This document shows positions 1 through 64,000 of a DNA stretch of 64,000 nt, piece by piece. The stretch is taken from IMG/VR virus record IMGVR_UViG_3300022839_001288, positions 1 to 64,000 of that record. The stretch is one strand, 5' to 3'. Source of the stretch: a virus. The stretch's first letter is position 1; each line of letters begins with the position of its first letter. The translations under genes were made by a program, and so were the position numbers. The notes beneath the pieces are model-generated. The model did not search any database. It was not told the DNA's origin and saw only the letters and a program-made list of their open reading frames with translations.

Positions 1-1045
1 TTACATATTCCATACCTGCTTCATCTATTTGGGTAGCTGATACATTTTCACCTTCTGATGTTGTTGTAGGTTTACGTGTAGGACTATAATATAAACCTGT
101 GCCTCCTATTTGTAATTTTTTAACTACATCTCTTGACCACTCAAATGGGTTTTCTATTCCTTGAACCTCCATTAAAATTCCAAAATTTGTCATGTTGTTT
201 CTAAAAGATTCATCCTTTTTAGCATGACCATTATAGCTATGATTACCATATGTTTCCTCAACAGCAACATAGGCTGCGTTGTTGTTTGTACAGAATGAAC
301 GAAGTGATACTCCTTTATCCTCGTACTTACGATATAATTTGAAGTCATAGGATACATCAATCAATTTTTGAAAGTGTTTTTGTGGTGCTTCAAATCGAAC
401 ACCTATTTGTACTGGTTTTGGTTCTGTAGGTAAGTCATATTTTTCAGCTAATTCTTTACCAAAGTCAATACCTGATTTGCCTACACCAAATATAAGTTTA
501 TCATATTTTATTGTTTCTTTTGGAGTATTCCAATCACAATACAATTCTTGATTATCAAAATCAATTTCAGTTACTTTAGTTTCCCAAATAAATTCTACAC
601 CACCTTCTACTAAGAAATCATACCAATTTTTACCTATTTCATGTAGATAATCTGTACCAACGTGCCATACAGGGAATAATCTTAACCCAAAATAGGGTTT
701 AATAAAATCAGGTTCTGTTTGGGGGTCCGAACATTGTACCTCTTCTGGTTTTGGGTGGAAGCGTTTGAAGTTAGCTATAACTTGATCAAATAAACCCATT
801 GCTTTTTCTTCACCACAATATTTACTTAATTGACCTCCAATTGATGTGTGGTAAGTTAACTTGCCGTCTGACCAGCCACCGCAACCTAAGAAACCTGTCA
901 TTACCTCACTATACTTTCGTTTATGTGGGTTTTTACCCATATCAATAATAGTAATTTTACCTTTAAAACCTTCATCAACCAACTTGGTAGCAGCAGCAAC
1001 ATTTGCCACGCCTGATCCGACCATTACTATCTTTTGATTTTTCAT
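1..1045 (-). CDS. FAD-dependent dehydrogenase (COG2509-like), 3' end outside window
   Basis: I translated this from the sequence: the frame is open from ATG at 1045 to base 1, about 348 residues without a stop, so the C-terminus lies beyond the left edge. The N-terminus is a Rossmann dinucleotide-binding fold (VMVGSGVANVAAATKL, residues 7-22; beta strand ITIIDMG at 31-37). GCGGWSDGKLTYH near residues 54-66 and VQIGVRFEAPQ in the middle are typical of the uncharacterised FAD-dependent dehydrogenase family. The substrate cannot be told from sequence. This is an unusual cargo gene for a phage and may be an auxiliary metabolic gene. A broken copy of its start lies at 1718-1869, with a homing-type endonuclease gene between. 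Family assignment is by remembered motifs, so redox function is likely and specificity unknown. Confidence 0.75.
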   Translation of the reverse strand, partial: MKNQKIVMVGSGVANVAAATKLVDEGFKGKITIIDMGKNPHKRKYSEVMTGFLGCGGWSDGKLTYHTSIGGQLSKYCGEEKAMGLFDQVIANFKRFHPKPEEVQCSDPQTEPDFIKPYFGLRLFPVWHVGTDYLHEIGKNWYDFLVEGGVEFIWETKVTEIDFDNQELYCDWNTPKETIKYDKLIFGVGKSGIDFGKELAEKYDLPTEPKPVQIGVRFEAPQKHFQKLIDVSYDFKLYRKYEDKGVSLRSFCTNNNAAYVAVEETYGNHSYNGHAKKDESFRNNMTNFGILMEVQGIENPFEWSRDVVKKLQIGGTGLYYSPTRKPTTTSEGENVSATQIDEAGMEYV

Positions 1046-1068
1046 ATTTATTTTTATTTAATTTTTAT

Positions 1069-1698
1069 TTAATTTTTATATTCCCACTTATAACCTAAAG
1101 CGGTTTTTTGTCTCCCCAATATACAATCTTTTATCTGGGAAGACAAATTACTCGTTTTTCCTGTTTGTTCTTTTAACCATAAAGCCGCTTGACCCTTACT
1201 TTCCCATTCTTTAATAAAATTTCCTTTTAAATCCTTTTGTAATAAGGGTTTGGCTTGTTTTAGTTTTGCTTTTTTTATGTTTTCTATATGTTGTTCTGTG
1301 AAGGGTTTAGGTATCCCTTTTTGAGATTTAGACATTTTACTCTTAACTTCGGGGGTATAGTATTGAGAGTGGTTTATTAAAGATTGACTTATATTTTTAC
1401 CGCGTGTGGGGTGGTTTGAAATAGCGTCTCTACGCTTTTTAGTATCCCACTTAGAATCCCATTGGGTAGGACCACCACCACCTTTATTTTTATTTTCCAA
1501 ATCAAAACCCCAAGAAATAAACTGTTCTATCCAATAACATTCCCAAAATTTCCAGTGTTCATCTGCGGATTCTTCTAGTATTAATTGTGTAATGTCCTTT
1601 CCAAATTTATGTTTATGATGGTTTAATCTTTTTTTGGGATTTATAGACTTTCCCACATAAAATGGTATATTATTTTTCTCTAAAAGATAAATTTTCAT
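1069..1698 (-). CDS. GIY-YIG homing endonuclease with NUMOD3 and IENR1-type domains
   Basis: 209 residues from the start I prefer (MKIYLLEKN). The catalytic GIY-YIG module is at the N-terminus: KIYLLEKN..PFYVGKS, a basic stretch, then WECYWIEQF carrying the family glutamate. A NUMOD3-like DNA-binding motif (KSQKGIPKPFTEQHIENIKKAK) follows, then a C-terminal IENR1/NUMOD1-like region ending LGYKWEY. The frame could start 36 bases upstream, but those codons are the out-of-frame remnant of the FAD pseudogene, so 1698 is more likely. It lies 23 bases upstream of the intact FAD gene and directly after the broken copy. Such enzymes nick or cut a target and spread by homing. The FAD locus is the obvious candidate target, by inference from position only. 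Confidence 0.85.
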   Translation of the reverse strand: MKIYLLEKNNIPFYVGKSINPKKRLNHHKHKFGKDITQLILEESADEHWKFWECYWIEQFISWGFDLENKNKGGGGPTQWDSKWDTKKRRDAISNHPTRGKNISQSLINHSQYYTPEVKSKMSKSQKGIPKPFTEQHIENIKKAKLKQAKPLLQKDLKGNFIKEWESKGQAALWLKEQTGKTSNLSSQIKDCILGRQKTALGYKWEYKN

Positions 1699-1717
1699 AG
1701 GTTTAATTTTATTATAC

Positions 1718-1869
1718 ATATGTAAAAGTCCCATCAGACCAACCCCACACTAAATGGAATTACCCATATCAATAATAGTAATTTTACCTTTAAAACCACT
1801 ATCAATTAGCTTAGTAGCAGCGTTTACATTTGCTACACCTGCTCCAACCATTACTACATTTTTATTCAT
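1718..1869 (-). pseudogene. truncated second copy of the FAD dehydrogenase N-terminus
   Basis: From ATG at 1869 the frame reads MNKNVVMVGAGVANVN and continues to IIDMGN, matching residues 1-38 of the intact gene at 1-1045 almost throughout (about 30 of 37 positions). It then meets TAG after 40 codons. In the next frame the sequence resumes as GWSDGTFTY, matching GWSDGKLTYH at residues 57-66 of the intact protein. Relative to the intact gene about 40 bases are missing, which explains the frameshift. Similarity stops near 1718, where the endonuclease gene begins. The start overlaps the stop of the upstream gene (ATGA), the arrangement of a once-translated gene. A 39-residue Rossmann fragment could still be made. 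I read it as the relic of a tandem duplication or of homing-associated damage. Confidence 0.8.
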
Positions 1870-2117
1870 ATTGTATCCTTATTTAAAAAATCTCTTAATA
1901 TTACTGCTTTTTCATAATATTCATTATCTATAGCAAATTCTAGCATATCTCTTACCATGTTATCTAACATACGAGTATCGTTTGGGAGTTCTGCTGAAAG
2001 TTTAACTATAAGTGGTATTTTAAATCCACGTTGTTCCATTTCAAATATACTCTTTAAAGTAAGATTACTATTTTCATATTCTTTTCTCTGATCTTTAGTT
2101 AGTATTTTTTGATTCAT
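1866..2117 (-). CDS. small protein with UVR-like helical motif
   Basis: 83 residues, charged, no membrane segment. The C-terminal half (LEFAIDNEYYEKAVILRDFLNK) looks like the UVR motif of UvrB/UvrC, a two-helix protein-interaction element, but nothing else of those proteins is present. It has its own promoter of the T(T/A)GG-N19-TATATT family at 2151-2179, and its stop overlaps the ATG of the FAD pseudogene. That suggests it once headed a two-gene unit with an FAD dehydrogenase. Function unknown; a regulatory or adaptor role is speculation. Confidence 0.7.
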   Translation of the reverse strand: MNQKILTKDQRKEYENSNLTLKSIFEMEQRGFKIPLIVKLSAELPNDTRMLDNMVRDMLEFAIDNEYYEKAVILRDFLNKDTI

Positions 2118-2150
2118 ATCATTATTCCGTTATATTTTTATCTATATGTT

Positions 2151-2179
2151 AATATACGAAAAAAAAGTGTGGCATCCAA
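2151..2179 (-). promoter_or_regulatory. early-type promoter TTGG-N19-TATATT
   Basis: On the minus strand TTGG is followed after exactly 19 bases by TATATTAAC, 33 bases upstream of ATG at 2117. Same layout as ten other sites in the window. The -33 box lies in the loop and stem of the terminator at 2159-2189, so termination and initiation signals overlap. Confidence 0.6.
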
Positions 2180-2189
2180 AAGATGCCAC
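2159..2189 (-). terminator. Rho-independent terminator
   Basis: On the minus strand GTGGCATC pairs perfectly with GATGCCAC (8 bp, loop TTTTG) and is followed by AC and a run of eight T. It would end transcripts coming from the 2270-7547 genes and the LRR block upstream. It is the clearest terminator in the window. Confidence 0.8.
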
Positions 2190-2269
2190 AGATATCGTAT
2201 TTATTTTTAAATCGAATAGGCTATGAATCTATTCTGTAAGTTTTTAGTTTTTATTACTTATAAAGAGTT

Positions 2270-2635
2270 TTATAATATAAAAAGTTGAATATTAATTTTA
2301 TATTGATCTAATTCCTCATAGAACCATTCTTCAAAATCTTCCCATACTCCTCTTTCTTCTTCGTCTTCCCATTCATCTTCAAACAACTCCTTACATGTTT
2401 CTAATAATTCTGGTCCTGTTCCTTTGTATAAGTAGGGTTCATTATTATCAATAAAAATCATTAATTGTAATTTACTAGATTCAAAATCTGAGATTATTGG
2501 TGATATTTGGGTACCACTTTTATTTTCTTCTACTTGTCCAAAATCCCCAGCATCCATACGATCTTCTAAATCATCATCAGGTTGTGCTGTTTCTCCTTCT
2601 ACCAAGTATTTTCTAAATGTATTTAATTCTTTCAT
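2270..2635 (-). CDS. acidic phage protein with MKEL..YLVE leader
   Basis: 121 residues, strongly acidic (runs such as DEWEDEEERGVWEDFEEW), no recognised domain. The first residues MKELNTFRKYLVE|GE resemble those of the next gene (MKELTAFRKYLAE|D) and of 7098-7547 (LRKYLAE|GK). An (L/I)xE motif at this position is the cleavage signature of T4-type prohead proteases, used in capsid-targeted internal proteins, so packaging in the head is a reasonable inference. It is the last gene before the terminator at 2159-2189 and its start is preceded by AATAAAGAT. Confidence 0.75.
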   Translation of the reverse strand: MKELNTFRKYLVEGETAQPDDDLEDRMDAGDFGQVEENKSGTQISPIISDFESSKLQLMIFIDNNEPYLYKGTGPELLETCKELFEDEWEDEEERGVWEDFEEWFYEELDQYKINIQLFIL

Positions 2636-2648
2636 ATCTTTATTTTAT

Positions 2649-3062
2649 TTATTTTATTTGGGATAATTTGATCTTTATTTTTTCTCCATTTGAAGATACA
2701 CTATATAGGTCATAATTGAAATCTCTTAATTCAAAGTAGGGATATATAGCCCCATCATATGGTTCTTCTAATTTAATATCATATTTACCTATTTTGAATT
2801 TCTCTCCGTCTCTTTTGATATCGTGAGTATTTTTTATTTTTTTAGACGCTTTACCTCCAGCATATACCTTATCCCCGGATTTAATTGAAAATTCATCTTT
2901 ATCTTGAAAGGTTTTAGACCCGTATTTTTTCAAAATACTATATATTCTATCAACACCTTGTTTTTTTATATCGTTAAATTTGATATAGTAATGATCTGCT
3001 GTTTTTTCTTCTTTTGATATATCTTCTGCTAAATATTTTCTAAATGCTGTTAATTCTTTCAT
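2649..3062 (-). CDS. phage protein with MKEL..YLAE leader
   Basis: 137 residues, lysine-rich. It begins MKELTAFRKYLAE, nearly the same leader as the gene downstream, 13 bases away. The body (residues 20-137) has alternating basic and hydrophobic stretches and SGDKVYAGGKASKKIKN, but I recognise no family. The shared leader with unrelated bodies is what a common targeting signal would look like, as in T4 internal head proteins. Function of the body unknown. Confidence 0.75.
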   Translation of the reverse strand: MKELTAFRKYLAEDISKEEKTADHYYIKFNDIKKQGVDRIYSILKKYGSKTFQDKDEFSIKSGDKVYAGGKASKKIKNTHDIKRDGEKFKIGKYDIKLEEPYDGAIYPYFELRDFNYDLYSVSSNGEKIKIKLSQIK

Positions 3063-3080
3063 ATCTTTATTTTATTTATT

Positions 3081-3146
3081 TTAACAATTACAACAAGAAC
3101 AGTCACAAGACGTCCCACAGTTACATACTTTGTAGTTACATTTCAT
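3081..3146 (-). CDS. 21-residue cysteine-rich miniprotein
   Basis: Too short for routine gene calling. ATG at 3146 opens MKCNYKVCNCGTSCDCSCCN plus a final Cys and TAA. Eight of 21 residues are cysteine, in CxC, CxxxC and CC arrangements, like a minimal metallothionein or zinc-binding peptide. It lies between two conserved phage genes in the same orientation. A second tiny frame, MKELKK and stop, starts at 3173 just upstream and looks like a stub of the MKEL leader. The gene two places upstream (3527-4147) also begins cysteine-rich (MCKCGCNTC). Whether it is translated cannot be told here. Confidence 0.45.
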   Translation of the reverse strand: MKCNYKVCNCGTSCDCSCCNC

Positions 3147-3185
3147 ATTAATTTATTTTTTTAGTTCTTTCATATTGTTATTCTA

Positions 3186-3515
3186 TTACCAAGCTTTACA
3201 AGACCAATATCTTGCCATTGTTTTAGGTCCTGGTGAGTCACAGTTAAATCGGGATCTAAATGCTTTTCTACGTTTAGGGTTTGATTTTCTAATGCTCATA
3301 GTTGGACGTTTTGCAGACGAACCACCATGTCCAAAATTTACTTTTTTTACTTTAATAGAACCATCAGCATTTTTCTTACCTGAGTTGACATATACTTTAA
3401 ATTTTTTACTATCACCACGTGAGGGTTTATTTAATGTAACAGTTTTACCTTGGTACTTTGCTTCCGTAATATTTTCATCAATGATTTCCATTTCTAATAA
3501 TTCATTAATTTCCAT
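3186..3515 (-). CDS. conserved phage structural-type protein (RRKAFRSRFNCDSPGP family)
   Basis: 109 residues. The C-terminal half carries RKSNPKRRKAFRSRFNC and then PGPKTMARYWSCKAW, which I recognise as a widespread small protein of large myoviruses, usually listed as a structural or virion protein of unknown role. The two conserved cysteines and the basic run suggest a compact metal- or nucleic-acid-binding fold, but this is inference. The N-terminus MEINELLEMEIIDE is leader-like. The last residue is Trp followed by TAG or TAA in frame. It sits 11 bases after the 3527-4147 gene. Confidence 0.75.
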   Translation of the reverse strand: MEINELLEMEIIDENITEAKYQGKTVTLNKPSRGDSKKFKVYVNSGKKNADGSIKVKKVNFGHGGSSAKRPTMSIRKSNPKRRKAFRSRFNCDSPGPKTMARYWSCKAW

Positions 3516-3526
3516 ATCTACTTCAT

Positions 3527-4147
3527 CTACTTCAGTGGTTTTTTTTTTAAGGATTCTGTGGGTTCTTCGAAATTAGATTCTTTCATAGGTACACAATTAT
3601 CAACGGTTTTACCACCTTTCTTTTTTGTGCCTGCTAATTTATACCCTTTCCAACATGCTTTTCCATCTATTCCCTTAAGTTTTTCATCTATTTTACCTTT
3701 TGCTTTAGCTTTTCTAACTAAAGAATTCCAATTAGATAAATCATATTCGTCCCAAGGTTCAACTTCCATTTTATTAAATGTCTTTTCTTGACCTTTTACA
3801 GGTTTAGAATTTAGATAATGTATCTCATTTTGGGTTAATGAAAAAAATTTATTTACTTGATCTTGAGTCGGTAATTCATATTTTTCATCCATTTCACCTT
3901 CATTTAGATACGTTTTTATTAACTTTATATCACCTTCACTTAAATCTAATATATTACGAGAATACATTTTTTTAGCTTCTTTAATTAGAAGTGCTTTGGA
4001 TTTTAAGTCAAGTTGTGATTCATATAATGGTATATTCTCATCAATATGAAATTGTAAGTTTTTAGATAACAGGGATTTTAATTTACTTTTAGTAAGTAAA
4101 GGTCCTGTTATTTTTGTTTTGCAAGTATTACATCCGCATTTACACAT
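3527..4147 (-). CDS. conserved phage protein with KACWKGYKLAGTKKKGG motif
   Basis: 206 residues. It starts with a cysteine-rich tag (MCKCGCNTCKTK) and continues with a helical region (residues 20-130). Near the C-terminus it has GKACWKGYKLAGTKKKGGK and DNCVPM, a motif common in large myoviruses, often as part of capsid-associated or internal proteins. It is followed by a short acidic/lysine tail. No enzymatic motif is visible. It lies 4 bases after the nuclease-like gene at 4152-5252, so the genes are likely co-transcribed. Confidence 0.7.
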   Translation of the reverse strand: MCKCGCNTCKTKITGPLLTKSKLKSLLSKNLQFHIDENIPLYESQLDLKSKALLIKEAKKMYSRNILDLSEGDIKLIKTYLNEGEMDEKYELPTQDQVNKFFSLTQNEIHYLNSKPVKGQEKTFNKMEVEPWDEYDLSNWNSLVRKAKAKGKIDEKLKGIDGKACWKGYKLAGTKKKGGKTVDNCVPMKESNFEEPTESLKKKPLK

Positions 4148-4151
4148 ATCT

Positions 4152-5252
4152 TTATATTTTTATTCTAGGTACTAAATCTGAGGGTCTTTGAACTGTTAGT
4201 TCAGTGCCTATAGCATTAATAAAGCTATTACCTTCATAATATTTAAAATTTCCTTTATTATCTGATATCATAAAACCATCAAACTGATGTTCTTCAAAGT
4301 AATCTTTAGCTAAATTCTTAGCTAAGTCTACAATAAACTTATCGGATTCGAATTCCTTCCCCGTAAAGTAAGAACTTATATCCATTGATAATTTATTTTT
4401 ATACCAGAAATTGATTTTATCTGATATTTTTTCGATTATTACCTTATTATCTATACCGAAGTTTAATGCCGATTGGTAAAGAGTATTAACCTTAAAAGGC
4501 CAAGTAGTACCCTTGGGAGTTATTAAATTTTTAATTTCTTCTTTTTGGTCTTTATCCAGATCTAAAGTATCAACTAATTTTATTAGGTTCTGTATATACT
4601 CAGCTGATTTTCCTCTTACAACATATGAAGGTACTACTAATGCCCCCGAAGCTCCAGTTCTAGATTTTAATTCAACTTCTTTACCATCTATATTTAAATC
4701 CCCTTTATCCTTAGCTTTTGACACATTATTAAAAAATACGGATAAAAAGGCTTCACCTGGTCCTAAAGAAACGGTCCCTTGAATAGAATCCTTCATATCA
4801 CCATATAAAGATATTAATTCGGAGTTACTAAAACCCTGTATTTGATCAAAATAATTTGGGTTGGTTATGTCAAATTTAGGTGGGTTTTCTGCTATTTTAG
4901 AAAATTCCCCAGTTTTACCCATATCTGATAAAAGTGATTGAAAAAATAATATATCTTTATTACTTAAATTTTTAGATGATAAGTGATCCTTCATTGAATT
5001 ACCAAACCCAACATTTTTGGTATACTTAGTAATCTGTTTTAATTCATTAGCGTTAGATATATTCTTTATAAAGCTAACTAGGTTTGCTCTTAACTCTTCA
5101 ATATCTTCTTCTACTTCTTCTTCTTTAATCTTATATTTATATCCTTCTACTATATCAAATAAGAATTTTTTATCTGAAGGATCGTTCATATCCGGGTAAC
5201 CTTTAGGAAATCTCCAACTATTTTCTTTTAATATTTTATCAAATACATCCAT
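4152..5252 (-). CDS. probable PD-(D/E)XK nuclease-fold protein
   Basis: 366 residues. In the middle, GPGEAFLSVFFNN is followed by GDLNIDGKEVELKSRTG. The glutamate, the Asp of GDL and the ExK of VELK have the spacing and hydrophobic setting of a PD-(D/E)XK active site, as in restriction-like endonucleases. The N-terminus MDVFDKILKE|N is leader-like with an LxE motif. The C-terminal 60 residues (FDGFMISDNKGNF) resemble a substrate- or partner-binding region. Role could be host DNA degradation after ejection or processing of phage DNA. The metal-site residues are visible, the target is not. It overlaps nothing and follows 5254-5703 by one base. Confidence 0.6.
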   Translation of the reverse strand: MDVFDKILKENSWRFPKGYPDMNDPSDKKFLFDIVEGYKYKIKEEEVEEDIEELRANLVSFIKNISNANELKQITKYTKNVGFGNSMKDHLSSKNLSNKDILFFQSLLSDMGKTGEFSKIAENPPKFDITNPNYFDQIQGFSNSELISLYGDMKDSIQGTVSLGPGEAFLSVFFNNVSKAKDKGDLNIDGKEVELKSRTGASGALVVPSYVVRGKSAEYIQNLIKLVDTLDLDKDQKEEIKNLITPKGTTWPFKVNTLYQSALNFGIDNKVIIEKISDKINFWYKNKLSMDISSYFTGKEFESDKFIVDLAKNLAKDYFEEHQFDGFMISDNKGNFKYYEGNSFINAIGTELTVQRPSDLVPRIKI

Positions 5253-5253
5253 A

Positions 5254-5703
5254 TTATTGTTCTATGTCGATGTCAACATCAACTTCTTCTTCATCAGTTA
5301 AGTCGTCGGTTTCTTCTACCTCTGTTACTTCGGCTCCACTTTTTGGACCGTATTGCAATATACGACTAATAGCTTGAGAGGCATATTCTTCTTCATCTAA
5401 ATTTAGTAAATAATATTTTTTGCCTGCTACTGTTGCTACCCAACTACGAGTACCATATGTTAATAAAAAGGATTCACCATTTAAAAGAACAATTCTAAAG
5501 GTTGATGGTTTAGGTGAAACCCAATCAATTCTTTCTAAGAACGAATCAAACTCATGAGTCATTAAATTAACTATAATATCCTTTAATTCAGGAAATTTAG
5601 TTAATTCATCATAAGCTTGTGAAGCATCATCAGCCTTTGATTTTTCACCTATTACTGTAAAAGCTAAGGCTCGTATTTTTTCTTTTAGTTCGGATTTAGT
5701 CAT
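5254..5703 (-). CDS. conserved phage protein with acidic tail
   Basis: 149 residues. Residues 1-110 form a mixed alpha/beta domain (WVSPKPSTFRIVLLNGESF, KKYYLLNLDEEEYASQAI) that recurs in large myoviruses as a protein of unknown role. The last 30 residues are almost wholly acidic (TEVEETDDLTDEEEVDVD), as in proteins that mimic DNA or bind basic partners. Tight spacing to both neighbours places it in one operon with the nuclease-like gene. No leader is evident. Confidence 0.7.
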   Translation of the reverse strand: MTKSELKEKIRALAFTVIGEKSKADDASQAYDELTKFPELKDIIVNLMTHEFDSFLERIDWVSPKPSTFRIVLLNGESFLLTYGTRSWVATVAGKKYYLLNLDEEEYASQAISRILQYGPKSGAEVTEVEETDDLTDEEEVDVDIDIEQ

Positions 5704-5724
5704 TATTTTCGTTTAAATTATATT

Positions 5725-7089
5725 TTAAACTTTATCTTTAGATTCAGTAAATTCTTCTTCGTCTACCAAATGGGACATCCATGATGAATCTATTTTATAC
5801 CCATCCAACCAGTCTTTTAGTTCAGCAGGGGAATCTCTCTTGATAGTAGTAATAGCATTTTGATCATATATACTAGCACCCTTCTTCATTATATCCATTT
5901 CCCATTTATTCCCACTTTTTTGAATATCGTATTGCTTACCAGTATTACTATCTTTATAAGATGATGAGTTATCTTTGGTAGTTTCAGATATTGCTTTTTT
6001 AATTTCACCACCTTTATTATATATGTTTGTAGCTTTAGTATCGCCTGTTCCTTTATTGTAGGATACACTATATTGAGGTCTATCCATTATGTCTGTTCCG
6101 GATTTTGTGATAACACCTGGGTGGCCTAGGTATGTTACCTTGTCTCCTACTTTAAATTCTAACCCTGAAGCTTCTTCTAGGTCTTCTTTTACTATTTCAC
6201 CAATGACATCAATAACTTCATCTGTATCATACCCATTTGAATCTGCCCAATCTTGGAACCTATCGAAGTCTCTTTTTGGTAAAACATAATAAGTATCCCC
6301 ACCGTCTTTTTTATAACCTAAGTTTCTAGAAAGACTTTCATCAGATAAGAATTTATCATCTAAATCTCCATCGTCTAATGTGAACGTAATGGTATTAATG
6401 TCTTTATATAATGTTGAGTTACCTTCATTTAACCCATCATAGTTTTGTTTTCTTAATACTTGCGTAACAGCGTAGACAGCATCCTGTAATGAATAATCGT
6501 ATCTATCTGCTAATTTTCTTATAAATCCATTTACTAGTCTATCTAATTCGGGGTTTACATTTTCTTTTATATTATGTTCTGACTCCATAAGCTTATCTAT
6601 TATAGATACTCTTTCATTCAAGTCTAACATTGCATCCATTTTGCCTACATTTTCCTGACCATCTAAATAGTCATACGCACCCTGTATATAGTCTTTAGCT
6701 TTAATTATCTTAGATTGCCACCAATTTGGAAAATCCACTTCCATATTACCCTCGTACTTATCTAAAGTCTTATATAACATTATTGATAACTTAATAGTTC
6801 TATATAATTCAGCCTTTAGCATTCCAGGTTCATTATCCTGATGACCAACATCTAAATCTTCACTCATGGAATCTTTTCGGGTTAATGAGGCTTGAATTAA
6901 TTCTTTTATTCTATCTTTGTTCATATTTTCAACTTTTGTTTTGGCTTTTTTGGTTGCTATACCATACATGACTTTTTCAGCATCTTTACCATACTTTTTA
7001 ACTAAATTACGCTTATTGGATAGCAAACCTTTAAGTATTACTTCACGTGAATCTCGTTCTCTTTCGGTGAGTTTACGTTCGTTAACCAT
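5725..7089 (-). CDS. conserved T4-like phage protein ([18 protein letters not shown] family) with SH3-like domain
   Basis: 454 residues, modular. Residues 1-60 ([34 protein letters not shown]) and residues 80-150 ([18 protein letters not shown], then [16 protein letters not shown]) are two blocks found widely in T4-like phages, in proteins usually listed as virion-associated. A region around 310-370 ([15 protein letters not shown]...[14 protein letters not shown]) looks like a KOW/SH3 barrel. The last 80 residues form a further alpha/beta unit. I see no catalytic residues. A structural or DNA-binding role in the head is inferred from the family company and from the leader-bearing neighbours. 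Confidence 0.7.
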
Positions 7090-7097
7090 AGTTATCG

Positions 7098-7547
7098 CTA
7101 TCTGTTTCCTACCACGTATTCACGTGTGAAAAACGTAATAGTATTACCAATTTGATCCGTTAATTTATCATTTCCTAAAGCATTAGCGGTATCCAATGCT
7201 GTTTTTAAAGAATCCTGGATTAGCTCTTCTTCTGGTGTTAAACTAGTTTCATATTCCTTTCTTGGTGCATCTTCATCTTCAATTTCTATATCTTCATCCC
7301 TATCTGTGGCACTATCGTCCATGTCATCGTTAACATCTTCATCTTCATCCTCTTTTAGGGATAATTCTGCTAATATATCTTGTTTGATTTTTGCTTTTAA
7401 TTCTGATACTTTCATTTTTGTAGATAATAGGTTACTTTCGTTACCCATTTTTCCTTCTACTTTTATTTTGGAATCTTGTTTTTTTAAGGTATTAAGGGTA
7501 TGTAGTTTACCCTCTGCAAGATATTTACGTAGGTCAAAATTGTCCAT
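7098..7547 (-). CDS. acidic phage protein with [11 protein letters not shown] leader
   Basis: 149 residues. Leader [15 protein letters not shown], then a basic stretch, [18 protein letters not shown] (a helix common in these phages), a dense acidic block (residues 68-95) and a conserved C-terminal helix pair ending [12 protein letters not shown]. The LxE|G site at residue 12 fits the T4 prohead-protease consensus, so it may be a scaffold-like or internal head protein. It is the first gene after the LRR block. A candidate late motif lies 40 bases upstream at 7588. Confidence 0.75.
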
Positions 7548-7587
7548 TATTTGTGTTTTTAATTAGTTTTTGTTTAAAATGTTCAGT

Positions 7588-7596
7588 TATAAATAT
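7588..7596 (-). promoter_or_regulatory. ATATTTATAA motif (candidate late promoter)
   Basis: Minus-strand AATATTTATAA, 40 bases before ATG at 7547, in the 95-base gap after the LRR array. Confidence 0.4.
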
Positions 7597-7642
7597 TAAA
7601 AATTTTTTAAAAATTACCTTTTTTACTAATATATTAGTTTTA

Positions 7643-8173
7643 TCATTTTATATAAATTTGACCTTTTACTCCAGGTACCATTTGTTTGATTTGTTCTTTA
7701 CTATATTTTTTAGAGATGGGGGTATTATATAAATCAAGATCACCTCCTACTATTAAACCTTGGGGTAGGGAGGTTATTGGTGTATTTCTTAAATTAAGAT
7801 TACCTCCTACTGTTAAACCTTGAGGTAGGGAGGTTATTTTAGTCCCAAATAAATCAAGAAAATCTCCTACTGTTAAACCTTGAGGTAATGAGGTTATTTT
7901 GGTATTTCCTAAATAAAGAGAACCTCCAACAGTTAAACTTTGTGATAATGTGGTTATTTTAGTATCTTCTAAATCAAGATAACCTTCTACTCTTAAACCT
8001 TGAGGTAGGGAGGTTATTGGGGTACCTCCTAAATCAAGATCACCTTTACTACCATCCTTTATATACTGTTGGATTTTCTTTTGCGTAGCAATTAAAAAGT
8101 TCTTAGAGCGTTCTTCAGGGGAACGTCTGGTGGTTAATATTTTATTTTCTAGTAGGTCTATTAATTTTATCAT
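7643..8173 (-). CDS. leucine-rich-repeat protein, 5 repeats
   Basis: 176 residues. The family plan is: leader MIKLIDLLENKI, a basic helix (RRSPEERSKNFLIATQKKI), LRRs of 20 residues (consensus TxITSLPQGLTVGGxLxL), and a C-cap ISKKYSKEQIKQMVPGVKG. This copy has five repeats, one with the variant TLSQSL. LRR solenoids bind proteins; the partner is unknown. Last gene of the array. Its ATG overlaps the previous stop by one base (TAATG), so translation is probably coupled. Confidence 0.85.
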   Translation of the reverse strand: MIKLIDLLENKILTTRRSPEERSKNFLIATQKKIQQYIKDGSKGDLDLGGTPITSLPQGLRVEGYLDLEDTKITTLSQSLTVGGSLYLGNTKITSLPQGLTVGDFLDLFGTKITSLPQGLTVGGNLNLRNTPITSLPQGLIVGGDLDLYNTPISKKYSKEQIKQMVPGVKGQIYIK

Positions 8174-8760
8174 TATGTATAAATTTCACCTTTCACACCA
8201 GGCACCATTGTTTTAATTTGTTCTTTACTATATTTTTTAGAGATGGGGGTATTAGTTAAACCAAGAAATCTTCCTACTTTTAAATCTTGGGGTAGGGAGG
8301 TTATTGGGGTATCTCTTAAATAAAGATTACCTCCTACTGTTAAACCTTGTGGTAGGGAGGTAATAGGAGTATATGATAAATAAAGATCACTTCCTACCGT
8401 TAATCCTTGGGGTAGTGAGGTTATGGGGGTATTACTTAAATAAAGAGAACCTCCTACTTTTAAACCTTGAGGGAGGGTGGTTATTTTAGTACTACCTAAA
8501 TTAAGATCACCTCCTACTGTTAAGCCTTGAGGTAGGGAGGTTATTGGGGTACCAGATAAATCAAGATAACCTTCTACTCTTAAACCTTGAGGTAGGGAGG
8601 TTATTGGGGTACCAGATAAATCAAGATCACCTTTACTACCATCCTTTATATACTGTTGGATTTTCTTTTGAGTAGCAATTAAAAAGTTCTTAGAGCGTTC
8701 TTCTTTGGAACGTCTAGGGACTAGTATTTTGTTTTCTAAGAGATCTATTAGTTTTATCAT
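8173..8760 (-). CDS. leucine-rich-repeat protein, 6 repeats
   Basis: 195 residues, same leader, basic helix and C-cap as its neighbours, with six 20-residue repeats. It differs from the others in RSKEERS instead of RSPEERS in the helix and in VGRFLGL in the last repeat. Both ends overlap adjacent stops and starts by one base. The variable positions are those following GG and before T(P/K)IT, that is, one face of the predicted solenoid, which suggests changes in ligand binding. Confidence 0.85.
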   Translation of the reverse strand: MIKLIDLLENKILVPRRSKEERSKNFLIATQKKIQQYIKDGSKGDLDLSGTPITSLPQGLRVEGYLDLSGTPITSLPQGLTVGGDLNLGSTKITTLPQGLKVGGSLYLSNTPITSLPQGLTVGSDLYLSYTPITSLPQGLTVGGNLYLRDTPITSLPQDLKVGRFLGLTNTPISKKYSKEQIKTMVPGVKGEIYT

Positions 8761-9167
8761 TATATATAAATTTGACCTTTTACTCCAGGTACCATTTGTT
8801 TGATTTGTTCTTCACTATATTTTTTGGAAAGTGGGGTATTAGATAAATTAAGATCACCACCAACTTTTAAATCTTGAGGTAGGGAGGTTATTTTGGTATT
8901 ATATAAATCAAGAAAACCTCCTACTTTTAAACCTTGGGGGAGGGAGACTATTAGGGTATTAGATAAATCAAGATAACCTCCTACTTTTAAACCTTGAGGG
9001 AGGGAGGTTATTGGAGTATTTTCTAAGTTAAGATCACCTTTACTACCATCCTTTATATACTGTTGGATTTTCTTTTGAGTAGCAATTAAAAAATTCTTAG
9101 AGCGTTCTTCAGGGGAGCGTCTGGTGGTTAATATTTTATTTTCTAGAAGGTCTATTAATTTTATCAT
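8760..9167 (-). CDS. leucine-rich-repeat protein, 3 repeats (shortest copy)
   Basis: 135 residues. Leader and basic helix are identical to those of 7643-8173, but there are only three LRRs before the cap (LSKKYSEEQIKQMVPGVKG). The low repeat number looks like the result of in-frame loss of 60-nt units rather than truncation, since both ends of the protein are intact. Start and stop overlap neighbours by one base each. A three-repeat solenoid may be too short for stable ligand binding. Confidence 0.85.
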   Translation of the reverse strand: MIKLIDLLENKILTTRRSPEERSKNFLIATQKKIQQYIKDGSKGDLNLENTPITSLPQGLKVGGYLDLSNTLIVSLPQGLKVGGFLDLYNTKITSLPQDLKVGGDLNLSNTPLSKKYSEEQIKQMVPGVKGQIYI

Positions 9168-9916
9168 TATGAAATTCCTATAATATAGGTATATTCTTTT
9201 ATATCACTCTTTGAAATTTGTTTATCTAACCCATCATACCCATCAATTTTTCCATTATCTAATACCGCCAAAGCAACAACTACTAAATTCTTCCAGGTTT
9301 TTGGAAATTTATCTTGAAGTTGTTTTAACATTTGCTCTGATTTTACTTTAATATAATAAAAAGTTACATTATTTGTATAGTAATAATCATTAAAGTGATC
9401 GGGGGCTTTATAAGTTGTACACCATGAGGAATCTTTTCCACCATCACTACAGTCTCTAAATGCAAATTGGGATAATCCAAGCTTACGGGATGCCTCATGG
9501 GTATGAGGAGTCATTATTAGTAGGTCTGCAGTGTCTACTACCGTATCGTAATCTGATTCTAGGTCTTTGGTAGATACATTTTCTCCTGAGTTATTAATAC
9601 CATCAACTTCATCTTGTAAATCTTTAAATAATTTGAATTGATATACATCTTTAGTTTTTGCTTTACCTTTTTCTAAAAATGTATTAAATTCTTCAATTGT
9701 GTTTCGTAGCTCATCTAAATCAGTAACTTGTTTATTAACCCATTGTTTTGCCATCCAACCTACATACTTTCGGGTTGGTGATGGGTCTATATCAATTAAA
9801 GCTTTTAGTTCGTCTTGGGTTAATTTACCTGAGTCGATATACTGTTTTGCCTGTTTTACGTTTTCTAAAATTGAATGTTTGTTTTCAATTAGAAGTTTTG
9901 GATTGTTAAATTTCAT
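9167..9916 (-). CDS. phage protein with SSWCTT...FNDYYYTN motif, inside the LRR array
   Basis: 249 residues, not an LRR protein. Residues 1-110 are helical, with leader MKFNNPKLLIE|N. Residues 130-235 contain VVDTADLLIMTPHTHEASRK, SSWCTTYKAPDHFNDYY and NVTFYYIKV. This W-C-(T/I)-(T/A)..F..Y pattern recurs in uncharacterised proteins of large phages, and conserved Cys, His and Asp hint at an enzyme, but I know no function. It is coupled to the LRR gene downstream (stop/start overlap at 9167). The insertion separates three LRR genes from the other five. Confidence 0.7.
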   Translation of the reverse strand: MKFNNPKLLIENKHSILENVKQAKQYIDSGKLTQDELKALIDIDPSPTRKYVGWMAKQWVNKQVTDLDELRNTIEEFNTFLEKGKAKTKDVYQFKLFKDLQDEVDGINNSGENVSTKDLESDYDTVVDTADLLIMTPHTHEASRKLGLSQFAFRDCSDGGKDSSWCTTYKAPDHFNDYYYTNNVTFYYIKVKSEQMLKQLQDKFPKTWKNLVVVALAVLDNGKIDGYDGLDKQISKSDIKEYTYIIGIS

Positions 9917-9950
9917 TTTGTTATTTTATATTAGTTTTACCATTATATGT

Positions 9951-9959
9951 TTATAAATA
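9951..9959 (-). promoter_or_regulatory. ATATTTATAA motif overlapping LRR gene stop
   Basis: Minus-strand ATATATTTATAAACATATAATGG, at the very end of the LRR gene and 34 bases before ATG 9916. The same run recurs at 10877-10885. Confidence 0.3.
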
Positions 9960-10478
9960 TATACTACCTTTTACTCCAGGCACCATTTGTTTAATTTGTT
10001 CTTCACTATATTTTTTGGAAAGTGGGGTATTAGATAAATCAAGAAAACTTCCTACTTTTAAATCTTTAGGTAGGGCGGTTATTTCAGTATCATATGAATA
10101 AATACCACCTCCTACTGTTAAACCTTGAGGTAGGGTGGTTACTTTAGTACCATATAAATTAAGATTACCTCCTACTGTTAAACCTTGAGGGAGGGAGGTT
10201 ATTAGGGTGTTTTGTAAATCAAGGTAACTACCTACTTTTAAACCTTGAGGGAGGGAGGTTAATTTAGTACCCATTAAATTAAGATCACCTCCTACTGTTA
10301 AGCCTTGAGGTAGGGAGGTTATTGGGGTATTTCTTAAATCAAGATCACCTTTACTCCCATCCTTAATGTATTGTTGAATTTTCTTTTGAGTAGCAATTAT
10401 ATAATTCTTAGAGCGTTCTTCAGGAGAGCGTCTAGGGACTAGTATTTTATTTTCTAAGAGATCTATTAGTTTTATCAT
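9951..10478 (-). CDS. leucine-rich-repeat protein, 5 repeats
   Basis: 175 residues. Five LRRs, more diverged than in other copies (TKLTSLPQ, TKVTTLPQ, TEITALPKDL), and a repeat reading GGGIYSYDTEI where other copies have GGxLxLxxT. The basic helix has NYIIATQKKI, shared with the 12-13.6 kb copies rather than the 7.6-9.1 kb copies. The ATG overlaps the stop of 10475-10849 by four bases (ATGA), so it is coupled to a non-LRR gene. The C-terminus ends SIYL. Confidence 0.85.
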   Translation of the reverse strand: MIKLIDLLENKILVPRRSPEERSKNYIIATQKKIQQYIKDGSKGDLDLRNTPITSLPQGLTVGGDLNLMGTKLTSLPQGLKVGSYLDLQNTLITSLPQGLTVGGNLNLYGTKVTTLPQGLTVGGGIYSYDTEITALPKDLKVGSFLDLSNTPLSKKYSEEQIKQMVPGVKGSIYL

Positions 10479-10849
10479 TTTACAATTTTAAAGTTTTTAC
10501 CTTTATATTTTTCTTCTTTTGCTTTAGATAATGCTTCTTCTTCAGATCTTGCTTTTACCATAATATAGTCATCATCATAATTATCGTCTCTATATACCCA
10601 GTATTGTACCTCATATTCTTTTTCCTCTGATTCGTTTAAATTATTAAAATTTAATTCAGTAAGAGAGGATGCAATAGAAAATCTTAATAGGGATTTATCC
10701 CTAGGTGTTTGGAAGTAGTCTGGGAAGTCATTTGTTAGTTGATTATAAATAATGTTAACCTTCTGTTTGGCTTTTAAATCTTCATCGCTCATATTACTCT
10801 CTAAAATACGATTAGTATTCCAAGAATGTACATCAAAATTATCTTTCAT
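10475..10849 (-). CDS. small phage protein with NTNRILE leader
   Basis: 124 residues. The start MKDNFDVHSWNTNRILE|SN is a common opening in this kind of phage and ends in an (I/L)xE motif. Residues 25-75 are helical. Residues 78-124 (EYEVQYWVYRDDNYDDDYIMVKARSEEEALSKAKEE) look like a small alpha/beta domain of the type that wraps as a beta hairpin plus helix. No known function. It is a second non-LRR insertion in the LRR array. Confidence 0.7.
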   Translation of the reverse strand: MKDNFDVHSWNTNRILESNMSDEDLKAKQKVNIIYNQLTNDFPDYFQTPRDKSLLRFSIASSLTELNFNNLNESEEKEYEVQYWVYRDDNYDDDYIMVKARSEEEALSKAKEEKYKGKNFKIVK

Positions 10850-10876
10850 AGTGTTATTAGTTTTATCATTATATGT

Positions 10877-10885
10877 TTATAAATA
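10877..10885 (-). promoter_or_regulatory. ATATTTATAA motif before 10475-10849
   Basis: 27 bases upstream of ATG 10849, overlapping the stop of the LRR gene. Copy of the sequence at 9951. Confidence 0.3.
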
Positions 10886-11464
10886 TATACTACCTTTTAC
10901 TCCAGGTACCATTTGTTTAATTTGTTCTTTAGTGGATTTTTTAGAAAGGGGTGTATTTCTTAAATTAAGATCACCTCCTACTGTTAAGCCTTGAGGTAGG
11001 GAGGTTATTTTAGTATTATATAAATAAAGATCACCTCCTACTGTTAATCCTTGAGGTAGGGAGGTTATTTCACTATTATTTAAATAAATATAACCTCCTA
11101 CTTTTAAACCTTGAGGTAGGGAGGTGATAGGGGTATTACTTAAATAAAGATTATCTCCTACTGTTAAGCCTTGAGGTAGGGAGGTTATTTTGCTCCCATA
11201 TAAATTAAGAGTACCTCCTACTTTTAAACCTTGAGGTAGGGTGGTTATTAGGGTATTATTTAAGCTAAGATTACCTCCTACTGTTAAACCTTGAGGTAGG
11301 GAGGTTATTGGTGTACCTGCTAAATTAAGACCACCTTTACCCCCATCCTTTATATACTGTTGAATCTTCTTTTGAGTAGCAATTAAAAAGTTCTTAGAAC
11401 GTTCCTCAGGGGAGCGTCTAGGGATTAATATTTTGTTTTCTAGTAAATCTATTAATTTTATCAT
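10877..11464 (-). CDS. leucine-rich-repeat protein, 6 repeats
   Basis: 195 residues from MIKLIDLL. The frame is open nine codons further upstream (MKYYIYNDK), but those lie in the 3' end of the next gene and the family start is MIKL. Six LRRs; the first four and the N-terminus are identical to those of 11472-12122 because of the 658-bp duplication. C-cap LSKKSTKEQIK is shared with 12900-13607. An ATATTTATAA motif lies 7 bases before the ATG. Confidence 0.85.
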   Translation of the reverse strand: MIKLIDLLENKILIPRRSPEERSKNFLIATQKKIQQYIKDGGKGGLNLAGTPITSLPQGLTVGGNLSLNNTLITTLPQGLKVGGTLNLYGSKITSLPQGLTVGDNLYLSNTPITSLPQGLKVGGYIYLNNSEITSLPQGLTVGGDLYLYNTKITSLPQGLTVGGDLNLRNTPLSKKSTKEQIKQMVPGVKGSIYL

Positions 11465-11471
11465 TTTATCA

Positions 11472-11480
11472 TTATAAATA
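11472..11480 (-). promoter_or_regulatory. ATATTTATAA motif, 7 bases before LRR start 11464
   Basis: Minus-strand TATATTTATAATGATAAA then ATG. Lies inside the duplicated unit, so it was copied with it. Confidence 0.4.
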
Positions 11481-12122
11481 TAATATTTCACCTTTTACTC
11501 CAGGCACCATTTGTTTAATTTGTTCTTCACTATATTTTTTAGAGATGGGTGTTTTCTCTAAATCAAGATTACCTCCTACTATTAAATCTTGGGGTAGGGA
11601 GGTTATTTTAGTATTATATAAATTAAGATTACCTCCTACTTTTAAACCTTGAGGGAGGGAGGTTATTTTAGTACCCATTAAATTAAGATCACCTCCTACT
11701 GTTAAGCCTTGAGGTAGGGAGGTTATTTTAGTATTATATAAATAAAGATTACCTCCTACTTTTAAATCTTGAGGTAGGGAGGTTATTGGGGTATTACTTA
11801 AATAAAGATTATCTCCTACTGTTAAGCCTTGAGGTAGGGAGGTTATTTTGCTCCCATATAAATTAAGAGTACCTCCTACTTTTAAACCTTGAGGTAGGGT
11901 GGTTATTAGGGTATTATTTAAGCTAAGATTACCTCCTACTGTTAAACCTTGAGGTAGGGAGGTTATTGGTGTACCTGCTAAATTAAGACCACCTTTACCC
12001 CCATCCTTTATATACTGTTGAATCTTCTTTTGAGTAGCAATTAAAAAGTTCTTAGAACGTTCCTCAGGGGAGCGTCTAGGGATTAATATTTTGTTTTCTA
12101 GTAAATCTATTAATTTTATCAT
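11472..12122 (-). CDS. leucine-rich-repeat protein, 7 repeats, chimeric duplicate
   Basis: 216 residues. Residues 1 to about 110 are identical to the 10877-11464 protein and residues from about 111 to the end (VGGNLYLYNTKITSLPQ onward, cap and EILYL tail) are identical to the 12130-12900 protein. The gene is thus a fusion of the front of one neighbour and the back of the other, created by the 658-bp duplication. Family start MIKL at 12122 preferred over the longer MKYYIY start. Seven LRRs. The product is intact and in frame, so it is probably functional. Confidence 0.85.
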   Translation of the reverse strand: MIKLIDLLENKILIPRRSPEERSKNFLIATQKKIQQYIKDGGKGGLNLAGTPITSLPQGLTVGGNLSLNNTLITTLPQGLKVGGTLNLYGSKITSLPQGLTVGDNLYLSNTPITSLPQDLKVGGNLYLYNTKITSLPQGLTVGGDLNLMGTKITSLPQGLKVGGNLNLYNTKITSLPQDLIVGGNLDLEKTPISKKYSEEQIKQMVPGVKGEILYL

Positions 12123-12129
12123 TTTATCA

Positions 12130-12138
12130 TTATAAATA
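12130..12138 (-). promoter_or_regulatory. ATATTTATAA motif, 7 bases before LRR start 12122
   Basis: Second copy of the motif at 11472, offset 658. Confidence 0.4.
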
Positions 12139-12900
12139 TAATATTTCACCTTTTACTCCAGGCACCATTTGTTTAATTTGTTCTTCACTATATTTTTTAG
12201 AGATGGGTGTTTTCTCTAAATCAAGATTACCTCCTACTATTAAATCTTGGGGTAGGGAGGTTATTTTAGTATTATATAAATTAAGATTACCTCCTACTTT
12301 TAAACCTTGAGGGAGGGAGGTTATTTTAGTACCCATTAAATTAAGATCACCTCCTACTGTTAAGCCTTGAGGTAGGGAGGTTATTTTAGTATTATATAAA
12401 TAAAGATTACCTCCTACTTTTAAATCTTGAGGTAGGGAGGTTATTGGGGTATCTCTTAAATAAAGACTACCTCCTACTGTTAAATCTTGAGGTAATAAGG
12501 TAATAGGAGTATATGATAAATAAAGATCACTTCCTACCGTTAATCCTTGGGGTAGTGAGGTTATTGGGGTACTAGTTAAATAAATATAACCTCCTACTTT
12601 TAAACCTTGAGGTAGGGAAGTTATTGAAGTATCTCTTAAATCAAGATAACCTCCTACTGTTAAGCCCGGAGGTAAAAAGGTTATTTTAGTATTACCTAAA
12701 TCAAGAGAACCTCCTACTGTTAAACCTTGAGGTAGGGAGGTTATTGGGGTACCAGATAAATCAAGAGTACCTTTACTTCCATCCTTCATGTATTGTTGGA
12801 TTTTCTTTTGAGTAGCAATTACATAATTCTTAGAGCGTTCTTCGGGAGAACGTCTAGGGACTAGGATTTTATTTTCTAAGAGATCTATTAATTTTATCAT
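12130..12900 (-). CDS. leucine-rich-repeat protein, 9 repeats (longest copy)
   Basis: 256 residues, nine LRRs. Repeat 2 has TKITFLPPGL, where Pro replaces the conserved Gln. Repeats 4 and 5 (VGSDLYLSYTPIT) are shared with 8173-8760, which shows exchange between distant copies. The last three repeats plus cap are identical to those of 11472-12122. It ends EILYL, with an extra Leu relative to most copies. ATG at 12900 overlaps the preceding stop by one base. Confidence 0.85.
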   Translation of the reverse strand: MIKLIDLLENKILVPRRSPEERSKNYVIATQKKIQQYMKDGSKGTLDLSGTPITSLPQGLTVGGSLDLGNTKITFLPPGLTVGGYLDLRDTSITSLPQGLKVGGYIYLTSTPITSLPQGLTVGSDLYLSYTPITLLPQDLTVGGSLYLRDTPITSLPQDLKVGGNLYLYNTKITSLPQGLTVGGDLNLMGTKITSLPQGLKVGGNLNLYNTKITSLPQDLIVGGNLDLEKTPISKKYSEEQIKQMVPGVKGEILYL

Positions 12901-13607
12901 TATGTATAAATTTCACCTTTTACTCCAGGTACCATTTGTTTAATTTGTTCTTTAGTGGATTTTTTAGAAAGGGGTGTATTTCTTAAATCAAGATCACCTC
13001 CTACTGTTAAATCTTGGGGTAATGAGGTTATTTTGCTCCCATATAAATCAAGATCACCTCCTACTGTTAAACCTTGTGGTAGAGAGGTTATTGGAGTATT
13101 CCTTAAATCAAGATCACCTACTACTTTTAAACCTTGGGGTAATGAGGTTATTTTGGTATTACTTAAATAAAGATAACCTCCTACTTTTAAATCCTGAGGT
13201 AGGGAAGTTATTTTAGTACTATTTAAATCAAGATAACCTCCTACTGTTAAGCCTTGGGGTAGGGTAGTTATTAATGTACCCCCTAAATAAAGATCACCCC
13301 CTACTTTTAAATTATTAGGTAGGGAGATTATTTTAGTCCTAAATAAATCAAGAGAACCTCCTACTGTTAAACCTTGGGGTAATGAGGTTATTGGGGTACT
13401 ATTTAAATTAAGATCACCTCCTACTTTTAAACCTTGAGGTAATGAGGTTATTGGGGTATTTTTTAAATTAAGACCACCTTTACTTCCATCCTTCATGTAT
13501 TGTTGAATCTTTTTTTGAGTAGCGATTACATAATTCTTAGAGCGTTCTTCAGGGGAGCGTCTAGGGACTAAAATTTTATTTTCTAATAGATCTATTAGTT
13601 TTATCAT
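12900..13607 (-). CDS. leucine-rich-repeat protein, 8 repeats, first of the array
   Basis: 235 residues, eight LRRs, among them a diverged one (TKIISLPNNLKVGG). First LRR gene in transcription order, two bases after the zinc-ribbon gene at 13609, with no separate promoter seen, so the array is probably read from further upstream. Cap LSKKSTKEQIKQMVPGVKG as in 10877-11464. The plus-strand frames over this gene are mirror images of the repeat and not genes. Confidence 0.85.
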   Translation of the reverse strand: MIKLIDLLENKILVPRRSPEERSKNYVIATQKKIQQYMKDGSKGGLNLKNTPITSLPQGLKVGGDLNLNSTPITSLPQGLTVGGSLDLFRTKIISLPNNLKVGGDLYLGGTLITTLPQGLTVGGYLDLNSTKITSLPQDLKVGGYLYLSNTKITSLPQGLKVVGDLDLRNTPITSLPQGLTVGGDLDLYGSKITSLPQDLTVGGDLDLRNTPLSKKSTKEQIKQMVPGVKGEIYT

Positions 13608-13608
13608 T

Positions 13609-14181
13609 TTATTTTTTTAAACTGTTTAAATACTCAATTACTGATTCAACATGTTCATTTACCTGGTCTTCATTTATGTTGCCTCTCCATTTTTCTATAT
13701 CTCCTGCTTCTGTGATGAAATTGTTATTTTCCGATAATTTATCTTTAACGTATTCTTTAAAATCTTTAATTTTATTATCGATTTCACTATTAATTATATC
13801 ACGTTTATATTCTTCAAACTTACCTGTTCTTTTCAATTCATCTTCAAACTTAATAACACATTTAAAGCAGGTTTTATGTATTTTAAAAAATTCTTTATCA
13901 TTTCTATTATTCATTAAATCTTTACAATTTGGACAAAATAAAGGCATATTGTGTAATTTTTTTGCTTTGTCTAGTTTTGTAATGTTTTGTTTAATACCAT
14001 CAATAATTGTCCAAGAACGGTCATCTGCTTCCCAAACGTCACCCTCTTTATAAAATTTTTCTGCTGGGGTATATCCTACGCTGGTTTCTGTTTTATCGCC
14101 ATACTTGCCCTTAACAAGATTTCTCATTCTTTCTACATCTCTCTTTTCAAACTCCCGGTTTAAACCTGCTATCTTACTCAT
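13609..14181 (-). CDS. conserved phage zinc-ribbon protein
   Basis: 190 residues. Residues about 98-125 form a four-cysteine zinc ribbon: PLFCPNCKDLMNNRNDKEF, then KTCFKCVIKFE. Before it is a conserved region (MRNLVKGKYGDKTETSVGY, GDVWEADDRSWTI), and after it a long charged helix. I recognise the combination from large T4-like phages, where its role is not known. A nucleic-acid- or protein-binding role is inferred from the ribbon. Its start overlaps the stop of the HAD gene by four bases. Confidence 0.75.
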   Translation of the reverse strand: MSKIAGLNREFEKRDVERMRNLVKGKYGDKTETSVGYTPAEKFYKEGDVWEADDRSWTIIDGIKQNITKLDKAKKLHNMPLFCPNCKDLMNNRNDKEFFKIHKTCFKCVIKFEDELKRTGKFEEYKRDIINSEIDNKIKDFKEYVKDKLSENNNFITEAGDIEKWRGNINEDQVNEHVESVIEYLNSLKK

Positions 14182-14909
14182 AAGCTTAATTTTTGTAACT
14201 GTTTTATTGTATCTTGTGTATTAATATGTAATATTCCAATCCCCCCTGCAGCTTCCCACTGATCTATATTAACTTGTCGATCGTCTATTAATATTGAATC
14301 CGGTGTTGCTAGTTCTTGTTTTTGTTTAGCATAACGTAATATTAATTTTGTACCGGGTATTTTATGTTTTACCCACACATGTTTTCCTATTCTAGAGGAT
14401 TCATCACGTGATGGGGCTGATAGTAATAGTGGGGTATATGGTTTTAGATAATCCCATAATCTTTGCCCATCAGGCATCCATTTTAAACCTGCCCAAAAAC
14501 CCACACCTGCTACTTTAATAGGATCCCAAAAATCATCTCCTTTTTTAAATTCACCTTTTAAATCAACACCAGTTAATTCTTCATAGCCTCGTTCAAAGTC
14601 GGCTAATACTCCGTCCATGTCACAATAAATTTGATATTTGGGTTTTTCTTCATTTAAATTCATAACTTCCATAACATGTTTTATTAACCTAAAGTGGTCT
14701 TTACCTTTATTTTCATTTAAACTATCAGTCCAATTCCTAAATGTCATTGTACCTTTTAAATTAGCTTCGGCTTCAATATCGTTTAAATGGTCGTCTTCCA
14801 TTGTATTTGTACCATAGAAGGATTCCAATAATAATTTACTTAACCACTTCCTTTCTAATTTTGGGTAGGTTTTGAATAATTTTTGTATATATTTATATTG
14901 ATGGTTCAT
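14178..14909 (-). CDS. HAD-superfamily 5'-nucleotidase-like phosphatase with N-terminal leader region
   Basis: 243 residues. The C-terminal 150 residues are a HAD phosphatase: motif I YCDMDGVLADFERGY (nucleophile and acid Asp), a middle LLLSAPSRD (motif II Ser), a Lys before ILRYAKQK, and motif III/IV SILIDDRQVNIDQWEAAGG. This arrangement is that of 5'(3')-deoxyribonucleotidases, so dephosphorylation of nucleotides is plausible, although other small phosphoesters are possible. The first 90 residues are an extra helical region with SKLLLE|S, an (L/I)xE site. Operon partner of the zinc-ribbon gene. Confidence 0.75.
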   Translation of the reverse strand: MNHQYKYIQKLFKTYPKLERKWLSKLLLESFYGTNTMEDDHLNDIEAEANLKGTMTFRNWTDSLNENKGKDHFRLIKHVMEVMNLNEEKPKYQIYCDMDGVLADFERGYEELTGVDLKGEFKKGDDFWDPIKVAGVGFWAGLKWMPDGQRLWDYLKPYTPLLLSAPSRDESSRIGKHVWVKHKIPGTKLILRYAKQKQELATPDSILIDDRQVNIDQWEAAGGIGILHINTQDTIKQLQKLSL

Positions 14910-14910
14910 T

Positions 14911-15705
14911 TTATTTTTTAATATTAGTATATCTAAAACCCTTATAAAATATAGATTTATTTATGATTTTTCTAAGTTTTGTAGTTCCTAAAACACCACT
15001 ACCTTCAAAACTCATAAATGAGGGGTAAATATTGATTAATTCTTCGTTTATATTATATTGATATATAGCTTTAGTTTTGATTTTTCTTATTTTATCTTTA
15101 TACTCTTGTGAGCGTTTCTCCCCCTCTCTAGAGTTATGAGTTTTTATTCTTCTCTCAACCGTCCATTCTAGTCCTCTTTTTTTTGTAATATAACAAGGGA
15201 TTTTTTGTTTTATTGTTCCTTTTTTATATAACCATTGATATCCATAGGTTGATTTATATTTACCTCTAGCACAATCATTAATATTATTTGATGTTCCTTT
15301 ATTAAATTGTTTAATGGCATCACTTGCCCCCTTATATTCCTTAATAAAATCTCCATTTAAAGAATATTGTAATATTGATTTCATAGAGTTAACTCTTCTT
15401 AATTCTTCACTTTCTTTACTTAATTCTCCACCATCACCCCCTAAAGTTAAGTTTAAACCATTAATAGCACTCTTTAAGGTCAGAATATGATGTATTTCTT
15501 TTTTATTTAATTCCTCAAACCTACATTCTTCGATTATACTAAATTCATGTTTTTCAGGTCCATATTTTTTTAAACTATTATATAATTTTCTTTGTTGATG
15601 ACAATGTTGCATTTTATTATAAGAACTAAATCTACCCTCAATATTTTTACTTTTTCCTATATAAATTTTACCTTTTGGGTTTGTAATTTTATAAATTCCT
15701 ACCAT
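14911..15705 (-). CDS. GIY-YIG homing endonuclease with IENR1 repeats
   Basis: 264 residues. Canonical N-terminal catalytic domain: GIYKITNPKGKIYIGKS, then RFSSYNK, and IHHILTL carrying the family Glu region (NKKEIHHIL). After the nuclease there are two IENR1-like DNA-binding modules (SILQYSLNGDFIKEYKGASD...YGYQWLY and AIYQYNINEELINIYPSF...FRYTN). It stands alone between the HAD gene and the nucleotidyltransferase, with a candidate ATATTTATAA signal 10 bases before the ATG. It does not visibly split a gene. One of three such enzymes here, and not closely similar to the one at 1069. Confidence 0.85.
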   Translation of the reverse strand: MVGIYKITNPKGKIYIGKSKNIEGRFSSYNKMQHCHQQRKLYNSLKKYGPEKHEFSIIEECRFEELNKKEIHHILTLKSAINGLNLTLGGDGGELSKESEELRRVNSMKSILQYSLNGDFIKEYKGASDAIKQFNKGTSNNINDCARGKYKSTYGYQWLYKKGTIKQKIPCYITKKRGLEWTVERRIKTHNSREGEKRSQEYKDKIRKIKTKAIYQYNINEELINIYPSFMSFEGSGVLGTTKLRKIINKSIFYKGFRYTNIKK

Positions 15706-15715
15706 ATGTCTTTTA

Positions 15716-15724
15716 TTATAAATA
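15716..15724 (-). promoter_or_regulatory. ATATTTATAA motif before GIY-YIG gene
   Basis: Minus-strand TATATTTATAATAAAAGACAT before ATG 15705, 10 bases apart. Confidence 0.4.
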
Positions 15725-15737
15725 TATAAAAGATATT

Positions 15738-16892
15738 TTATGTTGTCCTCCTCACGAAATCTTTGTAAGCTCTTAACATAATTCCTCCACCTTGATATGC
15801 TTCTTTTTCTAGTTTTTCTAATTCCTTATTTTGGGTATCGGTGGTTTGTATGTTACCTAACCTACCTTCTAGATATTGAATATGATGAATCATTTCATGA
15901 GCATAAGAAGAGACGATATCAATAGGATGTCTACCTTCTGTATATAATACAATAGTTTGATTATTAGGGTTATAATACGCGGTTTTACCGAGAAAATTCC
16001 GGGCATTGTCACTATCCCCATCTACAAATTTAACTTTAGGTAAAGGTTCAATATTATAACCTTTATCTAACATATGTTGGGTTAATTGCTTTATTTTATC
16101 TAACACATCAATATCTTTAGAATATGAAGCATTTTCGTTTAAAAAAGGAGTATTATCATGGTAACATTTATGACAAAGAAATAAATCATCCCCACCATCT
16201 TTTATGTTCCAAGACCAACTACAGTTATCACATTCTATCTTTTTCCCAACAATAGCTTCTTTTACCTTATTATAGCCAGACCCATAAGGAGCAGCTTTTC
16301 CATCTTCGGGTTTGTTTTCTTGTATTTTATTTGCTACCCAATTGTATACTTGCTCCTTTTCTTCATCCGATAGTTCTTTTGGTAGAGAAGGGATAAATTT
16401 TTCTAATGATATTTTAGAAGCATTTCTTGCAGCCGTACCCGATATACCTCCTTGAGTCACTATAACTCGTAAATCCATATTAGGGTATTTGTCTAGTGAA
16501 GTGGTTCGACTTGATATGTCTTTAAAATCTTCATCATTACCTTCCCTAGCTCCTATAATCCATAGTACTTCCTCTTCAGGGTTTTCTTTAGCATAATTAT
16601 ATATAGCTTGAATTGGTGGTTTAGGGCTTAATTTAATATTAACTTTAATAGATAAGTATTGTTTATATAAATCCCATATCAGTAAAGATTCTGATGGTGA
16701 AATGCCATCTCTATCTTTACCTCCTATTAATATAATAAATTCATCTATATTAGGGTTTTCTTGTAAAGCTTGTTTAACTACTTCAAAATGACCTAAGGTA
16801 GGGGGTTTAAAACCCCCACCATATACCGCTACTACTCTCCTTTTTTCTTCTTCAGGAAGTAAGTGTTTTATCATTTCATTAACTAAACTCAT
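15738..16892 (-). CDS. nucleotidyltransferase / zinc ribbon / HExxH metallopeptidase fusion
   Basis: 384 residues in three parts. Residues 20-190: cytidylyltransferase-like fold with YGGGFKPPTLGHFEVV (HxGH-type site, here TLGHF) and ISGTAARNAS (ISxTxxR signature), as in NMN adenylyltransferases. Residues about 215-250: zinc ribbon ECDNCSW...FLCHKCYHDN. Residues 265-375: a peptidase-like domain with YAHEMIHHIQYLEG (HExxH). The ligase-like part would transfer a nucleotide to a phosphorylated small molecule, possibly in NAD salvage. The peptidase target is unknown. N-terminus KHLLPE|EE fits the LxE leader pattern. Preceded by an ATATTTATAA motif. Confidence 0.75.
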   Translation of the reverse strand: MSLVNEMIKHLLPEEEKRRVVAVYGGGFKPPTLGHFEVVKQALQENPNIDEFIILIGGKDRDGISPSESLLIWDLYKQYLSIKVNIKLSPKPPIQAIYNYAKENPEEEVLWIIGAREGNDEDFKDISSRTTSLDKYPNMDLRVIVTQGGISGTAARNASKISLEKFIPSLPKELSDEEKEQVYNWVANKIQENKPEDGKAAPYGSGYNKVKEAIVGKKIECDNCSWSWNIKDGGDDLFLCHKCYHDNTPFLNENASYSKDIDVLDKIKQLTQHMLDKGYNIEPLPKVKFVDGDSDNARNFLGKTAYYNPNNQTIVLYTEGRHPIDIVSSYAHEMIHHIQYLEGRLGNIQTTDTQNKELEKLEKEAYQGGGIMLRAYKDFVRRTT

Positions 16893-16903
16893 AAAAGTGT
16901 TTA

Positions 16904-16912
16904 TTATAAATA
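16904..16912 (-). promoter_or_regulatory. ATATTTATAA motif before nucleotidyltransferase fusion
   Basis: Minus-strand AATATTTATAATAAACAC, 11 bases before ATG 16892. Confidence 0.4.
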
Positions 16913-16930
16913 TTAGTAAAACAGTTTAAA

Positions 16931-17713
16931 TTACATATATGAATATGCTAATTCAGATAACTGCTTATTTACTCTTATATCTTCGGGCATAGAATTAATA
17001 CCTGGCATATGGTTACCTCTTAAATCTACTAAGCGATTTGATTGTGTTAAATTTTCTTGTATTCTGTTAAACACAGTCCATAAGCTATTTCCTTTATCTT
17101 CATCCCTTACTACGTTTAGTAGTTGATTAGGATTAAAATTATACTTATCACCATCGCGTATTTTAGCGGATTGAGCAGCCATCTTAAACATCAGGTCGTT
17201 TGTTAAATCTTTTTGTTGTAAGCTTTGAAAATCTTTAATAACACTTTGGGTTTTAATGTTTAAACTTGCAAGTATTTCATTTAATTTATAATAATCTTTA
17301 GATGTATGGTTTATATTTTGACATTGAATAGTATCTCTTGCTATTGCACCATTACCACATACCATTCTATATACTCCTAAATTTAAGGATAAAGGAGATT
17401 TACCATTACTAGAATTTGTAATAGTAAGATTAGAGATAGCTTCGGTTTGGCCTTTAATATCTAGCACATTAAAATCAGGATGTTCCATCTTGATAGTATG
17501 ATTATCTATTTGGCGTGTTTTTTTACTTAAATTTTGATAAGATCCTTTGATTTTCCAACCTTCTTTTCTAAGATTATCAATAACATCTAAAGTTTCTATT
17601 TGGTACTCCTTAGAAGATATTTTTTGGTGGTTTCTGTAATTTTTATCTAGTGAAGGTGTAAACGCTATTAACTTATTTACATTATCATCTAATGGTATAA
17701 AATTTGCTCTCAT
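16931..17713 (-). CDS. DUF932-family protein
   Basis: 260 residues. Contains LGVYRMVCGNGAI (the family's xRxxCxNG motif), ITNSSNGKSPLSLN and NSLWTVFNRIQENL. These match the DUF932/phage-plasmid-like family, whose biochemical role is not settled. A second member at 59796-60605 shares the same motifs (GLFRMICENGLV, LWEVFNRVQENI) but is clearly diverged. Its ATG overlaps the stop of a 44-residue gene upstream (ATGA). It appears to belong to the early operon that starts at the promoter at 18688. Confidence 0.75.
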   Translation of the reverse strand: MRANFIPLDDNVNKLIAFTPSLDKNYRNHQKISSKEYQIETLDVIDNLRKEGWKIKGSYQNLSKKTRQIDNHTIKMEHPDFNVLDIKGQTEAISNLTITNSSNGKSPLSLNLGVYRMVCGNGAIARDTIQCQNINHTSKDYYKLNEILASLNIKTQSVIKDFQSLQQKDLTNDLMFKMAAQSAKIRDGDKYNFNPNQLLNVVRDEDKGNSLWTVFNRIQENLTQSNRLVDLRGNHMPGINSMPEDIRVNKQLSELAYSYM

Positions 17714-17844
17714 AACTGTGTATATATTGGTTTAACATTTCCTTTTTTATCTACAACATAACTAGTTGGATTTCGTAAATTTTGTTTTTTATTCCATTTA
17801 CCTTTTAAGGTATTAGGACTTGAATTATTTGAACAGTTCCCCAT
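17710..17844 (-). CDS. 44-residue basic protein upstream of DUF932 gene
   Basis: Found by reading the gap between genes: ATG 17844 to TGA 17710, whose last bases overlap the ATG of the DUF932 gene. The product (MGNCSNNSSPNTLKGKWNKK, then YVVDKKGNVKPIYTQL) is basic and has a beta-hairpin-like end resembling IENR1-type or modular repeat edges (YVVDKKGNVKPIY). It starts 12 bases after the ATPase stop. Overlap on one side and tight spacing on the other support a real gene. Function unknown. Confidence 0.55.
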   Translation of the reverse strand: MGNCSNNSSPNTLKGKWNKKQNLRNPTSYVVDKKGNVKPIYTQL

Positions 17845-17855
17845 ATTATTTGTTT

Positions 17856-18647
17856 TTATATATTAGGATAGGTATAGTGAATTTTATTTTCATAAAATGA
17901 AAAATACATTTTAAAATCTTTATCACAATCTCTATTTTTAGAAAAGTGCATACTTCTTTCTAAACCATCTTTTGATCTTTCAATATGACACATAGCATCA
18001 GTCATATGTTTTAAACGATTAGAACCAGCAAAATCACCAGCTTTTGTTTGTTGTTGAATATTTATAAAAGCGGTATAATACTCTCCTATATTCTGACCTT
18101 TTTTATTTTTATCTTGTAATCCGAGTAACCATAGTTCAGCTGCTCCCATTGTACATTTTTCAACATCTCGATACATATCTAACACTTCTGCTAGTGAATC
18201 TATAGCTATAACATCATATCCCAAATTAAAAACATACTCTAAAGTACTTTTTACATCTTCAGAATAATTTTTTAAAAATAAAGTTTGAACACAATCAAAT
18301 TGTGGCATTCTTTTACAATATTTGTAATAAGCTATTTCATCCATTTCTCCACTTACAAATAAACATTTATATCCTTGTAATGTAAACGAAGATAACATGT
18401 CAAGTACCAGTGTAGATTTACCTGATCCTGGTCCTCCTGTGAATATCATGTTAGTAGCAGGCATTAAGCCTCCTTCTGTAGAAAGGATTTGGTCAACTTC
18501 TGTGCTTGTTTTTAGAGGATGGAATAGTTCATCCTTAAAGATTAATTGGTTTCCTCTAACCAATTTAATATTGTTTGAATTAAATCCCTTAGATTGTGTA
18601 ACTTTACGTTTTCTACCTCTAGTTTCTACTTTTAAATCAATACTCAT
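17856..18647 (-). CDS. RecA/RadA/KaiC-like P-loop ATPase
   Basis: 263 residues. Walker A FTGGPGSGKST near residue 70, Walker B YDVIAIDSLAEV near 143, and CLFVSGEMDEIAYYKYCKR resembling the KaiC/RadA region following strand 2. A conserved FINIQQQTKAGDFAGSN corresponds to the sensor loop. The fold is that of RadA-type recombination ATPases or the DnaB C-terminal domain without a helicase N-terminal half. A role in recombination or replication is likely, and it lies close to the primase and the RecB-like nuclease. A basic N-terminus (RGRKRKVTQSK) may bind DNA. Driven by the promoter at 18688. Confidence 0.8.
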   Translation of the reverse strand: MSIDLKVETRGRKRKVTQSKGFNSNNIKLVRGNQLIFKDELFHPLKTSTEVDQILSTEGGLMPATNMIFTGGPGSGKSTLVLDMLSSFTLQGYKCLFVSGEMDEIAYYKYCKRMPQFDCVQTLFLKNYSEDVKSTLEYVFNLGYDVIAIDSLAEVLDMYRDVEKCTMGAAELWLLGLQDKNKKGQNIGEYYTAFINIQQQTKAGDFAGSNRLKHMTDAMCHIERSKDGLERSMHFSKNRDCDKDFKMYFSFYENKIHYTYPNI

Positions 18648-18687
18648 AACCTTTATTGTTTTAATGTTCGAATCTTACGAACATGTG

Positions 18688-18716
18688 AATATACAACATA
18701 TCCACGCGGTATCCTA
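18688..18716 (-). promoter_or_regulatory. early-type promoter TAGG-N19-TATATT
   Basis: TAGG, 19 bases, TATATTCACATG on the minus strand, about 40 bases before ATG 18647. The leader carries GTTCG...CGAAC, an inverted repeat similar to the leaders at 60.6 and 61.4 kb, and ends AATAAAGGTT-ATG. Confidence 0.65.
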
Positions 18717-18734
18717 ATTTTTTCGCATATATTT

Positions 18735-19532
18735 TTAGGATAAAAATTGTTTTATTTTAGATTGTGCTTCTTCTTTAGACATTGAATTGGATATAAAGTT
18801 ATTAACTACATTATCACTTAATAAATCTTGTATTTCAGCACTCATTTCTACCTTCTGTTGATCAGATCTTTTTTGTTGTGAGGGTGTTTTTTCTTTAGTA
18901 CCTGTTGGATTAAATGGGGTAAGGTATTTGCTTATAATGTCATTAATATCTTTTAGTTTATTGTTATCTAACGTATTAGACACCATAACATAGTTGTCTC
19001 CAAATAATTCTTTATAAGGAAGATAATTTTTAGTTACATCTAACCAGGTACGCATTACTATAGCAGGGGCTAGACTTCTATCTTCACCTCCTGATTTTTC
19101 GAATCTATCTTGATTTTGTTGTAATGATCTTTCTAGATCTGTATAGACATAGAGCATCATAACATTATACCCCGTTTCTTCTAATTCTAATTTTAATATG
19201 TTGGTTTGTTTATAAGAGGCAGCTGTTCCATCTAATATAAAAGATTGTTTACCTTCAATTGTAGATGCAATATCTCCTTTAAAATCTTTATTAGCCGCCG
19301 CCATAGATATAGCTTGTTGGCTTCTTTCTTCAGGTGTTGCATTTTTTAAATCTAGGGATATATTTGCCTTTTTAAGTAAGTCAATGTATCTATTATCTAA
19401 GTTTAGTATTTTTAATCCACCTAGATCTAAACCTTTTAAAATAGAACCCTTACCTGCACCCGGTGCTCCAGCTAATATAATAGCTTTGGGGTTACCCTGT
19501 ACTTCTTTTAATAATTGTACTAAACTTACCAT
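18735..19532 (-). CDS. P-loop kinase (zeta-toxin/polynucleotide-kinase type)
   Basis: 265 residues. Walker A ILAGAPGAGKGS at residues 18-29; GKQSFILDGTAASYKQ near residue 100 is the second aspartate strand; and NVMMLYVYTDLERSLQQNQDR is the lid region typical of zeta toxin and chloramphenicol-phosphotransferase-like kinases. The substrate (nucleic acid 5' ends, a nucleotide or a sugar) cannot be told. The start MVSLVQLLKE|V has the LxE leader pattern seen in the 2-16 kb block. The C-terminal 60 residues are helical and not part of the kinase. Confidence 0.7.
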   Translation of the reverse strand: MVSLVQLLKEVQGNPKAIILAGAPGAGKGSILKGLDLGGLKILNLDNRYIDLLKKANISLDLKNATPEERSQQAISMAAANKDFKGDIASTIEGKQSFILDGTAASYKQTNILKLELEETGYNVMMLYVYTDLERSLQQNQDRFEKSGGEDRSLAPAIVMRTWLDVTKNYLPYKELFGDNYVMVSNTLDNNKLKDINDIISKYLTPFNPTGTKEKTPSQQKRSDQQKVEMSAEIQDLLSDNVVNNFISNSMSKEEAQSKIKQFLS

Positions 19533-19561
19533 TATTTAAATATTTTATTATACATATTTAA

Positions 19562-19819
19562 TTAAAAAGGCAAATCGCTATTAACACCGGTTTCCATTTT
19601 AAATTGGCGATTATGGTGGTTGTGTTCAGAATAAACTCTTAAGTTTAAATAAGCACCGTATGAAGAATAATCCCCAATATAAGAGGTATCTGTTTTAATA
19701 TCCTTATCCCAGTAAAAACAAAAATCATACTCCTCTTGTGTTAAATACTCTTGAGTATTCATAATGGTTTCAAATCTCTTAAACTCTTGCTCTTGAAAAT
19801 AAATTTCTTCTTCTGACAT
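19562..19819 (-). CDS. small hypothetical protein
   Basis: 85 residues, acidic N-terminal helix (MSEEEIYFQEQEFKRFETI), then aromatic-rich (YDFCFYWDKDIKTDTSYIGDY), with SEHNHHNRQF near the end. No family recognised. The start is preceded by AATAAGGGTT, the leader type used by the early genes. It follows the 60-residue membrane protein gene by five bases, so it is part of the unit starting at the 20033 promoter. Confidence 0.65.
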   Translation of the reverse strand: MSEEEIYFQEQEFKRFETIMNTQEYLTQEEYDFCFYWDKDIKTDTSYIGDYSSYGAYLNLRVYSEHNHHNRQFKMETGVNSDLPF

Positions 19820-19824
19820 AACCC

Positions 19825-20007
19825 TTATTTTTTAATTCCGAATAAAAACATACACCCTCCAAAAAACATAGTAAATGCAAACCCCATTTCTGTGGTGGAG
19901 TTCGAAAATGGGATGTAACTTTGAATTTCTCCTATTATGGTAAGAAAACTTAAACCAAAGGAACATACTACACATAGCAGCATTTTAAAATCTATTTTAT
20001 TTATCAT
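19825..20007 (-). CDS. 60-residue two-helix membrane protein
   Basis: Start at 20007 (MINKIDFKMLL), directly after the leader AATAAAGGTT. The longer frame to 20061 would run through the promoter and is rejected. Two hydrophobic helices are seen, about residues 7-25 (MLLCVVCSFGLSFLTIIG) and 40-57 (MGFAFTMFFGGCMFLFGI), separated by a short polar loop, with a C-terminal KK. Small inner-membrane proteins of this kind in early phage regions can act in superinfection exclusion or host takeover, but nothing specific is visible. Confidence 0.65.
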   Translation of the reverse strand: MINKIDFKMLLCVVCSFGLSFLTIIGEIQSYIPFSNSTTEMGFAFTMFFGGCMFLFGIKK

Positions 20008-20032
20008 AACCTTTATTTTTTTATTATGTGTA

Positions 20033-20061
20033 AATATACGAAGGCTGCCTGCGGCAGCCAA
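20033..20061 (-). promoter_or_regulatory. early-type promoter TTGG-N19-TATATT with palindromic spacer
   Basis: TTGG-N19-TATATTTACAC, 25 bases before ATG 20007. The spacer holds the perfect inverted repeat GGCTGCC-GCA-GGCAGCC (20043-20059), which also starts within the -33 box. Same cassette at 20442 and 21116. Confidence 0.7.
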
Positions 20062-20103
20062 ATTTTTATACCATCATGGTTTAAGTAGGTAAATTTATTT
20101 ACG
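20041..20103 (-). repeat. intergenic promoter cassette, copy 1
   Basis: The stretch from the promoter palindrome back through ATGATGGTATAAAAATTTGG and CTACTTAAACC to AAGCGTAAATAA is repeated at 20451-20523 with only a few changes (AAATTT against AAAGTT, TGCC against TACC). It includes the 3' end of the small gene at 20095 in this copy and follows the stop of 20536-21090 in the other. It looks like a duplicated gene-boundary element. Confidence 0.65.
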
Positions 20104-20190
20104 CTTATTTAATTTATATAGTTCATTGTATATACCTGCAAGCAGGATATTAAGAGGTAAAAATACAATCCACAGTTCTAGTAAAGTCAT
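20095..20190 (-). CDS. 31-residue single-helix membrane peptide
   Basis: ATG 20190 to TAA 20095: MTLLELWIVFLPLNILLAGI followed by YNELYKLNKRK. One hydrophobic helix with a basic C-terminal tail, that is, N-out/C-in topology. It starts 13 bases after the stop of 20204-20416. Short, but the orientation, position and amphipathic layout fit a real small early gene. The stop lies in the repeated cassette, where the second copy has only the tail part (KLNKRK-like codons in a noncoding setting). Confidence 0.5.
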   Translation of the reverse strand: MTLLELWIVFLPLNILLAGIYNELYKLNKRK

Positions 20191-20203
20191 AATATTAATT
20201 TAG

Positions 20204-20416
20204 TTAGTTAAATTGTAACATCTTATAAATGGACCATATCTTCAAAGTATTAATTCTTCTTTTATCATCATCTGTATAAATGTCTGAGCTCATTAAGGTA
20301 GTATAAGCTTGTAGGCCCACTGACATCCACCCCTTTTGATTTAAATATCTTTTCTCTCTATCAACTTCAAATTTAATTGATTTACCATTGAACTTAAATT
20401 TAACTATTTGTCCCAT
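20204..20416 (-). CDS. 70-residue hypothetical protein
   Basis: Start MGQIVKFKFNGKSIKFEV at 20416, right after the leader AACTTTTATTTTTTTATTATG-type A-rich sequence and the promoter at 20442; the upstream extension in frame is promoter DNA and is rejected. The N-terminus looks like a small beta hairpin, the rest is helical (RRINTLKIWSIYKMLQF). No family recognised. Confidence 0.6.
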   Translation of the reverse strand: MGQIVKFKFNGKSIKFEVDREKRYLNQKGWMSVGLQAYTTLMSSDIYTDDDKRRINTLKIWSIYKMLQFN

Positions 20417-20441
20417 AACTTTTATTTTTTTATTATGTGTA

Positions 20442-20470
20442 AATATACGAAGGCTGCCTGCGGTAGCCAA
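20442..20470 (-). promoter_or_regulatory. early-type promoter TTGG-N19-TATATT with palindromic spacer, copy 2
   Basis: Same layout as 20033, 25 bases before ATG 20416. One base of the palindrome is changed (GGCTACC-GCA-GGCAGCC), so perfect pairing is not essential here. Confidence 0.7.
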
Positions 20471-20535
20471 ATTTTTATACCATCATGGTTTAAGTAGGCA
20501 ACTTTATTTACGCTTATTTAATTTATTTAGTTTAA

Positions 20536-21090
20536 TTATTTTAACGAGCTTCTATACCTGTAATGTAAACACTGAATATCACCTCCGCATAAGGTTCCGT
20601 AGGTAACAAATTGCTTACCATCAACAAACGCACTTACCTCAGCACCATCACTACCTTTTCTAATTACAATATTAGTTGCAACCATATCATTGGTTAAGTG
20701 TTTTGCCAAGGCACGCTGTAGCTTAAACATATTAGATGCTATAAAGCTCTCCATATATTTTTCCTCCCAATTAAGACGTAACTGGCTCTCTAAGGTAGAG
20801 ACGTAGAATGTTAAATTACCATTGTTTCTAATTGCACTATATGCATCCTTTTCGGTATAGGTAATAGGTAAGTCGTAACTGCTACCACCCCACCTCTTAT
20901 GTTCGGTCATATAAACAAACTTCTTTATACCGTCATAATGACATACCTCACCGTATCTTATTACTTCCCCATTTTCCTTAATCCATTCCTGGTATTTAAC
21001 AAAACAAGCTTTCATATCATTGACTTGCTTGGTAGCTAAATCTGTAACAATCACTTTAGCCTCTTCTGAAATTCTATTTAATGCGTTCAT
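20536..21090 (-). CDS. 184-residue hypothetical early protein
   Basis: Starts at 21090 after AATAAAGGTT and the third copy of the palindromic promoter. Helical N-terminus (MNALNRISEEAKVIVTDLA), central VCHYDGIKKFVYMTEHKRWGGSSYDLP, C-terminus with two cysteines (GTLCGGDIQCLHY). No known motif. Having its own strong-looking promoter, it is probably made early and in quantity. The function is unknown. Confidence 0.65.
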   Translation of the reverse strand: MNALNRISEEAKVIVTDLATKQVNDMKACFVKYQEWIKENGEVIRYGEVCHYDGIKKFVYMTEHKRWGGSSYDLPITYTEKDAYSAIRNNGNLTFYVSTLESQLRLNWEEKYMESFIASNMFKLQRALAKHLTNDMVATNIVIRKGSDGAEVSAFVDGKQFVTYGTLCGGDIQCLHYRYRSSLK

Positions 21091-21115
21091 AACCTTTATT
21101 TTTTTATTATGTGTA

Positions 21116-21144
21116 AATATACGAAGGCTGCCTGCGGCAGCCTA
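21116..21144 (-). promoter_or_regulatory. early-type promoter TAGG-N19-TATATT with palindromic spacer, copy 3
   Basis: TAGG-N19-TATATTTACAC, with perfect GGCTGCC-GCA-GGCAGCC in the spacer, 25 bases before ATG 21090. The sequence beyond the palindrome (GTACAAAG) differs from the other two copies, so the conserved unit ends at the -33 box. Confidence 0.7.
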
Positions 21145-21170
21145 CTTTGTACGTATAAATCTTTTATTAA

Positions 21171-21950
21171 TTATGCTTTTCTTTTGGAGGTAGTTTGAAA
21201 TGTTGAAGTATAAGGTGTTAATTTTGGGTTTTCTAAATGAAATAAGGCCTTAACATGGTTAAATATATCTAAATTTTCTTTTTGAGTGCGAGGTGATTCA
21301 TATACCTCCCAATTTTTACCCTTTAAACGTTTTCCTGATTTATCTTCACCTCTAGATTTAGACTTTAACCATAAAACCCCTACACGATCAATTTTCTTAC
21401 CAAAACATTCTTCGTAACACTGAGCATATACCGCTCCTTGTAAATCGTAGGTTGTTTGTAAGTGGTTTGATGTTTTAAAGTCAATAATCCAACGTTCGGT
21501 TTTACCATTAAATTCCAACTCACATACTAAGTCACATGTTCCTGCTATTTGGAGGATGTCGGAGAATAGGTGGACTTCCGCCTCTATTAGGGTTGGGTTA
21601 TAGGTTTCCCAAAAGTCAACAAATCTAAGAAACATTTGCCAAACATGGGCAGGCATCTTAGGGTTACCATTTTCTTTTAAAAATGAAATTTCTTTACCAC
21701 TCAGCCACTCTTCAATCATTTCATGAACTAGGGTACCTTCTTCAGCTGCTTTTTTAACAATCCACTCAGCACTATATCCTACTTTTTTAAGCCAATCTTC
21801 AAAATACTTACCTTTAGGGTAAAAACTTAAAACATGGGTTACAGAAGGATAATATTTACTGTTACGTCTATAATATCTAGAATCAGGCATTGTAACTTGT
21901 TGGTAATCACTTGATATTTCTAGTAATCTTTTGTACGATTTTTTTATCAT
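21171..21950 (-). CDS. RecB/Cas4-type PD-(D/E)XK nuclease
   Basis: 259 residues with the ordered motifs of the RecB nuclease family: GTLVHEMIEEW (His and Glu, motif I), AGTCDLVCE (Asp, motif II), RWIIDFKTSN (D-x-K, motif III) and LQGAVYAQCYEE (QxxxY). Cysteines for a Cas4 iron-sulfur cluster are not seen, so it is closer to phage exonucleases of this fold. It probably trims or degrades DNA in recombination or replication. Its start overlaps the stop of the primase by four bases (ATGA), so the two are translated together. Confidence 0.85.
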   Translation of the reverse strand: MIKKSYKRLLEISSDYQQVTMPDSRYYRRNSKYYPSVTHVLSFYPKGKYFEDWLKKVGYSAEWIVKKAAEEGTLVHEMIEEWLSGKEISFLKENGNPKMPAHVWQMFLRFVDFWETYNPTLIEAEVHLFSDILQIAGTCDLVCELEFNGKTERWIIDFKTSNHLQTTYDLQGAVYAQCYEECFGKKIDRVGVLWLKSKSRGEDKSGKRLKGKNWEVYESPRTQKENLDIFNHVKALFHLENPKLTPYTSTFQTTSKRKA

Positions 21951-22882
21951 ATTGATAGTTTTTGTTCCATTAAATCATAGTAAGTTAATGGAAGGGTTTT
22001 TTGAATTAATTTTGTAAAACCCTTAAAGCCTAAATCGCTCGGGTCCTTATCTTGCATGTCTACAAGATAAACTTCTTTACCTTCTGCCATTAATTTTTCA
22101 CAGAATTTTAAGGCTTGTTTTATTGCGTCTTTATCTAATGCTATATAAATTTTATCTACTACTGATGTTACTATTTTTTTCATTAAGTTATTCTGTATGT
22201 TTTTCCCTAATAAAGGAATTACATTTCTTTTTATGGCTAGGGCATCAAATAACCCTTCACACAATATAATAGGTACATTCCAATTAATCATATGTTCATT
22301 AGGTATAATATCCCTTGACACCTGAGGATTTCTGTAGCTAACGTATGGGTCTTTTTCAAATGAGCGAGCAATAAAGTAATTTAATTTACCATCTACATCA
22401 TAGGTAGGAATTATTATCATGTTTTTATAAAACCCTGTTTTACAATAACCTATATTATACTTAAGTATATCATACTTATCTACATTCCTATTATTTAAAT
22501 ATGAAAGAGCATGTCGTGCCATGATATCATTAAGATCAACATTGTGTAAACTAATATATTCCTCAGGCATAATAACGTGTAGGGGATCTACCTTTTCATG
22601 GTAGTTTATGTAGTTTACTTCTTTACTTAGTGTTTTAGCTTCATTAATTTTATCTTGTGATGCTCCCGCTTGTCTAAATAACAAGCTAATTGATTTGCCT
22701 TTTTTCCCACATACCCAACAATGCCAAGGATTATTTCCATCGGTATTTTCAGAAAAGTTAATTTCTAGTTTGGGTTTATGGTGACTGCAATAAGGACAAT
22801 TATAAGCCATATTACCCCTAGCAGTCTTTTTACCAGTACCCAATATTGAATTAACTAATGTGACTAATAAATGGTTAATCAT
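21947..22882 (-). CDS. DnaG-type primase
   Basis: 311 residues. N-terminal zinc finger (YNCPYCSHHKPKLEIN ... PWHCWVCGKKGKS, CxxC-CxxC), then a linker, and a TOPRIM domain with the acidic motif VPIILCEGLFDALAIKR and the DxD-like IYIALDKDAIKQAL. A final QDKDPSDLG is typical of phage DnaG-like primases. Shorter than bacterial DnaG because there is no helicase-binding C-terminus. Synthesises RNA primers for phage DNA replication. Promoter at 22907; operon with the RecB-like nuclease. Confidence 0.85.
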   Translation of the reverse strand: MINHLLVTLVNSILGTGKKTARGNMAYNCPYCSHHKPKLEINFSENTDGNNPWHCWVCGKKGKSISLLFRQAGASQDKINEAKTLSKEVNYINYHEKVDPLHVIMPEEYISLHNVDLNDIMARHALSYLNNRNVDKYDILKYNIGYCKTGFYKNMIIIPTYDVDGKLNYFIARSFEKDPYVSYRNPQVSRDIIPNEHMINWNVPIILCEGLFDALAIKRNVIPLLGKNIQNNLMKKIVTSVVDKIYIALDKDAIKQALKFCEKLMAEGKEVYLVDMQDKDPSDLGFKGFTKLIQKTLPLTYYDLMEQKLSI

Positions 22883-22906
22883 GCTTTAAATGTTGTTGTT
22901 TATGAT

Positions 22907-22935
22907 AATATATAACTCCTTTTTGGCTTAGCCTA
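22907..22935 (-). promoter_or_regulatory. early-type promoter TAGG-N19-TATATT
   Basis: TAGG-N19-TATATTATC, 24 bases before the primase ATG at 22882. The spacer is unlike the palindromic group. Confidence 0.55.
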
Positions 22936-22954
22936 GTTATATCTAACATGTTGC

Positions 22955-23428
22955 TCAAAAAGTATGATATATACCAATAAAATCACTAGTAAACATACGA
23001 CCCGCTATGTTATCATTCCAATATGAATTTGGTGTCTCTAAGACCTCTAGTTTAAAAAGATATTTTGTTTCCAAATAGGTTAGGTGTTTTTTATTAAAAG
23101 CAAACTCAAGTATTTCTTTTGTGAAATTGTGTTTACCTTCTTCTTTTATAAATTTAATAAGTATTTTATTAGACCCACAGTAGGTTTTCCAATCTGATTC
23201 CTCAATTACTAGTTTTTTAGAAGGTAGTTTTCCTCTTGTTTTTAGAGATTTTCTTTCTTCTTTTAATATTTCTAGTTCTTTCTTACCCAACCTTTTATTG
23301 CGTTGAGTAAAAAAGTTTTTTCTACCAATATATATTTTGCCTGTAGGTGTGTGAGTTATCTTGTATACAAACCCAAAATCTCCATCATTAAGGGTAGTAA
23401 ATTCTTTGTTTTTGTATATCCAATTCAT
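22955..23428 (-). CDS. GIY-YIG endonuclease (Seg-like, free-standing)
   Basis: 157 residues. GFVYKITHTPTGKIYIGRKNF is a full GIY-YIG signature; DWKTYCGSNKILIKFI and YLETKYLFKLEVL (with the catalytic Glu) follow. There is no NUMOD or IENR1 module, unlike the other two GIY-YIG genes. It resembles small free-standing phage nucleases. It sits between the primase and the TPR-like gene with 41 to 72 bases on either side and does not appear to split a gene. Confidence 0.8.
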   Translation of the reverse strand: MNWIYKNKEFTTLNDGDFGFVYKITHTPTGKIYIGRKNFFTQRNKRLGKKELEILKEERKSLKTRGKLPSKKLVIEESDWKTYCGSNKILIKFIKEEGKHNFTKEILEFAFNKKHLTYLETKYLFKLEVLETPNSYWNDNIAGRMFTSDFIGIYHTF

Positions 23429-23469
23429 AACTTTATATTTTAAATGTGATAATACATATTAACAATCTA

Positions 23470-24042
23470 TTACAAACCCATATCTCTTATATTTTCAGCA
23501 ATTATCTCTTTAAAATTTTGTGGTATACTATCTAATTTTCCTAACTCTAAAAATATAAATTTAGATTGTTCCCTTTTACCTATATACCACCCAGTGAAGG
23601 CAAGTTGGAAGTCAAATACAAAATCCCCAGGATACCCCACATCATAAGGTAGAGGTGAACTATTAGATATTTTAGTTTTACCTAAACATGCATACATATA
23701 GGATGTCATCCATTCTTTCCTGTTACTATACCATATACTTAGGTGATAATAAGCTTCAGGTCTATGTGGGGAATAGATGATAGCAGCTTGAAGTTGTCCC
23801 TTTTCGAATTCAGGTCTTCTTGTAATAGTATTTATTTGTTTCCATGTTTTTAAAAAACACGTATAAGCCATTTTAGGGTTACTATCATATAATAACTCAG
23901 CTGCTCTTAAGAAATAAGAATGAGCCGTTGCCCCCTGACCTATCTTTTCATATTCTTCTCCTAAACTGGCATTAACATATGCATCTTGTGGGTTTTGAAT
24001 ATAACTATGTAATTGTTTTTTTAGTTCTTTCATTCCTCCCAT
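23470..24042 (-). CDS. TPR-like protein paired with GH130-like protein
   Basis: 190 residues of helical repeats: ASLGEEYEKIGQGATAHSYFLRAAELL, CFLKTWKQI, RPEAYYHLSIWYSNRKEW, YMYACLGKT. The RPEAYYHLS element is common in TPR units attached to glycosyltransferases of large viruses and phages. Its start lies 13 bases inside the 3' end of the propeller gene, so the two form a coupled pair. The TPRs probably present or dock the glycan-active partner. No catalytic domain of its own. Confidence 0.7.
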   Translation of the reverse strand: MGGMKELKKQLHSYIQNPQDAYVNASLGEEYEKIGQGATAHSYFLRAAELLYDSNPKMAYTCFLKTWKQINTITRRPEFEKGQLQAAIIYSPHRPEAYYHLSIWYSNRKEWMTSYMYACLGKTKISNSSPLPYDVGYPGDFVFDFQLAFTGWYIGKREQSKFIFLELGKLDSIPQNFKEIIAENIRDMGL

Positions 24043-25064
24043 TCTAATTTATCTAATAAACTCACAGGCATTTTCAAAACATAAGCCGCATTATCCTGAA
24101 AGCCATATGTTATTATAAAGTGATTATCTTTAATAGCTAACCCCGTATTAAATTCTATCATAGAATCCATAAACTTAAATTGTTTAGAAATAGATTTTAA
24201 ATTCCAATTCTTATCCCAAACTAAAAATCTATGGTAATAATGAGCATCTTTATGTCCTCCAGGGTGGAAATAAAAGTCTACCTCATGTGTTATGCAAATT
24301 CTATCACCTTCATTACCTAGAGGTATTACTTGTGAACTTCCTCTAATACCTAAAGGACATTCAAATTTTTCTTCTTTATTAACTACGGTTGTACTAGATA
24401 ACTTATTTAAAACCCCATTTGTAACCACTTCGGTGGTTTTATCTTCTAAATTTACTTTAACTATCTCAAGGGGGTTTGGCCATCTAACAAAATGAAAAGG
24501 CAAATCTGTAATGGGCATCCAATTTTTTTCTAAATAAGTATCTTTAGTAGGAGGTTCAATCCTATCCCTAGTTAATTCGATTGCACTATTTTTATACCAA
24601 TCAACCTCACAAAGTTCCATTCTACCTTCACCATTAGGCTTTACATCTCTTCTTACCCCACACATATAGAATTTACCAGCCCATCTCATTACTCTGGCAT
24701 CTTCTAAACCATGAAAGTCCCATATGGGAGGAATATCGTTTTTAGATGTATCTACTTTTTGATAACTTTCTACTTCTAATGTGTCATTATTTAGTTTACA
24801 TAAATAATTTCCAGTTATTAAGTGAACATCATCTTCGGGATTTAAGTATGATAATACCCCCCATTTACAGTAAAAGTTTTGGTTAAATTCCGAGTGATAT
24901 AATACGTAATGAACATGTCTTATATTGGCTAATATATCTCCATTATCGTCTATAAACACGGATACATTACACAAGCCAGTCCCCCCAGTTAATTCACTAG
25001 GTATTATGAGTGGAGATATTATTCCACCATTATCTAAAACTATTTTGGCTAAATTATTTATCAT
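24030..25064 (-). CDS. GH130-like five-bladed beta-propeller glycosidase/phosphorylase homologue
   Basis: 344 residues. GLEDARVMRWAGKFYMCGVRRD holds the E-D-x-R core at the propeller centre, as in GH130 and related families. GIRGSSQVIPL, ICITHEVDFY and IEFNTGLAIKDNHFIITYGFQD are further blades with conserved residues. In cells such enzymes act on mannosides. In a phage it could alter host surface sugars or virion glycans. Substrate unknown. It has its own promoter (25094) with TTGG-N19-TATATT, so it is probably expressed before the late fibre genes upstream. Confidence 0.7.
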   Translation of the reverse strand: MINNLAKIVLDNGGIISPLIIPSELTGGTGLCNVSVFIDDNGDILANIRHVHYVLYHSEFNQNFYCKWGVLSYLNPEDDVHLITGNYLCKLNNDTLEVESYQKVDTSKNDIPPIWDFHGLEDARVMRWAGKFYMCGVRRDVKPNGEGRMELCEVDWYKNSAIELTRDRIEPPTKDTYLEKNWMPITDLPFHFVRWPNPLEIVKVNLEDKTTEVVTNGVLNKLSSTTVVNKEEKFECPLGIRGSSQVIPLGNEGDRICITHEVDFYFHPGGHKDAHYYHRFLVWDKNWNLKSISKQFKFMDSMIEFNTGLAIKDNHFIITYGFQDNAAYVLKMPVSLLDKLEWEE

Positions 25065-25312
25065 TAAAACTTATAGATTTGTTTCCAATATATAATATAC
25101 TAAAAGTTTTTAGAAAAACCAAATGTTTTAAGTGGGATTTTGGGAAATTTAATGTTATAACTTACATAATACTAAAAATACATACTTCATTATTAACAAA
25201 GAGTAAATAAGTTATATAACATATTTAACGGTAAATTAATGATGTATAGCGTGTTTTTTTAAAATACCTCTTCACCACCATCACTGTAGCTAATGCTAAT
25301 ATTGTTTTAAAG
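25065..25312. other. 248-bp intergenic region with a possible gene-end remnant
   Basis: Holds the promoter at 25094. At 25259-25306 the minus strand reads NNISISYSDGGEEVF and stop with no start codon in frame. The sequence resembles the tail of a structural protein and may be a remnant after gene loss. No terminator with a T run was seen, although one is expected at the end of the late region. Confidence 0.4.
25094..25122 (-). promoter_or_regulatory. early-type promoter TTGG-N19-TATATT
   Basis: Minus-strand TTTGG, 19 bases, TATATTATATATTGG, 29 bases before ATG 25064. It separates the glycan gene pair from the late fibre region. Confidence 0.55.
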
Positions 25313-25786
25313 TTAAGCGTCAATTACTTTTGTAGTTCCAAATTCTTTTTGTAACTTTTCTTTAAGCTTGTCATAAGCAAAAGTGAATATACATTTATCT
25401 TCTAATTGGCTGATGTCAGGAACTTCTACTGTGATAGTTTGTTCCACCATTTCATTAAATTCTTTAGTTTCTGTAACTGTTTCGCCTTCTTCATTAGTAT
25501 AAGACACTTCTCTTGATACTACTCCAGGTACTAAAATAGCTTTAGATACTTCTTTTGTAAGACTTATTCTAAAATCAGCGCCCACTTGATTGCTTTGTGT
25601 AGGTTTTTTTATCTCTTTAGACATTACTGTCGTAGGTTGAAGAATTGAATCTTCCTTAGACATAAAAGTTTCTAAAGTAAAATCAGCATATCCCATTTTT
25701 GATATACTGTAGTGTATGATTCTTACGTAAGCTTCAGAAGTTAATCCGTCTACTGTTCCAATTTGTTTATTTATTAATAGTCCCAT
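25313..25786 (-). CDS. hypothetical structural-region protein
   Basis: 157 residues. Opening MGLLINKQIGTVDGLTSEAYVRI followed by IIHYSISK is of a type seen in tail or fibre accessory proteins, with a strongly conserved-looking start and a variable middle. The middle is polar (VSYTNEEGETVTETKEFNE) and the end helical. No enzymatic motif. Last gene of the fibre cluster; role in fibre attachment or assembly is possible by position only. Confidence 0.6.
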   Translation of the reverse strand: MGLLINKQIGTVDGLTSEAYVRIIHYSISKMGYADFTLETFMSKEDSILQPTTVMSKEIKKPTQSNQVGADFRISLTKEVSKAILVPGVVSREVSYTNEEGETVTETKEFNEMVEQTITVEVPDISQLEDKCIFTFAYDKLKEKLQKEFGTTKVIDA

Positions 25787-25815
25787 TTTATTTATTTATT
25801 TAATTTTTGTTAATT

Positions 25816-26073
25816 TTATCTTCTACCTGGCCCAAAAAATACAGGTTCTTCTTCAAATTCTCCGGGTCCTGGTCCTGGTTCTGTAATTACAGGCTCATGC
25901 TCGTACCCTCTAAATCCTAATAAAGTATTTTCTGTTTGAAAGTCAGAACTAAATCCTTCGGGATTAGCGTCAACAAAAGCTCCCATTAAAGTTCTTTCTG
26001 ATGTGTCAGGTCCTCCGTATACTTCTGTACATACATCAGAAAACTTAATTGTGTCATTTGTTGTTACTGGCAT
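25816..26073 (-). CDS. small fibre-region protein
   Basis: 85 residues: [32 protein letters not shown], then a Pro/Gly/Glu-rich tail (TEPGPGPGEFEEEPVFFGPG). Its start overlaps the stop of the collagen-like fibre gene by one base (TAATG), so the two are translated together. TIxFSDV(C)TE is a recurring opening in short proteins beside phage fibres. Chaperone or tip protein is conceivable. Confidence 0.6.
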   Translation of the reverse strand: MPVTTNDTIKFSDVCTEVYGGPDTSERTLMGAFVDANPEGFSSDFQTENTLLGFRGYEHEPVITEPGPGPGEFEEEPVFFGPGRR

Positions 26074-28112
26074 TAGATTCCTAGTTTATTCATTATTAAT
26101 TCTAGCTTTGCTTTCAACATTTCATTTTCTGACTTTAGGTAAGCTATTTCTGCCGAGTGTAAATCCCCGTAAGAAACTGATTTCATTCCTTTACTATCTG
26201 TTCTGACAAACTCAGGATGATTTACTTCAAGTTCTTGAGCAATTACTCCAGTCCTTGTTTGTTTGGTATCATCATCTGTAAAGTTAAATGTTTTATAGTT
26301 AGAATTTATTTTAGTAGTTACAAACGTTTTAATGTTTTCTTTTAATCTGATGTCAGAAGAACCTATAAAGTCAGTTGCTGTTACTGTACCTTCAACAGTT
26401 AAACTATCGGTAAATAAAGGTAAGTTTCCTACGCTTTGTAAAGCCCATCTGTAACTCCCTCCTCTTAAAACTTTTATAACGTCACCCCATCCACTAATTG
26501 CATTTTGTTCAAAAACAGCATTTGAAACTTTTATATCATTAGTTGTAGTATTACCTCTGTTTGTAACAGTTTGCAAAGTTTCTGATGTAAATGATGAATT
26601 ACCTGAATGCCAAACCTGATAAGGTGTACCCCAAGTAGTTGAATTAAAGTCTTGTTGTAGTATGTGCAGTTGAGGAATCCCACCACCCTTACTAAAAGCT
26701 AATGCACTAGATAATTTAACATCCGATCCCGTATATGAACTCATATATAAAACATCATTCCAACTTGAACCTCCTACAATTCCTAAGTTAGCAGAACTAA
26801 GCATTGCTAGTTTTAGTTTTCCAGCTCCGAATATAGTGTTGTTGGGTTTTTCTGTACCACCACTTACGTAATAACCCCCTAAAAAATTAGTTGCATCGTT
26901 GTAATTTCTGTGGTTATAGAAAAAGCCGTTTGAACCACCTAATAACAAAGAATTTGAAGCTGTGGTTGCGGTAGTTCCGGTTGTTCCTTGAGTACCCGTT
27001 GAACCAGTTGATCCTGTGGAACCCGTAGTTCCTTGAGTACCAGTTGATCCTGTGGTTCCTGTTGTTCCTTGAGTACCTGTTAAACCAGTTGATCCTGTGG
27101 TTCCTGTTGTTCCTTGAGTACCTGTTGCTCCTGTATTTCCTGTTGTACCTTTAATTCCTTGTACACCAATAGCTCCTGTTGTTCCTTGAGTACCTGTTGC
27201 TCCTGTGGAACCCGTAGTTCCTTGAGTACCAGTTAAACCAGTTGATCCTGTGGTTCCTGTAGTTCCTTGGGTACCTGTAGTTCCTTGAATACCTGTTGCA
27301 CCGGTTGAACCCGTAGTTCCTTGAATACCTGTTGCACCGGTTGAACCCGTAGTTCCTTGAATACCTGTTGCTCCTATGGTTCCAGTTGTTCCTTGAGTAC
27401 CATTTGCTCCTGTTGCACCAGTTGAACCCGTTGTACCTTGAGTCCCAATGGCTCCAGTTGTACCTTGAGTACCAGTTGATCCTGTTGCTCCTGTATTTCC
27501 TGTTGTACCTTTAATTCCTTGTACACCAATAGCTCCTGTTGTTCCTTGAGTACCAGTTGCTCCTGTTGTTCCGGTTGTTCCTTGAGTTCCAGTTGTTCCT
27601 GTTGCTCCTGTAGTTCCGGTTGCTCCTTGAGTACCTGTTGCTCCTGTTGCACCGGTTGAACCCGTTGTTCCTTGCACACCAATAGTTCCGGTTGCTCCTT
27701 GAGTACCTGTTGCACCTGCTATACCTTGAGTACCAGTTGCTCCTGTTGAACCCGTTGTTCCTTGAGTACCTGTTGTTCCCGTTGTACCTTGTACGCCTAT
27801 AGTTCCAGTAGTACCTTGAGTACCTGTTGCTCCTTGAGTACCTGTTGCTCCTTGAGTTCCAGTTGTTCCTTGAGTTCCAGTTGTTCCTTGAATACCTGTT
27901 GTACCGGTTGAACCAGTTGTTCCTTGAGTACCTGTTGTTCCTGTTGTACCCTGAGTACCTTGTAATGATAAGTTAGTTCTGAATTTTATGTTTCCTGAGT
28001 TATCCTGTACTAGAATTTTAGTTTCGGTTGAACCTATAGGGGTTGAAGACAGTTGAAGAGTACTTAAAATGGCATCCGAGCCACTAACTATTAATTTTTT
28101 CCAATTGGGCAT
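26073..28112 (-). CDS. collagen-like tail fibre with C-terminal S74 chaperone domain
   Basis: 679 residues from [11 protein letters not shown]; a start 10 codons further upstream ([10 protein letters not shown]) is possible but the shared N-terminal motif with 28479-30092 favours 28112. Residues 1-45: anchoring domain ([16 protein letters not shown]). About 45-385: Gly-x-y repeats rich in GTTG and GTQG, which form a triple helix. About 390-570: globular receptor-type region. The last 110 residues: intramolecular chaperone ([36 protein letters not shown]) of the peptidase S74 type, which trimerises the fibre and usually cuts itself off. Host-binding fibre. Confidence 0.85.
26965..27970 (-). 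repeat. collagen-like Gly-x-y repeat tract
   Basis: About 1 kb of 9-base-phase repeats, minus strand GGT-ACT-CAA and GGA-ACA-ACn. Longer units recur, for example [17 protein letters not shown] occurs twice. Such tracts change length by slippage or recombination. Confidence 0.85.
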
Positions 28113-28175
28113 ATGAATATTTTTATTATGGTAGGTACTCAATAGAGTCCACTTCCGTTAAGGCCTATAATACCC

Positions 28176-28184
28176 TTATAAATA
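28176..28184 (-). promoter_or_regulatory. ATATTTATAA motif upstream of fibre
   Basis: Minus-strand AATATTTATAAGGG, 63 bases before the fibre start 28112, in the 90-base gap. Confidence 0.4.
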
Positions 28185-28232
28185 TTAAAATATGCTAAAA
28201 AATTAACTAGGTAATAACTTTTATTTTAATTT

Positions 28233-28460
28233 TTAATTTGAGGGTTTATTTTCTTCTTCTTTTCTATTAATTTCTAATTGATATTGAAGTATGTTATTTA
28301 AATTAAGGGATAAAGCATAAACTTTTTCTACATCTTTACCTTTAAATTTAGATTCACCTATAAAAGATAAAAGAAAATATAATTCGCCTATAGAAAGGGT
28401 AGGTAGATCCTGCTTAAGATCTACCACTCCTATTTCTAAATGTCCACTTTTAAAACTCAT
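28233..28460 (-). CDS. 75-residue fibre-region protein
   Basis: Helical small protein (LPTLSIGELYFLLSFIGESKFKG, VEKVYALSLNLNNILQYQLE) with a polar Lys/Glu tail. It lies between two fibre genes, 18 bases after 28479-30092. Similar short helical proteins sit next to fibres in other large phages. Possible assembly chaperone; unproven. Confidence 0.6.
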   Translation of the reverse strand: MSFKSGHLEIGVVDLKQDLPTLSIGELYFLLSFIGESKFKGKDVEKVYALSLNLNNILQYQLEINRKEEENKPSN

Positions 28461-28478
28461 TTTTTAAACCATATTTGT

Positions 28479-30092
28479 TTATGAATAAATCCATATGGAT
28501 TCATCAGCCGCAGCAAAAATATTACCACGTTTAGTATATTTAGATACTACTGCTGTAGGATCTGAGGCTGCACCTTGTATTACTGTAGACATAAAGGCAT
28601 CAGGTACCATTAAGTTTTGAGAGGCATCAAATGAACCTGTTACACCCCAACGTGATACTGCTGAATCCCAACCAAATGCTTCGGCATCTAGATTTCCAGT
28701 TTGTTGAATTGCTATACCACCATCTCCTCCAGAAATTGAACCCGAAGCCATTCTGATGAATCTATCGGTTACATCTAAGTTTGTAGTGTTTTGAAAGGAA
28801 GCAGTACCCTGTACTGTTAAATTTCTACCAATAGTTAAATCTCGTACAATTGCTATATCTTGAGATAATGCAACGTCTCCGGCTGTAGCTGTGAAATTAC
28901 TTGAAGCAAAAGAAGCAATACCTTTATTTGAAGATGAAGCATCTTCACCTGAAATTGTTATAGTTTGACCACTTGCTACAGTATTAATACCCTCGCCTCC
29001 AGTTACTGTTAAGGTTTGAGTTTTTAAGGCTATAGTACCTGTTCCAGTCTCACCTACTATTGCTAAGTTAGATGCTATACCAGTAATATTAGAACCATCT
29101 CCTTGAAATGAACCACTAAATGACCCACTGGCTTGTACCCCTGTAAGCGTTAAACCTGCAAACGTAGTTGCTGTCCCACCTAAAGCTACAGATGTAGAAC
29201 CTATAGTTATGCTAGAATTTGCTAGCTTATTATTTGCAATCGAACCCGCAAGCATAGCGTTAGTAATACCTAAGGCTTTAACATTTAAAATATCGGCTGT
29301 TATTTCTAATGAAGTATTATCTACATTTACTGCTAAGGCAGTTCCCGCACCTCCTGATAAACCCGCACCTGCAACCGAAGTTGCTAATTGTACTGCAGTT
29401 ATTCCCGCGTTAGAAACACCTACGGTTGTTGCTCCTACTGTTATAGCAGTACCCGCTCCTACAGCAAATGTTCTAGTTAAAGAACCATCATAAGGTCCTC
29501 CAGTTAAACCATTACCTGTTACTAAATCAGGTAGATCAGATGTTCCAGTAAATGAACCACTAAATGATCCTGTGGCTTGTACCCCTGTAAGTGTTAAACC
29601 TGCAACCGTTGCGGCTGTCCCACCTAAAGGTACAGATGTAGAACCTATAGTTATGCTAGAATTTGTTAGTTGGGAATTTGCAATGTTTGCTAATGTTCCT
29701 CCCAAAGTAACTGTTCCAGTTGTGGTTATGGGACCACCTGTTAAAGTGATTCCGTTTACTGTTCCAGCAGTCCCTACCGATGTAACAGTTCCAGAATTTA
29801 ATCCTGTAGCCGCTATGGTAATAGACCCTGCTGTATTTGTTATTTCAATATTAGATCCTGGTGTTAAAGTAGCTAATACAGGGTCTGCTCCTGTACTGCC
29901 TATTACTAATTGACCATTAATTGCTTGACCTAGCGATGTGATTGCCCCAGTACCACTACCTACAAGTACACCACCATCTGTAAGGGTTGTTTTGCCTGTT
30001 CCACCATTTTCTACTGTAAGAGCTGTATCTAGGGTTAGGGATGCTAAATTAGCGTCCGATCCAGATACAACTACTTTTTTCCATGTTGCCAT
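28479..30092 (-). CDS. tail fibre with shared WKKxxVSGSDA anchor
   Basis: 537 residues. The N-terminus MATWKKVVVSGSDANLASLTL matches that of the collagen-like fibre. The middle consists of Gly/Thr/Ser-rich beta repeats (TLTGVQATGSFSGSF occurs twice in near-identical form) as in beta-helical fibres. The end reads SKYTKRGNIFAAADESIWIYS. No collagen tract and no S74 domain, so it may be an alternative or secondary fibre that binds at the same site of the baseplate. Confidence 0.75.
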   Translation of the reverse strand: MATWKKVVVSGSDANLASLTLDTALTVENGGTGKTTLTDGGVLVGSGTGAITSLGQAINGQLVIGSTGADPVLATLTPGSNIEITNTAGSITIAATGLNSGTVTSVGTAGTVNGITLTGGPITTTGTVTLGGTLANIANSQLTNSSITIGSTSVPLGGTAATVAGLTLTGVQATGSFSGSFTGTSDLPDLVTGNGLTGGPYDGSLTRTFAVGAGTAITVGATTVGVSNAGITAVQLATSVAGAGLSGGAGTALAVNVDNTSLEITADILNVKALGITNAMLAGSIANNKLANSSITIGSTSVALGGTATTFAGLTLTGVQASGSFSGSFQGDGSNITGIASNLAIVGETGTGTIALKTQTLTVTGGEGINTVASGQTITISGEDASSSNKGIASFASSNFTATAGDVALSQDIAIVRDLTIGRNLTVQGTASFQNTTNLDVTDRFIRMASGSISGGDGGIAIQQTGNLDAEAFGWDSAVSRWGVTGSFDASQNLMVPDAFMSTVIQGAASDPTAVVSKYTKRGNIFAAADESIWIYS

Positions 30093-30139
30093 AATTTATT
30101 TAGTTATTTATTTATTATAATTATTAAAAATTTTAATTT

Positions 30140-31138
30140 TTATTCTACCCCCACATATATACTTTCGGAAGTAAAATATATTCCTCCTAATATAGGTGTT
30201 GGGGTATATGAATTGTCATATGCAAAAAATTGAATTGTACCTTCCCCATTTACATTAAATAATGAAGGACTTGTAGGTAACGAACCAGATTTTATAGAAA
30301 ATTCTCCATCAATTCCTCCTACAGGAATTATAAATTTGCTACTTCCGGTTACCGCTAATGAACCCGTAATTTGAGCAGATCCTGTAAATGGAAAGGGGGT
30401 GCTTATTGCCTTATCTATAAGAGGTATAGCTATTTGATAAGCCGCTATTCCTGAGCCTGCCGGGGTACCTGTAATTAGAGAAGGATCATATAGGTTTTGA
30501 TATGATGATATGTCAGATAAGGCTCCAATTGCTAATGTTTGATTACTAGCTATATATAAAGTATTACCACTATCTGATTCAGAACCTTCCCCACCCCATT
30601 CTATAAATGCTGAGAATTGGGCTGTTGATATATTATTGTAAACTTTTTCGGTTATCTTGTAGTTAAAAAATCTACCATTAATTGCAGGTCCCCCTAATGT
30701 TGAAGAAGCTACCCCTAAAATACCATATATTGGGCTTAAAGTTTCATCATAATCTACATCTAAACTACCAGTAATATCATTTACGGTTAAGAACTCTTGA
30801 GGGTCAGAAAAGGAAGCACTTTGAATTAAGTATTTACCGGGAGCAGTATCTGCTGTAAATGTGTTTTGGGAGGTACTAGAAGTTGCATTTGCACTTACAG
30901 TTATTTGAGTTGCAGAATCTATACTAATAATAGTAACAATACCCCCAAATCCATCTTGTATGGGATTTAGGGTCATGCCTATCCTTAATAAATTTAAGTC
31001 ATAGGTTGAATCAAATGGTACTAACTCCGTTATTGTATTTTGCCCTAATATAGTATTACCTTTTAAGGCTACTACATTAAGATATGTAGGGGTAGTGTTT
31101 GTTATTTTACCAATAAAAAGTTGGTTTATGTTTGGCAT
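30140..31138 (-). CDS. fibre-like structural protein
   Basis: 332 residues, Ser/Thr/Gly-rich, beta-type. TLNPIQDGFGGIVTIISIDSATQITVSANA looks like a small beta domain seen in phage virion proteins, and SAQITGSLAVTGSSKFIIPVGG is a short beta-repeat stretch typical of fibre shafts. No catalytic motif. 16 bases after the next fibre gene, same operon. Confidence 0.65.
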   Translation of the reverse strand: MPNINQLFIGKITNTTPTYLNVVALKGNTILGQNTITELVPFDSTYDLNLLRIGMTLNPIQDGFGGIVTIISIDSATQITVSANATSSTSQNTFTADTAPGKYLIQSASFSDPQEFLTVNDITGSLDVDYDETLSPIYGILGVASSTLGGPAINGRFFNYKITEKVYNNISTAQFSAFIEWGGEGSESDSGNTLYIASNQTLAIGALSDISSYQNLYDPSLITGTPAGSGIAAYQIAIPLIDKAISTPFPFTGSAQITGSLAVTGSSKFIIPVGGIDGEFSIKSGSLPTSPSLFNVNGEGTIQFFAYDNSYTPTPILGGIYFTSESIYVGVE

Positions 31139-31154
31139 TTTTTATGGGTATTTT

Positions 31155-32390
31155 TTAAAAATCAAATCTTATTAAGTTGTTTACAAAGGTTGCTATTGCC
31201 CCTACTGTGTATTGGTTAAAATTTGTTGATGTATTTATAGAAGAAGGTGTACTTGATCCATTAAAATTTCCATTAGATAAATTCCAAGTTGATATTTGTG
31301 GTGGGATTTGATTAGTAACAGAGGTATTAGCCCCGGAACCATTTGTTATACCTTGAGGCATAGTTAGTACAAAAGACGAGTTACTTTTTGGTCCTGTTGT
31401 TGCCGATATAGATAACACTTGTATATCTCCTGAAGAGGGTGCTAAAATTGTAGTTGATCCTTGTGATACATCTGAGGTCGTAATAGCGGGTATATAAGCA
31501 GCATTTACCCCTGTTGTAGTACCTGAAGTTGTTGATGTATAATTAAATTGGTTTGCACTTACATTTGAAATTATGGTATATAAATAATTATCCACTCCTC
31601 CTCTTACTACAATATGATTACCATTTGTCAAACCATGAGAGTTTGATGTTATAGTTACGGTTGTGCCTGTTCTAGAATATGTTAAACCCGAATATACGTT
31701 ACCTGAGGATAATATGTTAATTTCTTGAGCTGATAACCCCGATCCATTTGTAAAGGCTTGGTATCTAATTGTTGAGCTTATTTGAGGGTTTGTTACACTA
31801 CCATCTTCCCCAGTTGGACCTTGAGTACCTTGTGTACCCGTTATACCTTGAATTCCAGTACCCGTACTTCCTTGAGAACCTTGAAGTCCTGTATCTCCAG
31901 TTGTACCTTGGATTCCAACATTACCTATTGTTCCTTGTGGACCTTGAGGACCAGGTACCGTAGAATCCTCACCAGTAGTACCCTGCACACCTAAACCCCC
32001 TGTTACACCTTGTGTACCCTGAGAGCCTGTTATACCTTGAATACCTGTTATACCTTGAATACCTGTTATACCTTGTGAACCTATTGAACCTTGAGGTCCT
32101 TGTGCTCCTTGAAGGTTTGTTGCTGAACTGCCTGACCAAAGTGAACCATCAGGTCCTATTAATACTACCCCATATGATGCCTCAGATACTCCAGCTACAT
32201 TATCAGCTACTCCCTTAAAATTTACGGAACCTGTTGTACCTAGTGAACCGGTTAACTCAAGTGAGCCTGATATTGTGATTGCATATCCCTCGGCTCCAGT
32301 AAAAGCAGCTACGGATTGTGAAACTTGTTGTGCCTCTATTGTTTGTCCGGTTTGTATACCATCTAGTAATAATATTTTAAGTGGAGGCAT
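31155..32390 (-). CDS. collagen-like fibre/adhesin
   Basis: 411 residues. Residues 1-90: beta-rich N-terminal domain (ISGSLELTGSLGTTGSVNF). About 94-200: collagen-like Gly-x-y repeats of a GPQG/GITGIQG type, different in composition from the GTTG repeats at 27 kb, so not a recent copy. About 205-411: C-terminal globular region with GLTYSRTGTTVTITSNSHGL, a known small beta module of phage fibres. No S74 chaperone. Candidate late motif 22 bases before the start. Confidence 0.75.
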   Translation of the reverse strand: MPPLKILLLDGIQTGQTIEAQQVSQSVAAFTGAEGYAITISGSLELTGSLGTTGSVNFKGVADNVAGVSEASYGVVLIGPDGSLWSGSSATNLQGAQGPQGSIGSQGITGIQGITGIQGITGSQGTQGVTGGLGVQGTTGEDSTVPGPQGPQGTIGNVGIQGTTGDTGLQGSQGSTGTGIQGITGTQGTQGPTGEDGSVTNPQISSTIRYQAFTNGSGLSAQEINILSSGNVYSGLTYSRTGTTVTITSNSHGLTNGNHIVVRGGVDNYLYTIISNVSANQFNYTSTTSGTTTGVNAAYIPAITTSDVSQGSTTILAPSSGDIQVLSISATTGPKSNSSFVLTMPQGITNGSGANTSVTNQIPPQISTWNLSNGNFNGSSTPSSINTSTNFNQYTVGAIATFVNNLIRFDF

Positions 32391-32412
32391 AGTATGTTAT
32401 ATTTTTGTTTTG

Positions 32413-32421
32413 TTATAAATA
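32413..32421 (-). promoter_or_regulatory. ATATTTATAA motif before collagen-like adhesin
   Basis: Minus-strand ACATATTTATAACAAAAC, 22 bases before ATG 32390. Confidence 0.4.
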
Positions 32422-32430
32422 TGTAAAATT

Positions 32431-33384
32431 TTATTGTCTATCAATGTTTACTAAGATTGTTGTATCTGTAGTTCGAGAGGTAGGGAGGGGTTGTGACATT
32501 TTACCTACTGCCATTAACTCATTATCTTTATTATATAACCCTAATGTTGTGACATAAGGTGAGAAATATGAGCTTGTTGCATAATGATAAACAGTACCGT
32601 TATTACTGGAATTTGATATAGTTGTAGGATTTTGAGAATAATTAAAATCATTTTCTGTGATAGTACATTTATATTGTGTTTCGTATATAGTAAAAGAAGA
32701 TGAAAAGGATAGTATAATATTTGTTGTATCTACAAAATAAATAACATCATCATTATCAATTATTCTTTCACCATTTATTTCTTCTATAGTTTCGTTTCTT
32801 GTTCCTCCACTAAATACTATCATCCCGTGACCATAAATAACATTGCCTACTACTATTTTAGTATCATTTACGTTATTTATTATTAATCTCCCTTCACCAT
32901 CATCGTAGTAACTACCACTATCTGTTGTAATTTTAATAGAATTAGGTAAAATATAATCCCCAAACATTGATTTTGGAATTGACATTACCCCAATCATGGG
33001 GTCAAATGATGGTGTTGAGCTTGTAGGAAAATATTTTTCAGGGTTAAGATCAGTTTGAGGGTAGTTATTAAAAGCATTAGATGCTATTTCACCTGTAACA
33101 GTTCCATCGGGGTTGTTGTTGAGAAGATTTGCAGTTTGTACCTCTCCATTACTGCTTGAAATATAATTTGAATAATATAGTTGCTGTATAGAATGGTATA
33201 TAGCTGATTGTGAGTATTCTGTTATATATCCAGTAGCACTCGAAGTTTGAAATTTTGCTCCTAAAAAACGGTCAATACCAACATCGGAAGCAGTTAGGGC
33301 ATTTCCTTGAAATGAAAATCCCTTAGTTACTTCTAATGGTGATATTATTATATCCTGTGAATTTAGTGTTTTGAAAGCCCCCAT
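32431..33384 (-). CDS. conserved structural protein, paralogue of 33426-34442
   Basis: 317 residues. The start MGAFKTLNSQDIIISPLEV and the C-terminal block (ENDFNYSQNPTTIS ... YVTTLGLYNKDNELMAVGKMSQPL) are shared in pattern with the next gene (NSEFNYSENPSYIS ... YLTTIGLYNDSNELLAVAKLSKPL). This C-terminal block is familiar from virion proteins of large marine and flavobacterial phages. The two are paralogues with divergent middle parts, perhaps two positions in the same baseplate or neck ring. Confidence 0.7.
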   Translation of the reverse strand: MGAFKTLNSQDIIISPLEVTKGFSFQGNALTASDVGIDRFLGAKFQTSSATGYITEYSQSAIYHSIQQLYYSNYISSSNGEVQTANLLNNNPDGTVTGEIASNAFNNYPQTDLNPEKYFPTSSTPSFDPMIGVMSIPKSMFGDYILPNSIKITTDSGSYYDDGEGRLIINNVNDTKIVVGNVIYGHGMIVFSGGTRNETIEEINGERIIDNDDVIYFVDTTNIILSFSSSFTIYETQYKCTITENDFNYSQNPTTISNSSNNGTVYHYATSSYFSPYVTTLGLYNKDNELMAVGKMSQPLPTSRTTDTTILVNIDRQ

Positions 33385-33425
33385 ATACTTTTATTTATTT
33401 AACATAAATGTTGGTTAGAGTTACA

Positions 33426-34442
33426 TCAAAAATCTAACTTAACCCTAACTAAAGCTTCTTTAGTAAAATCCTTATTTAATGGTTTTGAAAGTTTAGCTAC
33501 AGCTAATAACTCATTACTATCATTATATAAACCTATAGTTGTAAGATACGTTTGTGGGTTATTAATAAAATAATTATAAACTACTTCCCCAGTTGAACCC
33601 GATATATATGAGGGGTTTTCGGAATAATTAAATTCTGAATTTCTTGCTCTAACAAATATGTAATCGGACGTAATTGTTTCTTCTGAATTTAATCCAAATG
33701 ATGATCCTGATTGGATAGAGGCTAATAGTTTTAGTGAGTTATTAGCTATGGTATTTAGTGCTTTGTTAGTATTTAAAAGTATACCACCATTACCCGCGGA
33801 TTGATCTAAAGCATCACCATTTAATAATATAGTTCCTATATCTGGCAAGAATAGTCCATATGAGCTACCATTTGGTAAGAACCCCCCAGAGCCAGAAGGG
33901 GCAGAACCATTAGAACCACTAATTATTTGATATGATCTCATGGTACCAAAATAAGTTGGAGTGGAAACCATATTAGAATTATCTGTTAGACTTATAGTAG
34001 CACTACCCAGTGTTAAAGTTAAATTTAACGAGCCTGGAAATAATGATTCCTTATAAGCAGCTCTTTCTATACTTAAAGCATAAATCGAATCTGATGACGT
34101 TGTGCCGAACATAAAGGATGCATTTTCATCTTCTAAAACTAAAGTTCTATATTGACCATATATTGTGGAAGAGGGTGAAACACCTGGAACTGCCGCTTGA
34201 TTAAATGCTGCTGCTCCTCCTCCAGATTTATTACCATATGCAATTTCAAATTGAGCTTTAGAAAGTGAGGATGTGGGGTCTAAATCAAATATGGTTGTGT
34301 AGTAACTAAACGAATCAGAATTTACTTGATTAGATTGTGTGAAAAATGTTGTTAAAACAGGTACGTTGCTGGTCCAGCATGTTGATGTTTGAGCTTGAGC
34401 GCTTACTATAAAATCGTCTGTTTCTAGTCTTTTGAATCCCAT
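33426..34442 (-). CDS. conserved structural protein, paralogue of 32431-33384
   Basis: 338 residues. MGFKRLETDDFIVSAQAQTSTCW at the start; a Ser/Gly-rich middle; the conserved C-terminal block described for its paralogue, ending EALVRVKLDF. The middle contains SGSGGFLPNGSSYGLFLPDIGTILLNG, a conserved stretch of these virion proteins. It lies 11 bases after 34453-35118, so it is co-transcribed. No enzymatic residues. Confidence 0.7.
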   Translation of the reverse strand: MGFKRLETDDFIVSAQAQTSTCWTSNVPVLTTFFTQSNQVNSDSFSYYTTIFDLDPTSSLSKAQFEIAYGNKSGGGAAAFNQAAVPGVSPSSTIYGQYRTLVLEDENASFMFGTTSSDSIYALSIERAAYKESLFPGSLNLTLTLGSATISLTDNSNMVSTPTYFGTMRSYQIISGSNGSAPSGSGGFLPNGSSYGLFLPDIGTILLNGDALDQSAGNGGILLNTNKALNTIANNSLKLLASIQSGSSFGLNSEETITSDYIFVRARNSEFNYSENPSYISGSTGEVVYNYFINNPQTYLTTIGLYNDSNELLAVAKLSKPLNKDFTKEALVRVKLDF

Positions 34443-34452
34443 GTCTGTTATA

Positions 34453-35118
34453 TTATGTTGTTGATCTTGTTATCGTGATTGGTATAGTAATTCTAGCTCC
34501 ACTATCCAAACCTGTAAATGTCAGAGTACTTACTAAAGATGCATTAGCACCAAATAAAGTATTTATGGTTGTTGCTCTTAAGGTAATTTGTGTACCTGTT
34601 ATTGTTGAAGAAACATTTGTTCCTAATGTTGTTGTTGAATTGATATTAGAAATAGATGCTGCTTCAGTATTAATACCTGTTGCCTCAAAAGTATTCAACA
34701 ATCTAACATCCGCAATTGTTACACTATATCCTGATGTTTCAAATACTTGGTCATTACCTAAATAATTCAATGTTTGAGGAGTAATTGCTAAAGTAGCACC
34801 TTGTTGAAGTGTTACCGCTCCATATCCAACATTTAATATAGGTAATTTTGCCGTTCCTCTAGGTAATGTCGTTAACTTATATTTCATAATTTGAGATTCA
34901 ATGGGGAATGCCTCTAATAAAGGCATTCCATCTATTGCTTCTCCATAAAATTGTGAACCTGATGGGTGGCTAGGATTATATAATGTATAGTCAATTTCGT
35001 CATCTGCTAAGGCGAATTGTGTGATTCGAAATGAACCATCGTTAGCTGCTAGTAATTCTCTACCTTTGGTAGTTAAAATAGCATCTATTGTTATTACTGA
35101 ATTGTTAAGGTAACCCAT
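34453..35118 (-). CDS. conserved structural protein (MGYLNNSVITIDAILT family)
   Basis: 221 residues. MGYLNNSVITIDAILTTKGR, then FRITQFALADDEIDYTLYNP, is a family I recognise from T4-like and other large myoviruses, found near baseplate or neck genes, function unknown. The last 80 residues are Thr/Ser-rich beta repeats with an Ig-like look (GTQITLRATTINTLFG, TLTFTGLDSGARITIPI). Starts 66 bases downstream of an ATATTTATAA motif. Confidence 0.75.
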   Translation of the reverse strand: MGYLNNSVITIDAILTTKGRELLAANDGSFRITQFALADDEIDYTLYNPSHPSGSQFYGEAIDGMPLLEAFPIESQIMKYKLTTLPRGTAKLPILNVGYGAVTLQQGATLAITPQTLNYLGNDQVFETSGYSVTIADVRLLNTFEATGINTEAASISNINSTTTLGTNVSSTITGTQITLRATTINTLFGANASLVSTLTFTGLDSGARITIPITITRSTT

Positions 35119-35183
35119 ATTTTATTAGTTTATGTAATTAAATTTATAATTTTTATATTTTTGATTTAAATGTTTGTTATATA

Positions 35184-35192
35184 TTATAAATA
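35184..35192 (-). promoter_or_regulatory. ATATTTATAA motif in gap before 34453-35118
   Basis: Minus-strand ACATATTTATAATATATAAC, 65 bases before ATG 35118 and just after the stop of the giant gene. Confidence 0.4.
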
Positions 35193-35194
35193 TG

Positions 35195-38100
35195 TTAATC
35201 TATTAGCTTGTTATCTCTTAGTGCACTCATTACTTTATCAGGTGTAAGTTCTATTTCAGGGATTGGGAATGGTGGAAATAAAAATCCTGATGGGGTATTA
35301 TTCTTTTTTAATAATGGATTATATACTGTTACCATACTACCAGATTGTCCTTGAGTTGTAGTTGAACCCGTAGCATCATTACCTGTGGAACCTATTGGGG
35401 TATTTGTAGTAATTAAATTTACATTAGGTAGAAACTCTTTTTTAATTGGTAGTTCAGCATAAGGAAATTCCTTATTTACTATTATAGATGAGGGTTCAAA
35501 TATCCACCTTCTTAATAAAAAGAAATCTTTATCTATAGAAGCAGGTACTTCCCTATCTAGTAGTAGTAGTAATTGTCTGTTAGATCTTTCAGTAGGAGGA
35601 ATAACCGATAAAATAGTATACACCTGATCTTCACTATTAATAAATCTTATTTGATCTCCTTCTTCTACTTTCCATTCTATGTTAAAATTAGGCATTGTAG
35701 TATCTGCGGGTTCGAATCCTCCTGGGAATCTTGTACTTGGGCCTGGATTATACACTAAGGATTGTTGAGTATTACCTTTATTATAAAATTCATTCCCCAC
35801 AGGTTGAGTAACACCACTAACTAGTGTTAAATTAGATAATTCTATTTGTGAATTTAAAGAAGAATCAGGGAATTCTGAAGTTGAAGAAGTTGGAAATGTC
35901 CAAAAAGGTACTGTCATTGAACCCGCACTTTCTGATTGACCTGGATCTGTTAAATTAGGGTTGATAGTTAAACCTACAAAGGGACCATTTTGGGGTGGTA
36001 ATATAGGTGCACCTCCTTGGAATGCAGGTCGGGTTGTAGGATTCCAATAATTTCTAGGAGGATCAACAGATTCAGTTAAATAACTTTGTTGAACCTTAAA
36101 TCTATATCGGGTTTCGGATTGAATAACTTCACTATCTGCATTTTTTATACCTAAGTTTAAAGTTGCATATATTGCTCCATAAGCATCCTGGCCTAATTGA
36201 GTAGCAGCATCTCTAGTAAGATTAGCCATCATGTTAATTCTATATGTTTTATTGTTATTTATAAGTCCAACATTACTACTTCCGTATATTGTAAATAAAT
36301 CGAGTGTCAATGTATTACCTCCAGTATAATGTAAAGTTAAAGTTGGAGGGGAGATTTGTTGTATTGGTATTGCTACAAAATCACTACCACTATTTTTTTC
36401 CATTGATATACTAAATTCACCTACTTTCCCCCCATTAAAACTACTACGACTAAATATATTTCCTGTTGATGTCCTATATTGTTGTGGAGGAGTTGTAGGG
36501 AAGGTAGTTGTTAATTCTATGGTATACGGAGCAGATAAATCCGGTACATTATAATCACTATCTGAGTCTGCAGAGAAGTATACTTCACCTAGTGATGCAT
36601 AGCTCACAGATGAAGACACTATAGATGATGAAATACTAGAAGTAAAATTAGGATCGTATATTATTCCGCTTGTTAAATTGGATGCAGCATTATTACTAGA
36701 ACCTATAAAATTAATTAAGGATATGTTTTTAGAATTAGATGAAGATGATTTATTTAATGGTCCCCTAAAAGTCATTGCATAGTTTGTAAATGCGGGTTTA
36801 TATTCAGGGATAGTTGTTCCCTTTATAGGAATAAAACTTTGATAACCATTAGATGATGTTTGAGAATATAAAACAGGAACTAATTGTTTTGCTACCTTTT
36901 CTATTTCTTGTTCACCATTTAATATATTATATGAGGTAACTCCTCCTTGTTGATTCATACCTACTTTACCATATTGTTTTGATAATGGGTCTGTCGTCTC
37001 TACCCAAGTACCCTCAATATCAAAAGCAGTGTAAGGTGATAGGTTAGGGTTGTTAACATCACCACCAGCATTAATTAAATACTTAATGTTAAATTGTATC
37101 TTATCATTTATTACAGGGTAAGGGTCTGTAATTTGCTCACAATATGCAAAAAATGCATTTTGATAATCCACTACAGGTACATTTCCATATGTATATTCCG
37201 TTGAATCTTGTTCAACAGCTACATTAAAATCCTGGGCTGTTGATCTACTACCTACATATTTATTATTTATAGAAGCTAACTGTGTGTAGTTTGAAAGAGG
37301 TACTGTGGATTTTCGTGCCGACCCACTTATTATTAATTCAAAATTTGAAGGTTTGTATATACCGGTTGAATAATTAACTATTTGTATATCTTTATTTTCG
37401 CGTTCCTCATTAACATTATTTAAAAAAGGCTGACAATCCAAAGCTTTACTAAATCCATTTGTCCCCTCAAAAGCATTTTCTATAAACGTAGGAACTAAAC
37501 CATCACCTTCTAAAGGGTTTGCTTGTACGTTAAATTCTAATTGGTAGTTTTGCACTACTAAAGAATTTTCTACTGAAGAGGGGTTTGCAGAACCCGATGA
37601 CACTTGTAATGCTAAAGATAAACAATCTCTAATATTAATTGATTGAGAAGGGATTAGATAACTCATGGTTATAGCTAAACCATTAACATGGATATCAGAA
37701 TTTTGAAATACTTCCTCGACTGCAAATGCATCCCCTATTGAGGGGATAGAATTAGGATAACTGCCTGTATATATTCGAATTGATGCCGTAGGCCAAGTTG
37801 GACCACCGCCAGTATCACCCTCCCCATATGAATTTGTGCCATATATAGCTGCCGCGTATTGTGCACCCGAAGTATCGCTACCAGTCCATGATGTTAAAAA
37901 CATAGAGGCGGTTACCTCCACATCATTCTGTGGTAACTGATTAAATATATATAAACCATCTAAACTAGATGATATTGATTCTGAGTATGATATGTAAGTA
38001 TCTTTCCACCTTGTTGAAAATAAGTTAGGTGGTAAAAAATTAGTTACCACATTTGTATTTATTATTTCTATATTTAAAGTAGGGGAAGAATAAGTACCAT

Positions 38101-39757
38101 CAGGTTCTATATCAAAACCTGCTGCAGATGGAGAACCGGCTAAAGCATTAAATTCTGCTCCATATCCACTATCCAAAGTAAAGGTGGTTGGAGTTATAGT
38201 AGCATCACTCGCAGAAAACAATATGTCTATGGAAGGGTTACCTAATTGGAGGTTATGGGATGCCTTATATGTTACAAAATAATTTAAAGCAGTACATAAA
38301 CCAAATTGGGTAGTCCCTATTGCATTATTACCATTAGTATTAGTTCCAAAGGGAGGTACTATACTACTTGTATAAGTATAAATACCATTTATTAATGTGT
38401 TATTTTGATATACTTGAGGTGAAAAATTAACACCACTAGTTTGTTGTTGAAAGAGGTTATTTTTAAGTTCGCTAAATTCAGAGAGTGTTATTTCTAAGGG
38501 TTCGTCGTTATTTAAGCTAGTATACCCCGAACCTATAATAGCATTACTTACAGTTAATTCTACATAAAAATCAACAGTAAGTGGTGAAGATGATGTTGCT
38601 ACTACAGCATCTATTTCAAATAATATAAAATTTGTACTTTCTGAGGTTTGTTGTATTTTTATCATCCCAGGTTCTTTACCGTAGGTTGTTACTGAATTTG
38701 ATAGTGTTATTAAAGTATTATACAATGCAGTTTCAGGACCTACTTTAACTTCAGTTACGGAAGCTATAGTTGAACTATTATAAGATATTTTAGAATTACC
38801 AGGAGCTAGGGTTGTTGTAGTATTAAATTCATAATTGGATGAAGATACTTCGGCATTTTCTAGATATAGACGCCATTGTGCTCCTAGGGCTGGTGGAGAA
38901 GGTAAGGAGGTGTATTGTGTAAAAACCCAAGGGTAAACTGACATCTGTTCATGGAATACTTGAAATGATCCACTTACTTCAATATTAATTTGGGGTGTGC
39001 CATTTAAAACCCCATTACCTAATGAAGCTAGTGTTCCCTCTAGAAAAAAACTAGGTATGTCTACATTACTATTTATACTAGTATTTCTTATGGGACCACC
39101 TACTGGTATAAAAGCAGATGTAGGGATTCCTGATCCTGTTTCTGTTACTATATAGGCTTTATAGGGTCTATGTAGGTGAGGGTTATATCTATAAGTATTA
39201 CCGTCCCCACTAGATGTATTATATCCCCTATATACCCATAGTTCTTGGTCACTTTCAAGTGGGATAATTGTAGATGATTCTACTATATTGTTTATGCTTA
39301 GAGTAATAATTATATCCCCTGAAATACCTGTAAAACCCTCTGATAGTAATTCTGACTGAGTGAATGTAATTGTTTCCCCTACTTGGTACCCCGAACCCGT
39401 ATTTACAACTATAATTTCATTAATATTAGTTCCTGCAGAGCTTATTTGAAATTCACCATTAATACCCTTTTTGCTACCATTTTTTGGTAGAGTAACAGTA
39501 GTGGTGGAGGTTGTTGTTTGTGAGGGATATGTTAAGTTATTGTTTAATATTAAATTAGTAAACTCAACACCATTTTGGACTACATAAGACATATTAGCCC
39601 CTAATGATGATATTTTAGCAGTATAATTTTGATCAAATACTGTTGTGGGATCTTTAATAGACTCTAATTGGGTATTTATTGGGGAAGAACCTGACACTAA
39701 TATTTGATTAGTTGTTTCCTTAAAGTAATATTGTATGTCTGGAGTTTGTGTTGGCAT
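35195..39757 (-). CDS. giant virion structural protein (1520 residues)
   Basis: 1520 residues, Ser/Thr/Asn-rich, without transmembrane segments. Near residues 85-155 it has the module GSGYQVGETITFTQSELLSEGF...DIIITLS, which also occurs in the other giant protein (GSGYKKNDTVTISQSTLIGLGF...DLIITLL). Many beta-type segments follow, and the C-terminus is TPSGFLFPPFPIPEIELTPDKVMSAL. By size, position between baseplate and fibres, and composition it should be part of the baseplate periphery or a fibre base. Not a tape measure, since it is not helical. Confidence 0.75.
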   Translation of the reverse strand: MPTQTPDIQYYFKETTNQILVSGSSPINTQLESIKDPTTVFDQNYTAKISSLGANMSYVVQNGVEFTNLILNNNLTYPSQTTTSTTTVTLPKNGSKKGINGEFQISSAGTNINEIIVVNTGSGYQVGETITFTQSELLSEGFTGISGDIIITLSINNIVESSTIIPLESDQELWVYRGYNTSSGDGNTYRYNPHLHRPYKAYIVTETGSGIPTSAFIPVGGPIRNTSINSNVDIPSFFLEGTLASLGNGVLNGTPQINIEVSGSFQVFHEQMSVYPWVFTQYTSLPSPPALGAQWRLYLENAEVSSSNYEFNTTTTLAPGNSKISYNSSTIASVTEVKVGPETALYNTLITLSNSVTTYGKEPGMIKIQQTSESTNFILFEIDAVVATSSSPLTVDFYVELTVSNAIIGSGYTSLNNDEPLEITLSEFSELKNNLFQQQTSGVNFSPQVYQNNTLINGIYTYTSSIVPPFGTNTNGNNAIGTTQFGLCTALNYFVTYKASHNLQLGNPSIDILFSASDATITPTTFTLDSGYGAEFNALAGSPSAAGFDIEPDGTYSSPTLNIEIINTNVVTNFLPPNLFSTRWKDTYISYSESISSSLDGLYIFNQLPQNDVEVTASMFLTSWTGSDTSGAQYAAAIYGTNSYGEGDTGGGPTWPTASIRIYTGSYPNSIPSIGDAFAVEEVFQNSDIHVNGLAITMSYLIPSQSINIRDCLSLALQVSSGSANPSSVENSLVVQNYQLEFNVQANPLEGDGLVPTFIENAFEGTNGFSKALDCQPFLNNVNEERENKDIQIVNYSTGIYKPSNFELIISGSARKSTVPLSNYTQLASINNKYVGSRSTAQDFNVAVEQDSTEYTYGNVPVVDYQNAFFAYCEQITDPYPVINDKIQFNIKYLINAGGDVNNPNLSPYTAFDIEGTWVETTDPLSKQYGKVGMNQQGGVTSYNILNGEQEIEKVAKQLVPVLYSQTSSNGYQSFIPIKGTTIPEYKPAFTNYAMTFRGPLNKSSSSNSKNISLINFIGSSNNAASNLTSGIIYDPNFTSSISSSIVSSSVSYASLGEVYFSADSDSDYNVPDLSAPYTIELTTTFPTTPPQQYRTSTGNIFSRSSFNGGKVGEFSISMEKNSGSDFVAIPIQQISPPTLTLHYTGGNTLTLDLFTIYGSSNVGLINNNKTYRINMMANLTRDAATQLGQDAYGAIYATLNLGIKNADSEVIQSETRYRFKVQQSYLTESVDPPRNYWNPTTRPAFQGGAPILPPQNGPFVGLTINPNLTDPGQSESAGSMTVPFWTFPTSSTSEFPDSSLNSQIELSNLTLVSGVTQPVGNEFYNKGNTQQSLVYNPGPSTRFPGGFEPADTTMPNFNIEWKVEEGDQIRFINSEDQVYTILSVIPPTERSNRQLLLLLDREVPASIDKDFFLLRRWIFEPSSIIVNKEFPYAELPIKKEFLPNVNLITTNTPIGSTGNDATGSTTTQGQSGSMVTVYNPLLKKNNTPSGFLFPPFPIPEIELTPDKVMSALRDNKLID

Positions 39758-39769
39758 TATGTTATTTTG

Positions 39770-39778
39770 TTATAAATA
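39770..39778 (-). promoter_or_regulatory. ATATTTATAA motif before giant gene 35195-39757
   Basis: Minus-strand AATATTTATAACAAAATAAC, 12 bases before ATG 39757. Confidence 0.45.
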
Positions 39779-39812
39779 TTTTGAAACTATTTTTTTAATA
39801 TTATGGACTACA

Positions 39813-42800
39813 TTAAAGTCCTCCCCCTTGTGATGAACCTTCGGTATATATTTCTTGTGTTAAGGTACAAGAAGATTGATTATTAAGATCATCATTATTT
39901 ATTATAACACTTTTAACACTTCTTACTTCAGTTGGTCCATCTACAACAACGTTTCCACCAGGGGAGGCCCTAAGAGTTAGTGTTCTATTCCCGCTATATA
40001 AATTATTAGAACCAGGTATCATTAAAGGACTACCATCACCTACAATCGTAATCCAACTAGGTTGGGATATTATAACATCATTTAAATTTTTAAATACCAG
40101 ATAATATTGTATGTTAGGATCTCCGTTTACATTTATATTCATTGAAGCGTCAAGGTTGGAGTTATCAGGAGGCATAGACCACCCACTTACACAAGTAGTA
40201 GTTAATATAGGACTAACTGGGGTTACCATTTCAATTTGGATGTCAATTGTTACAGGTGGTGGTGGTGTATATATGTTATAGGCTGGGCCTATTGGAACGG
40301 ATGATGCCGTAATATCTCCTTCATATAGATATAATTTATCAATTCTTTGGGCGTTTGTTATTGTAGAAGAAGCACTTAAAGCATGGTATGTTGAAGCTTT
40401 AGCATTCATAAACCATGGGATATTACTTACAGTGTTGGTATCATCGCCATCAAATTCAGTTGAACCTGTATTAAAATTACCAAAAGTATCAGTGTTGAAT
40501 CCACTACCTGAAGATACTCGGTAAACATCCCCTGTAGCAGATGTTTGGAAATAATCAGCCTGTGACCACCCTCTAAAGAATGATTCTGTTGGAAATGAGG
40601 GTATAGGTGGGAAATAACCTTGAGATATAGATTCTGTAATTCCTGAAGAAGGTATAACATTAGGATCTTCCCCCGAAGAGGTAGCAGAATAACTAAATAC
40701 CCCACTAGCACTAAAGGTTAAATCATAAAAACTAGTATCAAAAGAATTAACCGCCTCTGAACCTTCTAACTCACTAGTTACTATTAAGGTTGAACCTGAT
40801 TGTTGTAGTGTGTTTGATATATAGTAAGTTTGAAATCCTTCAATTATAACATTTCTCCAATCTGAGGCACTCGTTAGTTTAAATATTGCATAATTACTAT
40901 CAATAATAAAAGGTAGTATTTTTACCCCATTATCATCAACATTAGACATTTTAATATATGATACTTTATTAGTTACTTTATTTGCTACATCCTGAGTAAG
41001 TAAAGTTATAATTAAATCTTGTGTAGCTGATTGAAAACCTAAGCCTATTAATGTTGATTGTGATATTGTTACGGTATCGTTCTTTTTATAACCACTACCT
41101 GGATTTGTTGATACTACTTTTAACCATGAAAGTGCTACAGGATCTGTTGTTGATGTAATAGAAAATGAAGCACCACTCCCATTACCACTAGTAGTAGAGG
41201 CATTTGTAAAAAAAGTAGAATTGGCTCCATAGGGCGATGTTTGGAATTTTTGTGTTATATTAAGTGGGTAATTCTGTGTGAGTTCACCATCTTGATTAAC
41301 TGTATCTGCCCAAAACCAAACATTTCCTGGAGAAGGTAAAAAGTCAGATGATAAAAACTCTTGTTCTTGTTTGTTATTATTATTAAACCATGCTATTCTA
41401 AAGAAATAATCTATAATAGAATCTTGCCCAAAAAATGCTTTACAGATTTCATTTGCTTTTACTTGTATAGAATTTCCGAATTCTCCATTATAAAATTCTC
41501 TTTGATCAATTCTAGGATAATTTATAGGGGTTTGTTGATTTAATTCGGGGTGAGCTTGATTATATGGAGGAGTTATCCCTAAAGAAGGTGTTATAGATTC
41601 GCTCCACTGCTGGATAAACTCAGGATATTGGGCAAAAAATTTAGAGGACGAAATTTCTGTTTCGGTTAAACCACTAGTGCTAGCCGGGGCTGAGAATAAG
41701 TTGTTAAATGGTTCAAAGGTTCCACCGGTTCCCCCACTAAATTTATATATAGCAGAACCACTAGTATTACCATATGATGGAAATGAAGTATCAGAATCAG
41801 GAACTTGGTAATTTCTGGGGAATGACTTAACACTTCCAGAGTATTCAGGGGTTGTGTATGATACTATAGGAGGAGCTTGTCTATTTCTTTCTAATAAATT
41901 TTGTTTTACTACTACCCCCGAAGATAAAGTTGTTCTAGCAGGTGTAAAATCCTCTATCATTTTAAATAGAGAATTATCAAAAAATGAAATTAATCTAATA
42001 AAATCATTTATATTATAGCTGCTAATGTATTTTGTAAAATATTCATCTCTTAAGGCATCCAAAGCAGGATAAGAAGTACCAGATTCAGTTATTTGTCTTG
42101 GGTCACCTATATAATCCCCTAGGTTAAAAGCACCAATTTGAGCTATAATATCATCATTAACCTGATCTGTAGGTGAAAAAGCTACCTCTAGATAATTAAT
42201 ACTTGGATTACTCCCATTTGGGTAACTATCCTGTTGAATTGACCTATAAGGGGATAATGTAGAGCCAGAAGGGGTTACTTCTTGAGCTATACGTATTTGA
42301 TCATTTATCCTATTTTTAATACCTCCAGGTACTTGATTTAAAAATATGGTTTCTTTGTTTTCTACAAATGAACCTGATATATAAAACATACTGTCCCCAG
42401 AGGCAAATGATTCCGTTATATCCCAAGACCCCGTTACTTTGGGATGTATGGATTTTCTACTTGAGGTTATTAGCTGTGTTCCTAAGTCTGCTCTAAAAGC
42501 TAGATCATTAGGGGTAACATTAATGGTATTACCTTGTGTTGAATAGGGATTAACTACATAATCATAAAATAAACTTTCACTTAAAGGAGTATTCCAATAT
42601 CTTATTTCTTGATATGAACCTACAAAAGGAGTTATTTCACCTCCATTTACAGACATATTATGGGGATATGGAAAACTTGAAGTATTTATCAAATTAAAAT
42701 ACTGCCAGTTATGGGTTACATTACTTACAGCAGAGTGACCAATTTGATCTCCAATTCTGTTAGCAGAGTATAAATAAGCAGGAACTTCATGATTTGTATA

Positions 42801-44993
42801 GTCTATTGTTGCCATTACTGACCACCATCCCCCATCAAAGAAGGGTAAATCAATACTTGCTGTTTTATTTAATCCATTATTACCGTCAGGAAAAAATGTT
42901 AAAGTTCCATAAGCATTTAATTCGGAGGTAGTCGACCCACTATAACTTGAAGTAGTCATCCCTAATCCATTATAATCTAATGTAATAAAGGATGTATTAC
43001 TATCTCCAACCCATAAGTTTTGACGTATCGGATTTGAATCTTCAGGTATTCCAGGTGTCTTAAATCTAAATTGTAAGGTTTTAGGTCTAGTTTGTGCAAA
43101 ACCATCATTTAATTCAAATGAAGAAGTCATAGTACTATTTACCCCATCTGAATAAAAAGCGTAATTAAAAACATCTTGACTATAATCCCAGTCTTGAAAA
43201 TCATTTCTATCCTTCCCACCAAATTCGTTTATTCTTAGAATAGTGCTAGGAATACCATATGCAGTTATTAAAGCTCTTATTCCTGCTATTGTGCCTTTTT
43301 TCTTAAGGAGTAAAGGTATGTTATGGTAAATTCGTTTATATAATCGCTTATTGACATCGTCCAATGGAACTATATTATTGGATGCTGATATTTGAGTATC
43401 TATGTACTCATACCCAGTAGGTGTATTAACTTCACCATCTATTGAACCCGTCATATAGGGGAATGGGAAATCACTACCTGAAGGGGTTAATCCTAAAAAT
43501 GCAGTATATAAGTCATTAGTATTAAAATTATTTGAATATAACTTTACACCAAAATCCCTAATAGCATCCGCTACTAAATCCTTGGAAATACCATAATCTA
43601 AACGGTTATCCGCGTCAAATCTTGTGGTAATATTCTTAGTATATAACCATGTGTTATCGTACTGTTGAGCCACCATATCCACGAATAATTCATATTTTTC
43701 GTTATTGGGGTCAGACCTTAAATATTCGGGTATTGTGTTGTATAAATAATCTTGATTATTATTATCATACTCTGAGGCTATTAAAGCTTGCCCTCCATAA
43801 AAAGAATTTTCGGGGTCGGCACTACCTAACCATGTTTTTACTATAACACTGTCTGAAGGCATTAGTATATAAGGAGGGGTTGTAGTAGATTTAGGATATG
43901 ATGATGCAGACCCACTATCGTAATATAAAAAATACTCATAACCATCAAAACTTGTGATTATTTTTTCAATATTAGTTGATAACTCGGCTTTACTAGCACT
44001 GTAAAAAGCATCATTTAAGGGCAAAGAATCTATCTGACCCGTAGTAGATTGTATTAATCCTACTTTATAATAGAAATTTTCTAAGCGGGTTTGTGCCGAA
44101 CTAAATTTAATAAAGTTATTATAATTTTTATAATCTACGTTTATACTTATTTCTTTTCTACTTAGGAGATTTTTAAGTTGATCAGAAGAGCTAGTTACGT
44201 TTGAACTTAGTAGGGTATCATAGTTAAATAACTGTGAGGATTCACCTGTTTGTTGAGTTATTGATATACTATAATTTGGACCCTTAATAATTTGAGAATC
44301 GTTAGGAGCAAAAATTATAGGTGGGAAGGTTACACTATAGGCTTGAGGGGAAGAAATTTCCTCAACTACCCATAAAGTATCTTTTAAGTTAAAATTAGCA
44401 GGTAAAGGTTCATATAACTTAACTAATAAAGAAGGATCAACTTCAGTTACTGTGTCTAATTTTAAGTTATTAGCTATTACTTGTTGGTCACCCCCAAAGT
44501 TAAGTAAAAAATCTACAAAATAATCAGCTTCATCTCTATATCTTATGAAAGAATTTGAGGAACTTATAAGTAAATCATTAGGTATAGTCGTACTTTTTAA
44601 TCTAATTTCAGTCCTATCACTACTAATTTCACAGATATAATACCTAATAAACTGGTCTGATTCTAATTGTTTTCTATAAAAATTATATGTGGAATAAAAA
44701 GTACCTTCATCAAAACCTAAATCTTCTAAGTTACCATCAGGGAATAAAATAACATCCCCATTTAATACATTGTAATCTCTTTGGTCATAAATTTCTAAAG
44801 TAGAATTGGGATTAGGAAATATTAATTGCTCCGAATTATCATATACATAATACTCTATGTAATCAGTAGTAGGGGTGAATGTAGTATCTAACCTTGAAGA
44901 AGATATTAAATTAATATCCCTATCTAAATATTCTTGATATTCAAATGTAGTAGGATCTACAGGATTGATTGTTATACTATTTAATTCTTCCAT
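39813..44993 (-). CDS. giant baseplate-associated protein with LamG-like domain (1726 residues)
   Basis: 1726 residues, the largest gene here. Residues 1-590: mixed region (MEELNSITINPVDPTTFEYQ..., RRLYKRIYHNIPLLLKKKGT-like helix near 560-590). About 600-840: concanavalin/LamG-like sandwich (LQFRFKTPGIP, GGWWSVMATIDY, YQEIRYWNTPLS). Around 1260-1320: the GSGYKKNDTVTI module shared with the other giant. The C-terminus is Pro/Val/Ser-rich, ending SSQGGGL. The sugar-binding fold suggests an adhesin role on the baseplate. Its ATG shares one base with the stop of 44993-45442. Confidence 0.75.
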   Translation of the reverse strand: MEELNSITINPVDPTTFEYQEYLDRDINLISSSRLDTTFTPTTDYIEYYVYDNSEQLIFPNPNSTLEIYDQRDYNVLNGDVILFPDGNLEDLGFDEGTFYSTYNFYRKQLESDQFIRYYICEISSDRTEIRLKSTTIPNDLLISSSNSFIRYRDEADYFVDFLLNFGGDQQVIANNLKLDTVTEVDPSLLVKLYEPLPANFNLKDTLWVVEEISSPQAYSVTFPPIIFAPNDSQIIKGPNYSISITQQTGESSQLFNYDTLLSSNVTSSSDQLKNLLSRKEISINVDYKNYNNFIKFSSAQTRLENFYYKVGLIQSTTGQIDSLPLNDAFYSASKAELSTNIEKIITSFDGYEYFLYYDSGSASSYPKSTTTPPYILMPSDSVIVKTWLGSADPENSFYGGQALIASEYDNNNQDYLYNTIPEYLRSDPNNEKYELFVDMVAQQYDNTWLYTKNITTRFDADNRLDYGISKDLVADAIRDFGVKLYSNNFNTNDLYTAFLGLTPSGSDFPFPYMTGSIDGEVNTPTGYEYIDTQISASNNIVPLDDVNKRLYKRIYHNIPLLLKKKGTIAGIRALITAYGIPSTILRINEFGGKDRNDFQDWDYSQDVFNYAFYSDGVNSTMTSSFELNDGFAQTRPKTLQFRFKTPGIPEDSNPIRQNLWVGDSNTSFITLDYNGLGMTTSSYSGSTTSELNAYGTLTFFPDGNNGLNKTASIDLPFFDGGWWSVMATIDYTNHEVPAYLYSANRIGDQIGHSAVSNVTHNWQYFNLINTSSFPYPHNMSVNGGEITPFVGSYQEIRYWNTPLSESLFYDYVVNPYSTQGNTINVTPNDLAFRADLGTQLITSSRKSIHPKVTGSWDITESFASGDSMFYISGSFVENKETIFLNQVPGGIKNRINDQIRIAQEVTPSGSTLSPYRSIQQDSYPNGSNPSINYLEVAFSPTDQVNDDIIAQIGAFNLGDYIGDPRQITESGTSYPALDALRDEYFTKYISSYNINDFIRLISFFDNSLFKMIEDFTPARTTLSSGVVVKQNLLERNRQAPPIVSYTTPEYSGSVKSFPRNYQVPDSDTSFPSYGNTSGSAIYKFSGGTGGTFEPFNNLFSAPASTSGLTETEISSSKFFAQYPEFIQQWSESITPSLGITPPYNQAHPELNQQTPINYPRIDQREFYNGEFGNSIQVKANEICKAFFGQDSIIDYFFRIAWFNNNNKQEQEFLSSDFLPSPGNVWFWADTVNQDGELTQNYPLNITQKFQTSPYGANSTFFTNASTTSGNGSGASFSITSTTDPVALSWLKVVSTNPGSGYKKNDTVTISQSTLIGLGFQSATQDLIITLLTQDVANKVTNKVSYIKMSNVDDNGVKILPFIIDSNYAIFKLTSASDWRNVIIEGFQTYYISNTLQQSGSTLIVTSELEGSEAVNSFDTSFYDLTFSASGVFSYSATSSGEDPNVIPSSGITESISQGYFPPIPSFPTESFFRGWSQADYFQTSATGDVYRVSSGSGFNTDTFGNFNTGSTEFDGDDTNTVSNIPWFMNAKASTYHALSASSTITNAQRIDKLYLYEGDITASSVPIGPAYNIYTPPPPVTIDIQIEMVTPVSPILTTTCVSGWSMPPDNSNLDASMNINVNGDPNIQYYLVFKNLNDVIISQPSWITIVGDGSPLMIPGSNNLYSGNRTLTLRASPGGNVVVDGPTEVRSVKSVIINNDDLNNQSSCTLTQEIYTEGSSQGGGL

Positions 44994-45442
44994 TAATTAA
45001 CTATTGTTGATTGTTGAATTCTTGATTGAATTTCCTTAAAGGCATTACCTTGAAGATTTTCATCTTCTAGGGAGTTTAGGTCAATACCCAAATTATTTCC
45101 TGATAAGGTTTCGGCCATATCAATTTGAGATTGTAATAAATCTCTTCTTAATTGTGTTATTTCTGATTGTAATGCGTTTATAATGGCGTTATCTGCTTCA
45201 AAACCAATATATTCTGTACTTGTTGTGATTAAGTATTCATGTGAGTTTATATTACCGTAAGAGGGGATATCGTAAAATAATTGAGTGTAAGTTTCAAAAA
45301 ATTGATCTACAGTAATTGAAGCATTAAGTTGTTCATTAACAGAAATATTCCCTAACTGATTAAATTTTGTATCAATTATTTTAGGATATCCTGTTTTTGA
45401 ATATACTTCTCGTACTAAATTTATTTTATTATTATTCTCCAT
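44993..45442 (-). CDS. baseplate-region protein with coiled coil
   Basis: 149 residues. Residues 45-60 are aromatic (FFETYTQLFYDIPSYG); residues 85-115 form a heptad-like helix (NALQSEITQLRRDLLQSQIDMAE). Small proteins with this layout (tail part plus coiled coil) often join baseplate wedge pieces, but I recognise no family. It lies between the CBM-like protein gene and the giant gene with minimal spacing. Confidence 0.65.
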   Translation of the reverse strand: MENNNKINLVREVYSKTGYPKIIDTKFNQLGNISVNEQLNASITVDQFFETYTQLFYDIPSYGNINSHEYLITTSTEYIGFEADNAIINALQSEITQLRRDLLQSQIDMAETLSGNNLGIDLNSLEDENLQGNAFKEIQSRIQQSTIVN

Positions 45443-45449
45443 TTTATAT

Positions 45450-46619
45450 CTATCCGTTAACTACTTTAAAGTAGTAGTTTTCATCCATCACTATGGTCTG
45501 TCCATTTATGTTAGTCTGTATTAATATACTATAGTATCTTTCGGGCTCCAAACCACTCATGTAAACAGTAAAAAAGCTTCCAGTAGAGTCACAACTAATG
45601 TTGGTAAATGATTTATCAAAATTTATTACAAATTCATTAGTATCTAAATCTTTAATTGCATAAAGAGATTGTGATGGTAGGGCGTAATTAGTTGTATAAA
45701 TAGAGGATGTTTGAAAACTACGTTTTGGAAATTCAGGGCGAACATTTAGTCTAAAATTATTTATACTTTCACTATAAAATATACCAGGGTTGTTGTCCAA
45801 TGCTACAAACAAATGTGGGGTATCTATTACACTTAAAGACCCAGTCTCATAAACAGAATCATCCCATTTTATTTCTAGTTGAGGGGGGTAAATAGTATTA
45901 GTATCAATAGAGTAATAACTTAATTGGGGGGATATTGATCTTTCTGTTGAAAATTCCTTACTGTCTTCCCATTTAATTATAAACCCTTCATTTGGTATTT
46001 CAGTTAAACCTTCATTTATATTTTTAGATGAAGAGTACCATACCTTTAAAGCATCTGTTACATTAATATCTAAATCCTTATTGCTTCTTAAATTAAAAGA
46101 TTGAGTAAATTCTAAAGAACCAACCCCATCATAACCACCTGAACCTGTAAACCAGGTTCCCCCACCAGCATTACTACTTCCAGAATAAGAGGATGTAACT
46201 AAGGGAGGAAGATTTAAAGTTGGCCATTTATTTGAACCTGAAAAATCTGAAAATACCCAGCTTGTTCCTGTATGATTAACGGGATTATCCATATGTTGCC
46301 CAGAACCATTATTCCATGAGCCTGATATGGGGTATACTTCAATTTTTGATTCTAAAATAACATTAGTTGCCTTAGCTACATTTAATTTTAAACTTCCTGA
46401 CCAGTTATCCCAAGAACCTGTTACCTTAGATATTGAATCAATCACATCTTCTATTTCGGATTGATCAAACTTAACTAAAGATCTTGCTACTCTGGATACA
46501 GGGTTTATATCTGTAACGTAGTTAGCTACATCTAAAATAGGATCAAGTCCGGTGTTCATAGAAGGATTACCACTATATATAGAAGCATCTTGTGAGGGAA
46601 ATAATTTGTATACAGCCAT
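45450..46619 (-). CDS. baseplate protein with DNRLRE/CBM96-like N-terminus
   Basis: 389 residues. The start MAVYKLFPSQDASIYSGNPS and NTGLDPILDV, ARSLVKFD and WSGSLKLNV follow the DNRLRE/CBM96 pattern (x-F/P-x-DAxI-x..N-x-G..L-x-V..), a carbohydrate-binding beta sandwich. The C-terminal 150 residues look like an Ig/fibronectin-type pair (DTPHLFVALDNNPGIFYSESINNFRLNV ... PERYYSILIQTNINGQT). The protein is probably part of the baseplate periphery next to gp6-like wedge. 2 bases separate it from 46622. Confidence 0.7.
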   Translation of the reverse strand: MAVYKLFPSQDASIYSGNPSMNTGLDPILDVANYVTDINPVSRVARSLVKFDQSEIEDVIDSISKVTGSWDNWSGSLKLNVAKATNVILESKIEVYPISGSWNNGSGQHMDNPVNHTGTSWVFSDFSGSNKWPTLNLPPLVTSSYSGSSNAGGGTWFTGSGGYDGVGSLEFTQSFNLRSNKDLDINVTDALKVWYSSSKNINEGLTEIPNEGFIIKWEDSKEFSTERSISPQLSYYSIDTNTIYPPQLEIKWDDSVYETGSLSVIDTPHLFVALDNNPGIFYSESINNFRLNVRPEFPKRSFQTSSIYTTNYALPSQSLYAIKDLDTNEFVINFDKSFTNISCDSTGSFFTVYMSGLEPERYYSILIQTNINGQTIVMDENYYFKVVNG

Positions 46620-46621
46620 AA

Positions 46622-48463
46622 TTATATGTTTACTACTCTTCCTTTAATGTCAGTGTTAGGATATTTTAATTCAAATATGCTAGGGTCTAGAGATGGGAAT
46701 ATAGTACCATTTTGATTAGCACCATCCATATCATAAGCCCAAGGTGAATATCCAGATAGTGTTCCTGCTATGTTCTCAACTGTAATTGTTCTAACCGTTT
46801 GTACTCCTTCTAGTGAATCTAGTAATACAAAAAGACTAGATAAAATTATGGGTTGGTTAATTTGCCATTTATCTATTTGGAAATAATCTTGTAAAGATGA
46901 TATACACCTCTCAATCACTTCATTATTATTAAAATTAGGATATGTTATTATTTCAAATTGAATTCCAAAATTAATTATAAAAGCATCTTTAATGCTTATA
47001 GTATCGCCAATCATTCGGTATTGATTAATATAAGTACGAAGATTTTCTTTTAGTGAATTAGAGGAAATTGTTAATTTGTTATTTAAATCATTAGTTAAAA
47101 CATATAGTTCTAAAGTAGTATTAGAGCTTTCAGCATTAGGTTTTTGAGTTAAAGCTTTAGATACTACACCATATTTTGAAGGCATACTTAATGCTCTTAC
47201 TAAATAGTCATCTCGAGTTACATTTCTCATTTGTGTAGAGAATTGAGAAATAGAATTCTGTCTAATTTCTTCAATTGTATCTCCATCTTGCCCCCCACTC
47301 GCCGCTACTACATTATTAGCAGCTATGGTATTAAATATATAGTTTGAAGTATTAGAATTTAATCCTCTTTTATTAAAGGTAATATCATTTTTATTTAATA
47401 AATTAACGGAATTTGATAACACATTCGAAACAACCCCACCTCCAGTATAATATCTGATTGTTAAGGTTGTATTAGTAGGTGATACACCGTAGGTATTTGT
47501 AAATATAAAATTAGTGGGGCTGTAAGCAGCCGTTAGTTTATTCTGTTCGAAAGGCAAACCTAAGCCTACATTCATAGAATTAGGAATAACATCTTCAGTG
47601 GTGTTTAAAGGGTTACCTGACCCAAATTGTATTTGTAATTGAGTAGAAGATAGAAAACGAGTTGCAAATCTATTTTGTACATTTTTAGTTTGTAGTAAAA
47701 ATGGAGTATCAGTATCCTCAGAAGTTTTAGGACTATTAATATTAGTATTTCTTAAACTATCATATACTAAATCTTGAGCTAAGTAGTCTACTTCATACCA
47801 CTTATTACCCTCTGAATCTATCACATCTACAATTCCCGCTATATTAGGGGATGATAAAGTTATAGTTTGAAATTCTTGTGGTGCCGAAAAACTGAAACTT
47901 TCAGTATTAATTTTCCCAGAAAATCCTTTTCTTGTTTTTCTTAATAGATAATATAGGGGTTGACTATCATTCATCTGAGCCACTGACACTTCCGTAGTAT
48001 CATTTGAGCTAGATACTGAGAAGTTTACAGGATCTTCTATTGTAAAACTTATAGGGGATGCTGTTTGGGTTGTAATGACAGTATTACTAGGTATATTAAC
48101 ACAGTAGTTATAATCAGGTTGGAAAACATTTCCTACCTGTATAGAAGGGAGTTGTTGAAAAAATTCCATTGTAGTTTCGGCTAAACCTGTTACTTTAGGT
48201 TTATAACCGTACATATAGGCTAAATCATATAAATTATCACTTTGCCTTACATATTGCATAAAATTTTCTTGGACTTGATTATCCAAGTAAAAAGATAAAA
48301 CATCACTAACATAAGCAGCTTGTTCTATAAACATCATTCCTGGTGAGGAGTCTGTAAAGTCAGTATAGGTTGTTGGAAAATAGGTTTGCGAATAATTAAT
48401 AAGCTGAGACCTAAATTCTGAGAACTCTTTATTTATGTAATTTATATTTCTTTTTGTTGCCAT
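46622..48463 (-). CDS. gp6: baseplate wedge protein, gp6 / Baseplate_J-like
   Basis: 613 residues. NINYINKEFSEFRSQLINYSQTYFP and DFTDSSPGMMFIEQAAYVSDVLSFYLDNQ are the classical start of T4 gp6-type wedge proteins, followed by QSDNLYDLAYMYGY. The central part has GGQDGDTIEEIRQNS and TRDDYLVRA, the core of Baseplate_J. The C-terminus matches gp6 in layout (YPNFNNNEVIERCISSLQDYF, LFVLLDSLEGVQTV). gp6 dimers form the inner ring of the T4 baseplate. Start overlaps the stop of the gp25-like gene by one base, the same order as in T4-like phages. Confidence 0.9.
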   Translation of the reverse strand: MATKRNINYINKEFSEFRSQLINYSQTYFPTTYTDFTDSSPGMMFIEQAAYVSDVLSFYLDNQVQENFMQYVRQSDNLYDLAYMYGYKPKVTGLAETTMEFFQQLPSIQVGNVFQPDYNYCVNIPSNTVITTQTASPISFTIEDPVNFSVSSSNDTTEVSVAQMNDSQPLYYLLRKTRKGFSGKINTESFSFSAPQEFQTITLSSPNIAGIVDVIDSEGNKWYEVDYLAQDLVYDSLRNTNINSPKTSEDTDTPFLLQTKNVQNRFATRFLSSTQLQIQFGSGNPLNTTEDVIPNSMNVGLGLPFEQNKLTAAYSPTNFIFTNTYGVSPTNTTLTIRYYTGGGVVSNVLSNSVNLLNKNDITFNKRGLNSNTSNYIFNTIAANNVVAASGGQDGDTIEEIRQNSISQFSTQMRNVTRDDYLVRALSMPSKYGVVSKALTQKPNAESSNTTLELYVLTNDLNNKLTISSNSLKENLRTYINQYRMIGDTISIKDAFIINFGIQFEIITYPNFNNNEVIERCISSLQDYFQIDKWQINQPIILSSLFVLLDSLEGVQTVRTITVENIAGTLSGYSPWAYDMDGANQNGTIFPSLDPSIFELKYPNTDIKGRVVNI

Positions 48464-48870
48464 TATGCGAAATTTAATACTATTTCATCTCTAATAGATG
48501 TGTTTACTACAATATAAGATAATTGTACTGTTATAGTATTACTATCTTCAGAACGTAATACATCTAAGTTATTAATTACTATATTTGGGAATTTCATTCC
48601 AACTTTAGTTGAAATATCCTCCCTTAAAAAATCTATATTTTCACTTACTATTTGCTCAAAAATAAATGCTCTTAAACCTCCCCCAAATGATGGGTTACCC
48701 GGTCTTTCTCCCGGATTTGTTAAAAAATAGTTTATTAAGTTATTTTTAATAGAGGTAGATGTTAGGTAATTAGGGGTGAATACTCCACCTTCATTAAATG
48801 GTATATTAACTCCTATCCCTACTCTAGGTTGGGTATCGTTTGGAAATTGTTGTATTGCCCCAAATGCCAT
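48463..48870 (-). CDS. gp25: baseplate wedge protein, gp25-like
   Basis: 135 residues. NNLINYFLTNPGERPGNPSFGGGLRAFIFE is the signature of the GPW/gp25 family (lysozyme-like fold without activity), and the C-terminal strand LDVLRSEDSNTITVQLSYIV completes it. In T4 gp25 binds gp6 and starts sheath polymerisation. The adjacent gp6-like gene fits this role. Length is usual for the family. Confidence 0.9.
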   Translation of the reverse strand: MAFGAIQQFPNDTQPRVGIGVNIPFNEGGVFTPNYLTSTSIKNNLINYFLTNPGERPGNPSFGGGLRAFIFEQIVSENIDFLREDISTKVGMKFPNIVINNLDVLRSEDSNTITVQLSYIVVNTSIRDEIVLNFA

Positions 48871-48873
48871 ATA

Positions 48874-49275
48874 TTATATTTTTCCTTGCATTATATTATT
48901 AATCATTTCCATAGATACATCTCCTTGAGGTAATTGACCATTTGGGCTTGTAGTATCCATACTTCCTACCATTTGTAAAGGTTGAATGTTTGAGGTAGTG
49001 GCATTTAGAGTACCGTTAGCTCCTGGTCTCATTCCATCCAGTACACTCATCATGTTTTCTCTTAGTTTCAATCTATCGGTTTCAGGGAGTGGTGAATATG
49101 ATTCATAATTGTTAGATATTGGTGCCACTACATTTGTTGTAGGTGTAGACATTTGGTTTTCATAAATTGTTTGTTTAGAAGAACGTACTGCTTCCAATAA
49201 AATGTCTTTCATTTCTTCCTGTATTGCCTCTTTTACGGCTTCTTTTACTATTTGTTTTAATTGACTTAGTTTCAT
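48874..49275 (-). CDS. helical baseplate-region protein
   Basis: 133 residues. A strongly charged N-terminal helix (MKLSQLKQIVKEAVKEAIQE) of a type common at the start of many proteins in these phages, then a Ser/Thr/Pro-rich disordered middle and a short C-terminal helix (VSMEMINNIMQGKI). No known fold. It lies between the gp25-like gene and the membrane protein. An ATATTTATAA motif ends only four bases before the ATG. Confidence 0.6.
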   Translation of the reverse strand: MKLSQLKQIVKEAVKEAIQEEMKDILLEAVRSSKQTIYENQMSTPTTNVVAPISNNYESYSPLPETDRLKLRENMMSVLDGMRPGANGTLNATTSNIQPLQMVGSMDTTSPNGQLPQGDVSMEMINNIMQGKI

Positions 49276-49279
49276 ATAA

Positions 49280-49288
49280 TTATAAATA
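49280..49288 (-). promoter_or_regulatory. ATATTTATAA motif before 48874-49275
   Basis: Minus-strand TTTAATATTTATAATTAT then ATG 49275, four bases apart. If it is a -10 box, the mRNA would start at or inside the start codon. Confidence 0.4.
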
Positions 49289-49293
49289 TTAAA

Positions 49294-50736
49294 TTAATCT
49301 GCTTTTAAATTGTTTTGTTGAATATAAAATACTAATTCGTCTATTAATATTTGATCTCCGGCACTAAATGAAGGTTCTCCTTTTAATATGGTAATACCCT
49401 GAGAGTTTTTAGCTATTGCTTGTCTTCTAAAATAATCGTCAACATTAGATTTATCAACTACCTGCACAGACATAATAAACCCATTTACTTTAGTAATAAC
49501 AGGATTTCCTTGCTCCGCTTGTAAACTGGATAATGCTAGTAATTCAGCATTTAATTCTATCATGGTTTCCCCACTATTAGGTTCTATAGTACATTTATCT
49601 ATTAACCCATCAATTGCTTTTAAATATTTTAAAATTAACAATAAAGATATTATTAAAAAGACTAAAGAAATTAACAAAGCTTTTTTAGTATTATCTGCTA
49701 TATTTATTAATTTGTCGATTTGTTTTTTTATATCTTCTAGCTTAGCTACTACTGAGTAAGGTACACCTACCCCTACAGGTGCTCCTAAGGGAATTGGGAT
49801 AGATGAAATTAATATTTGTGATTGTTTTAATAAAGTACTCAAATATAATAATAAACCCGCTAAAAGAGTATTAGCTATAATAACACTATATATGTTATTT
49901 AATTGTCGTACTACACTATTTCTTCTTTTAATTATGCTTTTTAATACTTCACCACTAGGACAAGTTTCTTGATTATTAGAAGCCTGCTCGATTTTAGCTA
50001 TACCAAATAGAATCATTAATTGAAAAGCTAATGGGAATAATTTAGTTTGTATAACAGTAGCCATACCCATTACTTTACGTCTGGTTGCATTTATTAATAG
50101 TTCAGTAGCATCCAAAGCGGTGTTTGCAGCTTTTTCAGATACAGATGCAAGTTCCTCTTCTATTTGTCTTAATGATTGTTTTGAGGCTAAATCTAGATTT
50201 ATTAAACCAAATATGGGTAATTCTTGGGGTATTTCGTTATCACCATTTATTAAACTTTGTATAGCAGGTGCATATTCCTTTTCATTATAAAAAATAGTTG
50301 GTTTAACTAGTGATTTATTACCTAGTGAGGGTAGAGTGGGTATTGAAAATTGAATTTCAAATCTACCTTCTTCATCTGTTTTAGTAAAATTGGGGGAATT
50401 GTTATCTTTTATAAATTTATATTCTCCTTTATTTGCATTTTTCTTTTCAAGTAGTTCCTCAGCTGTTCTTTTTACTCGAATTACAGGATATAAAGTAAAT
50501 TGAGGTTTTACTTCAATACCCTTTAAGGGAAGACCTGTTTGTTTATCATATACCCTACCAGTTGTAGTAAAGGTTTGCATCTCAGGAACATATTTTTTTA
50601 AAACCTCGGCCGATGCCTTGTATGATTTTACATCACTATTAATCCCTTCGGATTTTGCTATAAGATTTTGACCTTGTTGTGTCTTTAAGAATAATTTCCC
50701 TAAATCAAGTAGCATGTTTTCTGTAAAAATAGCCAT
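49294..50736 (-). CDS. baseplate-cluster protein with CarboxypepD_reg-like domain and membrane helices
   Basis: 480 residues. About 57-150: a carboxypeptidase regulatory-type beta sandwich (TTGRVYDKQTGLPLKGIEV, FTKTDEEGRFEIQFSIP). About 195-300: coiled helices and hydrophobic stretches (LFPLAFQLMILFGIAKI, VIIANTLLAGLLLYLSTLL), and near 350-370 a clear membrane helix (ALLISLVFLIISLLLILKYL). A membrane-spanning protein inside a baseplate operon is odd. It may insert into the host envelope at DNA entry, as tape-measure-derived or tail-tip proteins do. The family is not known to me. Confidence 0.65.
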   Translation of the reverse strand: MAIFTENMLLDLGKLFLKTQQGQNLIAKSEGINSDVKSYKASAEVLKKYVPEMQTFTTTGRVYDKQTGLPLKGIEVKPQFTLYPVIRVKRTAEELLEKKNANKGEYKFIKDNNSPNFTKTDEEGRFEIQFSIPTLPSLGNKSLVKPTIFYNEKEYAPAIQSLINGDNEIPQELPIFGLINLDLASKQSLRQIEEELASVSEKAANTALDATELLINATRRKVMGMATVIQTKLFPLAFQLMILFGIAKIEQASNNQETCPSGEVLKSIIKRRNSVVRQLNNIYSVIIANTLLAGLLLYLSTLLKQSQILISSIPIPLGAPVGVGVPYSVVAKLEDIKKQIDKLINIADNTKKALLISLVFLIISLLLILKYLKAIDGLIDKCTIEPNSGETMIELNAELLALSSLQAEQGNPVITKVNGFIMSVQVVDKSNVDDYFRRQAIAKNSQGITILKGEPSFSAGDQILIDELVFYIQQNNLKAD

Positions 50737-50737
50737 G

Positions 50738-52030
50738 TTAATTAAGTTTTACTTGTTTAGACAAAAAATTAGGTGTTGCTTGCTGTATCCCCTCTAAAGT
50801 TTTTATTAATAGTTCTGAAGCGGATGCAGCAATAGGAGTTGATGATTCTTTAGATAGAGCTAAGCATAGATTTTTTAACGTACCTACAAGAGCATCAAAT
50901 TGAATAGCAAAGTCATCACCTCTAATAGAGGATTGATTTGCATCTTTTTTACCTAAAGATACAACACCCTTATCAGCTACTAAAGTTACGTTACCCTTTA
51001 AGGATTTTAACCCCATATCTTCTTTAGATTCTGCAATAAACGATTTTTGAGCTGAAAATATTATACTATCAACTGTTGTATTGAATAAAAGCCTTTCTGA
51101 ATTTAGTATTATTTGAGGTGTGTTAAAAGATTGTGGGGATATAGGGGTTTGTGATATTAAATTATTAAAGGGTATAGTAACTCCTTCACCTACGTTTTGT
51201 GTTGCCGTTGCAACTCTAATAGGTATTTTTTGGGTAGAAGTTAAATACATCGATGAAGGATCAGTATTTATATTTTCAACTATATGTTCAAATCCTTTTG
51301 AATTATTAAAAGGGGATTGACCATTTTTAAATATAGTAATGGGGTCACCATTTTCTCCTGCAGACGACCAGTTGTTTTGTAGTCCGTTATTGTTGGAAGT
51401 ACTTCCTAATCTAATACTATTACCAAATCTACCTTCAAATATACTATCCCCCGCAAAAGGTAAAATAGGGTGAATGTTCCCTTTTTCTATGAACTTACCC
51501 CCACTATTACCATTTAGATTTATTGATGTTATGGATTTTGATATTTTTCTCACACTACCTGCTTGTATATCAGCATTACTCTTATTCATAGAAGGTGATA
51601 ATGTTATATCATTAAAATACACATCAGGGAAGGGGTTTGCATGTTGGTTATTCCAAAGCGAAAAAGTATTTAGATAGTAAAAAGTTTTAGTGTTGGTAGT
51701 TTGAGTATTTTTAGTAGAAGGTCCTTTAAAAATAAGTACCATTTCATTTACTAGTGGAAAAGATTTAAATTGTCCATTACAAGGAGTTGCAAAGGTAGTA
51801 TTTTCCTGACTTTTAGTAGAAGGTAAAAGTGATTTAGTAATTTGTTGAAATTTTATAGAGCCAATCCCACTCCACCCCCCTGTAATAGAAAATATTTCTG
51901 AGTCGCTATTTATAGAGATATCAAGTACTCGAGCTACAATAAAATCACCACTATTAAGGTTAGACAACTGTGAGTTGTCCATATTGGATGTGGCCGAGTT
52001 ATTTAAATATGATATGCCTGTTTTTAACAT
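50738..52030 (-). CDS. baseplate hub/spike protein, gp5-like (without lysozyme)
   Basis: 430 residues. Near residues 20-60 an OB-fold start (SGDFIVARVLDISINSDSEIF, GGWSGIGSIKFQQI). In the middle SIFEGRFGNSIRLGSTS, a strongly conserved motif of T4-like central spike proteins, followed by a Ser/Thr/Asn-rich section that fits the triple-stranded beta helix (KSFIAESKEDMGLKSLKGNVTLVADKGVVSLG). No lysozyme domain between them, unlike T4 gp5. Central puncturing or hub component of the baseplate. Confidence 0.75.
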   Translation of the reverse strand: MLKTGISYLNNSATSNMDNSQLSNLNSGDFIVARVLDISINSDSEIFSITGGWSGIGSIKFQQITKSLLPSTKSQENTTFATPCNGQFKSFPLVNEMVLIFKGPSTKNTQTTNTKTFYYLNTFSLWNNQHANPFPDVYFNDITLSPSMNKSNADIQAGSVRKISKSITSINLNGNSGGKFIEKGNIHPILPFAGDSIFEGRFGNSIRLGSTSNNNGLQNNWSSAGENGDPITIFKNGQSPFNNSKGFEHIVENINTDPSSMYLTSTQKIPIRVATATQNVGEGVTIPFNNLISQTPISPQSFNTPQIILNSERLLFNTTVDSIIFSAQKSFIAESKEDMGLKSLKGNVTLVADKGVVSLGKKDANQSSIRGDDFAIQFDALVGTLKNLCLALSKESSTPIAASASELLIKTLEGIQQATPNFLSKQVKLN

Positions 52031-52383
52031 TATTTATCTTTATTGGCTTCGTAATTTTCATTAAGTTTATCAAGTTCAGCCATTAATTGATCTTTTTCAG
52101 CATCTGTTATACCTGAGGCATCATCGCTGCTTGAATTGTTAACTACACGTTGTATAATAGTAGCCATTTTGATTAGCTGTTCATCATTACGAACACCTAT
52201 TTCCATATATTCTTTAATAAGGGGTACAAGTAGAGTTGCATCTCCTATGTCTTTAATAAGAGGTTTTAATTCTGAAATAAGCCCCCCAATTTGTTGTTGT
52301 TTGGATTTTTGATTATTATATATTTCACTTAATATATCTGAGAATTTTTTATCACCAAATATAACGCTGTCTAATGCTCCCAT
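52030..52383 (-). CDS. conserved helical phage protein near late sigma gene
   Basis: 117 residues, all helical: FSDILSEIYNNQKSKQQQIGGLISELKPLIKDIGDATLLVPLIKEYMEIGVRNDEQLIKMATIIQRVV. This pattern is widespread in large myoviruses between the late-transcription and baseplate genes and has no assigned function. The stop overlaps the start of the hub gene by one base. Candidate late motif 8 bases upstream. Confidence 0.7.
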   Translation of the reverse strand: MGALDSVIFGDKKFSDILSEIYNNQKSKQQQIGGLISELKPLIKDIGDATLLVPLIKEYMEIGVRNDEQLIKMATIIQRVVNNSSSDDASGITDAEKDQLMAELDKLNENYEANKDK

Positions 52384-52391
52384 AATTTTTA

Positions 52392-52400
52392 TTATAAATA
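52392..52400 (-). promoter_or_regulatory. ATATTTATAA motif before 52030-52383
   Basis: Minus-strand TCATATTTATAATAAAAATT then ATG, 8 bases apart. It divides the sigma operon from the baseplate operon. Confidence 0.45.
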
Positions 52401-52416
52401 TGAAAGTAGAAAGGAA

Positions 52417-53130
52417 TTAGAATTTAGCATACCCATTTTCTAAAAAAGGTATGTATTGTTGTTTAAAAATAACGTGTAACTTATTAGCTATTTTGGTAAT
52501 TTTAGGAGTTTTTACATCAACTATCTCACGAATGTATATATAAAGTGCTTTTTTGTTAAATATCTCAATAATTTCTCTTTTACGAAATAATTCTAATATA
52601 GCATCCGCAATTTGAGCATCATTCTTTTTTGGGAAAAATGTATAAATATTTTTAGTAACATGCTCCAAATAGATTTCAATATATTTGTCAAGATCTGTTT
52701 TGACTTCTTCGTCACCAATTTTACAAGTATGGGTCGAGTTTTCATCCATTAATATATCGATAGGTACTTTTTTTATCTTTTTAGAATAATTCTTAGTGGT
52801 ATACAATATTAACCAACGTTTTACTATAGTACCAAAATAGGAATACGCCTTAGTACCTCGTGTTGGGTCAAATTTATGGATCTTTGATAAAAGAAAAATA
52901 ATTATCTCATGTTGTAGGTGTTCTAAATTTTCTACTTCAGTGTGGTAAAATTTAAAAGTATGAATGATATTTTGAGTAAGTTTAAAGAATGCATAGTGGA
53001 TTTCTTTATCGTATATTCTACTTCTCATATCAGAACACTCAGTATTATTATATAATACAATAGCATTTTCAGTATCCTGGGTGAAGTAGTTTTTGCTCTT
53101 AGGTTTGCGTGTTTTTTTTATTTCCTCCAT
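52417..53130 (-). CDS. gp55: late-transcription sigma factor, gp55-like
   Basis: 237 residues. KNYFTQDTENAIVLYNNTE, FFKLTQNIIHTFKFYHTE, LQHEIIIFLLSKIHKFDPTRGTKAYSYFGTIVKRWLI match the divergent sigma-70 region 2 of T4 gp55-type factors (YFTQDTExAI and KAYSYF-TI are the family hallmarks). There is no obvious region 4, as in T4, where gp33 and the clamp help. It would direct host RNA polymerase to late promoters. It lies next to the start of the structural region it should activate. Confidence 0.85.
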   Translation of the reverse strand: MEEIKKTRKPKSKNYFTQDTENAIVLYNNTECSDMRSRIYDKEIHYAFFKLTQNIIHTFKFYHTEVENLEHLQHEIIIFLLSKIHKFDPTRGTKAYSYFGTIVKRWLILYTTKNYSKKIKKVPIDILMDENSTHTCKIGDEEVKTDLDKYIEIYLEHVTKNIYTFFPKKNDAQIADAILELFRKREIIEIFNKKALYIYIREIVDVKTPKITKIANKLHVIFKQQYIPFLENGYAKF

Positions 53131-53132
53131 TA

Positions 53133-53405
53133 TTAACTTTTTCTAAACTGTAATAAATTATTTTGAATATCTTTAATCTCATTGAAAAACCAACCTATTT
53201 CATCATCGCTTTCAAAAGATCCTTTTTCATCTATTTTTTTTAAACGGTTATTACTGGATGTAATATTTTCTTCTATTTTATTAAGAAATTTATTTTGGGA
53301 TATTACAATGTCCATTAATTTGCCGTATTTTCGGAATAAGTTAAAGGTCGTATATCCTAAGATAACGACCAATACACCTAATATAATAACTATTTTAAGT
53401 ATCAT
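53133..53405 (-). CDS. membrane-anchored coiled-coil protein
   Basis: 90 residues. One N-terminal membrane helix (ILKIVIILGVLVVILGYTTF), then a coiled coil (FLNKIEENITSSNNRLKKI) and DDEIGWFFNEIKDIQNNLLQF. The DEIGWFFxxIKxIQ end is known to me from short proteins beside phage sigma genes. Two bases separate it from gp55-like. It could be a spanin-like or membrane regulator, but its role is unknown. Structurally similar in layout to the plus-strand gene 61910-62299. Confidence 0.65.
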   Translation of the reverse strand: MILKIVIILGVLVVILGYTTFNLFRKYGKLMDIVISQNKFLNKIEENITSSNNRLKKIDEKGSFESDDEIGWFFNEIKDIQNNLLQFRKS

Positions 53406-53455
53406 AAGTATTTAATGCTTTTTAATCTTACATTGACAAATGATATTTGTTTATA

Positions 53456-53490
53456 AGGGGGTTATGTTCTACCGATAACATACAACCCCT
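53456..53490 (-). other. hairpin between HD gene and sigma operon
   Basis: Inverted repeat AGGGGTTG-TATGTT ... AACATAACCCC with an 8-base loop and a one-base bulge on each side, in the 115-base gap. No T run follows on the minus strand, so attenuation or mRNA processing fits better than a simple terminator. Confidence 0.4.
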
Positions 53491-53520
53491 ATTTGACGTA
53501 TCCACATTATTTTTAATAAG

Positions 53521-54297
53521 TTATGTGATAGTATCTAACATATTCATTAACCCTACACTACCTACCTTACTAAAAGCTTTAGTTTTAATTGTTGGGTTGG
53601 TTTGTTTAGATTGTTCGGGTTTATTTAAAACCTTTTTCTCCTGCTTAGAAAATTTAGGCAACCATTCAATTTCAAATTCAATCCTTGCAGCCATCATATC
53701 TGCTTGGTGTAAAATGAAAGGTAAAGATGTACGAGGTTTGGTTTCTGGCATAAATCCCTTTAGATATTTTTCATTAGCGGGGTCATATATTCCATCATGG
53801 GTTTGGATTGCTACCATCTCATTAAAGCTATATTTAACATCATGCTGTTGTAGTAAAAATAATCCTCTATCTGGAACCGATGCAAATGGTAAAGCTGTAT
53901 TAAAAGTATAATCTTCCTCCAATTTTTCTTTACGCCATTTATCTGTCTGAGGTATATATGCTTCATGTTCCTCGGAACCCATTTTACCCAGATCATGATT
54001 TATTGCTGAAAATACTAATTCTTCCTTAGTAAAGGTAGACATATTACAACCAAAACTCTCCCACATATCAGATGTGGCTAATGCTCCCCTAACAACCCTA
54101 TTGACATGGTCAACATATCCTCCAGGAAATGCCGAATGATATTTTTTATGATTGGCCGCGGGCATTAGTATTACACGGTCTTCAAATTTTTTATAAAAGT
54201 CAAGTAATTTTTGTTGTCTAGGCTCTGCTATATAGTTTGAAATATTGCCTAAAAATTCTTCCCAATTAGATTGGATTTGTTCTGGTGTGAATATCAT
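53521..54297 (-). CDS. HD-domain phosphohydrolase
   Basis: 258 residues. HSAFPGGYVDHVNRVV gives the first His, AINHDLGKMG the HD pair, and LFLLQQHDVKYSFNEMVAIQTHDGIYD plus LPFILHQADMMAARIEFE the later His and Asp. This is a complete HD metal site. Members hydrolyse nucleotides, ppGpp or cyclic dinucleotides. The substrate here cannot be read. Conserved in T4-like phages of environmental origin next to sigma genes. A signalling-nucleotide hydrolase that disarms host defence would be plausible but is inference. Confidence 0.75.
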   Translation of the reverse strand: MIFTPEQIQSNWEEFLGNISNYIAEPRQQKLLDFYKKFEDRVILMPAANHKKYHSAFPGGYVDHVNRVVRGALATSDMWESFGCNMSTFTKEELVFSAINHDLGKMGSEEHEAYIPQTDKWRKEKLEEDYTFNTALPFASVPDRGLFLLQQHDVKYSFNEMVAIQTHDGIYDPANEKYLKGFMPETKPRTSLPFILHQADMMAARIEFEIEWLPKFSKQEKKVLNKPEQSKQTNPTIKTKAFSKVGSVGLMNMLDTIT

Positions 54298-54314
54298 AAC
54301 TTATTATTTTTAAT

Positions 54315-54497
54315 TTAACTAATTGTATTATCCTGCTCAACCATTGATTGTAAATCCTCAACAACCCCTTCGGTAGATTCAATTTTTTTAATAAAACTTG
54401 AAACGGATTCTCTAGAATCACTAGTCATACGTTTAAGCTCTATTAGAGTTGATGATATTTGTAATAATTTTTTCTCAAATAAATTTTTGTTTCTCAT
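54315..54497 (-). CDS. conserved small helical protein
   Basis: 60 residues: MRNKNLFEKKLLQISSTLIEL, then ESVSSFIKKIESTEGVVEDLQSMVEQD. All helical, likely coiled. This short protein upstream of HD and sigma genes is common in related phages. Promoter at 54528 lies 31 bases upstream, so it heads the sigma operon. Confidence 0.65.
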   Translation of the reverse strand: MRNKNLFEKKLLQISSTLIELKRMTSDSRESVSSFIKKIESTEGVVEDLQSMVEQDNTIS

Positions 54498-54527
54498 AGT
54501 TATTGTTTTTATTATTTTATTATACAG

Positions 54528-54558
54528 TAAAGGTACGTAAAGTTTCTTTAATATCCTA
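54528..54558 (-). promoter_or_regulatory. sigma-A-like promoter TAGG-N19-TACCTTTA
   Basis: TAGG, 19 bases, TACCTTTACTG on the minus strand before the gene at 54497. It is part of a 39-bp repeat whose other copy is at 58136-58174. The -7 box matches TAnnTTTG better than the TATATT sites. It would drive the HD and sigma genes. Confidence 0.6.
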
Positions 54559-54564
54559 GTTATT

Positions 54565-54873
54565 TTAGATTTTATTTTCTAACATTCTTACTTTTACTTC
54601 TTTTATAACCATTTCTATATCTTTAACGGTTACTTTATATTTTTTAAATTTTGTCTTTTTATCTTCGTATTTAATACCCTTTAAAGTTAAAACCACTTTA
54701 ATAAATTTCTCCTTTTTTTCTTTAGATAACGCCCCAAAACCCTCTTGGTAAGACCCCCCATTAATAATTTCTTTTATTATGTAAAAGACATCACTCCATA
54801 TGAAGGGGTTATTACCCCATATTACAGGGGCATTACTCCATTTGTGAGGAACCTTAGTTTCATTAAAAGGCAT
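54565..54873 (-). CDS. conserved phage protein (KWSNAPVIWG family)
   Basis: 102 residues. Starts MPFNETKVPHKWSNAPVIWG with NPFIWSDVFYIIKEI; ends with a basic stretch and KVTVKDIEMVIKEV. A family I know from large myoviruses beside tail or fibre genes, of unknown role. Its stop lies at the repeat element that contains the promoter at 54528. 3 bases after the helical-repeat gene. Confidence 0.7.
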   Translation of the reverse strand: MPFNETKVPHKWSNAPVIWGNNPFIWSDVFYIIKEIINGGSYQEGFGALSKEKKEKFIKVVLTLKGIKYEDKKTKFKKYKVTVKDIEMVIKEVKVRMLENKI

Positions 54874-54876
54874 ATA

Positions 54877-56319
54877 TTAATTAAAATCTACATAAGTAAT
54901 AGTAGGTTGAGCACCCGCTGTTGCGGCAATGGCTCGTACATTCCATGTTAAATCTGTATAGGCCGCAATATGTGCAACAGGTCCTGATGATAATGAAGTT
55001 CCTGGTGTTTGGATAACTGCCCCCGCATTCGAACCGAATTGAGGTGTTCCGTTAAATTCAAATTCTACAAACGTTGCTACAATCGAGTTAGCTACTACTG
55101 TAAGTATTAAAGTTTTCCCTGGTATTCCATATGTCTGGAAGACGGCTGGTAGAGCATCTGGTAAAGCTGGTGCAATTTTTGTTAGTTTAAGTGCAGTTAA
55201 AGTTGATATAGCTTCCGAACTTCCCGCTATGGCATCAATAGCAGCGGTTGAAGAAAATATAGCTGCTTTAGCAGCAGAGCTTGCTAATAATAGTGGAAAT
55301 GCTGTTGTATTTTGAATAAGAGATACTAGTGTGGGCGTATCATTTGCTAATACTCCAACGGTAATAGGGTTAGCTAGAGCTATTCCTAAATTTGGGCTAT
55401 TAGTTAATAAAGTTAATGCCGAAGGCACACCTACAATAGCTTGCATAATAGGTAGAATATTTGCTATTTTAGCCATAGCATCCCCATCATCAAATATATT
55501 TTCAACTGAATTAAAATATAGGGCTTTATCTAGATCCGCTATACCTGTTATTATATTAAATAAATTTGATTCTAAAGTGGATGAATTACTAATTAAACCT
55601 AACCAAACTGCAGAATATGATGAAACTATTTTAATAGCAGAGGGTATGGATGATACTATTTGCCTAGCTTCATTAGTTACTTGAGATAAAGCTATTGGGC
55701 TTTGTGATAGTAAATTCATACTTAAATCAGAGTTTGCAAATATATTCATGGCCCCAGATGATGTTGCAATATTTTCCATTGCATTTGTACTTTGTACTAC
55801 AATAGCCATTGTTGGTGCACTTTGAACAATAGCCATCATTGCCCTATTACTTATTGAGATTTCAGCCATAGCCACAACGTCCGCAATTAAGGAATTCATA
55901 GAACTATAATTACTAGGATTTCTACCCGCAAACAATGCTGTTATGGTTACTATATTATTTTCATAAAATGAACTTTCATAAAATAACTTCCAGGAAATTG
56001 AGTTTTCTATTACCGTAATTAAAGCAGGTAATGAATTTGAAACCATACTCATTGCTAGCGGACTTAATACTACAGCTTGAGCAGCAGTAGAATTATTTAT
56101 ACTAGCGGCTGCAAAAATAGAATTAGTTGCTCTAGCACTTGAAATTATAGCTGCTAATGCAGTAGGACTTGCGGCTAAACTTCTAGTTTCACTTCGCATA
56201 GCTAACGCTTCAAGAAAACCCGAGGTAGTTCCTTCATCAGCTAATCTTTCTTCTAATTCCACGCCTAGTACCGATGTAGATTTAATAGCATTTAATAATC
56301 TTCTTGTTGTTAATCTCAT
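54877..56319 (-). CDS. alpha-helical repeat virion protein (SxxAMxxI repeats)
   Basis: 480 residues, Ala/Ser-rich. Residues 60-390 consist of about 18-23-residue units such as IVQSAPTMAIVVQSTNAMENIATSSGAMNIF, LSMNLLSQSPIALSQV, LLTNSPNLGIALANP. Repeats with S-x-x-AM-x-x-I occur in fibres or neck proteins of large phages and form stacked helices or coiled coils. The last 90 residues are a beta domain with TLILTVVANSIVATFVEFEF and TYVDFN at the end. Role: structural, perhaps fibre or whisker. No enzyme motif. Confidence 0.65.
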   Translation of the reverse strand: MRLTTRRLLNAIKSTSVLGVELEERLADEGTTSGFLEALAMRSETRSLAASPTALAAIISSARATNSIFAAASINNSTAAQAVVLSPLAMSMVSNSLPALITVIENSISWKLFYESSFYENNIVTITALFAGRNPSNYSSMNSLIADVVAMAEISISNRAMMAIVQSAPTMAIVVQSTNAMENIATSSGAMNIFANSDLSMNLLSQSPIALSQVTNEARQIVSSIPSAIKIVSSYSAVWLGLISNSSTLESNLFNIITGIADLDKALYFNSVENIFDDGDAMAKIANILPIMQAIVGVPSALTLLTNSPNLGIALANPITVGVLANDTPTLVSLIQNTTAFPLLLASSAAKAAIFSSTAAIDAIAGSSEAISTLTALKLTKIAPALPDALPAVFQTYGIPGKTLILTVVANSIVATFVEFEFNGTPQFGSNAGAVIQTPGTSLSSGPVAHIAAYTDLTWNVRAIAATAGAQPTITYVDFN

Positions 56320-56342
56320 AATAGTTTTAATTTATATAATAT

Positions 56343-56951
56343 TTATTTTGTTGTAAAAAACATGCTAAGTCTACTTATTTCATCCTCATCTAGTTCATCT
56401 CTAAGATGTCTTTCATCCGTAGCCCATGAATCCGCTAGATCAGGTGCCGCCAGATTTAAAAGCCATTGTCCAATAGGTAAAAGACTTACGGGATCAACAG
56501 CTATAAAAGAGGTTTCATCATCATCTGGTTCCGTAAAGGAATCTACAAAAATTAAAAGTCCAATTCCCTCAACTATAACAGAATCATCCGAAGAAGGTAA
56601 TGGAGGGATGGGAGTCCTTAATGCCCCTCTATCTTCATAGGGTAAAGTTTCTAATTCAGTTAGACTTCTTGCTATAACTAAAGGACTCCCACCAACAATA
56701 GATTGACCATTTATAGTAGATAAATCACTAATATTTACTTTTAAATTTAAAGCTAATATATCTGCCTCACTTAGAGGTTTGGATGAATCTGAAGTGTTAT
56801 CTACATTATTAAGCTCATTATCAACTTTATTTTTAGTATCAACATAACTATCAGTTAAGTTATCAACTGAAGTTTTTGAAGCTGCTACAGCTAAGGTTTG
56901 TGCTGTTGCGGCATTAGATATGGCTAATAAAAGTTCTTCTGTAGTTGGCAT
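56343..56951 (-). CDS. small fibre-like structural protein
   Basis: 202 residues. N-terminal helix (TEELLLAISNAATAQTLAVA), NVDNTSDSSKPLSEADI followed by INGQSIVGGSPLVIA, a motif frequent in phage fibres (NVDNTSDxxKP), then a beta C-terminal domain ending in a charged helix (DERHLRDELDEDEIS). It suggests a fibre-base or trimerisation unit. 23 bases before the helical-repeat gene. Confidence 0.65.
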   Translation of the reverse strand: MPTTEELLLAISNAATAQTLAVAASKTSVDNLTDSYVDTKNKVDNELNNVDNTSDSSKPLSEADILALNLKVNISDLSTINGQSIVGGSPLVIARSLTELETLPYEDRGALRTPIPPLPSSDDSVIVEGIGLLIFVDSFTEPDDDETSFIAVDPVSLLPIGQWLLNLAAPDLADSWATDERHLRDELDEDEISRLSMFFTTK

Positions 56952-56954
56952 ATT

Positions 56955-57164
56955 TTATAATGTTATTAAATTTATTAATAGGGTTTGAGTAATCAACTGA
57001 TTAGTTACAACCCCAAACAAGGGTTCAATAGCTTTATTTTCAGATAAAACCACGGCTTCTGCTATTCTACTATCAATATTATTTTTAGATATATTAACGC
57101 TGGCTAATAATTCTGCGTTAGTTGTTTCTAAGGCTATTATTGCTTCTGGTATTGTTAAATCCAT
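56955..57164 (-). CDS. 69-residue helical protein
   Basis: Starts MDLTIPEAIIALETTNAELL, which echoes the helical N-terminus of the next gene (TEELLLAISNAATAQTL). Ile/Leu-rich helices, no polar core motif. It overlaps the preceding gene by 10 bases. Might be part of the same helical-repeat series (54877-57367), which look like pieces of one elongated structure. Confidence 0.55.
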   Translation of the reverse strand: MDLTIPEAIIALETTNAELLASVNISKNNIDSRIAEAVVLSENKAIEPLFGVVTNQLITQTLLINLITL

Positions 57165-57367
57165 ATTTCATTTCTTAGATTAATAAAATTTATTTGATTA
57201 AGCATTTGGGTATTTGCCTTATATATTATGTAGGCTTCTAAGTTTTCAATACTATTTAGGGATAGTTCTAATAAGTTTCCACTCCCATCATATAATATAT
57301 TATCAACAACTTGTATTAGTCTCTGATATGTATCTTGTATATTTTCAAATTCTAAATTATTTTCCAT
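57155..57367 (-). CDS. 70-residue helical protein
   Basis: MENNLEFENIQDTYQRLIQVVDN, LELSLNSIENLEAYIIYK: two or three amphipathic helices. Overlaps 56955-57164 by 10 bases and lies 3 bases after 57371-57967. Too short for assignment. Structural helper is a guess. Confidence 0.55.
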   Translation of the reverse strand: MENNLEFENIQDTYQRLIQVVDNILYDGSGNLLELSLNSIENLEAYIIYKANTQMLNQINFINLRNEIWI

Positions 57368-57370
57368 GTG

Positions 57371-57967
57371 TTATAACTTATTTTTTCTGATTTCCTGTAT
57401 TATCCCTCTATTAAATTTACTTATATCTGATGATGGTATTTTATATTTATCAATTACTTCTTGTAACATTTCTTTTATTAAAAACTTTTTAACCAAGGGT
57501 TTTAAATTCTTAATAGTATCATCGTTTATAGCATCATATGCTTCTTTAATCGCAATTTCAAATATAGGTAAAGTATTTAAAATCTTAGGAGACTTAATAA
57601 GTTTGTTAGGGTTATTAACTTTTACTACAACTTTTTTATCACTAATTAAGGGTGAAGTTGTTTGTATTACCTCTACTCTTACTTTTTTACTTACATCTAC
57701 TATAAAGTCATCTTCATAAGGTATAAAATAAGTATCATTATCCACTATAACTTCTAATTTCATTTTACCTTTAAGGTTCTCAGATAAAAATTTTAGTTGT
57801 CTGATATCTATAGAACATTTACCATCAGAATCTATATTACCTTTAAATAATAATGAATATTCATCATTTTCTAATATTAATCTAGCTTGGGCATTTTTTA
57901 AATCAGCCCCCTCTACCATTACTTTACATTCGAAAATTTCAGACTTATCTTTGTATAATGTGTACAT
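57371..57967 (-). CDS. conserved phage virion-type protein (FECKVMVEGADLKNAQARL)
   Basis: 198 residues. FECKVMVEGADLKNAQARLILEN, then LLFKGNIDSDGKCSIDIRQLKFL and KMKLEVIVDNDTYFIPYED is a beta-sandwich family found in many large myoviruses and often counted as virion protein. The C-terminal 80 residues are helical (NLKPLVKKFLIKEMLQEVIDKY). Two possible start signals lie upstream: an ATATTTATAA motif 7 bases before the ATG, and the sigma-A-like promoter at 58136. Confidence 0.7.
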   Translation of the reverse strand: MYTLYKDKSEIFECKVMVEGADLKNAQARLILENDEYSLLFKGNIDSDGKCSIDIRQLKFLSENLKGKMKLEVIVDNDTYFIPYEDDFIVDVSKKVRVEVIQTTSPLISDKKVVVKVNNPNKLIKSPKILNTLPIFEIAIKEAYDAINDDTIKNLKPLVKKFLIKEMLQEVIDKYKIPSSDISKFNRGIIQEIRKNKL

Positions 57968-57974
57968 GTTTTAA

Positions 57975-57983
57975 TTATAAATA
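57975..57983 (-). promoter_or_regulatory. ATATTTATAA motif before 57371-57967
   Basis: Minus-strand CAATATTTATAATTAAAAC then ATG, 7 bases apart. Confidence 0.4.
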
Positions 57984-58025
57984 TTGAAATGGAAAATAAG
58001 TGTACATAAAATGGTAAGGTTGTTC

Positions 58026-58115
58026 CCCCATTCCCTATCTCCTTAACCCTTATTCCCTTATTCCCTTAACCCTTATTCCCTTATTCCCTTATTCCCTATC
58101 TTCTTAACCCTTATT
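58026..58115 (-). repeat. G-rich octamer repeat (AATAAGGG), potential G-quadruplex
   Basis: On the minus strand this gap reads GGG runs separated by AATAA or TTAA: about ten runs of three or more G, most five bases apart. The basic unit is AATAAGGG with GGGTTAAGG variants. Enough G3 tracts with short loops are present to form a G-quadruplex in the transcript or single-stranded DNA. No reading frame uses it. The repeat unit resembles the AATAAGGGTT leader of early genes. Confidence 0.8.
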
Positions 58116-58135
58116 TTCTAATATTTCGGTATAGC

Positions 58136-58166
58136 AAAGGTATGTAAAGTTTCTCTAATATCCTAG
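58136..58166 (-). promoter_or_regulatory. sigma-A-like promoter TAGG-N19-TACCTTTG
   Basis: TAGG, 19 bases, TACCTTTG on the minus strand, a perfect -7 box TAnnTTTG. 39-bp repeat with 54528-54566. The transcript would begin just before the G-rich repeat and carry it in its leader. Confidence 0.6.
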
Positions 58167-58171
58167 TTATT

Positions 58172-58585
58172 TTATATATTTTTTTTAAGATTTATTATAG
58201 TTAGCAATTGAGCGCATATTATATATTGCTCTGTATTCTCAAAATATTGAAGTGCTTTACTTAAAGTATCTAAGAGGGGTTCACTTTTAAATTTTAATAT
58301 TGCTTCTAAGTGGTCTTTATTTTTTAAATCAATTTGCTTTATATAAAACCAAGCTCTATTATAAACCGCAAAACTGGATGATGTTTTAGTTTGTTCAACA
58401 TCATAATCAGGATTATCTTTTGATAAAAACTGACTTAATTTCCTATAAAATATTTCGTGGTTTTGTATTAATTTAACAAACATACCTATTTTAGTTAATG
58501 GGTCTTCTATTAAATCTTCAAGTAGTCTGTTTTTAATATCTGAACCCTCAGAAAATAGGTCAAAAATTTTATTGGCATCTATCAT
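58172..58585 (-). CDS. conserved helical phage protein
   Basis: 137 residues. Helical: NRLLEDLIEDPLTKIGMFVKLIQNHEIFYRKLSQFL, AVYNRAWFYIKQIDL. Resembles a family in T4-like phages where PLTKxGM is conserved; role unknown. It ends just upstream of the 58136 promoter. An ATATTTATAA motif ends two bases before the ATG. Confidence 0.65.
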   Translation of the reverse strand: MIDANKIFDLFSEGSDIKNRLLEDLIEDPLTKIGMFVKLIQNHEIFYRKLSQFLSKDNPDYDVEQTKTSSSFAVYNRAWFYIKQIDLKNKDHLEAILKFKSEPLLDTLSKALQYFENTEQYIICAQLLTIINLKKNI

Positions 58586-58587
58586 GA

Positions 58588-58596
58588 TTATAAATA
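58588..58596 (-). promoter_or_regulatory. ATATTTATAA motif before 58172-58585
   Basis: Minus-strand GTATATTTATAATC then ATG, two bases apart. This is too close for a usual promoter plus leader. Confidence 0.35.
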
Positions 58597-58600
58597 TACA

Positions 58601-58864
58601 TTAGATATCCATCGCATCCAAATATTTTTCAAGGTCTTCCCTGATTATTTCTAATTTTGAATATTCACTTATTATATCTATTTTATTTGGGTTAGATGGG
58701 TGGTAATCCCACATTTCCTCCATCACTTTAATAGTAGACATTAAGACATTAATTAATACATCTCTACCATCAGAAGATGGTTTGGATAGATATAATTCTT
58801 CATTTAGGTTAACTCTGTCAGTTGGCTTAACTGTTGGTATTACTCTCGGCTTTCTTTTGTTCAT
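58601..58864 (-). CDS. 87-residue hypothetical protein
   Basis: Basic start (MNKRKPRVIPTVKPTDRVNLNEEL), then helical with DVLINVLMSTIKVMEEMWDY and LEIIREDLEKYLDAMD. No family recognised. Separated from the next gene by 15 bases and directly following the 48-residue gene at 58865. Confidence 0.6.
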   Translation of the reverse strand: MNKRKPRVIPTVKPTDRVNLNEELYLSKPSSDGRDVLINVLMSTIKVMEEMWDYHPSNPNKIDIISEYSKLEIIREDLEKYLDAMDI

Positions 58865-59011
58865 TTAATTTAATTTATAATATATTGATTCATCTTCCAT
58901 GTTTATAGTTTGCCAATCTAAACCCGCTCCCATTAAATTATCAACAGCCTCAAATTGTTTGCTCATTACAAGCCAATCAATGGTTTTCTTCATTACTATT
59001 ATTTTTCCCAT
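58865..59011 (-). CDS. 48-residue small protein
   Basis: Found by reading the gap: ATG 59011 to TAA 58865, MGKIIVMKKTIDWLVMSKQF then EAVDNLMGAGLDWQTINMED and a short tail. Its stop is directly next to the ATG of 58601-58864 (TAA-ATG). Composition and spacing look coding. First gene of the late block in transcription order. Confidence 0.5.
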   Translation of the reverse strand: MGKIIVMKKTIDWLVMSKQFEAVDNLMGAGLDWQTINMEDESIYYKLN

Positions 59012-59157
59012 TATATATGTTTTAAAAAAATTATACTGTAATTTAACGTAATATTATTTTAAGATGCTATATATGGCACATACGAGTATTTACGCGTTAA
59101 AACACGTTAAAACACGTGTTATTATGTGTCATTATGGCATATGGAGTAGGCAAGGTT
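59012..59157. other. 146-bp gap with direct repeats
   Basis: Contains TTAAAACACG repeated twice, followed by ACACGTGT, a palindrome, at about 59075-59112. On the minus strand a TATAAT stands 20 bases before the 58865 gene. No clear promoter of the N19 family. Confidence 0.4.
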
Positions 59158-59796
59158 TCAATCCACTACTATTTTAAATGATTTTTCTATAACTTCCCTA
59201 GGACCTATATCATTATTAAAAGTAGTTTTTATAAATATCTGTAAAGTATCACCTATCATCTCATTATCCAAAAATATTTGCTGTCTAGGTTTATAATTAT
59301 ATTTACTGTATGTACCTAATAAACTCTCAGCATAGGGGCACTCCCAACAAAAATGTTTAGGAATTTGATACCCCGAAATATTTAAAGGAGGACTTATTTG
59401 TGCTATATCTGATAAAGTATATTCAATATTTCCTATAGAAATTGGAGTATTAAAATCGCCTCCTGTAAACCAACTTAGTACTGAGTAGGTAGGTACTTTA
59501 AAATTAATACTATCAAACACTACCCAATAATCAGAATCATACTGTGTTTCAATTAAGGGAATACCGTTAATTTCTGCATTGATTTCATCTAATTCCCCCT
59601 GAATTGTGAAATATCCTAACCCATAATAAAAAACATGCCAATATCCATTAACATCTTGATAAGTATTAGGTTGAACTGATGTATCTATATAGAATTCAGA
59701 ATTGCATAACCCATCTACACAAACTGATTCATTAATATCTTCGGGGCTACACGCCCCAAAGATACATAATAATAATATATACTTAAAATTATTCAT
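59158..59796 (-). CDS. secreted lipoprotein
   Basis: 212 residues. The N-terminus is a type II signal peptide: MNNFKYILLLCIFGAC, with lipobox FGAC and the modified Cys at residue 16. The next residues, SPED, are acidic as in the surface-export signals of Bacteroidota lipoproteins. Mature part: aromatic beta-type, with a Cys pair at CVDGLC and another at HFCWEC, so disulfides are likely. It may sit on the host surface and block receptors or superinfecting phages. It shares one base with the DUF932 start/stop. Not known to me as a family. Confidence 0.75.
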   Translation of the reverse strand: MNNFKYILLLCIFGACSPEDINESVCVDGLCNSEFYIDTSVQPNTYQDVNGYWHVFYYGLGYFTIQGELDEINAEINGIPLIETQYDSDYWVVFDSINFKVPTYSVLSWFTGGDFNTPISIGNIEYTLSDIAQISPPLNISGYQIPKHFCWECPYAESLLGTYSKYNYKPRQQIFLDNEMIGDTLQIFIKTTFNNDIGPREVIEKSFKIVVD

Positions 59797-60605
59797 TATA
59801 CTACAAATTCTAAAGCTCTTGAAAATAATTTTTTATTCAAATCATGATCTTGCTTAAAATTCTTAATAACTCGAGCTTGACGGGTTTTACCATTGGAGGT
59901 ATTATATTTAAAATTTCCTTCAATAATATTCTCTTGAACTCTATTAAAAACTTCCCATAATCCCATTCCTTCATCAGCATTTCTTTGAGGTATTAAAACA
60001 TCATAAATAGCGGAATCATTAAATGAATTGCTAGATCCTTCAATTCTTATGTCTAAAAATGATTTCGCTAGATCAAACATCTGATCCTCAGATAATTCAA
60101 TTTCTTTCATTTTGTTCATTGAATCAACAGTTAAAGGCAACTTTAAAACCATCTCTTTAATAACACCTTGTAGTGTTTCGAAATCGTATCCCATATGACG
60201 AACCTTAATATCTTCGAAGGTTTCGGTTGATATAACTAAACCATTCTCACAAATCATTCTAAATAAACCCGCAGTAAATTTAAATGAATTTTTACCATCA
60301 TGTGAGTTAGTAAGTAATATTTGAGGGTAAACAGTATCTCCATCCTCTCCACTAATTACAACATCAGCATTTCTAAAAACAACTAAATGTTTTTGAAATC
60401 CCATAGTAGCTTGTGTTCTTGCAGCTACTTGTTTAGCATCTACAACACGCCATCCTAATAATTCCATATCTCCAATCACTTTATTAGTTGGAATGTGAGT
60501 ATACTTTTCGGAAGTATCAGAGGATCCGGACTTTGTGAAAATACTAGGAGCTATTTTCTTTAACTCTTCTAAACTTTTGAACTCATTGCTTTTGTAATCC
60601 AACAT
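59796..60605 (-). CDS. DUF932-family protein, second copy
   Basis: 269 residues. GLFRMICENGLVISTETFEDIKVRHMGYD and QILLTNSHDGKNSFKFTAG correspond to the family core; GLWEVFNRVQENIIEGN is shared with 16931-17713 (SLWTVFNRIQENLTQSN). Residues 1-75 differ. It has its own early-type promoter at 60653. Two diverged members in one phage suggest different partners. Confidence 0.75.
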   Translation of the reverse strand: MLDYKSNEFKSLEELKKIAPSIFTKSGSSDTSEKYTHIPTNKVIGDMELLGWRVVDAKQVAARTQATMGFQKHLVVFRNADVVISGEDGDTVYPQILLTNSHDGKNSFKFTAGLFRMICENGLVISTETFEDIKVRHMGYDFETLQGVIKEMVLKLPLTVDSMNKMKEIELSEDQMFDLAKSFLDIRIEGSSNSFNDSAIYDVLIPQRNADEGMGLWEVFNRVQENIIEGNFKYNTSNGKTRQARVIKNFKQDHDLNKKLFSRALEFVV

Positions 60606-60821
60606 AAACCTTTATTTTTAATTATTAATGTCTCGAACCATTCGAACACGTGAATATACGAAATATTGCCGGGGAAGCCAAGTCTCCTATGCATTATTAT
60701 TGATAATTTTTAAGTAGGAATGTTAGAGGGTATGGTATTAAAAATAAAGTAGAACTACCACACCATAACATAAATTTATTCCTTTTAATAAGTTTGAAGT
60801 CTTACTAATACATTAGGAATA
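60606..60821. other. 216-bp gap: promoter plus possible 24-residue frame
   Basis: Apart from the promoter at 60653, a minus-strand frame from ATG 60771 to TAA 60697 would encode MLWCGSSTLFLIPYPLTFLL and four more residues, a hydrophobic peptide. Its evidence is weak. No terminator seen. Confidence 0.3.
60653..60681 (-). promoter_or_regulatory. early-type promoter TTGG-N19-TATATT
   Basis: TTGG-N19-TATATTCACGTG, 47 bases before ATG 60605. The leader carries TTCGAATGGTTCGAG and ends AATAAAGGTTT-ATG. The 29-base core and leader match the 61434 site closely. Confidence 0.7.
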
Positions 60822-61040
60822 CTACCAATTGTTAGAACCTCTTACAAAACCTTGAGAAGTTCCTGAATCATAAGGTGTTCCGGCATAATGGTTTGCCCCC
60901 GAAGTAAGAGATGTTCCCGAAGTAGTTGTCCCTAAAATACCGTTAGTGGTAATTTGTGAAAAAAGATTATTGCTCAATAACGTATTTGAATAACCACCCA
61001 CAGGTGATGATGTATTTGTTGTTATTGAATTACCATACAC
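60822..61040 (-). CDS. 72-residue Ser/Thr/Gly-rich protein (GTG start)
   Basis: Begins at GTG 61040 (VYGNSITTN), preceded by AGAAGAG, a purine-rich ribosome site 8 bases upstream and 12 bases after the stop of 61052. Sequence GILGTTTSGTSLTSGANHYAG is low in complexity and beta-type. In the same frame the DNA is open for about 40 codons upstream, over the 3' end of the neighbouring gene, so a longer start cannot be ruled out. Possibly a small virion protein. Confidence 0.5.
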   Translation of the reverse strand: MYGNSITTNTSSPVGGYSNTLLSNNLFSQITTNGILGTTTSGTSLTSGANHYAGTPYDSGTSQGFVRGSNNW

Positions 61041-61051
61041 AATAATCTCTT

Positions 61052-61264
61052 CTAAAAAGGGCGAATAATAATTTCTATTTGATCTAATTGATTTTTCATT
61101 CCACCAGAAATTTCCATTGCTGCTGACATTGTTGCGGTTTTTTGATCTAAAGCCAAAATAGATGATAAATCAACTAAAATCTTTGATTTTAATCCATCAT
61201 CTTTTACTTGTTTTTCCGTAGGATGCCACAAGATAGCGTACTGAAATAATTTAGATTTTTCCAT
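61052..61264 (-). CDS. conserved small phage protein (LFQYAILWHPTEKQ family)
   Basis: 70 residues. SKLFQYAILWHPTEKQVKDDG followed by KSKILVDLSSILALDQKTATMSAAMEI. A family recognised from many large phages, listed as hypothetical; a single alpha/beta domain. The promoter at 61434 lies 170 bases upstream, so it would have a long leader. Confidence 0.7.
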   Translation of the reverse strand: MEKSKLFQYAILWHPTEKQVKDDGLKSKILVDLSSILALDQKTATMSAAMEISGGMKNQLDQIEIIIRPF

Positions 61265-61433
61265 AATAATTTTGTTTGGGTTTTATAACTCCCCCCAGAA
61301 GTATATTGTAATCAACCATAAGTTTGTTTAATTAAATACTCACTAAATAGTTGCATGTATTTTTATTCTTCTATTTGACTTTCAAAATATTTATTTGTTG
61401 GTGTTTTAATAGCTCATACCATTCGAACATGTG

Positions 61434-61462
61434 AATATACGAAATATTACCGGAGAAACCAA
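61434..61462 (-). promoter_or_regulatory. early-type promoter TTGG-N19-TATATT
   Basis: TTGG-N19-TATATTCACATG, followed by TTCGAATGG as at 60653; the two sites share 35 of about 40 positions. It drives 61052-61264 and the genes after it, with a 170-base leader. Confidence 0.65.
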
Positions 61463-61571
61463 GTATTATACACATTATTATTAAAGATATAAAAATAAAA
61501 AAACCTTAAACTAACTTGCTAACGCTCCCTTAATAAATAAATACATATATACACAATCTCACCAAAATAAT

Positions 61572-61600
61572 GTGGTTTATCTAAAATAAAGTCATATATT
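61572..61600 (+). promoter_or_regulatory. possible plus-strand promoter GTGG-N19-TATATT
   Basis: GTGG, 19 bases, TATATTATC, six bases before ATG 61607. The spacing matches the minus-strand family, but the -33 box is GTGG and the close ATG would give a leaderless mRNA. Confidence 0.4.
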
Positions 61601-61606
61601 ATCAAT

Positions 61607-61897
61607 ATGAATGATATAATAGAATTACAGGGTGATGATTTAGAACATTACGTGGGAATGGATAACCTAATAGTGATGTTTAAATCCGATGGGTGTGGGG
61701 CTTGTAGAAAACTCCTACCACATTTACGTAAATTAGAAAATATTCACACAATAATAATAGTGGATTCCCTAAAACACGTTAAGAGTTGCAAATTTTTACC
61801 AGGTGTAATTAAATATTACCCTACAATAGCATTTTTCAATAAAGGAGTTTATATTAAAGAATTAACACAGCACGACATTATTAACCAAACAATTTAA
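61607..61897 (+). CDS. thioredoxin-like protein
   Basis: 96 residues. LIVMFKSDGCGACRKLLPHL has a CxxC redox motif (CGAC) at the expected position after the first strand; IHTIIIVDSLKHV is the second strand; YYPTIAFFNKG has the cis-Pro before the third strand. Length is that of glutaredoxin/thioredoxin. Could reduce ribonucleotide reductase, which would be elsewhere in the genome. First gene of the plus-strand unit. No usual leader: the putative promoter ends six bases before the ATG. Confidence 0.8.
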   Translation: MNDIIELQGDDLEHYVGMDNLIVMFKSDGCGACRKLLPHLRKLENIHTIIIVDSLKHVKSCKFLPGVIKYYPTIAFFNKGVYIKELTQHDIINQTI

Positions 61898-61909
61898 AAC
61901 AACAAAATT

Positions 61910-62299
61910 ATGATTACTATCACTTACACAGCCATTTTACTAACAGTTTTATTTATTTTAGAGGTAAACTTAGCTATTATCGTTTACTATAAGTTTTTCG
62001 GTTCAAAAACCAACATATACAATGGTAATTCTACGTCATCTACGGGATTTAACGATGTAGAAAAACATATCGTTGACATCATAAGTAGACTGGAGGATAT
62101 CGAGCATTCTATTGAGAAATATGAGGAAAATGATGCTAAAATTATGCACTCGTTAGAAGAAAAAATTAGTCACATCCACACACTCTTGGATAATCAAAAA
62201 AATGCCGTGAATGCTACGGATAAAATGAATTCAACAGCGTTTGAAAACATTTTTGAACAAATCACGTCGATAAATTTCACATTATCACGTTTAAAGTAA
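61910..62299 (+). CDS. membrane-anchored coiled-coil protein
   Basis: 129 residues. N-terminal membrane helix (AILLTVLFILEVNLAIIVYY), a Ser/Asn-rich linker, then a long coiled coil (VEKHIVDIISRLEDIEHSIEKYEENDAKIMHSLEEKISHI). Resembles the layout of 53133-53405, but is longer and on the other strand. A membrane-tethered scaffold or spanin-like role is possible. 12 bases after the thioredoxin-like gene. Confidence 0.7.
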   Translation: MITITYTAILLTVLFILEVNLAIIVYYKFFGSKTNIYNGNSTSSTGFNDVEKHIVDIISRLEDIEHSIEKYEENDAKIMHSLEEKISHIHTLLDNQKNAVNATDKMNSTAFENIFEQITSINFTLSRLK

Positions 62300-62319
62300 T
62301 AAATAAACCACAATATAAT

Positions 62320-62637
62320 ATGTTAGGATTTGTAGCAAGAAATATACACACACACGCTGGGGGTTATGTAATAGGTAATAGAGAAGGTGTGAAATTAGAA
62401 TTTTATATAGGTACAAAACCAAATGCCATTAATCGACTATTTTGTAGGTTGCTTTTAGGTTGGAAATGGGTTGATAATTCTAATATCCTACCTAAATATC
62501 TGATAAAATATAAAACAAAAGGTGGAACCATCTCTGAAATAACTTTGGATAGTGAAGATATAGAAGTAGATTTAATGGAAATTTCAAAACAACCACTTTG
62601 GAATGGTTTTACATCTATAACCCAATTGAACAAATAA
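62320..62637 (+). CDS. hypothetical protein of plus-strand unit
   Basis: 105 residues. MLGFVARNIHTHAGGYVIGN ... LFCRLLLGWKWVDNSNILPKYLIKY, beta-type with aromatic residues. No family. It ends near the start of the CpG-rich region, so the plus-strand transcript probably finishes inside it. 20 bases after the coiled-coil gene. Confidence 0.6.
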   Translation: MLGFVARNIHTHAGGYVIGNREGVKLEFYIGTKPNAINRLFCRLLLGWKWVDNSNILPKYLIKYKTKGGTISEITLDSEDIEVDLMEISKQPLWNGFTSITQLNK

Positions 62638-62993
62638 GTATACACAAGGTGATACGGCCGTTTCTCCTTACGTAAAAATTTTTTGAGAGAGATTTTTTGG
62701 GTATTCTGAATTGATTGGGTTTTGGATTTTTACCAAACGCTAATGCGCGGTTTAGAATGTGGGGAGTGTAGTATATTTGTATATACTTCCCGGGGGTGTA
62801 AAGTTGTACGAGATAGATTTGTCACCATCCACCATTTTCTACGCACGCCGCGTTATATACGGACAGCAGCGCGCATGGATATATACAGCATACGCCGTAC
62901 CGCCCGCCCACGATATAACCGTCCCAGTACGTTACACTCCCGTAATACATAAGGCGTAAGTACCGCCTCAGTACTCACGTCCATCCGCATGCA
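62638..62993. other. CpG-rich noncoding region between convergent genes
   Basis: 356 bases with no supported gene. From about 62740 the base use changes sharply: roughly half G+C, with many CG dinucleotides (GCGCGG, ACGCCGCG, GCGCGC, ACCGCCCGCCCACG), in a genome otherwise about one-third G+C. A hairpin GGGA-AGTATAT/ATATACT-TCCC with a GTGT bulge lies at 62762-62791, followed by CCCGGGGG. Short ATATAC elements recur. Candidates are a replication origin, a bidirectional terminator, a structured RNA, or acquired DNA. Confidence 0.6.
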
Positions 62994-63350
62994 TTACCAC
63001 CTTAGATTTTTTATTGTTATCGTAATATCGGTAATCTCGCCCACCGGTATTTTAGCTTTCGATTTAATGCCCATCATGTTGTGTGTAAACATTTTAATAT
63101 ATGTTTTGCTGATGTCACCCACATTCATAGTTCCTCTTAATGAATTTATTTTATGTAGGGTTTTTACATGCATATATTTTTTATTACTAGATACTAGAAA
63201 TATTTCCATCTCATAGTCAGTGGAATTATATCTAAACGACATTACATCTCCTTCATCCATAGTATCTGCTATCTTCTTAAACGATAATGGTGTTGGTAAT
63301 GGGTTAAGACTTAACATATCTTGAGATGTATTTAATTGTTTGAATTTCAT
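62994..63350 (-). CDS. 118-residue hypothetical protein
   Basis: MKFKQLNTSQDMLSLNPLPTPL, then MDEGDVMSFRYNSTDYEMEIF and TMNVGDISKTYIKMFTHNM; ends in VGEITDITITIKNLRW. Beta-rich small protein without recognised family. It begins six bases after the HREDGPA-repeat gene stop, in the same direction, and ends at the edge of the CpG-rich region, where its stop lies. Confidence 0.6.
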   Translation of the reverse strand: MKFKQLNTSQDMLSLNPLPTPLSFKKIADTMDEGDVMSFRYNSTDYEMEIFLVSSNKKYMHVKTLHKINSLRGTMNVGDISKTYIKMFTHNMMGIKSKAKIPVGEITDITITIKNLRW

Positions 63351-63355
63351 AACAT

Positions 63356-63721
63356 TTATATTTTAGATAATTTATATTTTACACCATCAATCTCTATCAC
63401 CTTATTTTCACAAGTTTTAGTTCTACTATTAAACTCTTCTTCGGTTAATAATTTATGGTTAATGTAATAAACTTTATCTCCATTTTCCCACTCCCTCGCA
63501 GGTCCATCTTCTCTATGACGTTGGCCATTAATGAAGTAAGATTTAGATCCATCTATATGCTCAACAGCAGGACCATCTACCCTATGAAGTTTATCATTAA
63601 TGTAATAAGCTTTATACCCATCTACATCCTCAACAGCAGGTCCATCTTCTCTATGAAGTTGACCTTCTAAGTTGCGCCATGTTGTATTATATTCTGTTAC
63701 TATTACTTTATACTCTTTCAT
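63356..63721 (-). CDS. HREDGPA-repeat protein (MORN-like)
   Basis: 121 residues. Four repeats of about 22 residues with consensus (L/R)HREDGPAxExxDGxKxYYING; residues 18-100. The C-terminus LTEEEFNSRTK...KVIEIDGVKYKLSKI is shared with the next gene upstream. These repeats resemble the MORN/YwqK beta-hairpin type and are found in large phages and viruses, without known function. It starts 4 bases before the 63725 gene stop. Both genes are probably a recent duplicate pair. Confidence 0.8.
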   Translation of the reverse strand: MKEYKVIVTEYNTTWRNLEGQLHREDGPAVEDVDGYKAYYINDKLHRVDGPAVEHIDGSKSYFINGQRHREDGPAREWENGDKVYYINHKLLTEEEFNSRTKTCENKVIEIDGVKYKLSKI

Positions 63722-63724
63722 AAC

Positions 63725-64000
63725 TTATATTTTAGATAATTTATACTTTACACCATCAATTTTTCCCACCCTACCTTCACATGATTTATTTCTATCGTTG
63801 AATTCTTGTTCGGTTAAATAGATACCATTAATATAGTAGGATTTATCTCCACCTGCATACTCAACAGAGGGACCATCTTCCCTATGGCGATTACCATTAA
63901 TGTAGTAGGATTTATATCCATCTACATACTCCATAGCAGGACCGTCTTCTCTATGACGCTTACCATTCATATAGTAGGATTTATCTCCATTTTTATACTC
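63725..64000 (-). CDS. HREDGPA-repeat protein, 5' end outside window
   Basis: The frame is open from base 64000 to the stop at 63725, 91 codons, and continues beyond the window (EYKNGDKSYYMNGKRHREDG at the open end). An internal Met at 63970 is in a repeat and not the start. At least three repeats of the same type as 63356-63721 and the same ending GKIDGVKYKLSKI, so the two are paralogues. Here the repeat spacer is (V/A)GGDKSYYING. Confidence 0.75.
   Translation of the reverse strand, partial: EYKNGDKSYYMNGKRHREDGPAMEYVDGYKSYYINGNRHREDGPSVEYAGGDKSYYINGIYLTEQEFNDRNKSCEGRVGKIDGVKYKLSKI

Follow-up and report, generated by a model that had tools for sequence, protein, structure and literature searches.

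Gene arrangement at the locus

The window is a stretch of 64,000 nucleotides from a linear IMG/VR record of 66 kb, and its gene content, judged from the reading frames, suggests a T4-like tailed phage. Near its beginning, three parts follow one another on the minus strand, all where the first-pass annotation had placed them: a 5' fragment of a gene for an FAD-dependent oxidoreductase (1760-1869), a GIY-YIG endonuclease gene (1069-1698), and an FAD-oxidoreductase gene that begins at 1045. The features described below are all on this strand.

The fragment is preceded by a gene of 83 amino acids without an assigned function (1866-2117), whose stop overlaps the ATG of the fragment. This ATG, at 1869, opens the short frame MNKNVVMVGAGVANVNAATKLIDSGFKGKITIIDMGNSI, which is closed by a stop codon. 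The fragment repeats the beginning of the downstream gene, as had been noticed: codons 3-38 match at 78-80% (tblastn E=5e-13). The boundary between the fragment and the leader of the endonuclease is formed by a 15-nt junction, TTCCATTTAGTGTGG (1745-1759), with no clear match in the downstream FAD gene or in the relatives L163 and L164 described below. The leader holds the element GGTTGGTCTGATGG (1731-1744) and, 3' of it, the late-promoter-like sequence TATAATA (1710-1716).

The endonuclease has 209 residues. A Pfam profile search assigns it to PF01541 above the cut-off (E=6e-7), and the GIY-YIG positions Y, G, R, E, and N are conserved in its alignment. Relatives begin the endonuclease at the counterpart of the ATG at 1698 rather than 1734, at a constant +38 from the leader. 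The gene is free-standing: it sits between two reading frames, outside any intron or intein (Rfam). No Rfam intron family was matched in positions 1-4000 of the window, and no group I intron fold was found.

The gene that follows (1-1045), here called FAD-A, contains Pyr_redox_2 and belongs to phrog_12409, "dehydrogenase". It had been described as intact, and it does look intact from 1045, but it runs off the contig end, leaving about 100 C-terminal residues outside the contig (relatives have about 450). Because window positions 1-520 are 100% identical to phages with different 5' halves (L115 and L119), the 3' half of FAD-A may have been recently exchanged or mis-assembled; the fragment, the leader, the endonuclease, and the 5' half of FAD-A are unaffected. 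The order of fragment, endonuclease, and FAD gene recurs in a second IMG/VR contig, 3300022843_001042 (L083, L162), which is 100% identical to the window over 6.7 kb, and the two assemblies may share a sample.

A displaced resident allele

Searching with the 83-aa upstream gene retrieved L163 and L164, which are 95-98% identical to the window across several flanking segments. Their copy of the upstream gene, with 99-100% amino acid identity, directly precedes one full-length FAD gene. Positions 2280-1760 of the window align to L163 426-945 at 98.1% (521 nt, upstream gene included), and the alignment ends at GGGTAA (1760). The single FAD gene of L163 and L164 continues exactly where the fragment in the window ends; beyond that region it has 58% amino acid identity to FAD-A.

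Because the fragment, together with the upstream gene, matches this single divergent FAD gene at 98%, the comparison identifies it as a relic: the first 36 codons of a former resident allele, called FAD-B, which was displaced, while FAD-A arrived with the endonuclease. The annotation's idea of an endonuclease-driven event involving the FAD gene is supported. The result it had named as refuting, relatives in which the segment 1718-1869 is an independent conserved gene, was not found, and that reading of the fragment was rejected.

The relic and the beginning of the L163/L164 FAD gene are 95% identical, with 5 differences in 110 nt. Of the five differences from L163, four lie within the final 38 nt, where the relic is identical to FAD-A. 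At the local rate, at least four differences would fall there with P ~0.001. The stretch may represent a short conversion patch beside the join, which is only suggestive in a stretch that is generally conserved. A second FAD relic, of about 10 codons, is found immediately 5' of the leader in L281.

The leader and the alteration of the presumed target site

The element GGTTGGTCTGATGG is an exact 14-nt match to codons 57-61 in the consensus of FAD genes without the endonuclease, the presumed target, and is longer than any match in 300 shuffles (maximum 12). The leader imitates FAD codons 57-65 in this way just before TATAATA. In the first-pass annotation, GWSDGTFTY was taken as sequence picked up by the broken copy. 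WSDGTFTY can indeed be read out of frame at about 1744-1718, but it is part of the conserved leader of the endonuclease and not of the broken gene.

L084-L086, L194, L281, and the loci of the pattern scan described next all have the mimic in this position. An ungapped leader of 30 nt, with a fixed spacing between mimic and TATAATA, is common to endonucleases that are 45-63% identical. In L084-L086, where it likewise ends in TATAATA, the endonuclease homologues directly precede full FAD genes, and no relic is present. TATAATA is presumably a late promoter. A sequence like the presumed homing site lies at a fixed spacing to the late-promoter-like element of the endonuclease, as in I-TevI.

When IMG/VR was scanned with the pattern GGTCTGAYGGNNNTTNNNNATATNTATAAT, matches to the leader turned up in 24 stretches. 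Of these, 22 extend far enough for an assessment, and each has a GIY-YIG gene 37-38 nt further on and then an FAD gene; apart from the window's own phage, these FAD genes are 64-75% identical to that of the window. In one of their frames, the leaders encode GGWSDGxLxY or a similar peptide, which can be compared with FAD codons 56-65 (GGWSDGKLTY). The pattern that retrieved most of the leaders fixes GGTCTGAYGG, which builds in part of their conservation; selecting loci in this way biases leader conservation, not the FAD site. Ten endonucleases were found without the pattern: eight carry the leader core, one carries the variant GGATGGACAGATGG, and one has none. By these comparisons, leader, endonuclease, and FAD gene form a conserved module. 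The endonuclease was found in no isolate phage, the genome scan giving distant matches only.

The annotation had also guessed that the WSDG codons matter, and this is supported. In FAD-A, the corresponding site, GGCTGGTCAGACGG (863-877), reads GGC TGG TCA GAC GGC, against GGT TGG TCT GAT GGT in the consensus, and every change is synonymous. The endonuclease adjoins its presumed target, and the copy of the site beside it is altered.

For a wider comparison, non-carriers were defined as FAD genes without an endonuclease within 700 nt (n=122), and mismatches to GGTTGGTCTGATGG were scored at codons 57-61. The sequence is exact in 59 of the 122 non-carriers and has at most two mismatches in 96; the site is altered in 26. 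All 24 scorable carriers have at least three mismatches, and some of their sites alter amino acids too (W to F, G to A or L). The carrier site is more altered than that of the nearest non-carrier in 21 of 21 pairs. On a tree of the FAD protein built without the target-site columns, carriers are scattered, and supported branches require the endonuclease to have been gained or lost at least 10 times. Tree-sister pairs of a carrier and a non-carrier all point in the same direction (9/9, p=0.004). A stricter test on independent pairs, with a threshold of three mismatches, gives five to six pairs for and none against (median p 0.06). Leaders are nearer to the unaltered consensus than to their own FAD gene in 20 of 20 cases. 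These counts establish, at the level of sequence, that the target is altered in phages bearing the endonuclease while the mimic in the leader is unaltered.

Codons 101-105 were considered as a second target. Their average difference between carriers and non-carriers is larger than that of codons 57-61, with an inconsistent direction (15:2), and can be traced to one clade. The candidate was rejected since endonuclease-free members of that clade show the same state.

Homologous endonucleases are also found before small thioredoxin genes with WCNPC or WCQPC (L089:675-1532, L092:1378-2243, L097:3945-4912, and L102:2379-3343). The leaders of these four hold TGGTGTNNNCCTTG (W C x P), a mimic of the codons for the thioredoxin active site WCxPC. 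In L102, the leader encodes WCNPC using codons unlike those of the gene at every synonymous position (TGT AAT CCT TGT versus TGC AAC CCA TGC). The sequence TGGTGTNNNCC lies upstream of none of the 54 thioredoxin genes that lack this endonuclease and have enough upstream sequence. Thioredoxin genes without the endonuclease share no single codon form, so recoding of the target could not be shown in this group. A generic scan of leader peptides against neighbouring genes, extended to other endonucleases and mostly underpowered, is clear only for L086 (FAD) and L102 (thioredoxin), with one further match, to an upstream gene in L130.

Proposed mechanism, alternatives, and related systems

The locus is probably the product of homing by a free-standing GIY-YIG cassette with an altered target copy and an operator-like leader. 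Such a cassette would consist of a leader with a copy of the target beside a late promoter, the endonuclease gene, and an FAD gene with an altered, presumably uncuttable target. The endonuclease would recognise the FAD gene near codons 57-62, cutting at or near these codons in co-infecting phages with the common form. We infer that the alteration makes the cassette's own FAD copy immune to cutting. In the phage of the window, the cassette would have entered a genome that carried one FAD gene, a divergent allele. Cleavage probably took place in the 5' part of this resident gene, and the cassette, complete FAD gene included, would have been copied in during repair. The left join, inside the resident gene, would have stranded the first 36 codons, and the right join would lie past the contig end. 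The target region of the resident type FAD-B, CTATTTTCAGATGG, does not resemble the presumed target; cleavage may thus have hit a different allele, or may have occurred elsewhere in the gene. The relics at the left edge, in the window and the shorter one in L281, are, judging from their sequences, direct traces of cassettes entering resident FAD genes.

The mimic probably serves as an operator by which the endonuclease represses its own late promoter. A precedent can be found in I-TevI of T4, whose operator is a homing-site-like sequence (15/20) overlapping the late promoter just 5' of the endonuclease (PMC2988022). The enzyme binds this operator and cuts it about 100-fold less than the homing site, and autorepression has also been proposed for I-TevII and I-TevIII (PMC2988022). 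The likeness lies in a homing-site-like element beside a late promoter; here, repression is predicted from sequence. Further, I-TevI, II, and III are intron-encoded, whereas the endonuclease in the window is free-standing.

The chief alternative to an operator is that the mimic is a left homology arm, or the left flank of the insertion site. The cut end of a recipient, ending in GGTTGGTCTGATGG, would pair with it, and the endonuclease and the full FAD gene would be copied in after it. This would fit the exact match of the mimic to uncut recipients, which the cassette's own gene does not share, and the FAD relics that the window and L281 have directly 5' of the leader. Such a join should, however, leave codons ~39-57, which are kept in no relic; the fixed distance to the late promoter would be needless for an arm, and some 14-20 nt is short for homologous recombination. 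We regard this role as unlikely, though worth keeping in mind.

Ordinary mosaic recombination could also have joined a donor segment with endonuclease and FAD gene to the resident gene, without cleavage, the site alteration then reflecting lineage history. Phage genomes are mosaic, and codons 101-105 do differ between groups as lineage markers. The alteration at the target site, on the other hand, follows the endonuclease on scattered branches, one way in all nine sister pairs, and the leader holds the same sequence unaltered, which makes this account improbable.

The first idea in the annotation was gene duplication within the phage, followed by an endonuclease invading and destroying the second copy. 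The two tandem FAD start regions, 81.5% identical over 130 nt, invite this idea. It is nevertheless very unlikely: L163 and L164, which answer a suggestion to look for relatives without the insert, carry one intact FAD gene that resembles the relic at its start and diverges from FAD-A in its body; two full copies, also proposed as a search, were seen in none of the FAD loci examined; and in relatives the endonuclease adjoins one FAD gene without a duplicate. An assembly chimera of two phage populations is just as improbable, for although the contig is metagenomic and its positions 1-520 are shared with phages of differing upstream halves, this doubtful stretch touches only the 3' half of FAD-A, the full order is identical in the second contig, and the leader-endonuclease-FAD arrangement recurs in more than 20 unrelated contigs.

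Homing by a cassette has several known parallels. In T4, the free-standing GIY-YIG endonuclease SegF is inserted between soc and 56 and targets 56, and SegG is inserted between 32 and 59 and targets 32 (PMC2988022). Such T4 endonucleases adjoin their targets, spread by co-conversion of flanking DNA, and cause marker exclusion; seven free-standing genes of T4 are described as promoter-less (PMC2988022). Like SegF, SegG, SegA, and SegE, the endonuclease in the window is intronless and lies beside its presumed target gene. It differs in having a leader with a target mimic and its own late-promoter-like element, and in the record of target alteration, which spans many carriers. Besides the T4 review (PMC2988022), a partial literature search found no paper that joins free-standing homing endonucleases with a late-promoter operator, which is weak evidence of novelty.

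In the mORFs of fungal mitochondria (Allomyces atp6; Glomus atp6, atp9, cox2, and nad3), the C-terminal part of a gene is replaced by a foreign one and the native end is left as a relic (PMC3630166). The window is alike in that an endonuclease element brings foreign gene material and a native part, here the one matching L163 and L164, is left behind. It is a mirror image of the C-terminal exchange in those fungal mitochondrial genes: the relic is 5', the incoming gene has its own start, and the setting is a phage, with a GIY-YIG enzyme and an operator-like leader.

Engineered home-and-rescue or cleave-and-rescue gene drives pair a nuclease with a recoded, uncuttable copy of its target. The cassette likewise pairs a nuclease with an altered target copy, of predicted immunity; it is natural, and its alterations include amino acid changes. 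The locus in the window and its relatives look like a natural home-and-rescue drive: each component, from the target and its altered version to a remnant of the allele that gave way, has sequence evidence behind it. From genome data alone, the mimic gives the sequence that a large family of endonucleases probably recognises, so that target prediction and autorepression can be tested without prior biochemistry. If true, the cassette would explain the repeated swapping of a metabolic gene between aquatic phages. A general class of phage home-and-rescue elements is a tentative proposal, with the odds close to even but slightly against it. Its members would combine a free-standing GIY-YIG endonuclease, a recoded resistant copy of its conserved target gene (FAD-oxidoreductase, or thioredoxin in the sister group), and a leader whose unaltered target sequence serves as a self-repressing operator, spreading by allele replacement and occasionally stranding 5' relics.

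Other endonucleases are found at FAD genes. In the related contigs L115 (3469-5829), L117, and L119 (3451-5829), a different GIY-YIG endonuclease, together with an acetyltransferase-like gene, interrupts the same FAD gene at about codon 172. Both halves are open, the 3' half has its own ATG, and L119 has no Rfam intron match. A split gene of this kind has been reported in phage Aeh1 (mobE/nrdA), which the FAD split looks like. Between L119:4220-8222 and L115, identity is 69-87% up to the middle of the endonuclease and 99-100% for the remaining 4 kb, placing a recombination breakpoint inside the homing endonuclease gene; window positions 1-520 belong to the shared stretch. A third GIY-YIG endonuclease directly overlaps FAD-B, the resident gene, at the 3' end (L163:2137-2814, L164:6550-7227), so that the FAD gene appears to attract endonucleases upstream, inside, and downstream.

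Elsewhere in the window, two more GIY-YIG endonucleases are present (14911-15705 and 22955-23428), one with NUMOD1 and one SegE-like. Positions 7643-13607 hold a tandem array of paralogous small proteins made of near-identical repeats (TSLPQGLTVGGDLYL...), several copies having identical blocks. Two apparent paralogues, possibly DUF932-like, lie at 16931-17713 and 59796-60605 and have similar cores (VYRMVCGNG and LFRMICENG).
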